40,629 nucleotides of DNA from Acidobacteriota bacterium. Its GTDB lineage: Bacteria > Acidobacteriota > Holophagae > Holophagales > Holophagaceae. The notes beneath the pieces are model-generated. The model saw only the letters and a program-made list of their open reading frames with translations. It had not been told where the DNA came from and ran no database searches. Position numbers and translations under genes: made by a program. Shown piece after piece: positions 1 to 40,629 of this stretch. The DNA lies in contig JAKAMQ010000005.1 in the NCBI GenBank assembly GCA_021812805.1, forward strand, positions 1 through 40,629, in the 5' to 3' direction. How positions within the stretch are numbered: the stretch's first letter is position 1; each line of letters opens with the position of its first letter.

Positions 1-126
1 CTCTGCGCCAGCTATCCCATGCTCTATCTCTGGCTCTACCATGAGCGCTTCACCACGGGGCGGCACCGCTTCGAACTGAGCGTGGACTTCAGCTTCTACC
101 TGGTGGCCCTGCTGGCCCTGGTCTGA
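1..126 (+). CDS. C-terminal end of an unidentified membrane protein (partial)
   Basis: The first base lies in an open frame that runs 41 codons to a TGA. The visible tail contains SYPMLYLWLYHERF, a charged stretch, and a hydrophobic end (FYLVALLALV) that could be a last membrane segment. The start lies outside the window. I do not recognise the family from this fragment. It is followed at once by a series of hairpins, consistent with a transcription end. Confidence 0.5.
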   Translation, partial: LCASYPMLYLWLYHERFTTGRHRFELSVDFSFYLVALLALV

Positions 127-135
127 GGCCCATTC

Positions 136-165
136 GCCGTCAAAGCCATCCCTGGCTTTGACGGC
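136..165. terminator. Perfect 13-bp stem hairpin after the first gene
   Basis: Arms at 136-148 and 153-165 are exact inverted repeats around a 4-base loop, starting ten bases after the stop codon of the upstream gene. There is no T-run, so it is either a hairpin-only terminator or an mRNA 3' end stabiliser. It is the first of four hairpins in 145 bases. Confidence 0.5.
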
Positions 166-202
166 GCCGCTCGGGTGGAAGTGCTGTTTCCCCTGAGCTG
201 GC

Positions 203-237
203 GGGCCCTTTCGGGCCCGGTGCGCCATCCATGGCGC
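203..237. other. Two adjacent short perfect hairpins
   Basis: The first has arms GGGCCC at 203-208 and 213-218 with a TTTC loop. The second has arms GCGCCAT at 222-228 and ATGGCGC at 231-237 with a 2-base loop. They sit between the terminator-like hairpin at 136-165 and the repeat at 244-279. Function unknown. Confidence 0.4.
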
Positions 238-243
238 CCGATC

Positions 244-279
244 CCCATTCGCTTTCCTCTCCGACGGAAAGCAAATGGG
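244..279. repeat. Dispersed palindromic repeat, family R1, copy 1
   Basis: Arms at 244-257 and 266-279 are inverted repeats with one mismatch around an 8-base loop. The arm sequence CCCATTCGCTTTCC recurs almost unchanged in the hairpin at 12805-12842, whose loop is also 8 bases and similar. Both copies are intergenic, so this is a REP-like element. This copy is in the leader of the ResB-like gene. Confidence 0.65.
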
Positions 280-319
280 TAGGTGGCGGCCATACTGGGG
301 GCTTGCCGCGCGAGCCCCG

Positions 320-2320
320 ATGACCGATCTGGCCCCCGATTCTCCATCCCTTCTACGCCGTTCCCGGGCCTTGGCGCCGCCGGCGCTGGCCGCCACGGTC
401 TGGGCGCTGCTCTGGATGGGCCTCGAAACCTGGTTCCAGCGGCGGGGCGTCGGCCCCGTGGCGCAGGCCCTCGCGCCCCTGGGCGTCTGCCTGCTCGCGG
501 CGGCGGTCCTGGCCTTCGCGATCCCGGCCTGGGGCCGCCGCATCCTCAGCTCCCGCGCCCTGGCCGGATCCCTGGCCGGCGCCCTGCTGCTGGCCCTGGC
601 CGTGGGGGCCGCGGTGGTCCGGGCCCGCGGTGGAGAAGTCCTTCCGGGGAGCTTCCTGAATGCGCCCTTCTCCCTGCTGGCGACCGCACGGCTGTCCGAC
701 CTGGCCCGCAGCCTCTGGCTGGAGAGCCTGCTCCTGCCCCTGGCGGGACTGGTGCTGGCCCGGGCCTGGGCCGCGCGGGCCGTGTGGGCCTCCCGGCCCG
801 ACCATCCGCTGCGGGCGAGTGGGCTGCTCCTCCTGGCGGGGGCCTCGCTCTGGAACCGCGCCGGGGGTCAGCAGGCCTCCCAATGGGTGGCCCAGGGCGC
901 CACCGCCGGCGTCTTCCAGACCCTCCTGCGGCCGGCGGAAGGCCCCCTGACCCTGCCCGGATTCCGGATCCGTCTGGCACAGATCCGTGTGGCTCCGTCC
1001 TCGCCCGCGTTCCGGCTCGCGGTTCTGGAACATCCGTCCGAGACGGGTGGCGTGGCCTCCTGGACAAGCCCTGTCGAATCCGGCCAAGCCGGCGCGCTGC
1101 CAGGAGGGCTTCGCTACCGCGTGGAGAAACTCATTCCGGATGCCCGTCCCAGTGGCCAGGTGGCGGAGGATCCCCAGGGCCCAGCCAATCCCGCCGTCCA
1201 GGTGATGCTGGGCCTGGGGAGCACGCAGCCCCTGGTGGGCGTGCTTTTCGCGCAGGATTCTGCCGGTTGCCGCCGGGAGGAACCCCGAGGGCGTTTCGCG
1301 GTGGTCTACCGGGATCGGTTCGACCCTGAACTGGTCCAGGCCCTGCGCCCTCATCCACCGACGGAGCCGAAGCTGGTGCTCGGTTTCATGGGCAAGACCC
1401 TGGAGCATCCCGCGCGGCTGGGCGAGGTCTGGAACCTGCCAGGGTTCAGCCTCACCGTGACGGGCATCTACCCGGATTTCGGTGGCCTCCGGAAGGGGCC
1501 GGCAGGGAAACCGGAGCTGTTCAGCCGCACGCCCTTCTACCGGAACCCCTGGATCCAGGTCCAGCTCCGCCAGGCCAGTGGCGCCTCGGCGCCGCTCCTC
1601 CTGAGCGCGCTGCCCGTCGAGGACCAGGAGTACGCGGCCTACCTGGCGCGCGTGCTCCCCCCGGGCATGACACTCGCCTACGATCCGGAGGGCGCGGAAC
1701 TGCAGGATCGGTTCGTCCTGATCACCCGCGCGGACCGGAAGATCCGCCTGCTGGAAAAGGGCCGCGTGACCCGCACGGAAGACCTGGTGCTGGACAAGCC
1801 GTTCGTGGTGGAGAAGGGCTTGTCCGTGACCGTTCTGGCCCGCTACGACCATGCGCGATTCGAGCCGGACTTCGTGCCTGATCCCGAGGCGGAGGTGAAT
1901 GCCCAGGCCCGGCACCCCGTCCTGCGCGTGCGGGTGTGGGATCCCGCCACGGGGGCCGCCGAAAGCCACTGGCTCCAGGCCTCTGGACCGGAAGGCCAGC
2001 CCGTGGGCGCGGCTTACCTCGGGGGGCGCATCCACCTGGCCTACCGCCCCAAGGGCCCTGATTCGCGCGACCTGTCGGCTACGTTGGCCGTGACCGATGC
2101 CGCCGGAACCGAACTGGCGCGAGGCGCCTGCGGGACCGGAGCACCCCTGGTGTACCAGGGCTTTCGTTTCTATGTGAACGGCTACGCGCCGGGGCCTCCG
2201 CCGATCCTGAACCTTCGCGTGGACCGGGATCCCGCGCTGGGCCTGGCCTGGGTCGGCCTTGTCCTGACCCTGGCGGGGGGGATCGGGTGGATGGGGATCA
2301 TCCGGTTCCGGCACCACTAG
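320..2320 (+). CDS. ResB-like membrane protein (putative cytochrome c biogenesis)
   Basis: A 666-residue protein. Roughly the first 200 residues carry four or five hydrophobic segments. A long, mainly hydrophilic region of about 430 residues follows, probably extracytoplasmic. A single C-terminal membrane helix (around LGLAWVGLVLTLAGG) comes before a basic tail. Short N-terminal helices, a large soluble domain and a last helix just after an FRFYVNGYAPG-like strand and a V-x-x-DP motif resemble ResB/Ccs1, which helps deliver heme and reduced apocytochrome for c-type cytochrome assembly. No CcsA/ResC partner is visible downstream; the upstream gene is too truncated to judge. The ATG at 320 is chosen because an earlier ATG at 275 lies inside a repeat. 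The Shine-Dalgarno is weak. Family assignment is by remembered architecture only. Confidence 0.55.
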   Translation: MTDLAPDSPSLLRRSRALAPPALAATVWALLWMGLETWFQRRGVGPVAQALAPLGVCLLAAAVLAFAIPAWGRRILSSRALAGSLAGALLLALAVGAAVVRARGGEVLPGSFLNAPFSLLATARLSDLARSLWLESLLLPLAGLVLARAWAARAVWASRPDHPLRASGLLLLAGASLWNRAGGQQASQWVAQGATAGVFQTLLRPAEGPLTLPGFRIRLAQIRVAPSSPAFRLAVLEHPSETGGVASWTSPVESGQAGALPGGLRYRVEKLIPDARPSGQVAEDPQGPANPAVQVMLGLGSTQPLVGVLFAQDSAGCRREEPRGRFAVVYRDRFDPELVQALRPHPPTEPKLVLGFMGKTLEHPARLGEVWNLPGFSLTVTGIYPDFGGLRKGPAGKPELFSRTPFYRNPWIQVQLRQASGASAPLLLSALPVEDQEYAAYLARVLPPGMTLAYDPEGAELQDRFVLITRADRKIRLLEKGRVTRTEDLVLDKPFVVEKGLSVTVLARYDHARFEPDFVPDPEAEVNAQARHPVLRVRVWDPATGAAESHWLQASGPEGQPVGAAYLGGRIHLAYRPKGPDSRDLSATLAVTDAAGTELARGACGTGAPLVYQGFRFYVNGYAPGPPPILNLRVDRDPALGLAWVGLVLTLAGGIGWMGIIRFRHH

Positions 2321-2365
2321 ATCATACCTCGTGGTGTTAGGCTGAGTCTCACTCCAGGAGAACCC

Positions 2366-3364
2366 ATGCGACTGCGGATTCCATTGTTCGCCCTCTGCGT
2401 CACGCTGCTTTCGGCTGCCTCCGGCAGCGGCTACCGCGTTCTGCGCACCTTCCCGGTCAGCGGCCCTGGTGGGTGGGACTACGTGACGCTGGATGCCGGC
2501 ACCGGCCGCCTCTTCGTCACCCACGGCGATGCCGTGGTGGTGCTGGATGCCAAGAACGGCAAGGAACTGGGGCGCATCACCGATACGCCCGGGGTGCATG
2601 GGGTGGCCCTGGTGCCCGCCGCCGGGCGCGGCTACATCAGCGAAGGGAAGGCCGATGCGGCGGCGATCTTCGACCTCAAGACCCTCAAGAAACTGGGCAC
2701 CGTGCCGACCGGCAAGGGTCCGGACGCCATCATCGCCGACCTCCACGACGGTCTGGTGCTCACCTTCAACGGGCACGGGAACGACGCCACGGTCATCGAG
2801 GCGGCCACGGGCAAGGTGCATGGCACGATCGCCCTCGGCGGCCGTCCGGAATTCGCCGTGGCGGATGGCCAGGGCCATGTCTATGCCAACCTCGAAGACA
2901 AGAGCGAGCTGCTGCAGCTCGATCCCCGGGCCCTGAAGGTGACGGCCCGGTGGCCGCTGGCGCCCGGGGAATCGCCCTCCGCCCTGACCATGGACCCCGC
3001 CTCCCGGCGCCTTTTCGTCGGCTGCCACAACCAGAAGCTGGTGGTCCTGAATGCGGATACCGGCAAGGTCGTGACCACGCTGCCCATCGGCAAGGGCGTG
3101 GATGCGGCCCGCTTCGATCCCGGCACCCACTTCGTCTTCGCCTCCTGCGGCGATGGCACCACGACCGTGATCCACGAGGGGAAGGGCGACCACTTCGAGG
3201 TGGTGGACATGCTCCAGACCCGGCGCAGCGCCCGCACCATGGAGCTGGACCCCGCCACCCACGAGATCTTCCTGCCCTTCGCCGAACTGCAGCCCAACCC
3301 CGCCGGAGGCTGGCCGAAAGTCGTACCCGGCACCTTCTCCATTCTGGTGATGGGCCGGAACTGA
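2366..3364 (+). CDS. Secreted YncE/YVTN-type beta-propeller protein
   Basis: A 332-residue protein with a signal peptide (hydrophobic core IPLFALCVTLL, likely cleavage after about residue 20). Repeating blades follow with the pattern VVVLDAKNGKELG...TPGVHGVALVP, typical of seven-bladed YVTN/YncE propellers. Such proteins are periplasmic or exported and often have no known activity; DNA or ligand binding is reported for some. A Shine-Dalgarno (CCAGGAG) lies eight bases before the ATG, and a TAGGCT box at 2338-2343 may be a -10 element. The stop overlaps the next start (TGATG), so translation is probably coupled to the dehydrogenase. Confidence 0.75.
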   Translation: MRLRIPLFALCVTLLSAASGSGYRVLRTFPVSGPGGWDYVTLDAGTGRLFVTHGDAVVVLDAKNGKELGRITDTPGVHGVALVPAAGRGYISEGKADAAAIFDLKTLKKLGTVPTGKGPDAIIADLHDGLVLTFNGHGNDATVIEAATGKVHGTIALGGRPEFAVADGQGHVYANLEDKSELLQLDPRALKVTARWPLAPGESPSALTMDPASRRLFVGCHNQKLVVLNADTGKVVTTLPIGKGVDAARFDPGTHFVFASCGDGTTTVIHEGKGDHFEVVDMLQTRRSARTMELDPATHEIFLPFAELQPNPAGGWPKVVPGTFSILVMGRN

Positions 3365-4200
3365 TGGCTGCTGGAGGCGCCCGCCCCTGGGTGCTCATCA
3401 CGGGCTGTTCCACGGGCATCGGGCGGGCCCTGGTGCCCCTCTGCCGCGAGGCGGGCTGGGGCGTGGTGGCCACCGCCCGCCGCGTGGAGACCCTGGCGGA
3501 CCTGCCACCGGGGGAGGATCTGCGGGTGCTGGCCCTCGATGTCACCGATGCGGCCAGCATGGCGGGCGCGGTGGCCGCCTGCGCGGATCTGCCCCTGCGG
3601 GGGGTGGTGAACAACGCGGGCTACGGCCAGACGGGTCCGCTGGAGCTGGCGCGGTCGGAGGATCTCCGCGCCCAGTTCGAGACCAACGTGGTCGGGCTCC
3701 ACGCCGTCACCACCGCGTTCCTGCCCCTCCTCCGGCGCCAGCCCGCCCCGCGCATCATCCAGGTGGCATCCATGCTCGGGCGCCTCTCCATTCCCCTGGC
3801 GGGCCCCTACAACGCCTCCAAGCACGCGGTGGTGGCCCTCGCGGAGACCCTGCGCCTGGAGATCGGCGAGGAGGTGGCCGTGGTGCTGGTGGAGCCGGGC
3901 GCCGTCCGCACCGAATTCCAGGAGAACCTCACCCGGGCCTGGGGCGACCTGCCGGAGCGGGCCCGGGGCACCCGCTACGAGGCCGTCCTGGCACGCTACC
4001 TGGCTGCCAGGGCCCGAGGGCGCTCCCAGGGCATTCCCCCCGAGGCCTGTGCCCGGCGCATTGTGAAGGCCCTGGTCGCCAACCGCCCGCCGCGCCGGGT
4101 GGTCATCGGGAGGGACGCGTTCTGGGCCGGGAAGGCCAAGGCCCTCCTGCCCGCTGCCTGGTGGGAAGGCCTCCTGCGTCGGGTGTTCGGACTGAGATGA
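3364..4200 (+). CDS. Short-chain dehydrogenase/reductase (SDR)
   Basis: A 278-residue classical SDR. The Rossmann glycine motif TGCSTGIG is at residues 13-20, NNAG follows in the fourth strand, and the catalytic YNASK has Tyr149 and Lys153 with a serine in the preceding VASM strand. It should be an NAD(P)-dependent oxidoreductase of a small alcohol, ketone or lipid. The subgroup resembles the retinol/17-beta-hydroxysteroid-like SDRs, but the substrate cannot be read from sequence. The ATG overlaps the stop of the beta-propeller gene, so the two form an operon. The substrate-binding region after YNASK is normal in length. Confidence 0.85.
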   Translation: MAAGGARPWVLITGCSTGIGRALVPLCREAGWGVVATARRVETLADLPPGEDLRVLALDVTDAASMAGAVAACADLPLRGVVNNAGYGQTGPLELARSEDLRAQFETNVVGLHAVTTAFLPLLRRQPAPRIIQVASMLGRLSIPLAGPYNASKHAVVALAETLRLEIGEEVAVVLVEPGAVRTEFQENLTRAWGDLPERARGTRYEAVLARYLAARARGRSQGIPPEACARRIVKALVANRPPRRVVIGRDAFWAGKAKALLPAAWWEGLLRRVFGLR

Positions 4201-4217
4201 GGTGGGACACTGAGGGC

Positions 4218-4328
4218 ATGCCCGAAGACCACCTCTACCTGATGGACCCCTTCACGTTCATTCTTTCGGTATCCGCTGCGCGGATACGCGTGACCTCGCC
4301 GTTCTGCACGGGAGCATTGCATGGCTGA
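4218..4328 (+). pseudogene. Duplicated head of polA, decayed, readable as a 36-codon upstream ORF
   Basis: Bases 4218-4268 align without gaps to the first 51 bases of polA (4321-4371), with 40 of 51 identical by my count. The peptide begins MPEDHLYLMDPFTFIL against MAEERLYLIDTFAFIF in polA. After codon 17 the similarity ends at a palindrome (4269-4287). The frame stays open and stops at a TGA inside the polA start region (ATGGCTGA). It has its own weak ribosome site (GAGG). It is either a relic of a tandem duplication or insertion event, or a translated leader coupled to polA. Confidence 0.7.
4269..4287. repeat. Short palindrome, family R2, copy 1
   Basis: GTATCCGC at 4269-4276 and GCGGATAC at 4280-4287 form a perfect 8-bp stem with a 3-base loop. 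The same stem with a different loop occurs at 31019-31037. This copy begins exactly where the duplicated polA head stops resembling polA, which suggests it marks the insertion junction. Confidence 0.65.
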
Positions 4329-7131
4329 GGAACGCCTCTACCTGATTGACACCTTCGCGTTCATTTTTCGGGCCTACTACGCCAACCCCCGACTGAAGAA
4401 CGGGGCCGCGTACACCTTCACCCGTCTGGTGCTCCAGCTGCTGGAGAAGCACAAGCCGACGCACATCGCCTGTGTCTTCGATACGCCGGAACCCACGTTC
4501 CGGCACCAGATCTACCCGGACTACAAGGCCAACCGGGCCGAGATGCCCGAGGATCTGCGACCCCAGATCCCGATGATCCGGCAGCTGGTGGAGGCCCTGG
4601 GCATCCCCATCGTGGAGCTGCACGGCTACGAGGCGGACGACGTCATGGCCACCCTGGCGCGTGAGGCCGCTGGCCAGGGGCTGGCCTCGGTGATCGTGAG
4701 TCCGGACAAGGATCTTCTCCAGCTCGTGGATGACGCGCGGGGCATCCAGGTGCTCAACACCAAGGAGGGCGAGGTCTGGCACGACCGTGCGGGGGTGCGG
4801 GAACGCATGGGGGTCTGGCCGGAACAGATCGTGGATTTCCTCAGCCTGGTGGGGGATGCCTCGGACAACGTGAAGGGCGTGCCGGGCATCGGTGAAAAGG
4901 GTGCGGCCCAGCTGCTGGAGAAGCATGGAAGCCTGGCGGCCGTGCTGGCCGCCCGGGCCGACCTCAAGCCGAAGCAGCGCGAAGGGCTGGAGGCGGCCGC
5001 GGATCCAGATTCCGGCTGGCTGGAGCTCACTCGGCGGCTGGTGACAGTGGTGACCGACCTCGCCCTGCCGCTGCATCCCGGGGATCTGGCCTATCCCGGC
5101 GTGGACGAGCAGCGGGCCCGCGCCACCTTCAAGGAACTGGGCTTCCAGACGCTCACCAAGGAGTTCACGCAGAGCGCCGCGCAGGCCGGCTCCGCACGCA
5201 GGTACCAGGCCGCGACCAGTCTCCTGGATCTGGAGGAGGCCATCGCTGCCTGCCGGGCCACGGGGCGCTTCGGCCTGGACACGGAAACCACGAGTGTCGA
5301 GGCGACCCGGGGACACCTGGTGGGTCTGAGCCTGGCCTGGAACCCGAACGAAGGACTCTACGTGCCTTTGGCGCACCTGAAACCCCCGACTGCCGATACG
5401 GTGGGGGCCCTGCCGGGGCTGCTGCCGGACAGCGGACTGCCGGACGCCCTGCTGGACCTGCGTGGGGATCCGGAGGCCTTCTTCGCGGAGCTTGCGCCCC
5501 ACCTGGATCCCCGCAATGTGCCCTTCGCGCAGGCCCGGCGGCTGCTGGCCCCCCTGTTCGCCGATGCCTCCGTGGCGAAATGCGGCCAGAACCTGAAGTA
5601 CGACCTCCAGGTGCTGGCTCGCCACGCCCTGCCGGTGCGGGGTCTGGCCGACGACAGCATGGTGCTGAGCTTCCTGCTGGAGAGCGGCGTCCGGCACAAC
5701 CTGGACGATCTCTCCGTCCGCCATCTGGATGTGAAGCCCATCGCCTTCGAGGAGGTGGTGGGGAAGGGGAAGGCCCAGAAGCGCTTCGACGAGGCCGAGT
5801 TCGAACAGGCCGTGCAGTATGCTGCCGAGGATGCGGACCTGGCCCTGCAACTCTGCGACACGTTGCGGAAGGGCCTCGTGGATGACCGGCTGGGGCGCCT
5901 CTATGCCGAGGTGGACCTGCCGCTGGTGGAGGTGCTGGCGGCGCTGGAGAGTCACGGGGTACGGCTCGATCTGACGGTCCTCTCCGACCTTGCCGTGCGC
6001 ATGCACGCGGAACGCAAACGCGCCGAGGCGCGGGTGCTGGAGCTGGCCGGAGAGCCCTTCAATCTCAACAGCCCCAGCCAGCTCGGCACGATCCTCTTCG
6101 AGAAGCTGAAGCTGCCCGTCATCAAGTACACGGGCAAGACGAAGGCCCCCAGTACGGATGAGGAGACGCTGGAGGAGCTGGCCAGACGGCACGATGCGGA
6201 GATCGCCCGGGAGCTGCTACGGCACCGCCAGATGGTCAAGCTGCTGGGCACCTACGTGGAGGCGCTCCCCCAGCTGGTGAACCCCGTCACGGGCCGGGTG
6301 CACACCAAGCTGCACCAGGCCGTGGTGGCCTCTGGCCGCCTGGCCTCCAACGATCCGAATCTCCAGAACATCCCCATCCGCACGGAAGAAGGCCGGGCCA
6401 TCCGCGGCGCCTTCGTGCCGGAACCGGGATGGGCGCTGCTGGATGCGGACTACAGCCAGATCGAGCTGCGGGTGGTGGCGGCCCTGGCCCGGGATCCCGT
6501 GCTGCTGGGGGCCTTCGAGGCCGGGGAGGACATCCACCGCCGCACGGCCTCCGAGGTCTACAACATCCCCATGGCGGAGGTCACGCCGGAGCAGCGCAGC
6601 GCCTCCAAGGCCGTCAATTTCGGCCTGCTCTACGGGCAGGGCGCCTTCGCCCTCGCCGCCAACATCGGGGTGAGCCAGAAGGAGGCGAAGGCCTTCATCG
6701 AGCGCTACTTCGAGCGCATGCCGAAGGTGGCCGGCTGGATCGAGGCGACCAAGGCCCGGGCCGTCGAGGAGGGGCTGGTCCGCACCCACTGGGGCCGCAT
6801 CCGCCGCATCCCCGAGCTGCAGAGCGCCGATAAGCGGTTCCAGGCGGCGGGTCTCCGGGAGGCCGTGAACACGGTGGTGCAGGGCACCGCGGCGGATCTC
6901 ATGCGCCGGGCCATGGTGCGCCTGCACCGGGCCTTCGAAGCCGAAGGCCTGCGGGCCCGCCTGCTGCTCCAGGTCCACGACGAACTGCTGGTGGAAGCCC
7001 CGCCGGCGGAGTTGGAACGCGCCTCGGCGCTCCTGAAGGAGGCCATGGAAGGGGCCGACGATCTGGAGCCCATGGGCGTGAGACTGGTGGCCGAAGTCCG
7101 CAGTGGCGCCAGCTGGCTGGCCTGCAAGTGA
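4321..7131 (+). CDS. polA: DNA polymerase I
   Basis: A full-length 936-residue DNA polymerase I for gap filling, Okazaki fragment processing and excision repair. Residues 1 to about 290 form the 5' nuclease (VFDTPEPTFR, YEADDVMATL, SPDKDLLQL). The 3'-5' exonuclease looks active: Asp320 and Glu322 in LDTET, then CGQNLKYDL, then YAAEDADLAL. The polymerase domain has motif A with Asp710 (DADYSQIELR), motif B (RSASKAVNFGLLYG) and motif C with Asp887 (QVHDEL). The start is supported by GGGAG seven bases upstream and by N-terminal homology. The gene is preceded by a degenerate copy of its own first 51 bases, and the stop of that upstream ORF overlaps this start codon. Confidence 0.97.
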   Translation: MAEERLYLIDTFAFIFRAYYANPRLKNGAAYTFTRLVLQLLEKHKPTHIACVFDTPEPTFRHQIYPDYKANRAEMPEDLRPQIPMIRQLVEALGIPIVELHGYEADDVMATLAREAAGQGLASVIVSPDKDLLQLVDDARGIQVLNTKEGEVWHDRAGVRERMGVWPEQIVDFLSLVGDASDNVKGVPGIGEKGAAQLLEKHGSLAAVLAARADLKPKQREGLEAAADPDSGWLELTRRLVTVVTDLALPLHPGDLAYPGVDEQRARATFKELGFQTLTKEFTQSAAQAGSARRYQAATSLLDLEEAIAACRATGRFGLDTETTSVEATRGHLVGLSLAWNPNEGLYVPLAHLKPPTADTVGALPGLLPDSGLPDALLDLRGDPEAFFAELAPHLDPRNVPFAQARRLLAPLFADASVAKCGQNLKYDLQVLARHALPVRGLADDSMVLSFLLESGVRHNLDDLSVRHLDVKPIAFEEVVGKGKAQKRFDEAEFEQAVQYAAEDADLALQLCDTLRKGLVDDRLGRLYAEVDLPLVEVLAALESHGVRLDLTVLSDLAVRMHAERKRAEARVLELAGEPFNLNSPSQLGTILFEKLKLPVIKYTGKTKAPSTDEETLEELARRHDAEIARELLRHRQMVKLLGTYVEALPQLVNPVTGRVHTKLHQAVVASGRLASNDPNLQNIPIRTEEGRAIRGAFVPEPGWALLDADYSQIELRVVAALARDPVLLGAFEAGEDIHRRTASEVYNIPMAEVTPEQRSASKAVNFGLLYGQGAFALAANIGVSQKEAKAFIERYFERMPKVAGWIEATKARAVEEGLVRTHWGRIRRIPELQSADKRFQAAGLREAVNTVVQGTAADLMRRAMVRLHRAFEAEGLRARLLLQVHDELLVEAPPAELERASALLKEAMEGADDLEPMGVRLVAEVRSGASWLACK

Positions 7132-7287
7132 GCCGGATTTGACAATCCGTCGCCGGCCCAAGGGGTTTCCCGGATTTCCCGGGGAATTGTGACGGCTGCC
7201 GAGGCGTGGGATTTCCCAGACCGTCATCATGGGGGATTGCGGACGATGTGGTCACTCGAATCCGGTCCGACTCCAAGGAGAGATCCC

Positions 7288-8406
7288 ATGAGCCAGTTCA
7301 ACATCGCGTGGCTGCCCGGCGACGGCGTCGGCGTGGAAGTCATGGAGGCGGCCAAGATCTGCCTCGACGCCCTGGCCTTCGACGCCACCTACACCCACGG
7401 CGATATCGGCTGGGAGTTCTGGTGCAAGGAGGGCGAGTCCTTCCCCCAGCGCACCATTGATCTGCTGAAGAAGAGCCATGCCGCCATGTTCGGCGCCATC
7501 ACGTCGAAACCCGTGAAGGACGCCGAGGCCGAACTGGTGCCCGAACTGAAGGGCAAGGGCCTCATCTACCGCAGCCCCATCGTGCGCATGCGCCAGATGT
7601 TCGATCTCTACACCTGCCTGCGCCCCTGCAAGGCCTATCCCGGCAACCCCCTGAACTATCAGGATGGCATTGACATGGTGGTGTTCCGCGAGAACACCGA
7701 AGATCTCTACTCCGGCGTGGAATTCAGCCCCGTGCCCGACGAGGTGAAGGCCGTGCTGAAGGCTCACAGCAAGCCCTTCGGCCACTTCGCGGATCTGCCT
7801 GGAGATGCGTTTGCCATCACCTGCAAGGTGAACACCCGGAAGGGCTGCGAGCGCATCATCCGCGCGGCCTTCGAGTACGCGAAAACCTTCGGCTATCCCA
7901 AGGTGACCATCATCCACAAGGCCAACGTGGTGCGTGCCACCGAGGGCATGTTCCTGGAAATCGGCAAGCGCATCGCCCAGGAGTATCCGGGCATCGCCAT
8001 GGATGATGCCAACGTGGACGCCATCACCATGTGGATGCTGAAGAACCCGAAGAACTACGGCGTCATGGTGGCCACCAATCTCTTCGGCGACATCATCAGC
8101 GACCTCGCGGCGCAGATGGTGGGCGGGCTGGGCTTCGGCTGCTCGGGCAACATCGGCGAGAAGCTGGCCGTCTTCGAGCCCAGCCATGGCAGCGCCCCGA
8201 AGTACGCGGGCCAGTACAAGGTGAATCCCATCGCCACCATCCTGGCCGCCAAGATGATGCTCGACTGGCTGGGCGAGACCGAGAAGGGCGCGCGGCTGGA
8301 GAAGGCCACGGCTGCCGTCATCGCCGAGGGCAAGGTCCGGACCTACGACATGGGCGGCAGCGCCACCACCCTCGAGATGGGCGAGGCCATTGCCCGGAAG
8401 CTTTAA
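7288..8406 (+). CDS. Isocitrate/homoisocitrate-type beta-decarboxylating dehydrogenase
   Basis: A 372-residue member of the isocitrate/isopropylmalate dehydrogenase family, which oxidises and decarboxylates 2-hydroxy acids. The N-terminal nucleotide fold starts IAWLPGDGVGVEV. The substrate helix region reads SPIVRMRQMFDLYTCLRP. ENTEDLYSGVE and the metal-binding NLFGDIISDLAAQ are present. The cofactor loop HGSAPKYAG (residues 300-308) has Lys305-Tyr306 where NADP-dependent isocitrate dehydrogenases have Lys-Tyr, whereas NAD enzymes usually have Asp-Ile; NADP use is therefore inferred. Substrate could be isocitrate, homoisocitrate or another malate derivative. Start chosen at the ATG after CCAAGGAGAG; the open frame extends further upstream without a better ribosome site. 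It leads a cluster with a lyase, a CoA-transferase and a LeuCD-like hydro-lyase. Confidence 0.85.
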   Translation: MSQFNIAWLPGDGVGVEVMEAAKICLDALAFDATYTHGDIGWEFWCKEGESFPQRTIDLLKKSHAAMFGAITSKPVKDAEAELVPELKGKGLIYRSPIVRMRQMFDLYTCLRPCKAYPGNPLNYQDGIDMVVFRENTEDLYSGVEFSPVPDEVKAVLKAHSKPFGHFADLPGDAFAITCKVNTRKGCERIIRAAFEYAKTFGYPKVTIIHKANVVRATEGMFLEIGKRIAQEYPGIAMDDANVDAITMWMLKNPKNYGVMVATNLFGDIISDLAAQMVGGLGFGCSGNIGEKLAVFEPSHGSAPKYAGQYKVNPIATILAAKMMLDWLGETEKGARLEKATAAVIAEGKVRTYDMGGSATTLEMGEAIARKL

Positions 8407-8408
8407 CC

Positions 8409-8480
8409 TGAAACCGCAGATGGAGCAGATGAAAAGCCTTGTCGGTCTCATCTGCGAAATCTGCGTCATCTGCGGTTCAT
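8409..8480. repeat. Inverted repeat built of CGCAGATGA-type units
   Basis: AACCGCAGATG at 8412-8422 is the exact inverse of CATCTGCGGTT at 8467-8477. On the minus strand the right half reads as consecutive units of about 10 bases (CGCAGATGA, CGCAGATTT, CGCAGATGA). Elements of this look are common between genes in various environmental bacteria. This one separates the dehydrogenase from the lyase and could form a long imperfect hairpin. Confidence 0.6.
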
Positions 8481-8495
8481 GAAAAGAGTCCATCC

Positions 8496-9404
8496 ATGAA
8501 ACCCATCCTCATCCATGAAGTCGGCCCCCGGGATGGCCTCCAGAACGAGCGCCAGGTGGTGCCGACGGCCGTGAAGCTCGACTGGATCCGCCGCGTGGCG
8601 GATTCCGGCGTGGACATCGTCCAGGTCGGCTCCTTCGTCCGGGGCGACAAGCTGCCCCAGATGGCCGATACGGACGAGCTGTTCCGCGTCCTGGGCGGGG
8701 AGACCCATCGGGCGCTGCTCTCGGGGCTCGTGCTCAACGAGAAGGGCCTGGAGCGGGCGATGGAGGTGGGCGTCGGGATGATCTGCATGGGGGTGTCCGC
8801 CTCCGACACCCACAGCCGGAAGAACACGGGCATGTCCACGGAAGAAGCCACGGGCCGGATCGTCGCCATGGCCAAGGCGGCCCAGAAGACCGGGCGCCGC
8901 GTGCAGGTGAGCGTCCAGAGCGCCTTCGGCTGCGGTTTCGAGGGGGCCATCGCCTTCGAGCGCGTGCGGGCCCTGGTGGAGGCCTACCTGGAGGCCGGGC
9001 TCCACAGCATCAGCCTCGCGGATACCGCGGGCCACGCGCATCCTGCCCAGGTCCGCCGCTACCTGCGCTGCTTCCTGGAGCTGGATCCCTCGGCGGAGTT
9101 CACCGCCCATATCCACAACACCTTCGGCCTGGGCATGGCCAATGTCTATGCGGCGATGGACGCGGGCGCCGCCTCCATCGAGACGAGTTTCGGCGGGTTG
9201 GGCGGATGCCCCTTCACTCAGGTGGCGTCAGGCAATGTGGCCACCGAGGATCTGGTGCATGGGCTCCAGCGCAATGGCCAGCGGACCGAGATCCATCTGG
9301 GCGACCTCCTGGGCGTGGCCCGGGAGGTCGCGGCCTTCTTCGACCGTGAGCTGCCGGGCTGTGTGTACAAGACCGGGGCCATCACTGCGAAAGGCCAGGC
9401 ATGA
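8496..9404 (+). CDS. HMG-CoA lyase-like enzyme (DRE-TIM metallolyase family)
   Basis: A 302-residue TIM-barrel lyase. The N-terminal signature EVGPRDGLQNE carries the catalytic Arg12 and metal-binding Asp13. The active-site cysteine loop GGLGGCPF has Cys238, followed by SGNVATEDLVHGL. HMG-CoA lyases split 3-hydroxy-3-methylglutaryl-CoA into acetyl-CoA and acetoacetate. Here the metal-binding HxHDT motif is HIHNT (His205, His207, Asn208), a variant that suggests a related acyl-CoA substrate such as another branched 3-hydroxyacyl-CoA. The stop overlaps the CoA-transferase start by four bases, so the two are translationally coupled and probably act in series: activation to a CoA ester, then cleavage. 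Start chosen by homology; the Shine-Dalgarno is weak. Confidence 0.85.
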   Translation: MKPILIHEVGPRDGLQNERQVVPTAVKLDWIRRVADSGVDIVQVGSFVRGDKLPQMADTDELFRVLGGETHRALLSGLVLNEKGLERAMEVGVGMICMGVSASDTHSRKNTGMSTEEATGRIVAMAKAAQKTGRRVQVSVQSAFGCGFEGAIAFERVRALVEAYLEAGLHSISLADTAGHAHPAQVRRYLRCFLELDPSAEFTAHIHNTFGLGMANVYAAMDAGAASIETSFGGLGGCPFTQVASGNVATEDLVHGLQRNGQRTEIHLGDLLGVAREVAAFFDRELPGCVYKTGAITAKGQA

Positions 9405-10600
9405 GCCGCAGGATTCTCGAAGGCATCAAGGTTCTGGATCTCACCAACGTCCTCTCCGGGCCCTTCACGACGCTTCACCTGGCGCTGCTCGGGGCGGACG
9501 TCCTCAAGGTGGAGAACCCGAAGGATGGCGACCTGGCCCGCAAGCTGGGCATCCTGCCCGAGCTGAACAAGAAGCTCATGGGAACCAGCTTCCTGGCCCA
9601 GAACAGCAACAAGCGCTCCATCACCCTCAACACCAAGGCCCCCGAAGGCAAGGAACTCTTCCGGAAGCTGGTGAAGGATGCGGATGTGGTGGTGGAGAAC
9701 TTCCGGCCCGGCGTGATGGATCGGCTGGGCCTGGGCTACAAGGCCCTGGCCGAACTCAACCCGAAGCTGATCTACTGCGCCATCTCCGGCTTCGGCCAGA
9801 CCGGACCGGATGCCCTCAAGCCCGCCTACGACCAGATCATCCAGGGCCTCTCGGGCGAGATGGCCGTGAACGGTGACGAGCGGCTGAACCCCCTCCGCAC
9901 GGGGTTTCCCGTGTGTGATACCGTCGGCGGCCTGAACGCCGCCTTCGCCGTGATGGCGGCCCTCTTCCACCGCGAGCGCACCGGGGAAGGCCAGTTCGTT
10001 GACGTGGCCCTGCTCGACAGCATCATGCCCCTCATGGGCTGGGTGGCCGCGAACCTCCTCATCGGGGGCCAGCAGCCAGCCCTCATGGGCAACGACAACT
10101 TCACCGCGGCGCCCAGCGGGACGTTCCGCACCCAGGACGGCCACATCAACATCGCCGCCAACAAGCAGGAGCAGTGGGAGGCCGTCTGTGACGTGCTCGA
10201 GGTGCCAGAGCTCAAGATGGATCCCCGCTTCCAGGAGCGGGACACCCGCAAGAAGAACCGGAAGGCGCTGACGCCGCTGCTGGAGGCCAGGCTGGTCCAG
10301 AAACCGACCGGTTTCTGGGTGGAGGCGCTGAATGCGAAGGATGTCCCAAGCGGGGCGATCCTGGACCTGGAGGCGGCGCTGCGGCAGCCGCAGATCCAGC
10401 ACCGCGGGGCGCTCCAGAAGGTGGCCGTGGAGGGTCTAGGCGAGATCGAGGTCTTCGGCCTCACGGCCCTGTTCGAGAAGACCCCTGGTAGGGTGGACGC
10501 CCCGCCGCCGACCCTGGGTGAGCACAACCGCGAGGTCTTCGGTACCCTGGGCCTGGGCGAGGCGGACCTGGCGGACCTCAAGGCTAAGGGCGTGATCTGA
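9401..10600 (+). CDS. Class III (CaiB/BaiF) acyl-CoA transferase
   Basis: A 399-residue family III CoA-transferase, which moves CoA between carboxylic acids through an aspartyl-CoA intermediate. The N-terminus LEGIKVLDLTNVLSGPF is typical, as are GADVLKVENP, SGFGQTGP and TGEGQFVDVALLDS. The predicted catalytic residue is Asp144 in PAYDQIIQG. Genes paired with HMG-CoA-lyase-like enzymes often belong to the succinyl-CoA:dicarboxylate transferase type, so the likely acceptor is a branched dicarboxylic acid; this is inference. It overlaps the lyase gene by four bases and ends 22 bases before the LeuC-like gene, so all are likely one transcript. Confidence 0.85.
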   Translation: MSRRILEGIKVLDLTNVLSGPFTTLHLALLGADVLKVENPKDGDLARKLGILPELNKKLMGTSFLAQNSNKRSITLNTKAPEGKELFRKLVKDADVVVENFRPGVMDRLGLGYKALAELNPKLIYCAISGFGQTGPDALKPAYDQIIQGLSGEMAVNGDERLNPLRTGFPVCDTVGGLNAAFAVMAALFHRERTGEGQFVDVALLDSIMPLMGWVAANLLIGGQQPALMGNDNFTAAPSGTFRTQDGHINIAANKQEQWEAVCDVLEVPELKMDPRFQERDTRKKNRKALTPLLEARLVQKPTGFWVEALNAKDVPSGAILDLEAALRQPQIQHRGALQKVAVEGLGEIEVFGLTALFEKTPGRVDAPPPTLGEHNREVFGTLGLGEADLADLKAKGVI

Positions 10601-10622
10601 AACCTGCATGCAAGGAGCAGCC

Positions 10623-11906
10623 ATGGGCATGACCGTCGTCGAAAAAATTCTGGCCCGCGCCGCAGGCCTCCCGTCCGTGAAGGCAGGGGACGTGGTGGAA
10701 CCGAGGGTGGACCTCGCCATGTCGCACGAGAATGCCGCGCTGGTGATCAACCAGCACCGGGAGGTGTTCGAAGGCACAGGCCTGGCCCCGAAGGTGTGGG
10801 ATCCCTCCCGGATCGCCATCATCTTCGACCACCGCGTGCCGGCCGAATCCCCCAAGACCGCCACCAACCAGAAGAAGATCCGCGAGTTCGTGGCCGCCAA
10901 CGGCATCACCAAGTTCCACGATGTGCGCGGCGATGTGGGCGGCATCTGCCACCAGATCCTCCCCGAGTACGGGTACGTCCGGCCGGGCTCCGTGGTGGTG
11001 GGCACGGATTCCCACACCACCAGCCACGGGGCCCTGGGTGCCTTCGCCTTCGGCATCGGCGCCACCGAGATGGCCTCGGTCTGGGCCCTGGGGATCGCCG
11101 TGAACATCGAGGTTCCGGCGACCATCAAAGTGGTGGTCAACGGTGAATTCCCGCCCATGGTGGGCGCCAAGGATCTGATCCTCCACGTCATCGGCAAGCT
11201 CACGGCCCAGGGCGCCAACTACAAAGTCCTGGAATACCACGGGGGGACCATCCAGAGGATGAGCACCAGCGGCCGTCTGGCCATCTGCAACATGAGCGTG
11301 GAAGCTGGCGCCACCTCCGGCATCGTGCCCGGCGATGCGGAAACCCTCCGCTACCTGCACGAGGAAGCGGGCGTGACGGAGACCATCACCACCGTGGCAC
11401 CCGATCCGGATGCCGCCTACGTCCAGACCCTCGAGATTGATGTCTCCAGCCTGGCGCCCCAGATCGCCTGCCCCCACATGGTGGACAATGTGAAGCCCGT
11501 GGACCAGGTGGCGGGCACGAAGGTCCAGCAGATCGTCATCGGGAGCTGCACCAACGGCCGCCTGGACGACCTGGCCATCGCCGCCGACATGCTGCGCGGG
11601 AAGAAGGTGGCCGAGGGCACCCGCATGCTGGTGTTCCCGGCTTCCAGCCGGATCTTCGCGAAGGCTCTCGACAAGGGCTACGTCCACGACCTGATGAAGG
11701 CCGGCGCCGTGGTGATGAACTCCGGCTGCGGTCCCTGCCTGGGCGTCCACGAAGGCGCCCTGGGCGACCACGAGGTGGCGCTCAGCACCACGAACCGGAA
11801 CTTCAAGGGCCGCATGGGCAACCCCACGGGCGAGGTCTACCTCTGCAGCCCGGCCGTGGCTGCCGCCTCCGCCCTCACCGGCGTCATCACCGATCCCCGG
11901 AAGTAG
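10623..11906 (+). CDS. LeuC-like large subunit of an aconitase-family hydro-lyase
   Basis: A 427-residue protein of the isopropylmalate/homoaconitate dehydratase large-subunit type. It carries three cysteine ligands for a [4Fe-4S] cluster: Cys309 in GSCTNGR, and Cys369 and Cys372 in SGCGPCLG. The TDSHTTSHGALGAFAFGIGATE stretch (shown by TDSHTTSHG) is also typical. The family isomerises 2-hydroxy acids by dehydration and rehydration (3-isopropylmalate, homoaconitate, 2,3-dimethylmalate). Start at the ATG after AAGGAGCAGCC; an ATG 15 bases upstream lacks a ribosome site. The partner subunit follows after 13 bases. A leucine-pathway role is possible, but the neighbours are a CoA-transferase and a lyase rather than leuA/leuB, so a catabolic role is as likely. 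Confidence 0.85.
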   Translation: MGMTVVEKILARAAGLPSVKAGDVVEPRVDLAMSHENAALVINQHREVFEGTGLAPKVWDPSRIAIIFDHRVPAESPKTATNQKKIREFVAANGITKFHDVRGDVGGICHQILPEYGYVRPGSVVVGTDSHTTSHGALGAFAFGIGATEMASVWALGIAVNIEVPATIKVVVNGEFPPMVGAKDLILHVIGKLTAQGANYKVLEYHGGTIQRMSTSGRLAICNMSVEAGATSGIVPGDAETLRYLHEEAGVTETITTVAPDPDAAYVQTLEIDVSSLAPQIACPHMVDNVKPVDQVAGTKVQQIVIGSCTNGRLDDLAIAADMLRGKKVAEGTRMLVFPASSRIFAKALDKGYVHDLMKAGAVVMNSGCGPCLGVHEGALGDHEVALSTTNRNFKGRMGNPTGEVYLCSPAVAAASALTGVITDPRK

Positions 11907-11919
11907 AAAGGAGCCGGCC

Positions 11920-12411
11920 ATGTCCAAGGTCATCATTTCGCTCGGCAACGACATCAGCACGGACGACATCTATCCGGGCCGCTTCATGGCCACGGTGCTG
12001 CCCACGGAAACCCCGCAGTTCGCGTTCTTCGACCGCACCGAGTTCAACGCGAAGCTCAAGGCCAAGGCATTCCCGGCGGGATCCATCATCATCGGCGGCG
12101 AGAACTTCGGCTGCGGCTCCAGCCGCGAGCAGGCCGCCTCTACCCTCAAGGGGTACGACCTGGTGGTGGTGGCGCGGAGCGTCGCCCGCATCTTCCTCCA
12201 GAACAGCATCAACCTCGGCCTCCAGGTGGTGATCTGCCCCGCACTTGAAGCTTCCGAGGGCGACGAACTGGAGATCACGGCCACCCAGGTGCTGAACCAC
12301 ACCACGGGCAAGACCTTCGAGCAGGTCCAGCTGCCGGCCTCTCGCAAAGGCATCATGGCTGCCGGCGGTCTCATCCCCTACACCCGCGCCAAGCTGATGG
12401 CCCGGGCCTGA
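11920..12411 (+). CDS. LeuD-like small (swivel) subunit of an aconitase-family hydro-lyase
   Basis: A 163-residue swivel-domain subunit pairing with the LeuC-like protein just upstream. GGENFGCGSSREQA (from about residue 58) is the hallmark that places the catalytic serine. The loop near the N-terminus that helps determine substrate reads DDIYPGRFMATV (residues 15-26). It differs from the IPARYL/PGRYLRT types I associate with isopropylmalate isomerase and homoaconitase, so the substrate may be different. Strong ribosome site AAAGGAG. Last gene of the metabolic cluster; about 110 bases separate it from the ferredoxin. Confidence 0.83.
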   Translation: MSKVIISLGNDISTDDIYPGRFMATVLPTETPQFAFFDRTEFNAKLKAKAFPAGSIIIGGENFGCGSSREQAASTLKGYDLVVVARSVARIFLQNSINLGLQVVICPALEASEGDELEITATQVLNHTTGKTFEQVQLPASRKGIMAAGGLIPYTRAKLMARA

Positions 12412-12521
12412 GCTGGGGCCTGTCCTTCGCGCCGGGGGGCAGACCGCGGAAGGCCTCCGGGCGCTGCTGGTAGAGTGATCCTCTCCGCCCGCAATCCCGC
12501 AGGCTTCCGCTCCAGGCTTCC

Positions 12522-12803
12522 ATGCATACGATCCGATTCGACGGCAAGACTCCCGGCGCGGCGGACTGCGAGCAGGAGATCTCTCTGCTCGCCGCCAGCT
12601 CGAAGGCGGGCGTGCCCCTCAACCACCGCTGCGGTGGCCACGCGCGGTGTGGCACCTGCCTGGTCACGGTCGCGGAGGGTGCGGAGCATCTCAGTGACAT
12701 GGGAATCGCGGAATCACGGGTGCTGAAGGCTCTGCGGGCCCAGCCCGATCAGCGCCTGGCCTGCCAGGCCTGGGCCAGAGGCGAGGTCCTCTGCCGCTAC
12801 TGA
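12522..12803 (+). CDS. Plant-type [2Fe-2S] ferredoxin
   Basis: A 93-residue ferredoxin. The cysteine pattern CGGHARCGTC (C-x5-C-x2-C), with a fourth cysteine in LACQAW near the C-terminus, is the classical [2Fe-2S] binding arrangement, and VPLNHRCGG precedes it as usual. It is a soluble one-electron carrier. Its partner is unknown; no reductase or oxygenase lies beside it. The 110-base gap before it contains a TAGAGT box at 12471-12476 that might be a -10 element, so it may be transcribed separately from the LeuCD-like genes. It faces recR across a palindromic repeat. Confidence 0.88.
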   Translation: MHTIRFDGKTPGAADCEQEISLLAASSKAGVPLNHRCGGHARCGTCLVTVAEGAEHLSDMGIAESRVLKALRAQPDQRLACQAWARGEVLCRY

Positions 12804-12804
12804 T

Positions 12805-12842
12805 ACCCATCCGCTTTCCTCTACGATGGAAAGCGAATGGGT
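12805..12842. repeat. Dispersed palindromic repeat, family R1, copy 2
   Basis: Arms at 12805-12819 and 12828-12842 pair with one mismatch around an 8-base loop; the sequence matches the copy at 244-279 closely. It fills the gap between the converging ferredoxin and recR genes, so it may end transcription from both sides. Confidence 0.7.
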
Positions 12843-12847
12843 CAGAA

Positions 12848-13444
12848 TCAGACGGGTCGCCGCCCTTCCAGGGCGCGGTCGAGGGTGAGTTCGTCGGCGT
12901 ACTCGAGGTCGCTCCCGATCGGAAGCCCCAGGCCAATGCGGCTGGTGCGGATGCCGATGGGATCGAGGATGCGGGCCAGCCAGCTGGCGGTGGCTTCCCC
13001 ATCCACGGTGGGGTTCGTGGCCAGGATGATTTCCTGGATCGCGCCATCCTCCAGGCGCTTCAGCAGCTCCCGGATGCGGAGCTGATCGGGGCCCACCCCG
13101 CGCAGGGGGGAGATGAGGCCGCCCAGCACATGGTAGCGCCCACGAAAATGGCCGCTGCGCTCGAAGCTGAGGACGTTGGAGGCTTCGGCGACCACCACCA
13201 GGCTGTGGGCATCCCGGCGGGGGTCCAGGCAGATGGGGCAGATGGGCTGGTCGGTGAAGGCTCCGCAGACCTGGCAGAAGCCCACCTTCTCCGCGGCCTG
13301 CTGGAGCTGGCGGGCCAGGTGGGCCATCGCCTCCGGTCCTTCCTTCAGCAGATGGAGGGCCATGCGCTGGGCGGATTTGGCGCCCACTCCAGGCAGTTTC
13401 TGGAGGCTTTCGACCACCGCTTCCAGGGGCGCGGGCAGCTTCAC
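12848..13444 (-). CDS. recR: Recombination mediator RecR
   Basis: A 198-residue RecR of normal length. It has an N-terminal helix-hairpin-helix (LPGVGAKSAQRMALHLL), a four-cysteine zinc finger (Cys57, Cys60, Cys69, Cys72), a Toprim domain starting at about residue 80 (VVVAEASNVLSFE) and the C-terminal Walker-like segment. RecR acts with RecO/RecF to load RecA at single-strand gaps. It follows ybaB by 16 bases in the same direction, a very common bacterial pairing (ybaB-recR). Confidence 0.96.
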   Translation of the reverse strand: MKLPAPLEAVVESLQKLPGVGAKSAQRMALHLLKEGPEAMAHLARQLQQAAEKVGFCQVCGAFTDQPICPICLDPRRDAHSLVVVAEASNVLSFERSGHFRGRYHVLGGLISPLRGVGPDQLRIRELLKRLEDGAIQEIILATNPTVDGEATASWLARILDPIGIRTSRIGLGLPIGSDLEYADELTLDRALEGRRPV

Positions 13445-13460
13445 GGTCCGCTCCTCGACC

Positions 13461-13763
13461 TCAGAAACCCATTCCGGGAATGTTCAGGCCGGCCCCCATG
13501 CCGCCCATCTGCTGCTTCATGGCCTCGTCGGCCTTCTGAGTGGCATCGCGGAAGGCCGCCATCAGGAGATCCTCAAGCATGGAGGGATCCTCCGGGTCCA
13601 TGGCCTCCTTGGCGATGGAGAGGCCCATCAGCTCTTTGGATCCGTTGAGGGTGACCTTGACCAGCTGGCCACCGGCGGTGCCTTCCACCCGGAGGTTGGC
13701 CTGGGCTTCCTGCAGCTTGGCCTGCATCTGTTGGGCCTGTTTCATGAGGAAACGCATGTCCAT
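13461..13763 (-). CDS. ybaB: YbaB/EbfC nucleoid-associated protein
   Basis: A 100-residue YbaB/EbfC family DNA-binding protein: MDMRFLMKQAQQMQAKLQEAQ helix (shown by MKQAQQMQAKLQ), then a beta core with VKVTLNGSKELMGLSI, then helices rich in Met, and a glycine/methionine-rich tail. It binds DNA as a dimer and is linked to recombination with RecR. The ATG at 13763 is preferred because GGAG sits five bases upstream; a TTG start four codons earlier would place that site inside the gene. Part of the thiL-DUF2062-ybaB-recR operon. Confidence 0.92.
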   Translation of the reverse strand: MDMRFLMKQAQQMQAKLQEAQANLRVEGTAGGQLVKVTLNGSKELMGLSIAKEAMDPEDPSMLEDLLMAAFRDATQKADEAMKQQMGGMGAGLNIPGMGF

Positions 13764-13775
13764 GGGGGACTCCAA

Positions 13776-14282
13776 TCAGGGGTGGGGAACGGGTTCCGGG
13801 GGGCGCAGATGGCGCGCCAGTCGCAGCATCAGGAAATAGCCCACGGGAAGGGCGAGCAGGCTGAGGGCGAAACCGCCCACCAGGTAGGGCACCAGGATGG
13901 GGCGCAGCATCTCCGCCATGAGGTGGAACCCCTCGCGGGTGCTGAAACTGTTCCAGCCGATGCTGGTCCAGTCCACGCCGCTCAGATCAAGCGCGAGGCC
14001 ATGCCCCAGGAGAAGGTTGCCGAGCAGGGTGGAGGCCGTGGCGATGGGCACCATGGTCCAGGGGTTGTTGATGAAGGCGCCGAGGAGCGCCAGGGGGCGG
14101 TGCAATTTCTGGAGCAGGGCGCAGGCGGCCACGACCAGCCCAGTGTGGAGCCCCAGCAGCGGGTTCATGGCGATGGAAAGACCCAGGGCGAAGCTCCATC
14201 CGAGGTGGTGGGGCTCCAGGGCCGGATCCGCCATGTAGCGCTTGGTGCGGGCCCAGAGATGGGTCTTGTCCGGGTGCTTCAT
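13776..14282 (-). CDS. DUF2062 membrane protein
   Basis: A 168-residue integral membrane protein. The DUF2062 pattern is visible: HHLGWSFALGLSIAMNPLLG, then GLHTGLVVAACALL, then the conserved INNPWTMVP turn, and a last membrane segment near YLVGGFALSLLALPVGY. The molecular role of the family is not established; members often lie beside cell-envelope or glycosyltransferase genes. The start is the ATG four bases after the thiL stop, which implies coupling to thiL. It ends 12 bases before ybaB. Confidence 0.85.
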   Translation of the reverse strand: MKHPDKTHLWARTKRYMADPALEPHHLGWSFALGLSIAMNPLLGLHTGLVVAACALLQKLHRPLALLGAFINNPWTMVPIATASTLLGNLLLGHGLALDLSGVDWTSIGWNSFSTREGFHLMAEMLRPILVPYLVGGFALSLLALPVGYFLMLRLARHLRPPEPVPHP

Positions 14283-14286
14283 GGGG

Positions 14287-15204
14287 TCAGGGGCGTCCGA
14301 AATGGTTGAAGCTGAGATCCGGCAAGGGCCGGAAGGCTTCTCCATCATAGGCCAGCAGCGGCTGTTCCAGGCGCGGCAGAACCCGCCCGGCTTCGATGAG
14401 AGGGAGGCCCAGGCGGGCTTCGAGCTCGGTGCGCGGGAGGCTGCTGCCGAAGCAGCGGGCATAGTCCTCGCCGCCCTGGAGCGCATCCTCCGTCAGGGCG
14501 GGATCCACGACGATGCTGAGCCCAGAGGCCTCGGCCAGGTTGCGGAGGTCGCGGCTGAGGCCATCGGACAGATCCAGGCAGGCGTGGACCTCGGGCAGGG
14601 CCGCCAGGCGCACGCCCAGGCCAAGCCGGGGGCTGGGAGCCAGGTGGGCGGCCAGGTCTGGATCGGGCCGGTCGGGATCCCAGCGGGCGCCCCCCTGGAG
14701 CTTGCGGAGGCCCCGCAGGCTCGCCCCCGGCCGCTCGTCCAGGTAGATCCGGTCATCTTCCCGAAGCCCATCGCGCCGCAGCCATCGGGTTGCGCAACCG
14801 AAGGCGGTGAGGCCAAGGCCCAGGCCCGAGGGGCGCCCGACCGTGTCGCCCCCCAGTACGTGGACGCCCGTCGCCCGGGAGGCTGCGGCCAGCCCGGCCA
14901 GGAAGGCCTCAATCCAGCCTTCCGTGGTTTCGGGCCCCAGGGCGAGCGTCAGGGTGTAGCCGAAGGGGGTGGCTCCGGAGGCGTCCAGATCCGAAAGGTT
15001 GACCATCAGCAGCTTGCGGGCCAGCAGATCGGGCGGATGCCAATCCAGCCGGAAGTGCTGGCCGGATTCCATCAGGTCGGTGGTGACCAGGAGCTGCTGG
15101 CCGGCCGGTGGGGCGGGCAGCGGGCCGCAGTCGTCGGTCAGATCCGTGCCGCCAGGCAGCAGGGCGCGGATCCGGGCCAGGATCCCAGTCTCCTGCAAAC
15201 TCAT
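14287..15204 (-). CDS. thiL: Thiamine-monophosphate kinase
   Basis: A 305-residue ThiL that phosphorylates thiamine monophosphate to thiamine diphosphate with ATP. Features are the acidic Mg-binding TDDCG near residue 24, TTDLMESGQHF, the long motif LLMVNLSDLDASGATPFG, GGDT and DLSDGLSRDLRNLAE. The start is fixed by GGAGG seven bases upstream of the ATG. It is the first gene of a minus-strand operon with DUF2062, ybaB and recR, and is divergent from the [4Fe-4S] ferredoxin gene. No TPP riboswitch is evident in the 134-base divergent gap. Confidence 0.94.
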   Translation of the reverse strand: MSLQETGILARIRALLPGGTDLTDDCGPLPAPPAGQQLLVTTDLMESGQHFRLDWHPPDLLARKLLMVNLSDLDASGATPFGYTLTLALGPETTEGWIEAFLAGLAAASRATGVHVLGGDTVGRPSGLGLGLTAFGCATRWLRRDGLREDDRIYLDERPGASLRGLRKLQGGARWDPDRPDPDLAAHLAPSPRLGLGVRLAALPEVHACLDLSDGLSRDLRNLAEASGLSIVVDPALTEDALQGGEDYARCFGSSLPRTELEARLGLPLIEAGRVLPRLEQPLLAYDGEAFRPLPDLSFNHFGRP

Positions 15205-15259
15205 GGGTGGACCTCCGTCACAAATCCAGTCTCCCACGGCCTTCCGGCCCAGGGGAGGC

Positions 15260-15288
15260 TTGGTTCCCTCCGGAAGCGATGCTAGGTT
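15260..15288 (+). promoter_or_regulatory. Putative promoter of the [4Fe-4S] ferredoxin gene
   Basis: A TTGGTT -35 box (15260-15265) and a TAGGTT -10 box (15283-15288) are separated by 17 bases and end about 50 bases before the ATG. They lie in the divergent gap with thiL. Prediction by eye only. Confidence 0.35.
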
Positions 15289-15338
15289 GGAACGGTCCGC
15301 CCACCCCCTGGGCCCCACGAATCCGGAGGAAACGACCC

Positions 15339-15587
15339 ATGGCCATTATCAAAGTTTGGATCGAGGAAGGCTGCATCGTCTGCAACGCGTGCGAAGCCGA
15401 ATGTCCCGATGTCTTCCACGTCACCGATACGAGCTGCAACATCAACGGTAGCGTGCGCGAGGACGGCGTGGACAGCGAGAACCGCGACGAGCAGAGCCCC
15501 CTCTCCGGGAGCAACGGCTCGGACCTGGAGGACAGCATCAAGGCTGCCGCTGCGGGCTGCCCCGTGGAAGTCATCAAGTACGAGTAG
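15339..15587 (+). CDS. [4Fe-4S] ferredoxin (monocluster type)
   Basis: An 82-residue acidic ferredoxin. CIVCNACEAECP near the N-terminus provides cluster cysteines, and a distal cysteine in AAGCPVEVI completes a single cluster as in Desulfovibrio/thermophile monocluster ferredoxins. The middle is rich in Asp, Glu, Ser and Asn. It should carry electrons at low potential; the partner is not evident locally. The ATG follows CCGGAGG by a normal spacing. It ends in a strong bidirectional hairpin shared with the converging cheX gene. Confidence 0.9.
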   Translation: MAIIKVWIEEGCIVCNACEAECPDVFHVTDTSCNINGSVREDGVDSENRDEQSPLSGSNGSDLEDSIKAAAAGCPVEVIKYE

Positions 15588-15624
15588 GCCGAATCACGGC
15601 CGGCGAACCGCTGGCTGCATGCAT

Positions 15625-15654
15625 GAAACGGGGCGCCCAGGGGCGCCCCGTTTC
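15625..15654. terminator. Strong bidirectional terminator hairpin
   Basis: Arms GAAACGGGGCGCCC (15625-15638) and its exact inverse (15641-15654) give a 14-bp perfect stem with a 2-base loop, ending in TTTC on one strand and TTTC on the other. It sits between the converging ferredoxin and cheX genes. Confidence 0.85.
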
Positions 15655-15669
15655 GCATGGGGCCGCGGG

Positions 15670-16131
15670 CTATTCCTTCAACCCCACATTCACTTCGAAT
15701 TCTCCGTACGGGGTGTTGAAGGGAATGGCGATGCAGGGGACATCCCCGGTGCGGCTGATCTTGTGGCCGGTGCCTACGACGACGGTGGGGACGGAGATGG
15801 AGAGGCTGAATCCGTCCTGGATGAGGATGCGCCGGGCATCGCCCACCACGATGTTGCCGATCTCGCCCACGGCGTCCTCGACGCTCTGATTCAGCTCGGG
15901 GATCTCTTCCATGAGCATGTTGCTGGCGATCCGGCAGGCCAGATTCTTGGGAAAACTCAGGATGATGGAGCCCGAGGTGTCGCCGGTGAGGCCGATGATG
16001 GCCGAGATGTCGAAGGTGGTGATGAGGTCTTCCTTCACGGAGAGCCCCGTCTTCTCGGCGGTGATGCTGGCCATCATCTCGAGGCTGCGGAGGGTGGACT
16101 CGATGAAGGGATTGATGAAGGCGACATTCAT
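15670..16131 (-). CDS. cheX: Chemotaxis phosphatase CheX
   Basis: A 153-residue CheX-family protein. The active-site helix has the family motif E-x-x-N as Glu90 and Asn93 in GEIGNIVVGDARRIL, with a second half SLSISVPTVVVGTGH typical of the CheC/CheX fold. CheX dephosphorylates CheY-P to reset the chemotaxis signal, working as a dimer in the cytoplasm. No other chemotaxis gene is adjacent, so it is an orphan copy. It is divergent from yqeY and its start follows a weak AGGA site. Confidence 0.88.
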   Translation of the reverse strand: MNVAFINPFIESTLRSLEMMASITAEKTGLSVKEDLITTFDISAIIGLTGDTSGSIILSFPKNLACRIASNMLMEEIPELNQSVEDAVGEIGNIVVGDARRILIQDGFSLSISVPTVVVGTGHKISRTGDVPCIAIPFNTPYGEFEVNVGLKE

Positions 16132-16242
16132 GGGGGGGTCCTGGTGAACTTGCCTGGCCTTTCGGCAGCCTCTGCCCTGGGCATGATTAATGGACGCCCG
16201 GGGCCGAGGACGGTCAGGATGGGGGTTCGGACGGAGGTTCCC

Positions 16243-16692
16243 ATGCTCGATCGCCTGCAGGCTGATCTCAAGGCCGCCATGCTCGCCAAGGATGGCCCCC
16301 GCACCCAGGTGCTGCGCATGGCGCTGGCCGCCTACAAGAACGAGGCCGTGGCCAAGGGCCTCAGTCCCCAGGGTGCCCTCTCCGAGGCGGACGCCCTGGC
16401 GGTGTTCAAGCGACTGGTGAAGTCCCGGGAAGACAGCGTGGCCCAGTTCCAGAAGGTCGGGCAGGCGGACCGGGCGCACCAGGAGGAAGCCGAGATCGCC
16501 ATCCTGAAGGCCTACCTGCCCGCCATGCTGGAAGGCGAGGCACTGGAAGCCGCCGTGAAGGCCGCCATCGCCCAGACCGGGGCGGGCTCGAAGAAGGACA
16601 TGGGCATGGTGATGAAGGCCCTCCAGGCGGCCCACGGCGGCGCCTTCGACGGCAAGGCCGCCAGTGCGCTCGTGCAGGGGCTCCTGCCCTGA
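16243..16692 (+). CDS. YqeY/GatB-related protein
   Basis: A 149-residue YqeY family protein: LQADLKAAMLAKD, then VLRMALAAYKNEAVAKG, then EAEIAILKAYLPAML and a C-terminal GSKKDMGMVMKAL. The fold matches the C-terminal domain of the GatB amidotransferase subunit, which binds tRNA; YqeY itself has no firmly defined function. CGGAGG precedes the ATG. It is followed after 47 bases by proS. Confidence 0.9.
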   Translation: MLDRLQADLKAAMLAKDGPRTQVLRMALAAYKNEAVAKGLSPQGALSEADALAVFKRLVKSREDSVAQFQKVGQADRAHQEEAEIAILKAYLPAMLEGEALEAAVKAAIAQTGAGSKKDMGMVMKALQAAHGGAFDGKAASALVQGLLP

Positions 16693-16739
16693 GGCGGGAA
16701 GGGGCCAGCCTGCGCTAAGCTCGAAGGTTCGAGGCCCCC

Positions 16740-18578
16740 ATGAAGCAATCCAAGCTCCTGATCCAGACCCTCCGCGAGACACCGCGCGACGCCGATGTGG
16801 TGAGCCAGCAGCTCATGATCCGCGCCGGCATGATCCAGAAGGCCGCCGCCGGCATCTACAGCTACCTGCCGCTGGCCTACCGGAGCATCCGCAAGTTCGA
16901 GGAGATCGTCCGGGAGGAACTGGGCCGGGATGGCTGCCAGGAACTGCTCATGCCCTCCGTGCTGCCCGCCGAGCTGTGGCAGGAGAGCGGCCGCTGGACC
17001 TTCTACGGCGACGAGCTGCTGCGGTTCTGCGACCGCAAGGCCAAGGCCGAGATCGCCGAGCGGCGCGCCCGCGGCGAGGCGCCGGACGAGCGCGAGTACT
17101 ACAACTTCTGCCTGGGCCCCACGCACGAGGAGGTGATCACCGACATCGTGCGGAAGAACGTGCGCAGCTACAAGCAGCTGCCCATGAACCTCTTCCAGAT
17201 CCAGACCAAGTTCCGCGACGAGCGGCGCCCGCGTTTCGGCCTCATGCGGGGTCGCGAGTTCACCATGAAGGACGGCTACTCCTTCCACGTGGATGATGCC
17301 GACGCCGACCGCGAGTACTGGGCCATGTTCAATGCCTACAAGCGCATCTTCGCCCGCCTAGGCGTCAAGTTCCGCCCCGTGGAGGCCGACAGCGGCGCCA
17401 TCGGCGGCAGCTTCACCCACGAGTTCCACGTGCTGGCCGGCAGTGGCGAGGACGCCATCCTCAGCTGCGACGGCTGCGAGTACACCTCCAACATCGAGAA
17501 GACCGAGGCGCCGGCGCTGCCCTTCGCCTACACCCATGAGGCCGTCCTGCCCCTGAAGCTGGCCCACTTCTCCACCCCCGGCATCATCTCCATGGAAGAC
17601 CAGGCCCGGGCCTTCAAGGATGCGGACCACGACGGCCTGCCCCTGGACCACGCCTCGAAGTTCTATCTGTACCGGTAAGTGAAGGGGGAGACGGCCTGGG
17701 ATCTCGGGTTGGTACTCCGGGCCGACCATGAACCGAACACCGTCAAGCTCCGCAACCTGCTGGGCGCCGATGCCCTGGACCTGGTGCCTCTGGAAGAGGC
17801 CGAGGCCCTGTCCGGCGCCAAGTCGGGGTTCCTCGGGCCGGTCGAGCTGGATGTGCCCATCTACGTGGACCGCAGCCTCGAAGGTGCCTTCAACCTCACC
17901 TGCGGCGCGAACCGGACCGACTACCACCACTTCGGCTTCAAGCCTGACCGCGACCTCAAGCAGTTCAAGGGCTTCCACGACCTCCGCCTGGCCCAGGAGG
18001 GCGACGCCTGCCCCCGCTGCGGGAAGGGCCGTTACCAGGCCTTCCGCGGCATCGAGGTGGGCCAGGTGTTCAAGCTGGGCACCAAGTACTCGAAGAGCAT
18101 GGGCTGCACCTTCCTGGACGACCAGGGCCAGGAGCATCCCATGGTCATGGGCTGCTACGGCATCGGCATCACCCGCACCGTGGCTGCGGCCATCGAGCAG
18201 AACTTCGATGCCGACGGCATTATCTGGCCCTGGCCCATCGCACCCTACCAGGTGCACCTGCTGAGCCTGGATCCCGGGAACACCGAGGTGGCCGCCGTGG
18301 CGGACCGCGTGGAACGCGACCTGGAGGCCGCGGGCTTCGAGGTGCTCCACGATGACCGGGAAGGCCTGAGCCCCGGAGCCAAGTTCAAGGATGCGGACCT
18401 GCTGGGCTTCCCCCTGCGCCTGATGGTGGGCACCAAGGGCCTCAAGGAGGGCGTGGTGGAACTGCGGGACCGCCGCACCAAGGCAGTGGTGAAGGTCAAG
18501 CCCGAGGCCGCGGTGGCGGAAGTCACCGCGGCCCGCGACCGCATCCTGCAGGAACTGGAAACCGCGGGGGGGCGCTAG
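16740..18578 (+). CDS. proS: Prolyl-tRNA synthetase interrupted by one in-frame TAA
   Basis: Read through, this is a 612-residue bacterial-type ProRS charging tRNA-Pro. The N-terminus [20 protein letters not shown], motif 2 region [21 protein letters not shown] and the start of the editing (INS) domain lie before a TAA at codon 313. The same frame then continues [28 protein letters not shown], motif 3 [17 protein letters not shown] and the anticodon-binding domain. The 312-residue front part lacks motif 3 and cannot be active alone. The stop falls in the INS domain, with no frame change. An extra segment of about 18 residues after FCDRKAKAE precedes LGPTHEE. A TAAGCT box at 16716-16721 may be a -10 element. 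Explanations: sequencing error, true nonsense mutation, readthrough, or a split enzyme restarting at the GTG right after the TAA. Confidence 0.9.
17676..17678 (+). other. In-frame TAA stop inside proS
   Basis: The stop occurs directly after CTG TAC CGG and directly before GTG AAG GGG GAG. Both flanks are clearly ProRS in one frame. There is no Shine-Dalgarno of usual strength before the GTG. Confidence 0.9.
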
Positions 18579-18580
18579 CC

Positions 18581-19060
18581 GTGGGCGAGGGACGGGTTCA
18601 TCTCACCACATTCATCGAAGGGGTGCTGGTCCACGGCCAGCAGACGCCCTTCGTCCTGCTGGTGCCTTCGCCCCACAGCCCCCACCGGGGCCTGCTCATG
18701 CCGGCCCAGGTGCCCTGGTCGCCGGGCTTCCTCCCGACGGCCCTGCTCACGGCCCAGATCGAAGCGGCCTGGGGGATCCCCTTCCGCTTCGTGGACAGTT
18801 CCACGCTTCCCGTCGTCTTCGACGAACGCACCAGCCGGCTGCCGACGCCCTGGCTCCTGCGCCTGGAGGGGCTGGAGGGCCAGCAGCGCCTGTATCTCAG
18901 CCACCTCCTTCGCACCCGCGCGCCCGAGGATCTGCTGCCGCCTCCACCCACGGGCGGCCAGTGGATCAGCGAGAAGGCCCTGCAGAGCGTGGATATGCTG
19001 CCCGGCGTCCGCCGCCTCTGCCAATCGGCGCTGCAGACGGTACAGGACGGGCAGGGATAG
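18581..19060 (+). CDS. Conserved-looking hypothetical protein downstream of proS
   Basis: A 159-residue protein starting at GTG two bases after the proS stop, so probably in the same transcript and coupled. I do not recognise a family. Visible features: an N-terminal beta-like stretch GRVHLTTFIEGVLVHGQQTPFV (in part), a His/Pro patch PSPHSPHRG, a segment TPWLLRLEGLEGQQRLYLSHLL, and PPPP before GGQWISEKALQS. No signal peptide, membrane helix or cysteine cluster is present. Codon use resembles the neighbours, so it is probably a real gene. Confidence 0.65.
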   Translation: MGEGRVHLTTFIEGVLVHGQQTPFVLLVPSPHSPHRGLLMPAQVPWSPGFLPTALLTAQIEAAWGIPFRFVDSSTLPVVFDERTSRLPTPWLLRLEGLEGQQRLYLSHLLRTRAPEDLLPPPPTGGQWISEKALQSVDMLPGVRRLCQSALQTVQDGQG

Positions 19061-19104
19061 ATCCCCTTCGCGGTCGGCTTACCGGGAGATCGGCGCCAGG
19101 GGCA

Positions 19105-19524
19105 TCACACCTGTTCGAAGGCGTTGAAGAAGTAGCTCACCTCGAAGGCTGCGCTCTCGGGCTTGTCGGAGCCGTGGGTGGCATTACGGCCGATGTTGGC
19201 GCCGAACCGCTTGCGGAGCGTGCCTTCGGCGGCCTTGGCCGGATCCGTGGCGCCCATGAGATCGCGCCAGCGCAGGATGGCGTTCTCGCCTTCCAGCACC
19301 ATCAGCACCACGGGCCCTTCGGTCATGAAGGCCTCGAGATCCGCGTAAAAGCCCTTGCCCACGTGCTCATGGTAGAAGCCCTTGCAGAGATCGGCGGTCA
19401 GGCGGGTACGCTTGAGGCCCACGATCTTCAGGCCGCTCTGCTCAATGGTGGTGAGGATTTCTCCGATGTGGCCATCCTTGACGGCGTCAGGCTTGACGAT
19501 GGCAAAGGTACGCTCAAGGGCCAT
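19105..19524 (-). CDS. ndk: Nucleoside diphosphate kinase
   Basis: A 139-residue NDK that moves the gamma phosphate between nucleoside triphosphates and diphosphates. It starts ERTFAIVKPDAVKDGHIGEI and has the phosphohistidine His117 in GRNATHGSD, with the Kpn-loop and C-terminal YFF typical of the family. GGAGG precedes the ATG. It lies opposite to secA across a 138-base divergent gap. A long open frame continues antisense to secA upstream of this start, but it is a GC artefact. Confidence 0.97.
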   Translation of the reverse strand: MALERTFAIVKPDAVKDGHIGEILTTIEQSGLKIVGLKRTRLTADLCKGFYHEHVGKGFYADLEAFMTEGPVVLMVLEGENAILRWRDLMGATDPAKAAEGTLRKRFGANIGRNATHGSDKPESAAFEVSYFFNAFEQV

Positions 19525-19629
19525 GGTTCCTCCAGATCGAAACCTCCAGTCTGCCGGGACAGGCCCCTCTCCGCAACCACCCGGGGGCATCGTGACGCGG
19601 CCGTGATGGGCATCTGGCCGGCCCCAGGC

Positions 19630-19635
19630 TACAAT
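19630..19635 (+). promoter_or_regulatory. Putative -10 box of secA
   Basis: TACAAT, preceded by GGC, lies 27 bases before the secA ATG in the divergent gap with ndk. No convincing -35 is seen at the usual distance. Confidence 0.3.
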
Positions 19636-19662
19636 CAGCGGTTTACGTGATGGGACGCATCC

Positions 19663-22281
<2,619 letters not shown>

Positions 22282-22368
22282 CCGGACGTTCTCTGCGGCC
22301 GAACGCGAGGGCCTGGGTCCTCGCGTTTGGCTGGAGCCGGGGCCTCAGCCCTGGTAGGTTCTCTGGAT

Positions 22369-23220
22369 ATGGAACTCATCATCGTCACGGGGCTTTCGGG
22401 GGCAGGGCGCCATTCGGTGCTGGGCGCGCTGGAAGACAGCGGCTGCACGGCACTCGACAATGTGCCGGCGCGGTTGCTGGAGCCCCTGATCGAACTGGAG
22501 GCCAAGCTGCGTCCCGGCCGGGAACGCATGGCGGTGGGCATGGACAGCCGCCAGGAGGACTTCGTCCGGGATTTCGCCCCGCTGCTGGAGCGTCTCCAGG
22601 ACAGCAGCATCCCGGTCCAGGTCGTCTTCGTGGAGGCAGAGGACAGTGTGCTGCTGCGCCGGTATTCGGAGACGCGGCGGCCGCACCATCTGGCGCTGCT
22701 GGGCTCGGCGGAGGAGGGCATCCGGCGAGAGCGGGAACTGCTCGCCCCCATCCGCGCCCAGGCCACCATCATCCTCGACACCAGCCAGATGAGCCTGGCG
22801 GACCTGCGCCAACGCCTGGCTTCCCTGCTGCCGGATCTGCCCGCCCGCGATGTGACCATCCGGCTCATCAGCTTTGGATTCAAGCGAGGGGTGCCTCCGG
22901 ATGCCGATGTGGTGCTGGACGCGCGGTTCCTGCCGAATCCGTTCTACGTGGAGGCCCTGAAACCCCTCACGGGACAGGATGCGGTGGTGAAGGAGTACCT
23001 GCTCGAATCACCCGATTTCAGGGAATTCCTGGGCCGGGCGGAAGCCTGGCTGCGCTGGTCCATCCCCCTGGTGCGCCAGGAGGGCCGGGCCTATCACACC
23101 CTGGCCATCGGCTGCACTGGGGGCCAGCATCGGTCCGTGGCCCTGGTGGAACTGCTGGCTGAGCGATTGCAGACGGAGGTCAAGACCCTGGTGGTGCGGC
23201 ACCGCGAGCTGAGCCGATGA
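22369..23220 (+). CDS. rapZ: RapZ/YvcJ-family P-loop protein
   Basis: A 283-residue RapZ/YvcJ protein. The N-terminal nucleotide-binding domain starts LIIVTGLSGAGRHS; residues 8-15 occupy the Walker A position but read GLSGAGRH instead of ending in GK(S/T). ALEDSGCTALDNVP follows as in RapZ. The C-terminal domain has SFGFKRGVP, DARFLPNPFY and GCTGGQHRSV, all RapZ hallmarks. In E. coli RapZ is an RNA adaptor that senses glucosamine-6-phosphate and controls glmS through RNase E; in other bacteria its role is less clear. Start at ATG 22369 by homology. Nearby TAGGTT at 22355-22360 would leave a very short leader if it is a -10 box. Confidence 0.92.
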   Translation: MELIIVTGLSGAGRHSVLGALEDSGCTALDNVPARLLEPLIELEAKLRPGRERMAVGMDSRQEDFVRDFAPLLERLQDSSIPVQVVFVEAEDSVLLRRYSETRRPHHLALLGSAEEGIRRERELLAPIRAQATIILDTSQMSLADLRQRLASLLPDLPARDVTIRLISFGFKRGVPPDADVVLDARFLPNPFYVEALKPLTGQDAVVKEYLLESPDFREFLGRAEAWLRWSIPLVRQEGRAYHTLAIGCTGGQHRSVALVELLAERLQTEVKTLVVRHRELSR

Positions 23221-23226
23221 TGTGAG

Positions 23227-23314
23227 CGAGGGGGGACTGCCCGCTCGCCTTCGGTCGCGATGTCCCCCCTCGTGCACCCCCACGAGGTGTCCCGGCCAAG
23301 CCGGGACGCCTCGT
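23227..23314. repeat. Double-hairpin dispersed repeat, family R3, copy 1
   Basis: The first hairpin has perfect 11-bp arms at 23227-23237 and 23262-23272 around a 24-base loop. The second has 15-bp arms at 23282-23296 and 23300-23314 with one G-T pair and a 3-base loop. The whole stretch matches, inverted, the segment at 36150-36236. It lies between the converging rapZ and saccharopine-dehydrogenase-like genes. Confidence 0.75.
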
Positions 23315-23318
23315 CTGA

Positions 23319-24440
23319 TCAGGCCTCCCGGAAGACCACGTTCCGCTTTGCCAGTTCGGCCCGGATGAAGTCCCAGCCCCCGGGTGTGCGGCCGATGGCT
23401 TCCGGCGGGCTGATGCCCTTTCGCGTGAAGCCACCGGAGGCCACGAGGCGCACGGCGGCGGTGGCGGTGTAGCCGGTGGTCCGGGCCATGGAGGTGGTCC
23501 GGGTGATGGGATCGTAGCGGTCCAGGAGATTCAGCTCGATCCGCGCGGACCGGCCAGCCTGAAGGCCCTCCACGGTCACGCGCATCACGGTGAAATCTTC
23601 GTCGCCCTCGTTCATGAACCACAGGGGGAAGAGCAGGGCCGTGGTGAGGTCGAGCGGGCTCACCTCCGCATCCCCCACGCGGATGCGGTCCTTGCGGAAG
23701 AAGCCGCTTTCGCGGAGCATCCGCATCTTCTCGATGTGGCCCGGGTAGCGGAGGGTCTTCTCCTTCATGTCGGGTACTTCGGGGAAGGACTGGATGAGGC
23801 TGCGGAGGCCGTCCGTGTTGAAGGATTCCAGGGTGCCGAGGCCCGGGAAATCCAGGAGTTCGGGTTCCGACAGGGCGGGCAGGGTGACGGTGCGCCCCTC
23901 CCGCACGTATCGGGCCGGGCGGGTGTATTCCTCGATGACATCAATGGGGCTGAAGCCCGCCTTGTATTCATAGGGCCAGGTGCGGAGCGCGGGCAACCCG
24001 CCCACGAGGCACTCGAAGCGGGTGACGCGGTCCCAGCGCCGCGCCGCATCACCCAGGATGATGTTGCCGCAGCCCGGCGCGATGCCACAGTCCACCACGG
24101 CCGTGAGGTTCCGGGCCTTGGCCAGCGCGTCCAGCTCGAAGCAGTCCTCGTCGAAGAAGGAGATATCCACCAGGGCCTTCCCGGCCTCCAGCACGGCCTT
24201 CGCCGTGGCGAAGCCCATGAAGCCAGGCACGGCGCCCACCACGAGGTCGGCATCCGCCACGGCCGCCTGCACGCCGGCAGGCGTGGCGAGGTCCGCCTTC
24301 CGCGCGGTGATCCCCGCGGCGGCGATGCGGACCAGGGCTTCGTCGGAACGGTCCGCCACCGTCACCTGGAAGTCCGGGGCCAGATCCCGGGCCATGGCGC
24401 TGCCGACACGGCCGCCTCCGAGAACGACGAGATGCAGCAT
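23319..24440 (-). CDS. Saccharopine dehydrogenase-family oxidoreductase
   Basis: A 373-residue NAD(P)-binding protein. The N-terminal Rossmann motif is LVVLGGGRVGSAMARDL, followed by AVPGFMGFATAKAVLEAG and the family's DCGIAPGCGNIILG region. The C-terminal part has MKEKTLRYPGHIEKM. It is closest in look to lysine 6-dehydrogenase/saccharopine-dehydrogenase-like enzymes of amino-acid metabolism; exact substrate not known. Start at 24440 because GGAG is five bases upstream (GGAGTCCCCCATG, the same leader as ybaB); an upstream ATG would put that site inside the gene. It lies 12 bases downstream of an amino-acid permease, which supports a role in amino-acid breakdown. Confidence 0.82.
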   Translation of the reverse strand: MLHLVVLGGGRVGSAMARDLAPDFQVTVADRSDEALVRIAAAGITARKADLATPAGVQAAVADADLVVGAVPGFMGFATAKAVLEAGKALVDISFFDEDCFELDALAKARNLTAVVDCGIAPGCGNIILGDAARRWDRVTRFECLVGGLPALRTWPYEYKAGFSPIDVIEEYTRPARYVREGRTVTLPALSEPELLDFPGLGTLESFNTDGLRSLIQSFPEVPDMKEKTLRYPGHIEKMRMLRESGFFRKDRIRVGDAEVSPLDLTTALLFPLWFMNEGDEDFTVMRVTVEGLQAGRSARIELNLLDRYDPITRTTSMARTTGYTATAAVRLVASGGFTRKGISPPEAIGRTPGGWDFIRAELAKRNVVFREA

Positions 24441-24452
24441 GGGGGACTCCAT

Positions 24453-25871
24453 TCAGGCAGGCACGGCGCGGGGCCGCACCGCAAGGTAGACAGGCCAGCC
24501 CGCGGCGACCAGGGCGAGGCCGGGCCAGGAATAGCTGGGGCGGTGGATGAAGAGGGTACCCACGATAGCGAGGGCGCCCAGGAGGTAGAGGGCCGGCACG
24601 AAGGGATAGCCCCAGACCCGCACGGGACGCGGCAGATCCGGCTTCCGCCAGCGCAGGAGGAAGACGCCCGCCACGGCGAGGATGTAGAAGAGAATGGCGG
24701 ACACCATGACAAAATCCAGGAGCTGGCCGTACGTTCCCGTCAGGGTCAGGAGGCAGGTCCAGAGCGCCTGGACCCCGAGCCCGAAGGCTGGAACGCCGTG
24801 ACCATTCAATTGGGCCGCGCTGGAGAAGAACAGGCCATCCTCGGCCATGCGCTGGTACACCCGGGCCCCGGAGAAGATCAGCCCGTTGAGACAGCCGAAC
24901 ATCGAGACGAGGATGGCCCCGGCCATGATGAGGCCTCCTCCAGAGCCCAGGATGGCCTGGAGCGCGGCGCTGCCCACCCGGTCCTGGGGGGCGTTGGCGA
25001 TTCCCGTGGGGCCCAGCACGCGCAGGTAGGCGGTGTTGGCGAGGATGTAGAGGCCGCAGACCACCGTGGTGCCGATGAGCAGGGACAGCGGGATCGTGCG
25101 TTCCGGCGCCTTCACTTCGCCGGCGATGAAGGTCACGGAATTCCAGGCATCGGCGGAGAACATGCTGCCGGTCTGCACGACGAGGAGGGCTGTCAGGAAA
25201 GGCAGGGCGGGATCGTGCCCCGGGGGCGCGTAGGGTGCCGCCGCGGGGGCACTGGCGGGGTGGAGCCAGAGGCCGAGGATGACCAGCGCGGCCAGTCCGC
25301 CGATCTTCGCCACGGTGAAAAGATCCTGGATGCGGGCGCCCAGCCTCACGCCATAGCGGTTCACCACGCTCAGGAGGGTCACCACCGCAATGGCGGAGAG
25401 CCGGGCTGGCGTGAGCCCCAGGTGGTAGGGCCCCACGGCGATGGCATGACTGAGGTGGAGCACGGGCAGGTCCAGATGGGGGCCGATCCACACCGAATCA
25501 TTGACGGCGGGAAAGAAACTACCGAGGTACTTGCCGAAGCCCACGGCCACAGCGGCGATGGTGCCGCACTCGATGACCACGAAAAAGGTCCAGCCGTACA
25601 GGAAGCCCGTCCCGGGCCCGTAGATCTCGCGGAGGTAGGTGTACTGGCCGCCGGCCCTGGGGAACAGGCCCGCCAGTTCGCCGTAGCTGAGGGCCGCGAA
25701 GAGGGTGAGGAGCGCCGTGAGTCCCCAGGCTGCCAGGAGGAAGCCCCCGGAGCGTCCCGTGCGCACCATGTCGGCCGCGACGATGAATACGCCTGATCCG
25801 ATCATGGAGCCGGCGATGAGCATGGTGCTGGAGAAGAGACCCAGGTGGCGTCGGTAGCCGGGTGCGTCCAT
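24453..25871 (-). CDS. APC-family amino acid permease
   Basis: A 472-residue membrane transporter with about twelve hydrophobic segments. The first helix carries the APC substrate-binding turn MLIAGSMIGSGVFIV, and LSYGELAGLFPRAGGQYTYLRE is a strong LAT/APC hallmark. DAWNSVTFIAGEVKAPERTI is the helix 6-7 region. It should exchange or import amino acids across the inner membrane. GAGGAACC precedes the ATG. Likely co-transcribed with the saccharopine-dehydrogenase-like gene that follows; mltG is divergent, with 46 bases between the two starts. Confidence 0.9.
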   Translation of the reverse strand: MDAPGYRRHLGLFSSTMLIAGSMIGSGVFIVAADMVRTGRSGGFLLAAWGLTALLTLFAALSYGELAGLFPRAGGQYTYLREIYGPGTGFLYGWTFFVVIECGTIAAVAVGFGKYLGSFFPAVNDSVWIGPHLDLPVLHLSHAIAVGPYHLGLTPARLSAIAVVTLLSVVNRYGVRLGARIQDLFTVAKIGGLAALVILGLWLHPASAPAAAPYAPPGHDPALPFLTALLVVQTGSMFSADAWNSVTFIAGEVKAPERTIPLSLLIGTTVVCGLYILANTAYLRVLGPTGIANAPQDRVGSAALQAILGSGGGLIMAGAILVSMFGCLNGLIFSGARVYQRMAEDGLFFSSAAQLNGHGVPAFGLGVQALWTCLLTLTGTYGQLLDFVMVSAILFYILAVAGVFLLRWRKPDLPRPVRVWGYPFVPALYLLGALAIVGTLFIHRPSYSWPGLALVAAGWPVYLAVRPRAVPA

Positions 25872-25917
25872 GGTTCCTCGGGTGGATCGAACCACGCTAA
25901 CACGGCATGCTGGAGGG

Positions 25918-26934
25918 ATGGCGCGGTCCCACGTCTCTCCCCGGCTCCTGGTGGCCACGGCCCTCCTGGCCCTTCTGCCCCTGCTCGGGGGCTGGTGGGC
26001 CTGGAAGGGGCAGGGCCCCCTCCAGCACCCGGCCACCGTGCTGGTCCTCAAGGGGATGAGCCTCGATCAGGTGGCGGACCAGATGGCGCGCGATGGGGTG
26101 ATCCGTTCGGCTGCCCTTTTCAAACTGTGGGCCCGCGCCCGGAACCTCCGGCTCATCCGCGGCGAATACACCATCAGCCCCCGTGCCAGCCTGGCCGAGG
26201 TGGCGGGCAAGCTGCGGCGGGGGGAGATCCATTACACGCCGGTGGTGGTGCCCGATGGCCTTACCGCCTGGGGCCTGGAAAAGCGTCTCCGGAGCTTCAT
26301 TCCGGAGGAGGTCTTCTGGCAGCTCTGGCGCAGTCCCCGGCTCGCCCGCATCGCCGGCTTCCCGGAGGCCAAGGATCTGGAAGGCCTGGTCGCCCCGGCC
26401 ACCTACCGGCTGAATCACGCCATGGAACCGGAAGAGATCTTCCTTCTCCTGGTGGAGGCCTTCCGGAACCAGGTGCGGCCCAGGCTGGAGGGGGGCCCCC
26501 TGCCGCCTTACCAGACCCTCATCCTGGCCAGCCTCGTGGAGAAGGAATCCCATCTTCCGGAGGAGCAGCCGCGGGTGGCCGGGGTCTATCTCAAGCGCCT
26601 GCGCCTGGGCATGCGCCTCCAGTGCGATCCCACCAGCCTCTACGCCCGCTGGGTCTCCGGTGACCTGCGCTTCACGGCTCCCACGCCGGAGGACATCCGC
26701 CGTCCCAGTCCATTCAACACCTATACCGTGGCCGGGCTGCCACCCACGCCCATCGCCATCCCAAGCCCCGCGGCGATTGCGGCGGCGAAGGCGCCCGAGG
26801 TGGGGCGGGATCTCTACTTCGTCGCGACCGGGCTGGGCGGCCATGCCTTCGCGCCGACGCTGAAACAGCACGATCGGAACATCAACGCCTACCGGCGGGA
26901 ACTGGCCCGGCAGCGGCGGGCGTCCCGTGGCTAG
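25918..26934 (+). CDS. mltG: Endolytic murein transglycosylase MltG
   Basis: A 338-residue MltG/YceG. A single N-terminal membrane anchor (LLVATALLALLPLLGGWW) is followed by a LysM-like region (VLVLKGMSLDQVADQMA) and the YceG catalytic domain. The catalytic glutamate is predicted as Glu208 in LASLVEKES, with CDPTSLYA and RRPSPFNTYTVAGLPPTPI further on. MltG cuts nascent peptidoglycan strands in the periplasm to end chain growth. Start at ATG 25918, directly after GGAGGG; an upstream in-frame start lies over the permease start. It overlaps tlyA by eight bases. Confidence 0.94.
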   Translation: MARSHVSPRLLVATALLALLPLLGGWWAWKGQGPLQHPATVLVLKGMSLDQVADQMARDGVIRSAALFKLWARARNLRLIRGEYTISPRASLAEVAGKLRRGEIHYTPVVVPDGLTAWGLEKRLRSFIPEEVFWQLWRSPRLARIAGFPEAKDLEGLVAPATYRLNHAMEPEEIFLLLVEAFRNQVRPRLEGGPLPPYQTLILASLVEKESHLPEEQPRVAGVYLKRLRLGMRLQCDPTSLYARWVSGDLRFTAPTPEDIRRPSPFNTYTVAGLPPTPIAIPSPAAIAAAKAPEVGRDLYFVATGLGGHAFAPTLKQHDRNINAYRRELARQRRASRG

Positions 26935-27709
26935 GCTCCGCCTGGACCTGCTGCTGGTGCAACGCGGACTCTGCGAAAGCCGGGCCCAGGCCCAGGCCCG
27001 CATCCTGGCGGGGGATGCGCTGGTGGAGGGGCACCCGGTCACCAAGGCCGGAACTGCCGTGGACGAGGGCGCGGATCTCCGCCTGCGGGGCGGCGCGCCG
27101 CCCTTTGTCAGCCGCGGCGGTCTGAAACTGGTGGGGGCGCTGGACCGTTGGGGCATCCAGCCGGAAGGGCTCGTCTGCTTCGATGCCGGCGCCAGCACGG
27201 GCGGTTTCACGGACTGCCTGCTCCAGCGGGGCGCGGCGCGGGTCTATGCCGTGGATGTGGGCACCAACCAGCTCCACTGGAAGCTGCGCTCGGATCCCCG
27301 CGTCATCTCCATGGAGCAGGTGAATCTCCGCACCTGGGATCCCGCCCGCATCCCCGAACGCTGCGGCCTGCTGGTGGCGGACCTCAGCTTCATCTCCCTG
27401 CGCCTCGCCATTCCCCCAGTGCTGGCGAGCCTCGCTGAGGGCGCCCAGGCGGTGCTGCTGGTGAAACCCCAGTTCGAAGCGGGGCGGGAGGATGTCGGCG
27501 CCGGGGGCATCGTCCGCGACGCCGCCGTCCACCGGCGGGTGCTGGCGGAGGTCTGGGCCTTCTTTGCCGGCACGCCGCTGAAGCCTCTGGATCTGGCCGT
27601 GAGCCCCATCAAAGGTGGCGAGGGGAACACCGAATTCCTGCTGCGGCTGCGCCTCGGCGCGGAACCGGGCGACTTCGGTGGGGCGCTGGAACGTCTGGCG
27701 CTCGGCTGA
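26927..27709 (+). CDS. tlyA: TlyA-family rRNA 2'-O-methyltransferase
   Basis: A 260-residue TlyA/hemolysin A family protein starting at GTG inside the end of mltG. The N-terminal S4 RNA-binding domain (RLDLLLVQRGLCESRAQAQ, in part) is followed by SRGGLKLVGALD and an FtsJ-type methyltransferase with the SAM motif DAGASTGGFTDCLLQRGA. DLSFISL and VKPQFEAGREDVGAGGIV carry later motifs. Family members methylate 16S/23S rRNA 2'-O positions; some were first described as haemolysins. Coupled translation with mltG is likely. Confidence 0.93.
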   Translation: MARLRLDLLLVQRGLCESRAQAQARILAGDALVEGHPVTKAGTAVDEGADLRLRGGAPPFVSRGGLKLVGALDRWGIQPEGLVCFDAGASTGGFTDCLLQRGAARVYAVDVGTNQLHWKLRSDPRVISMEQVNLRTWDPARIPERCGLLVADLSFISLRLAIPPVLASLAEGAQAVLLVKPQFEAGREDVGAGGIVRDAAVHRRVLAEVWAFFAGTPLKPLDLAVSPIKGGEGNTEFLLRLRLGAEPGDFGGALERLALG

Positions 27710-27757
27710 ACGGAACGAGGGGGAGAGCCGGCTCCGTCCTTGGCGAGATTGAAGGGT

Positions 27758-28030
27758 TCGCCCCGCAAGGCCCGGCAACTCTTCCCGCCTGTAGCCCGAT
27801 GTCTGGCAGAACCGCTGGTTCACCTCGGGGATGACACCCCGCACATCCGAGATCGCGAAAAGGGTGGATTCATCCACGGTGTAGCGCAGATCCTCGAGGC
27901 GTTTCACCAACGCCAGCAGCCTGTGTTCCCGTCGCTCCGCTTCGGAGAGGTCCTGGGCGATGGTGGGGCAGTACAGCTGTCCCGAGGGATCGCGGTGGGC
28001 CACGATGACCTGGGACGTGGGGATCCCGCG
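27758..28030 (-). pseudogene. Decayed PAS/PAC sensor-domain fragment
   Basis: Between tlyA and the next gene, bases 27710-28270 hold no intact gene. On the minus strand one frame encodes recognisable PAS-repeat pieces: EGRGIPTSQVIVAHRD, then GQLYCPTIAQDLSEAERR (end of one PAC domain), then a linker LALVKRLEDLRYTVDE and the start of a second PAS domain, VDESTLFAISDVRGVI with QRFCQTSGYRREEL. Known PAS sequences of this type belong to histidine kinases or diguanylate cyclases. There is no kinase or output domain, no start signal, and the frame runs into the antisense of tlyA. It is a relic of a larger sensor gene. The rest of the gap shows nothing I can name. Confidence 0.65.
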
Positions 28031-28270
28031 GCCCTCACTCACGGTCGAGGGACGGGGTTTCCCCCACGCCAGGCGCCTTCGCTGCGTGCGGTGGAAATCC
28101 CATCCTCCACCACCTTCCGGGCCGCCTAGGCCGGGTGAGCGCCCGTCACCGGGCGCCCCGGTCCAGGAGCTGGCGCCGCTGCGATTCAGAAAGGGACAGG
28201 ACTCCTGGCCTATCTGAAGGACTATCGGCCGGCTGGATGACCGCATGAGCAGTGCGCCGGAAGGTCCGGG

Positions 28271-28726
28271 TCAGAGGGCCGGATCCAGCCAAGGCAGGAC
28301 GGCGCTGGGCTGGCCCGGAACCTCGCCCACGCGCACCGCCACGACGGCGATCCAGCCGGCGGGGCGGCGCAGGGCGCTGAGGTCCAGGACCACGGTCCCA
28401 CCGGGAGCGGGCAGGTCCGGCCGCCGCCGGTCAAGGACCACCTGGCCTCGGCTGAAGACCTCCTCGGGTGTGGGCCGGGTGAGGCCCAGGGGGAGGTACA
28501 GCACGCGAATCTGGTCCACGCCGGCCAGGACATCGTCCCGGATATCCCGGGTGGGCAGGGTGACGGCCAAGCGCCGCAGTCCGTCGAGGCGGACCCCCGG
28601 TGGCCGCGCGGCGGCCCGGGGGCGGGGGATGGGATCCCCCTTCCGTCCGCAGTGGACTGTCAAGAGGCCGAGGGTGAAGAGGAGCAGTGGCTTTGCTAGG
28701 CTGGAGGCACGCATCGCCCCCATCAT
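28271..28726 (-). CDS. Small lipoprotein of unknown function
   Basis: A 151-residue protein with a lipoprotein signal: hydrophobic core KPLLLFTLGLLTV and lipobox cysteine Cys26 in TVHCGRKGDP, so it should be lipid-anchored. GRKGDPIPRP after the cysteine is a common lipoprotein start. The rest has several short beta-like strands (DQIRVLYLPLGL, GQVVLDRR, GGTVVLDLSAL), possibly a fibronectin-type III-like fold. No motif indicates a function. The chosen start is the first of three candidates, placed seven bases after GGAG. It is divergent from the accC head, and its 5' coding end overlaps the likely accC promoter. Confidence 0.7.
   Translation of the reverse strand: MMGAMRASSLAKPLLLFTLGLLTVHCGRKGDPIPRPRAAARPPGVRLDGLRRLAVTLPTRDIRDDVLAGVDQIRVLYLPLGLTRPTPEEVFSRGQVVLDRRRPDLPAPGGTVVLDLSALRRPAGWIAVVAVRVGEVPGQPSAVLPWLDPAL
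28697..28702 (+). promoter_or_regulatory. Putative -10 box upstream of the accC region
   Basis: TAGGCT preceded by TTTGC lies 48 bases before the ATG of the duplicated accC head and inside the 5' coding part of the divergent lipoprotein. A clear -35 is not seen. If used, the transcript carries the duplicated head as a leader before accC. Confidence 0.25.
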
Positions 28727-28750
28727 GCCCGATCTCCCGAGGAACCCTCC

Positions 28751-28903
28751 ATGACTGTCACCAAAGTACTGATCGCGAACCGGGGCGAGATTGCGTGCCG
28801 AGTCATTCGGACCTGCCGGGAGATGCGAGGGCCCCTCCGCGAGCCCGCGCAGCGGGGAGCGGGAGCGCAGCGATCGGGGACCGGCATCGCGTCCTTGGCG
28901 TGA
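28751..28903 (+). pseudogene. Duplicated head of accC, readable as a 50-codon upstream ORF
   Basis: Bases 28751-28825 match the first 75 bases of accC (28946-29020) with four differences by my count, so the peptide begins MTVTKVLIANRGEIACRVIR like accC. After codon 25 the match ends abruptly and the frame runs through unrelated sequence to a TGA at 28901-28903. It has a good ribosome site (GAGGAACCCTCC), arguably better than that of accC itself. It is either a relic of a partial tandem duplication or insertion, or a translated leader. Confidence 0.85.
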
Positions 28904-28945
28904 CCGGGATGCTGGCCCAGGATGATCTGGACAAAGGATGGTGAT

Positions 28946-30439
28946 ATGGCCGTGACCAAAGTACTGATCGCGAACCGGGGCGAGATCGCGTGCCGAGTCA
29001 TTCGGACCTGCCGGGAGATGGGCATCAAGACGGTCGCGGTGTTCTCCGAGGCGGACCGCGCCGCTCTCCACGTGCGCATGGCGGACGAGGCCTACTGCAT
29101 CGGCCCCGCCCCGGCCCGGGAGAGCTACCTGGTGGTGGAGAAGCTGCTCGAGGTCTGCCGGCGCAGCGGCGCGGATGCCGTGCATCCCGGCTACGGTTTC
29201 CTCTCCGAGAATGCCGAAGCCGCCCGGGCCTTCGAGGCGGCGGGGGTGACTTTCATCGGCCCCCGGCCCGAATCCATCGTGAGCATGGGCTCCAAGACCG
29301 CGGCCCGCGAGGTGGCCATTGCCGCCGGTTGCCCCGTGGTGCCGGGGGTCCAGGAAACCATGAGCGACGAGGATCTGCTGGTGGCCTCCACCAAGATCGG
29401 CTTCCCTGTGATGCTCAAGGCGGCCATGGGCGGCGGCGGGAAGGGGATGCGCCTGGTCACGAAGCCCGAGGAGTTCGCCTCCTCCCTGGCCCGGGCCCGG
29501 GGCGAGGCCCTATCCTCCTTTGGCGACGACAGCGTGTATGTCGAGAAGGCCATCATCCAGCCGCGCCACATCGAGATCCAGATCTTCTCCGACGCCCACG
29601 GCAACCACGTCTACCTGCACGAACGGGAGTGTTCCGTCCAGCGCCGGCACCAGAAGGTCATCGAGGAGGCACCCAGTCCCCACGTGACGCCCGAGATGCG
29701 GAAGGCCATGGGCGAGGCGGCGCTGAAGGTGGCCCGGGCCGTGAACTACCGGGGTGCCGGGACCATCGAGTTCCTGGCGGATGCCGACCGCAACTTCTAC
29801 TTCCTGGAGATGAACACCCGCCTCCAGGTGGAGCATCCCGTCACCGAGTGGATCACGGGCCTCGACCTCGTGAAGTGGCAGATTTTGGTGGCCCGCGGCG
29901 AGAAGCTACCGCTCAGCCAGGAGCAGATCCCCCTGCATGGCTGGGCCATCGAGTGCCGCGTCTATGCTGAGGATCCGGACAAGAACTTCATGCCGAGTCC
30001 GGGCCGGATCACCTTCCTGAAGGCCCCCAGTGGCCGCAATGTGCGCGACGACAGCGGCGTCTACGAGGGCGCCGAGGTGCCCATGTTCTACGACCCCATG
30101 ATCAGCAAGCTGAGCACCTGGGGCCCCACGCGGTTGGAGGCCATTGACCGCATGCGGGCGGCCCTGGGCGAGTACCGCATCGGCGGAATCCGGCACAACA
30201 TCGCCTTCCACGAGGTGCTCATGGCGCACGAGCCCTTCCGCAAGGGCGATCTGCACACCGGCATGCTCGACAAACCCTTCTGGAAGAAGAAGGGGCCGGG
30301 GCCCGACCTGCGCTTCGCCGTGGCGGCGGCCCTCCTCCACGAGCTGGAGACCGAGGAACGGCGGGCCGCCCAGCCCGCTGGCTCCGGCGACGGGAAGCCC
30401 GATGCCTGGAAGCACTGGGGCCGGTTCAACCGGTTGTAG
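28946..30439 (+). CDS. accC: Biotin carboxylase subunit of an acyl-CoA carboxylase
   Basis: A 497-residue biotin carboxylase, longer than the about 450 of E. coli AccC. It carboxylates biotin on the carrier protein with ATP and bicarbonate. Visible are KVLIANRGEIACRVIRTCRE at the N-terminus, HPGYGFLSENA, the ATP-grasp glycine loop MGGGGKGMRLV, ECSVQRRHQK and the catalytic MNTRLQVEHPVTE. The C-terminal extension after PFWKKKGPGPDLR is charged and resembles propionyl/methylcrotonyl-CoA carboxylase alpha chains, here split from the carrier domain. Start at 28946 by homology with a weak AAAGGA site; an in-frame ATG at 28922 is possible. No carboxyltransferase gene is in the window. Confidence 0.93.
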   Translation: MAVTKVLIANRGEIACRVIRTCREMGIKTVAVFSEADRAALHVRMADEAYCIGPAPARESYLVVEKLLEVCRRSGADAVHPGYGFLSENAEAARAFEAAGVTFIGPRPESIVSMGSKTAAREVAIAAGCPVVPGVQETMSDEDLLVASTKIGFPVMLKAAMGGGGKGMRLVTKPEEFASSLARARGEALSSFGDDSVYVEKAIIQPRHIEIQIFSDAHGNHVYLHERECSVQRRHQKVIEEAPSPHVTPEMRKAMGEAALKVARAVNYRGAGTIEFLADADRNFYFLEMNTRLQVEHPVTEWITGLDLVKWQILVARGEKLPLSQEQIPLHGWAIECRVYAEDPDKNFMPSPGRITFLKAPSGRNVRDDSGVYEGAEVPMFYDPMISKLSTWGPTRLEAIDRMRAALGEYRIGGIRHNIAFHEVLMAHEPFRKGDLHTGMLDKPFWKKKGPGPDLRFAVAAALLHELETEERRAAQPAGSGDGKPDAWKHWGRFNRL

Positions 30440-30449
30440 GTAGAGCCCG

Positions 30450-30482
30450 ATGAGCACGCAACAGAAGCGAGGCGCTGAATGA
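30450..30482 (+). other. Possible 10-codon ORF overlapping the carrier-protein start
   Basis: ATG AGC ACG CAA CAG AAG CGA GGC GCT GAA TGA runs into the next start codon, overlapping as AATGA. It could couple translation between accC and the carrier gene; it may equally be chance. Confidence 0.25.
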
Positions 30483-31006
30483 AACGAACCCTGACGCTCG
30501 GCAAGGACTCGCACGAGGTGGAACTCCTCCACCAGGATGGGGCGCTGACCCTCGTCTGGGAGGGCAAGCCCCATCCCATTGATATCCGCGAAGTGGAGCC
30601 CGGCTGCTATTCCATCCTCATGGAGGGGCGTTCTGTGGAGGTGCTGCTGGATCCCGGCAAGTCACCGGATCTCGACAGCCACGCCTTCCGGGCCCTGGTT
30701 TCCGGCGGCATCTATGAGTTCTCCCTGGCGGATCCCCGGCGGGCCCTCCTGGCCGGTGGCGGGGTGGGCGCCGGGGCAGGTGGCACGCTGACCTCCCCCA
30801 TGCCGGGCAAGGTGGTCAAGCTGCTTGTGGCCGCCGGTGAGGCTGTCCAGGAAGGCCAGACCCTCCTCATCCTCGAAGCCATGAAAATGCAGAACGAGTA
30901 CAAGAGCCCCTCCGCGGGGACCGTATTGAAGCTGTACGTCCAGGAGGGGAGCACGGTCGAGACCGCTTCGCCGATGGTGGAACTGACGGCGACCGAGGCA
31001 AGCTAG
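30479..31006 (+). CDS. Biotin carboxyl carrier protein of an acyl-CoA carboxylase
   Basis: A 175-residue carrier. The C-terminal biotinyl domain (about residues 103-172) has TSPMPGKVVKLLV and the biotin attachment motif EAMKM with Lys136. The N-terminal 90 residues (LTLGKDSHEVELL, PIDIREVEPGCYSILMEGRS) resemble the BT linker domain that joins the biotin carboxylase to the carboxyltransferase in propionyl/methylcrotonyl-CoA carboxylases. A glycine/alanine linker separates the two. With accC 39 bases upstream it forms a split alpha chain of an acyl-CoA carboxylase; the beta subunit must lie elsewhere. A palindrome follows the stop. Confidence 0.9.
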   Translation: MKRTLTLGKDSHEVELLHQDGALTLVWEGKPHPIDIREVEPGCYSILMEGRSVEVLLDPGKSPDLDSHAFRALVSGGIYEFSLADPRRALLAGGGVGAGAGGTLTSPMPGKVVKLLVAAGEAVQEGQTLLILEAMKMQNEYKSPSAGTVLKLYVQEGSTVETASPMVELTATEAS

Positions 31007-31016
31007 CGGGGTGTCC

Positions 31017-31039
31017 GCGTATCCGCGAAGCGGATACGC
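31017..31039. repeat. Short palindrome, family R2, copy 2
   Basis: GCGTATCCGC (31017-31026) and GCGGATACGC (31030-31039) form a perfect 10-bp stem with a GAA loop. The inner 8 bp are identical to the palindrome at 4269-4287. It lies ten bases after the biotin carrier gene and may act as a terminator. Confidence 0.7.
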
Positions 31040-31088
31040 AAGCAGATTAAGAACGAGCGTGAATCATTTCCTATAGGTCCTCTTTCTA

Positions 31089-31116
31089 TTGCATCGTGGG
31101 TATTAAGCGCTATCCT
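31089..31116 (+). promoter_or_regulatory. Putative promoter of the OmpA-family gene
   Basis: TTGCAT (31089-31094) and TATCCT (31111-31116) are 16 bases apart, in the most AT-rich stretch of the neighbourhood, and end 44 bases before the ATG. The predicted start of transcription lies just before a 17-base palindrome. Confidence 0.4.
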
Positions 31117-31126
31117 CGGCCTGGAA

Positions 31127-31143
31127 TCCATGATTCTCATGGA
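31127..31143. promoter_or_regulatory. 17-base palindrome in the leader of the OmpA-family gene
   Basis: TCCATGA (31127-31133) and TCATGGA (31137-31143) are exact inverse arms around TTC. It sits near the predicted transcription start and could be an operator or a small leader hairpin. Confidence 0.35.
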
Positions 31144-31160
31144 ACCAATGCGGAGGATCT

Positions 31161-32276
31161 ATGAAACGAATCTTCCTGCTATTGCTCGCCGGGGCGACGG
31201 TGACCCTGCAGGCACAGCAAGACCGGGGCTGGGTGGCTGCCCATCTCGGCCAGACCACGTTTGAGAGTGGATCCCACCTCAAGGACGAAATGCACTATGG
31301 GTTGGGCGGCGGCTACTGGATCACGGACCGCTGGGGGCTGGACCTGCGCGCCCTGCGGAGTGACCTGAAAGCTGACGTTCCGGGCGCGCCCACGGGCAAG
31401 GAAGCCCATCTCCTCCTGTCCGGCCTGTTCAATCTCCGTCCTGGCGCCGAGAACTGGTATCCCTACCTCGCCGCAGGTATCGGCGGCACGATGGTGGGCT
31501 CTACCTATTCCCCCAGCGGGGATCGCACCACCCGCCTCAATTACCACGGGGGCATCGGCGTGATGGGCTGGCTGGCCGACCACGTCATGCTCGACCTGAA
31601 TGCCAAGGCCGTGCGCGTGGAGCTGCCCACGTCCCGCACGGAGTACCTGGCCACGTTGGGCCTGGGCTACACGTGGGGAGGTGGACCCAAGGCCGCGCCT
31701 GCGCCCGAGCCGGCCCCAGCCCCGGCGCCCGAGCCGAAGCCGGAGCCTGTGGCGCCTCCTCCGCCGCCGCCGCCGCCTCCTCCTCCCCCGCCGCCGCCCG
31801 CGCCGCCGCAGGAAGAAGCCCAGCCTGCACCGCCTCCACCCGCCAAGATTGTGCTGGACGAAGCGCTCCTGCATTTCGCCAATGGCAAAGCCAACGTGGA
31901 TGCCGCCGGCACCGCCGCCATCCAGAAGGTGGCGGACAGCCTGAAGGCCTATCACGGCGACTACAGTCTGGTGGTCACCGGCTATACCTCCTCGGTGGGG
32001 AGCAAGGCCTTCAACAAGGCTCTTAGCAAGCGCCGGGCCGACGCGGTGGCCAAGGTGCTCGAGGATTCCGGTATCCCGAAGGACCGCGTGACCACAGCCG
32101 GCGCAGGGCCTGACAACCCCGTGGCCGACAATGCCACCCGGGAAGGCCAGGCCAAGAACCGTCGCGTCGAGATTGACGTGAAGGTGAAGGATGCCCAGGC
32201 GGAGGTCCGCAAGACCGTGACCGACGTGGTGGAAACAGCGGCGCCTGCCAAGAAGAAGGGCGGCCCCGCCAAGTAG
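31161..32276 (+). CDS. OmpA-family outer-membrane protein
   Basis: A 371-residue protein. A signal peptide (core FLLLLAGATVTL, cleavage near residue 18-19) is followed by an about 150-residue beta-barrel domain (GLGGGYWITDRWGLDLR, AAGIGGTMVGSTY). A proline-rich linker has alternating Pro-Ala/Pro-Glu and a run of 15 prolines (199-213). The C-terminal OmpA domain (about 235-350) ends in a lysine-rich tail. OmpA proteins tie the outer membrane to peptidoglycan. The conserved binding arginine pair is present (Arg291-Arg292 in LSKRRADAV), but the usual Asp of GHTD is Ser277 (GYTSS), so binding to diaminopimelate may be altered. CGGAGG precedes the ATG. Confidence 0.9.
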   Translation: MKRIFLLLLAGATVTLQAQQDRGWVAAHLGQTTFESGSHLKDEMHYGLGGGYWITDRWGLDLRALRSDLKADVPGAPTGKEAHLLLSGLFNLRPGAENWYPYLAAGIGGTMVGSTYSPSGDRTTRLNYHGGIGVMGWLADHVMLDLNAKAVRVELPTSRTEYLATLGLGYTWGGGPKAAPAPEPAPAPAPEPKPEPVAPPPPPPPPPPPPPPPAPPQEEAQPAPPPPAKIVLDEALLHFANGKANVDAAGTAAIQKVADSLKAYHGDYSLVVTGYTSSVGSKAFNKALSKRRADAVAKVLEDSGIPKDRVTTAGAGPDNPVADNATREGQAKNRRVEIDVKVKDAQAEVRKTVTDVVETAAPAKKKGGPAK

Positions 32277-32339
32277 TCTGAGGGTTCATGCATGGGCGGG
32301 AGGCTTCCGGGCCTCCTGCCTCTTTTCCAGGAGGATCCG

Positions 32340-32732
32340 GTGTCCCTGAAAGACGAATTCAAGGCCTTCATCATGAAGGGCAACGTGGTGGATCTGGCCG
32401 TGGCCGTGGTGGTGGGCGCGGCCTTCAGCAAGATCGTGTCCGCTTTCGTGGATGGCATGGTCATGCCGCTGGTGAGCTACGTCCTTCCCGCGAACATGCA
32501 GTGGGAGCAGTGGGTGCTGGGGAAGTTCCGGATCGGGGCTGTGCTGGGCGCCACGCTGAATTTCCTCATCATCGCCCTCGTGGTCTTCCTGGTGCTGGTG
32601 AAGTTCCTGGGGCGGTTCATGCAGAAGAAGGAGGCGCCCGCCGTGCCCACCACCAAGGAGTGCCCGGCCTGCCTGGAACAGGTGCCCCTCAAGGCCACCC
32701 GCTGCAAGTACTGCACCAGCCAGTTGACCTGA
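32340..32732 (+). CDS. mscL: Large-conductance mechanosensitive channel MscL with zinc ribbon
   Basis: A 130-residue MscL, an inner-membrane channel opened by membrane tension on osmotic downshift. The N-terminal amphipathic helix and first membrane helix read LKDEFKAFIMKGNVVDLAVA and the second helix is FLIIALVVFLVLVKFLG. Instead of the usual C-terminal helix alone, the protein ends with a zinc-ribbon (ECPACLEQVPLKATRCKYC, two CxxC knuckles). A GTG start at 32340 is chosen because CAGGAGG is upstream and the N-terminus then matches the family; an upstream ATG would add 16 residues that are not family-like. Confidence 0.9.
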   Translation: MSLKDEFKAFIMKGNVVDLAVAVVVGAAFSKIVSAFVDGMVMPLVSYVLPANMQWEQWVLGKFRIGAVLGATLNFLIIALVVFLVLVKFLGRFMQKKEAPAVPTTKECPACLEQVPLKATRCKYCTSQLT

Positions 32733-32758
32733 GGAACCCGGATCGTACGCCTGTCGGG

Positions 32759-32776
32759 GGGCCCGTCCGCGGGCCC
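32759..32776. terminator. GC-rich hairpin after mscL
   Basis: GGGCCCG (32759-32765) and CGGGCCC (32770-32776) pair around TCCG, followed by TTCC. It lies between mscL and ileS and may end mscL transcripts. There is no T-run. Confidence 0.45.
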
Positions 32777-32866
32777 TTCCGCTTGTGGGGCGGGCTTCTC
32801 CATGCTGAACTGATCCTTCAACCTCAGGGGCGCTCGGGTGCGCTCCTCCGACGCACGAGGGCGCCG

Positions 32867-35647
32867 ATGAGCGACCAGGCCCAGGCTAAGAAATACCCCG
32901 TCTTCCTGCCGAAGACGGATTTCCCCATGAAGGCGGACCTCCCGCAGCGCGAGCCGAAGCGGCTCGAGCGCTGGAAGGCCGACCATCTCTACGAGCGCAT
33001 CCAGGCCCGCCGGGCGAAGGATGGCAAGGGGAGGGCGATCCTGCACGATGGCCCGCCCTACGCCAACGGCGCCATCCACATGGGGCACGCCCTCAACAAG
33101 ATCCTCAAGGACATCGTGGTGAAGTCCCGCTCCATGGAGGGCTTCGCCTCGCCCTACGTGCCCGGCTGGGACTGCCATGGACTGCCCATCGAGCACGCCG
33201 TCGAGAAGGATCTGGGCCCCAAGCGGCGCGAGCTGAGCCGGGCCGACTTCCTGCAGAAGTGCCGGGCCTACGCCCAGAAGTGGATTGACACCCAGCGCAC
33301 GGCCTTCCAGCGCCTCGGTGTGCTGGGCGCCTGGGAGACACCCTACCTCACCATGGAGCCCCGCTACGAGGCCGAGGTGGTGCGCCAGCTGGCGCGGCTG
33401 TTCGAGCGCGGCGTCGTCACCCGCAAGCTGAAGGTCGTCCACTGGAGCTACGGTGCCCGCACGGCCCTGGCCGAAGCCGAGGTGGAATACGCCGACCGGA
33501 CCAGCCCCGCCATCACCGTGGCTTTCCCCGTGCCCGATGCGGAGGCGAAGCGCCTGGAACTGCCCACGCCGCTGTTCCTTCCCATCTGGACCACCACGCC
33601 GTGGACCCTGCCCAGCAACCTCGCCGTGGCCATGCACCCCGACCTGGAGTACGCCGTCGTGCGGGATGGCGGCCAGCACTACCTCGTGGCCGTGACCCTC
33701 CGTGAGGACTTCGCGAAGAAACTGGGCCACGACCTGCACACGGTGGAGATCCGCAAGGGGAAGGAGTTCCAGACCCTCGTGGCGCGGCACCCCTGGCTCG
33801 ACCGCCGAAGCCCCGTGCTGCTGGGCGACCACGTCACCGCCGACACCGGCACCGGTCTGGTGCACACCGCACCGGATCATGGTGTGGATGACTTCAACCT
33901 GGCCCATCATCTCGGCCTGCTCCAGCTCGTGGGGCCCGATGGCCGCTTCTTGCCCGCGGTCCAGGATCCCGAGCTGGAGGGGAAGAACATCTTCGAGGCC
34001 AATCCTCTGGTGGTGGAGCGCCTGCGGCGGGATGGCAGCCTCCTGCACGAGGAGAGCCTCACCCACAGCTATCCCCACTGCTGGCGCACCAAGACCCCCA
34101 TCCTCTTCAGGGCCACCGAGCAGTGGTTCATCACCATGGATTCGGAGCTGAATGGCAAGGGGCGCAGTCTCCGCGAACTAGGCCTGGAGGGCGTCGAAGC
34201 CACCCAGTGGGTGCCGGCCCAGGGCGAAAACCGCATCTACGCCATGATCGAGGGACGACCCGACTGGTGCATCAGCCGCCAGCGCGCCTGGGGCACTCCC
34301 ATCACCGTGCTCCGCTGCGAGGCTTGCGGCGAACCGCTGGTGCATCCCTCCATCTTCGAAAAGGCCGCCGCGGCCATCGAGCAGGGGGGCATCGAGGCCT
34401 GGTCCGATCTGCCCGTGGCCGACCTGGTTCCTGCCGGGGCCCGCTGCGCTTGCGGCTCCACTGCCTTCCAGAAGGAGACGGACATCCTGGACGTCTGGAT
34501 TGATTCCGGCGTGAGCGCCACGGTGGTCTGCGCCTCCCATCCGGAGCTGAAGCCGGAGGACTACGGGACATTCATCTACCTGGAGGGATCGGACCAGCAC
34601 CGGGGCTGGTTCCACAGCTCCCTGCTCTTCAACCTGGCCGCCAGCGGCGAGAAGCCCTATACCCAGGTTGTCACCCACGGCTTCGTGCTGGATGGCAAGG
34701 GACAGAAAATGTCCAAAAGCCTCGGGAATGTCATCACCCCCGAGGAGATCCTCAAGACCCTGGGCGCCGACATCCTGCGCTGGTGGACCGCCAGCTGCGA
34801 CTACAGCGAGGACATGCGCATCTCCAAGGAGATCCTCGATCGCAATGCGGACGCCTACCGGAAGATCCGCAACACCCTGCGCTTCCTTCTGGGCGCCCTG
34901 GACGGGTTCGATCCGGCCAAGGACACCGTGCCGGAGCCAGAGCTCGCCCCCTTGGACCGCTGGGTGCTGGCCGCCTTCGGCCGCCTGGCCGGTGAGGTGC
35001 GGGAGGCCTACACCGAGTTCCGCTTCCACGACGCGACCCAGGCTCTGCACGGCTTCTGCCAGCTGGAGCTCTCGGGCCGCTACTTCGAGATCGTCAAGGA
35101 CCGGCTCTACTGCGATGCCCTGGGTTCCCCCCGCCGCCGCAGTTGCCGCCACACCTGCCGCGAGCTGGCCATGGGTCTCTGCCAGCTGCTGGCCCCCGTC
35201 ATGAGCTTCACCGCCGACGAGGCCTGGGAGGCCATCCCCGGCGTCGCGGGGAGCGTGCATGAGCAGGTGTTCCCGGACACCAAGGCGGCCGCTGTTGAAG
35301 CGAAGTGGGAAAAGCTCTGGGAAGTTCGCGAGGCCGTACAGGCGGCGATGGAGCCCTTGAGGGTCGCGAAGGCCGTGGGCACCAGCCTGGATGCTGAGGC
35401 ACAGATCACCCTGAAGAACCAGGCGGATTGGGACTTGCTGGACGGTGTCGGAGAACCTCTTGATGAACTTCTTGTCATCTCGGGTCTCACTCGAATCGTG
35501 GACCCAAGCGTGAACTTCCCTCCGGGTGTGATCGCGGGTGCCCATACAGGACTTAAGTGCCCCCGCTGCTGGAACCACAAGGGCGGCCACGGGAAGGGCG
35601 ACGATGCGGCCCTCTGCGCGCGCTGCGCCGCCGTGGTGGAGGCCTGA
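32867..35647 (+). CDS. ileS: Isoleucyl-tRNA synthetase
   Basis: A 926-residue bacterial-type IleRS that charges tRNA-Ile and edits misactivated valine. The HIGH motif is HMGH (His71) in GAIHMGHALNKIL, KMSKS is at 614-618, and the CP1 editing region has TTPWTLPSNLAV. The C-terminal zinc finger CPRCWNH...CARC ends the protein as in eubacterial type I IleRS. The open frame extends far upstream, but ATG 32867 starts the family-like sequence (KKYPVFLPKTDFPMKADL). The Shine-Dalgarno (CGAGGGCG) is modest. Its stop overlaps the lspA start (TGATG), a common ileS-lspA pairing. Confidence 0.97.
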   Translation: MSDQAQAKKYPVFLPKTDFPMKADLPQREPKRLERWKADHLYERIQARRAKDGKGRAILHDGPPYANGAIHMGHALNKILKDIVVKSRSMEGFASPYVPGWDCHGLPIEHAVEKDLGPKRRELSRADFLQKCRAYAQKWIDTQRTAFQRLGVLGAWETPYLTMEPRYEAEVVRQLARLFERGVVTRKLKVVHWSYGARTALAEAEVEYADRTSPAITVAFPVPDAEAKRLELPTPLFLPIWTTTPWTLPSNLAVAMHPDLEYAVVRDGGQHYLVAVTLREDFAKKLGHDLHTVEIRKGKEFQTLVARHPWLDRRSPVLLGDHVTADTGTGLVHTAPDHGVDDFNLAHHLGLLQLVGPDGRFLPAVQDPELEGKNIFEANPLVVERLRRDGSLLHEESLTHSYPHCWRTKTPILFRATEQWFITMDSELNGKGRSLRELGLEGVEATQWVPAQGENRIYAMIEGRPDWCISRQRAWGTPITVLRCEACGEPLVHPSIFEKAAAAIEQGGIEAWSDLPVADLVPAGARCACGSTAFQKETDILDVWIDSGVSATVVCASHPELKPEDYGTFIYLEGSDQHRGWFHSSLLFNLAASGEKPYTQVVTHGFVLDGKGQKMSKSLGNVITPEEILKTLGADILRWWTASCDYSEDMRISKEILDRNADAYRKIRNTLRFLLGALDGFDPAKDTVPEPELAPLDRWVLAAFGRLAGEVREAYTEFRFHDATQALHGFCQLELSGRYFEIVKDRLYCDALGSPRRRSCRHTCRELAMGLCQLLAPVMSFTADEAWEAIPGVAGSVHEQVFPDTKAAAVEAKWEKLWEVREAVQAAMEPLRVAKAVGTSLDAEAQITLKNQADWDLLDGVGEPLDELLVISGLTRIVDPSVNFPPGVIAGAHTGLKCPRCWNHKGGHGKGDDAALCARCAAVVEA

Positions 35648-36144
35648 TGCGCCGCCTGTTCTGGTTGCTCCTGCCCCTGGGTGTGCTCACGGCGGATCTG
35701 GCCTCGAAGGCCTGGGTCCTCTCCTTTCTGCGTGTGGGCGAGTCCTATCCCGTGATCCACGGTTTCTTCAACCTGAGCCTGGCGTTCAACCGCGGGGCCA
35801 TTTTCGGGAGCCTCAGCGGGCTGCCGGACCATATCCGGGGGCCCCTGTTCTTCGTGGCGGGGCTGCTGGCCCTGGGCTATTTCGGCTGGATCTTCCTGAG
35901 CCGGGACACCCGTACCTTCGACCGCGTGGCCCTGGGCATGATCCTGGGCGGGGCCCTGGGGAACGGCGCGGACCGCTGGATCCGGGGCTACGTGGTGGAC
36001 TTCCTGGATTTCGTCTTCGGCTCCTGGCACTACTGGACCTTCAACGTGGCGGACAGCTTCATCCTGGTGGGCTTCGTGCTCTATGTGGCCGGCCTGCTGC
36101 GCGGCCATCGCGTCCCCGGAGCCGAAGCCCCCGGGAAACCTTGA
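35647..36144 (+). CDS. lspA: Lipoprotein signal peptidase
   Basis: A 165-residue inner-membrane aspartic protease with four membrane helices. It removes the signal peptide of prolipoproteins after lipidation. The motifs are LAFNRGAIFG, GNGADRWIRGYVVDFLDF with Asp118, and FNVADS with catalytic Asp136. It overlaps ileS by one base. Two lipoproteins in this window (minus strand, 28271 and 37268) would be substrates. Confidence 0.96.
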   Translation: MRRLFWLLLPLGVLTADLASKAWVLSFLRVGESYPVIHGFFNLSLAFNRGAIFGSLSGLPDHIRGPLFFVAGLLALGYFGWIFLSRDTRTFDRVALGMILGGALGNGADRWIRGYVVDFLDFVFGSWHYWTFNVADSFILVGFVLYVAGLLRGHRVPGAEAPGKP

Positions 36145-36149
36145 TCCAG

Positions 36150-36236
36150 ACGCGGTGTCCCGGCTTGGCCGGGACACCGCGTGAGGGGCGCACGAGGGGG
36201 TGACGTCGGGAACCGAAGGCGAGCAGGCGGTCCTCC
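36150..36236. repeat. Double-hairpin dispersed repeat, family R3, copy 2
   Basis: A perfect 15-bp hairpin (arms 36150-36164 and 36168-36182, loop TTG) is followed by a less perfect second hairpin region. Read on the minus strand it aligns along its length with 23227-23314: the same GTGTCCCGGC/GCCGGGAC core, then CTCGTG, then CGCCTTCGGT. It fills the gap between the converging lspA and pyrD genes. Confidence 0.75.
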
Positions 36237-36242
36237 TTCACT

Positions 36243-37271
36243 TTAGGCCGGCTCCACCAGCCCCCGGTGAATCCGGCCCACAAGCCCGGGGCCTTCGAAA
36301 ATGAGGGCGCTGTAGATCTGGGCGAGGGCGGCGCCATCGTCCAGGGCCCCGCGCACATCCTCGGCGCCGCCCAGGCCGCCGCACGCCACCAGGGGCAGGC
36401 GGCCGCGCAGGGCCGCGAGGATCCGCTGGCGTACCTCCCGGGCCTTGGCTTTCAGCGGAATGCCACTGAGCCCTCCGGCACCCTTGGCCGTCACCCGCTC
36501 CCGGAGGGCCTCCGGCACCACCCCGCGATCGAGGGTCGTGTTGGTGGCGATGAGGCCCGAGATCCCCGAGGCCACGGCCACCTCGACGATGGCCTCAAGG
36601 TCCTCCGGAGCCAGGTCCGGCGCCAGCTTCAGGAGGATGGGCTGGTGTTCGAGGCCCATCGCTTTGCGCAGGTCGAGCATGCCCGCCAGCAGCGGCTTCA
36701 GGGCCTCTGGGGCCTGGAGGTTGCGCAGGCCGGGGGTGTTGGGGCTGCTCACATTCAGGGCGATGTAGTCCACCTCCGGCGCGATGAGGCGGTAGGCGTC
36801 GCGGTAGTCGTCGAGGGCCCGGGCCTCGGGCGTCTCCTTGTTCTTGCCGAGGTTGCCGCCAACGAGGAGACCTGCGGGCCGGTGCCGCAGGCGGGCCGCC
36901 ACGACGTCGGCCCCTTCGCTGTTGAAGCCCATCCGGTTGAGGATCAGGCCCGCCTCGGGGAAGCGGAACAGGCGCGGCTTGGGATTGCCGGGTTGTGGCC
37001 GAGGTGTGACGGTACCGATCTCCACATGGCCGAAGCCGAGGGCCTTCCAGAGAGGCAGCAGCGTGGCGCCCTTGTCGAGCCCTGCGGCCAGGCCCAGGGG
37101 TGACGGGAAGTCCAGGCCGAACACCCGCCGCTGGAGGGCTGTGGATCGCTCGGGGGCCCGCAGGACCGGCCATGCGCAGGCACGGGCGCCCAGCCAGAAG
37201 GCCAGGTTGTGGGCCGTCTCCGGATCCAGCCGGAACAGCACGGGCCGGGCGAGGCGGTAGAGGTCCGTCAC
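36243..37271 (-). CDS. pyrD: Dihydroorotate dehydrogenase, class 2 (quinone)
   Basis: A 342-residue class 2 DHODH that oxidises dihydroorotate to orotate in pyrimidine synthesis, passing electrons to quinone at the inner membrane. The N-terminal helical part (LYRLARPVLFRLDPETAHN) is the membrane-associated extension of class 2. LGLAAGLDKG, NRMGFNSEG, NVSSPNTPGLRNLQ with the catalytic Ser, LKLAPDL and TNTTLDR follow, and ACGGLGGAEDV binds FMN. The GTG start overlaps the stop of the upstream lipoprotein gene (GTGA), so the two are coupled. Confidence 0.95.
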   Translation of the reverse strand: MTDLYRLARPVLFRLDPETAHNLAFWLGARACAWPVLRAPERSTALQRRVFGLDFPSPLGLAAGLDKGATLLPLWKALGFGHVEIGTVTPRPQPGNPKPRLFRFPEAGLILNRMGFNSEGADVVAARLRHRPAGLLVGGNLGKNKETPEARALDDYRDAYRLIAPEVDYIALNVSSPNTPGLRNLQAPEALKPLLAGMLDLRKAMGLEHQPILLKLAPDLAPEDLEAIVEVAVASGISGLIATNTTLDRGVVPEALRERVTAKGAGGLSGIPLKAKAREVRQRILAALRGRLPLVACGGLGGAEDVRGALDDGAALAQIYSALIFEGPGLVGRIHRGLVEPA

Positions 37272-37618
37272 TGGACGATGACGACCGCCGCGACCCTCAC
37301 AGCCGGGAAGTCCTCCCGCCGGGCCTCGACATGGAAAGTGCCAGCCTGGTGTGGCGCGGTGTACACGCCCGCGGGTGTGATGGTGCCGCCGCCGGGTTCG
37401 ATCACATCCCAGGTGATGGGCTGCCGGAGGGGGCGAACGCCATCGGGATAGTTGATTTCCGCCTGGAAGGCCTGAGTGGTGCCAGGAGCCACGGCCACGG
37501 CGACGGGACGAAGCACCAGCGTGGGCTGGAAGGGGGTGGTGGGGGTGGGCACAGGGCCTTTCTGAGCCCCGCAGGCGAAGCTCGCGAGGAGGGGGAGGGA
37601 CACCAGGAATCGGTTCAT
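37268..37618 (-). CDS. Small lipoprotein with an Ig-like domain
   Basis: A 116-residue protein with a lipoprotein-like signal (FLVSLPLLASFAC, Cys16) and a short Pro/Thr linker. It then has a single Ig-like (BIG2-type) domain: VAVAPGTTQAFQAEINYPDG, ITWDVIEPGGGTITPAGVYTA (in part), GTFHVEARREDFP. The W-x-V...G-T-I-T-x-x-G-x-Y-x-A pattern is typical of bacterial Ig-like repeats in surface proteins. It is coupled to pyrD by a four-base overlap; a functional link to pyrimidine synthesis is not implied. Confidence 0.8.
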   Translation of the reverse strand: MNRFLVSLPLLASFACGAQKGPVPTPTTPFQPTLVLRPVAVAVAPGTTQAFQAEINYPDGVRPLRQPITWDVIEPGGGTITPAGVYTAPHQAGTFHVEARREDFPAVRVAAVVIVQ

Positions 37619-37704
37619 GCGGACATCCTATGGGCGGGTCATGCGCGGCAGAAGCACCCAGGCGCACCGGAGGCCCCAGCGTCTCATCATACCCAGGCCA
37701 TTTC

Positions 37705-39474
37705 TCAGGGAAGGATGGCCACCCGCTCGATGGTCGCCCCCAGTTCGAGGCCGTCGAGCACCTTCAGATCGTGGCCGGGGTTCTCGACTCGGCCCATCCA
37801 GGTGTAGCGGCCAGTGAGGTGCGGGGTGGCGTTGGTGGTGATGAAGAACTGGCTGCCGCCGGTGTCCTTGCCGGCCAGGGCCATGCCCACGCTGCCCGGG
37901 CCGTACCAGTGCGTGCTGTCCTCACAGCGCACCGTGTAGCCAGGGCCGCCGTCCATGGTGTCGCAGGGGCTCCCCATCTGCACCACGAAATCCGGCACCA
38001 CACGGGGCACGAGGTGGCCATCGAAAAAGTGCTTCCGGGCCAGGAGCACGAGGTTGGCAACGTTCATGGGCGCCACCGTGGGATCGAGCCTGAGCGTGAC
38101 CCTGCGGTTTCCGCTGAAGGTGATGCGGAGGCGCACGGGCTTCCCGCGCTCCGCGAGGTGGACGGCTTCGGCCAGGATGGCCCGGTCCGTGGGCGTGGGC
38201 TCCGGTGCGGGGGGCCAGGGCGTCGCCGGATCCAGCTTCTTCAAGGCCTGGTAGGCCTCGTAGCGGCAGGCCCAGTCGGGATGCGTGAGCCAGCGCCGGA
38301 GCTGGGTCTTCTGGGTTTCCACCGGCAGCTTCCAGCGCGCGTAGCTCTGGATGAGGGCCTGCTGGGCGTCGAAATCCGCGTCCCCCCAGCAGCGGCGCGT
38401 GAGCGCGTCCAGATCCGCGGGCGCCGCAGGCAGATCCGCGATGGCAGCGGCGCGGGCGATGGGATTGGGGCTATCGAGAAGCCTGGTCCTGAGGGCAGCC
38501 GCCTGGGCCGCATGCGTGAGCGTGAGCGGAGCCAGCAGACCGCCCTGGAGAACGAGGGGGAAACGGCTGGGGGGCATCTGCTGGAAGAAAAAGGCGAGGT
38601 CGCTCTGGGAAGCGTGGGTCAGCCCGTCGAGGGCAGCGGCCAGGAAGGGGGGGCGGCCGGTGGCTGCCAGCAGAAGGGGCAGTTCGATGGTGTGTTCCGA
38701 TTCCCGAGGTGCCTGGCCGCCCGGGATGAGGGCGGCCAGGCGGGCCGTGAAGCAGAGTTCGATGGCATGGCTCTGGTCCGGAATGGGCTGCTGGAGGCCG
38801 ACCAGCACCAAAGGAGGCGGATCAGACAGAGCCAGCCGCTTGACCACTGGATCCCGCTCGGACGCAGGGCGGGAAGCCAGGGCATCCATCATCGCCAGCA
38901 CGCTGTCCGGCGTGGCGGGGATGGCCGGCAGCAGCGCCTTCTCCTTTCCCGCCAGGACCAGCCGCAGGCGGGCGGCCTGGGCGCGGACGGGATCCACCTT
39001 GCCGTCCTTCTGGAGGGCGTCGAGGAAGGCCTGCAGGGCGGGTGGGACGGTGCCGCCGTTGATCCGGGCCGTGGCGATCTGGGCCTCCAGGTGCAGGTCG
39101 GCGGGCCAGGAGGCGGCATCCTTCGAGGTGAGCCCGTCGAGCGCCTTCAGGGCATCGGGGCGCTTGAAGCGGTTGAGGAAGAAGAGGGCATCGAAGCGTT
39201 CCCGGGGTGTGCGGGCCACCTGCGCCTTGGCCTCCCAGGCTTCGGGCGTGGGATGGTCGAGTTCGGGCGGCAGCAGGGCCGGAGCCCCGGGGGCGCCGAT
39301 GCGGGCCAGGGTGAGCTCGAGGCGGGCGCGGTCCGCTGGGGGGAGCGCGGCTTTCTGAGCGTCATCGAAGGCCGGTGGCTGGCGCTTCCACTCGGCCTGG
39401 ATGGCGTCGCGGACCGTGAAGCGCGGGGCCTGGGCGAGCAGGGGCAGGGCGAGGCCGAGCAGGAACAGGCGCAT
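37705..39474 (-). CDS. Cyclophilin-type peptidyl-prolyl isomerase with long helical N-terminal region
   Basis: A 589-residue protein. A signal peptide (LFLLGLALPLLAQA) opens it, then about 420 residues of mostly alpha-helical, repeat-like sequence that resembles HEAT/Armadillo-type solenoids (for example ALDGLTSKDAASWPADLHLE, in part). The C-terminal about 150 residues are a cyclophilin domain: VTLRLDPTVAPMNVANLVLLA, RVVPDFVVQMG, GSQFFITTNATPHLTG (in part) and WMGRVENPGHDLKVLD. It probably folds exported proteins in the periplasm. GAGGCCCCC precedes the ATG. It lies seven bases after the amidohydrolase stop, on the same strand. Confidence 0.85.
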   Translation of the reverse strand: MRLFLLGLALPLLAQAPRFTVRDAIQAEWKRQPPAFDDAQKAALPPADRARLELTLARIGAPGAPALLPPELDHPTPEAWEAKAQVARTPRERFDALFFLNRFKRPDALKALDGLTSKDAASWPADLHLEAQIATARINGGTVPPALQAFLDALQKDGKVDPVRAQAARLRLVLAGKEKALLPAIPATPDSVLAMMDALASRPASERDPVVKRLALSDPPPLVLVGLQQPIPDQSHAIELCFTARLAALIPGGQAPRESEHTIELPLLLAATGRPPFLAAALDGLTHASQSDLAFFFQQMPPSRFPLVLQGGLLAPLTLTHAAQAAALRTRLLDSPNPIARAAAIADLPAAPADLDALTRRCWGDADFDAQQALIQSYARWKLPVETQKTQLRRWLTHPDWACRYEAYQALKKLDPATPWPPAPEPTPTDRAILAEAVHLAERGKPVRLRITFSGNRRVTLRLDPTVAPMNVANLVLLARKHFFDGHLVPRVVPDFVVQMGSPCDTMDGGPGYTVRCEDSTHWYGPGSVGMALAGKDTGGSQFFITTNATPHLTGRYTWMGRVENPGHDLKVLDGLELGATIERVAILP

Positions 39475-39481
39475 GGGGGCC

Positions 39482-40629
39482 TCAGGGATGGTCCAGGGCG
39501 ACTTCAACGCCGTTCACCCAGAGGCGGCCGGGGCGGAGGGCGCGAAGTTGCTTTTCGCTCAGACGGAGGATCGGCGCCTGCACCCAGAGCAGGTCCGCCA
39601 CGGCGCCCTTCCGGATCGTACCCAGGACCGTGCCGCGCCCCAGGGCACGGGCATTCCCCGAGGTGTAGGCCCGGATGGCCTCGCTGCGCGAAAGCCTCTG
39701 GGCGGGGAGGAACCCTCCGGGAGGATCGCCTGCGGCATCCTGCCGGGTCTCGGCGGCGGCGATCCCCAGGAAGGGGTTGGGGTCCGCCACGGGGGCATCG
39801 CTGCCGAAGGCCAGGAGGGCGCCACCGTTCTTCAGCGTCCGCCAGGGGAAGGCCTCCTTCAGGCGCTTCGGCCCCAGCCGGGCGGGTGTCCAGGCGTGGT
39901 CGTCCACGCAGTGGATGGGCTGCACGCTGGCGACGATGCCCAGCTTGCCGAACCGGGCGGCATCCACGGGGGCCACGATCTGGGCATGCTCGATGCGGGG
40001 CGGCAAGTCCCGCGGCCGGCCCGCCTTGCGCTCCGCGGCGGCGAGGAGATCGAGGGCCTTCCGGTTGGCGGCGTCGCCGATGGCGTGGATGGCGGGCTGA
40101 TAGCCTGCGCGCAGGGTGACCATGGCATCGGCCTGCACCACGGCGGGATCGGTCACCCAGAGGCCCCGGGTGGAGGGATCATCGGCATAGGGGGCGAGCA
40201 GGCGCGCGCCCCGGCTGCCGAGGGCGCCATCCAGGTAGAACTTCACGCCCTGCACCTGAAAAAAGGAGGTGCCTCGCTCCCGGGGGTGGCGGAGTTCCTG
40301 GACCATGAGGGCGGAATCCCGATCCAGGTAGGCGAAGACCCGGATGGGGAGCGCGCCGGCTTCCGCCAGGCGTCGGTAGGCGGCCAGGGTTCCCGCATGG
40401 ATGCCCATGTCCGCCACCGCGGTGAAGCCGTCATTGCGAAGGGCGGTCAGACCGGCGAGGAGCTGATGATCCACCTCGGTGGGGGTGGGCGCGGGCAGAC
40501 GCTTCTGCACAAGTTCCATGGCGGCATCCAGGAGGATGCCGGTGGGGCGTCCCGTGGCGTCCCTCAGGATGCGGCCCCCCGGCGGATCCGGCGTGTTCTC
40601 GTCAATGCCGGCTTCGGCGAGGGCGGCCG
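39482..40629 (-). CDS. Amidohydrolase of the YtcJ/AepA type (partial)
   Basis: The last 382 codons are visible; the N-terminus lies beyond the right edge, since the frame stays open to the last base with family-like sequence (GIDENTPDPPGGRILRD, DATGRPTGILLDAAMELV). Features are DGFTAVADMG, GVKFYLDGALGSRGA, the metal-ligand histidine regions AIHAIGDAANRKALDLL and RIEHAQIV, and FGSDAPVADPNPF with the catalytic Asp. YtcJ-type enzymes are metal-dependent hydrolases of unknown physiological substrates. It is followed on the same strand by the cyclophilin-type isomerase. Confidence 0.9.
   Translation of the reverse strand, partial: AALAEAGIDENTPDPPGGRILRDATGRPTGILLDAAMELVQKRLPAPTPTEVDHQLLAGLTALRNDGFTAVADMGIHAGTLAAYRRLAEAGALPIRVFAYLDRDSALMVQELRHPRERGTSFFQVQGVKFYLDGALGSRGARLLAPYADDPSTRGLWVTDPAVVQADAMVTLRAGYQPAIHAIGDAANRKALDLLAAAERKAGRPRDLPPRIEHAQIVAPVDAARFGKLGIVASVQPIHCVDDHAWTPARLGPKRLKEAFPWRTLKNGGALLAFGSDAPVADPNPFLGIAAAETRQDAAGDPPGGFLPAQRLSRSEAIRAYTSGNARALGRGTVLGTIRKGAVADLLWVQAPILRLSEKQLRALRPGRLWVNGVEVALDHP

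Follow-up and report, generated by a model that had tools for sequence, protein, structure and literature searches.

A dispersed hairpin family and duplicated gene ends in polA and other genes of Geothrix and related Holophagaceae

The window, a stretch of 40,629 nt from a Geothrix-like member of the Holophagaceae (Acidobacteriota), contains a duplicated polA head that belongs to a pattern found across the family, in Geothrix and other Holophagaceae: a short hairpin separates the intact gene from a truncated copy of one of its ends. An earlier, sequence-only reading had treated the repeat as a single odd duplication; in a genus sample of 47 genomes and a class sample of 18 genera we found instead an architecture of fixed geometry, repeated in many genes and many species. 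Insertions into essential genes are expected to be lethal, and this tiny element appears to escape lethality by duplicating the gene end that it enters, in polA, uppS, rpsT and other genes across the family.

The polA repeat and the hairpin family

The sequence-only reading proved correct on the repeat itself: positions 4218–4268 are identical to the polA head (4321–4371), 103 bp apart, in 40 of 51 bases, and a repeat search of the window returned this pair with 82% identity over 50 nt at a spacing of 103. Only 8 of 806,680 comparisons of 51-mers within the window, at offsets of 60–200, were as similar, and the polA repeat is possibly itself among the eight. The likeness is limited to the coding head, starting at an ATG and stopping at the hairpin (Table 1); as had been proposed, the break coincides with a palindrome (GTATCCGC-TGC-GCGGATAC, 4269–4287), which has a relative at 31019–31037. 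Five copies of this palindrome occur in the window at up to three mismatches versus 0.19 expected by chance, and the window's own genome contains only three perfect copies of its core. The 36-codon upstream frame is indeed open and, with support from relatives, corresponds to a duplicated polA head; the possibility that relatives have no homology to polA upstream of the gene was looked at and is not what they show. The stop of this frame, previously placed over the polA start codon, is actually in codons 2–3, giving an overlap of 8 nt between both reading frames. The polA product has the full set of expected Pfam domains, and no known RNA family was found in the window.

Table 1. Features of the polA locus and of the hairpin relative in the window
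Feature	Position	Strand	Remarks
Truncated polA-head copy (X)	4218–4264	+	Read from native-position ATG at 4218; 40/51 identity to 4321–4371
28-bp bulged hairpin TTCGGTATCCGCTGCGCGGATACGCGTG	4265–4292	+	Member of the CTCGGTATCnnCnnnGnnGATACGCGAG family; arm covariation
ACCTC, probable right boundary of the ~33-bp element	4293–4297	+	Consensus ACctC right of class A hairpins
Spacer (S), hairpin to polA start	4293–4320	+	28 nt; Shine-Dalgarno-like GGGAG at 4310–4314
36-codon upstream ORF MPEDHLYLMDPFTFILSVSAARIRVTSPFCTGALHG	4218–4328	+	Open frame; stop at 4326–4328 (TGA) inside polA codons 2–3
polA-head copy joined to the intact gene (X')	4321–4367	+	Unit 4265–4367, 103 bp
polA, DNA polymerase I, 936 aa	4321–7131	+	Pfam DNA_pol_A, 5_3_exonuc_N
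Decayed hairpin relative (palindrome 31019–31037)	31017–31039	-	Just 3' of the stop of a biotin-carrier gene (30479–31006)

Besides polA, the window's own genome contains three further units or traces: one at uppS (L295), one at rpsT (L262) and the decayed hairpin at 31019, where a second copy of the biotin-carrier tail is no longer left. Biotin-carrier genes from relatives (L044, L049, L156) have intact hairpins between two copies of the tail, broken at the MKM biotin motif. The truncated tails in L044 and L156 are still coding-like, with few amino-acid differences and no start codon serving them, for which gene conversion and hidden translation are the alternatives.

The pattern CTCGGTATCnnCnnnGnnGATACGCGAG, or near forms of it, was present in every one of the 47 genus genomes and in 8 of the 18 genera of the class sample, among which none was seen outside Holophagaceae; the reversed pattern, used as a control, had 0 matches. 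Copy number is low, from a few to about 26 per genome, and relatives include empty sites, single units and tandem arrays of two to six copies. One gene end (L039) carries six hairpin units in tandem, spaced by 68–71 bp. Among 120 distinct copies, 91% of arm pairs are Watson-Crick, versus 78% when the arms are re-dealt, and C-G/G-C stem swaps are seen at the same locus; template-switching correction of palindromes could also be a source of this covariation.

Hairpins can be separated into those with a flank duplication (class A, about 30 sequence clusters or loci), which are flanked by YTT on the left and ACCTC on the right, and those without it (class B), which have the right tail ACRAACTGAWATCT and are often found inside MITE-like foldback repeats. 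The YTT-like left flank is common to both classes. At L337–L344 and L328–L336, class B hairpins are central in MITE-like foldback repeats (ACCACCAAGACGCCAAG...CTTGGTGTCTTGGTGGT). Genomes G028 and G080 carry almost identical copies, and these are probably a recently expanded repeat family.

Unit geometry, host genes and occupancy

The left flank of the hairpin was repeated downstream (score of at least 16) in 76 of 168 elements, versus 18 of 504 random sites. The hairpin lies between the truncated copy of the gene end (X), flush with its CTCGG side, and the intact gene, whose body is almost always to the right of the hairpin, an asymmetry for which a symmetric target duplication would not by itself account. 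In the great majority of cases, the copy that belongs to the intact gene (X') has its end 72–79 bp past the hairpin, and units measure 103–107 bp whatever the gene, though X ranges from 18 to about 75 bp; exceptional units are of 42, 69, 152, 157, 170, 178 and 215 bp. We do not claim that duplication lengths follow multiples of 36 bp, a rule from which lengths of about 124 and 137 bp depart.

Host genes, named by motif except for polA (Pfam), carry units at either end. Gene-start hosts are polA, uppS, folP, rdgB and mannose-phosphate guanylyltransferase-like, carbamate kinase, DUF502-like and cydB-like genes, while hosts at the 3' end comprise rpsT, thiC, biotin-carrier genes and others; several of these genes are essential. 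In rpsT, the duplication (61–73 nt) takes in the tail of the gene, non-coding sequence and the terminator, with a gap of only 2–13 nt between the hairpin and the copy. Empty sites, which carry no palindrome, were found for rpsT (single-copy in L240, L243, L245 and L247), uppS (L206, L210, L224, L226 and L227) and a KKK-tail gene. None of the units examined was a fully identical, very recent insertion. In L077 (5844), a 105-bp unit is in frame with a gene for a membrane protein, to which it possibly adds a 35-residue repeat.

We scored 29 polA loci from the genus, of which 13 had units (one to three, of 103 bp each) and 16 were empty. All occupied loci share the exact break point as well as the unit length of 103 bp, including a locus from another genus (L322); likewise, the 28-nt spacer showed no length change in 16 units of Geothrix relatives or in L322. 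The state of the unit on the polA tree needs five changes, a distribution that fits an old insertion followed by clean losses through recombination between the heads, perhaps with some regain. The sequence GCCAGACTGGGGGC is conserved directly 5' of the native polA ATG in relatives (e.g., L016 and L026), which suggests that, in species lacking the unit, the promoter lies near the start and the polA message is leaderless.

Stop-start overlap in gene-start units

The passage of ribosomes from the upstream frame to polA, proposed for the window, is well supported by comparison. Head loci were scored from named gene starts (20 loci, 11 genes): read on through the hairpin, the truncated head's frame reaches its stop between −4 and +8 relative to the true start at 18 loci, whereas this occurred for the other two frames in 1 of 40 cases. 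In all nine polA units scored for stop position, the stop coincides with the true start or shortly precedes it. The same was true for uppS, where the stop falls within −11 to +1 of the start in 24 of 24 units (two with decayed hairpins); 18 of these have an ATGA-type overlap, and in the other six the stop precedes the start by 10–11 bases, which would be expected were loss of the frame to require a substitute for the overlap. This placement points to selection on coupled translation but does not prove that translation occurs. The constant frame of the hairpin was rejected as the main proof of translation and carries less weight, given the codon-phase bias of YTT-like sites, about 60% of which follow codon position 2 in these GC-rich genes in any case. 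At gene tails, no consistent coupled start codon was found, and translational coupling was rejected there.

Conservation of the overlap across large divergence and despite frame changes, together with the fixed spacer length, the stem covariation and the essential nature of several targets, could also indicate that head-hairpin units are a selected regulatory leader, whose hairpin and coupled ORF tune translation of core genes and for which the duplication was only the means of construction. We consider this unlikely: many relatives lack the units, with the five state changes on the polA tree; the same units occur at gene tails, with no coupled start; the target genes have no common pathway; and the polA leader RNA folds no better than shuffles (z −0.82).

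Origin of the units and comparison with known systems

On average, the spacers at gene starts do not resemble the native upstream sequence (mean z 0.12), and they were rejected as simple decayed copies of it, although rpsT and folP do fit a decayed duplication. This lack of similarity, the scattered occurrence on the polA tree and the inner N-terminus MWAELTS, common to folP from four species and unlike the native head, would agree with ready-made cassettes of hairpin, spacer and foreign head that spread by homologous recombination, the spacer being a foreign upstream region. Nevertheless, such cassettes leave unexplained the origin of each gene-specific unit and the constant unit length, and the inner and outer folP heads still align loosely by eye (W..L..PLFIG), making this a quite improbable explanation. 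Simple tandem duplication, or slippage during replication, at a palindrome already in place, without a mobile element, is already disfavored and highly improbable: palindromes do provoke template switching and there are tandem copies of the unit, but the same 28-bp sequence is found at many unrelated sites and inside MITE-like repeats, and empty sites have no palindrome.

The best account, in which we have moderate confidence, is the insertion of a hairpin with a long target duplication, later homogenized by recombination and kept harmless by coupled translation. An element of ~33 bp (CTCGGTATC..GATACGCGAG plus about ACCTC), presumably moved by an enzyme, would insert after a YTT-like site in the first codons of polA, and the insertion itself would duplicate ~70 bp of the target, leaving the truncated head, the hairpin, the spacer and the intact polA. 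Because the duplication would extend past the gene end, polA would stay whole under a new start. The truncated head would be translated from the old start and through the hairpin, and since its frame stops on top of the new start, translation of polA in the cell would proceed by coupling or re-initiation. Recombination between head copies could then homogenize them, add tandem units or cleanly delete the unit. Only inserts close to a gene end, with the gene restored by the duplication, would survive, and coupling would then keep them harmless. As the spacers at gene starts have no average similarity to the native upstream sequence, we infer the full duplication there from the constant unit length and from rpsT; the constant length would reflect a duplication of ~70 bp whose non-coding part diverged or was replaced by recombination.

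We tentatively suggest that this is a previously undescribed integration reaction, placing a hairpin of ~33 bp after a YTT-like site with a ruler-set duplication of ~70 bp, by a selfish element residing in the ends of essential genes, with the host gene rescued by the duplication and by coupling. We know of no bacterial element with a target duplication as long and constant, and found no description in the literature on long bacterial target duplications or on Geothrix repeats. If the insertion itself makes the ~70-bp duplication, it would imply an as yet undescribed integrase that has its own ruler; translation of the coupled upstream ORFs, if it occurs, would make them natural replicas to study re-initiation and gene conversion between repeated gene ends. 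The search for mobilizing enzymes in the 47 genomes of the genus covered Y1 transposases and Cas1, and neither provided a candidate: a RAYT-driven REP and a Cas1-like integration were both rejected, as Y1 transposases are absent from most genomes and Cas1 is present in only 5 of 47, including that of the window (G000:C72:2310–3149).

The suggestion that the palindrome is a mobile REP-like unit holds in the wide sense, in that the family consists of dispersed, imperfect palindromes that fall in the range of 20–40 bp and occur in many copies, though at low numbers per genome, and not for classical REPs, considering also that there are just three perfect copies of the core in the window's genome. 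REPs with RAYT are likewise short, often imperfect dispersed palindromes (PMC2817692, PMC3733652). Classical REPs are extragenic and IS200/IS605 transposition occurs without larger target duplications (PMC2817692), while some Rickettsia palindromic elements (RPEs) are CGTC repeats (PMC3733652). The hairpin family differs from REPs with RAYT in that no constant GTAG or CGTC tag was found in the flanks of class A or class B, and in the absence of Y1 transposases from 42 of the 47 genomes (0 in the window's genome; found in 5). RPEs are also palindromes located within reading frames whose gene remains usable, and they lengthen the host protein in frame; in the hairpin family, by contrast, the gene end is duplicated and the protein kept, with stops near the true start in 18 of 20 loci and the unit from L077 as the one possible in-frame case. 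MITEs are non-autonomous dispersed inverted repeats, as here, and class B copies lie inside a MITE-like foldback repeat. However, class A has no terminal inverted repeats beyond the hairpin, and the short, fixed target duplications of MITEs (2–14 bp) contrast with the duplication of about 70 bp in class A (61–73 nt in rpsT, with units of 103–107 bp elsewhere). Islands and prophages that restore the gene end they enter likewise target a conserved gene-end motif and leave a truncated copy on the far side, but the hairpin insert is of about 33 bp, with no integrase or cargo. Finally, and only as an analogy, CRISPR spacer integration by Cas1-Cas2 also has a target duplication set by a ruler and an insert of about 30 bp, whereas the hairpin family has a fixed insert sequence, a duplication about twice as long and Cas1 in 5 of 47 genomes.
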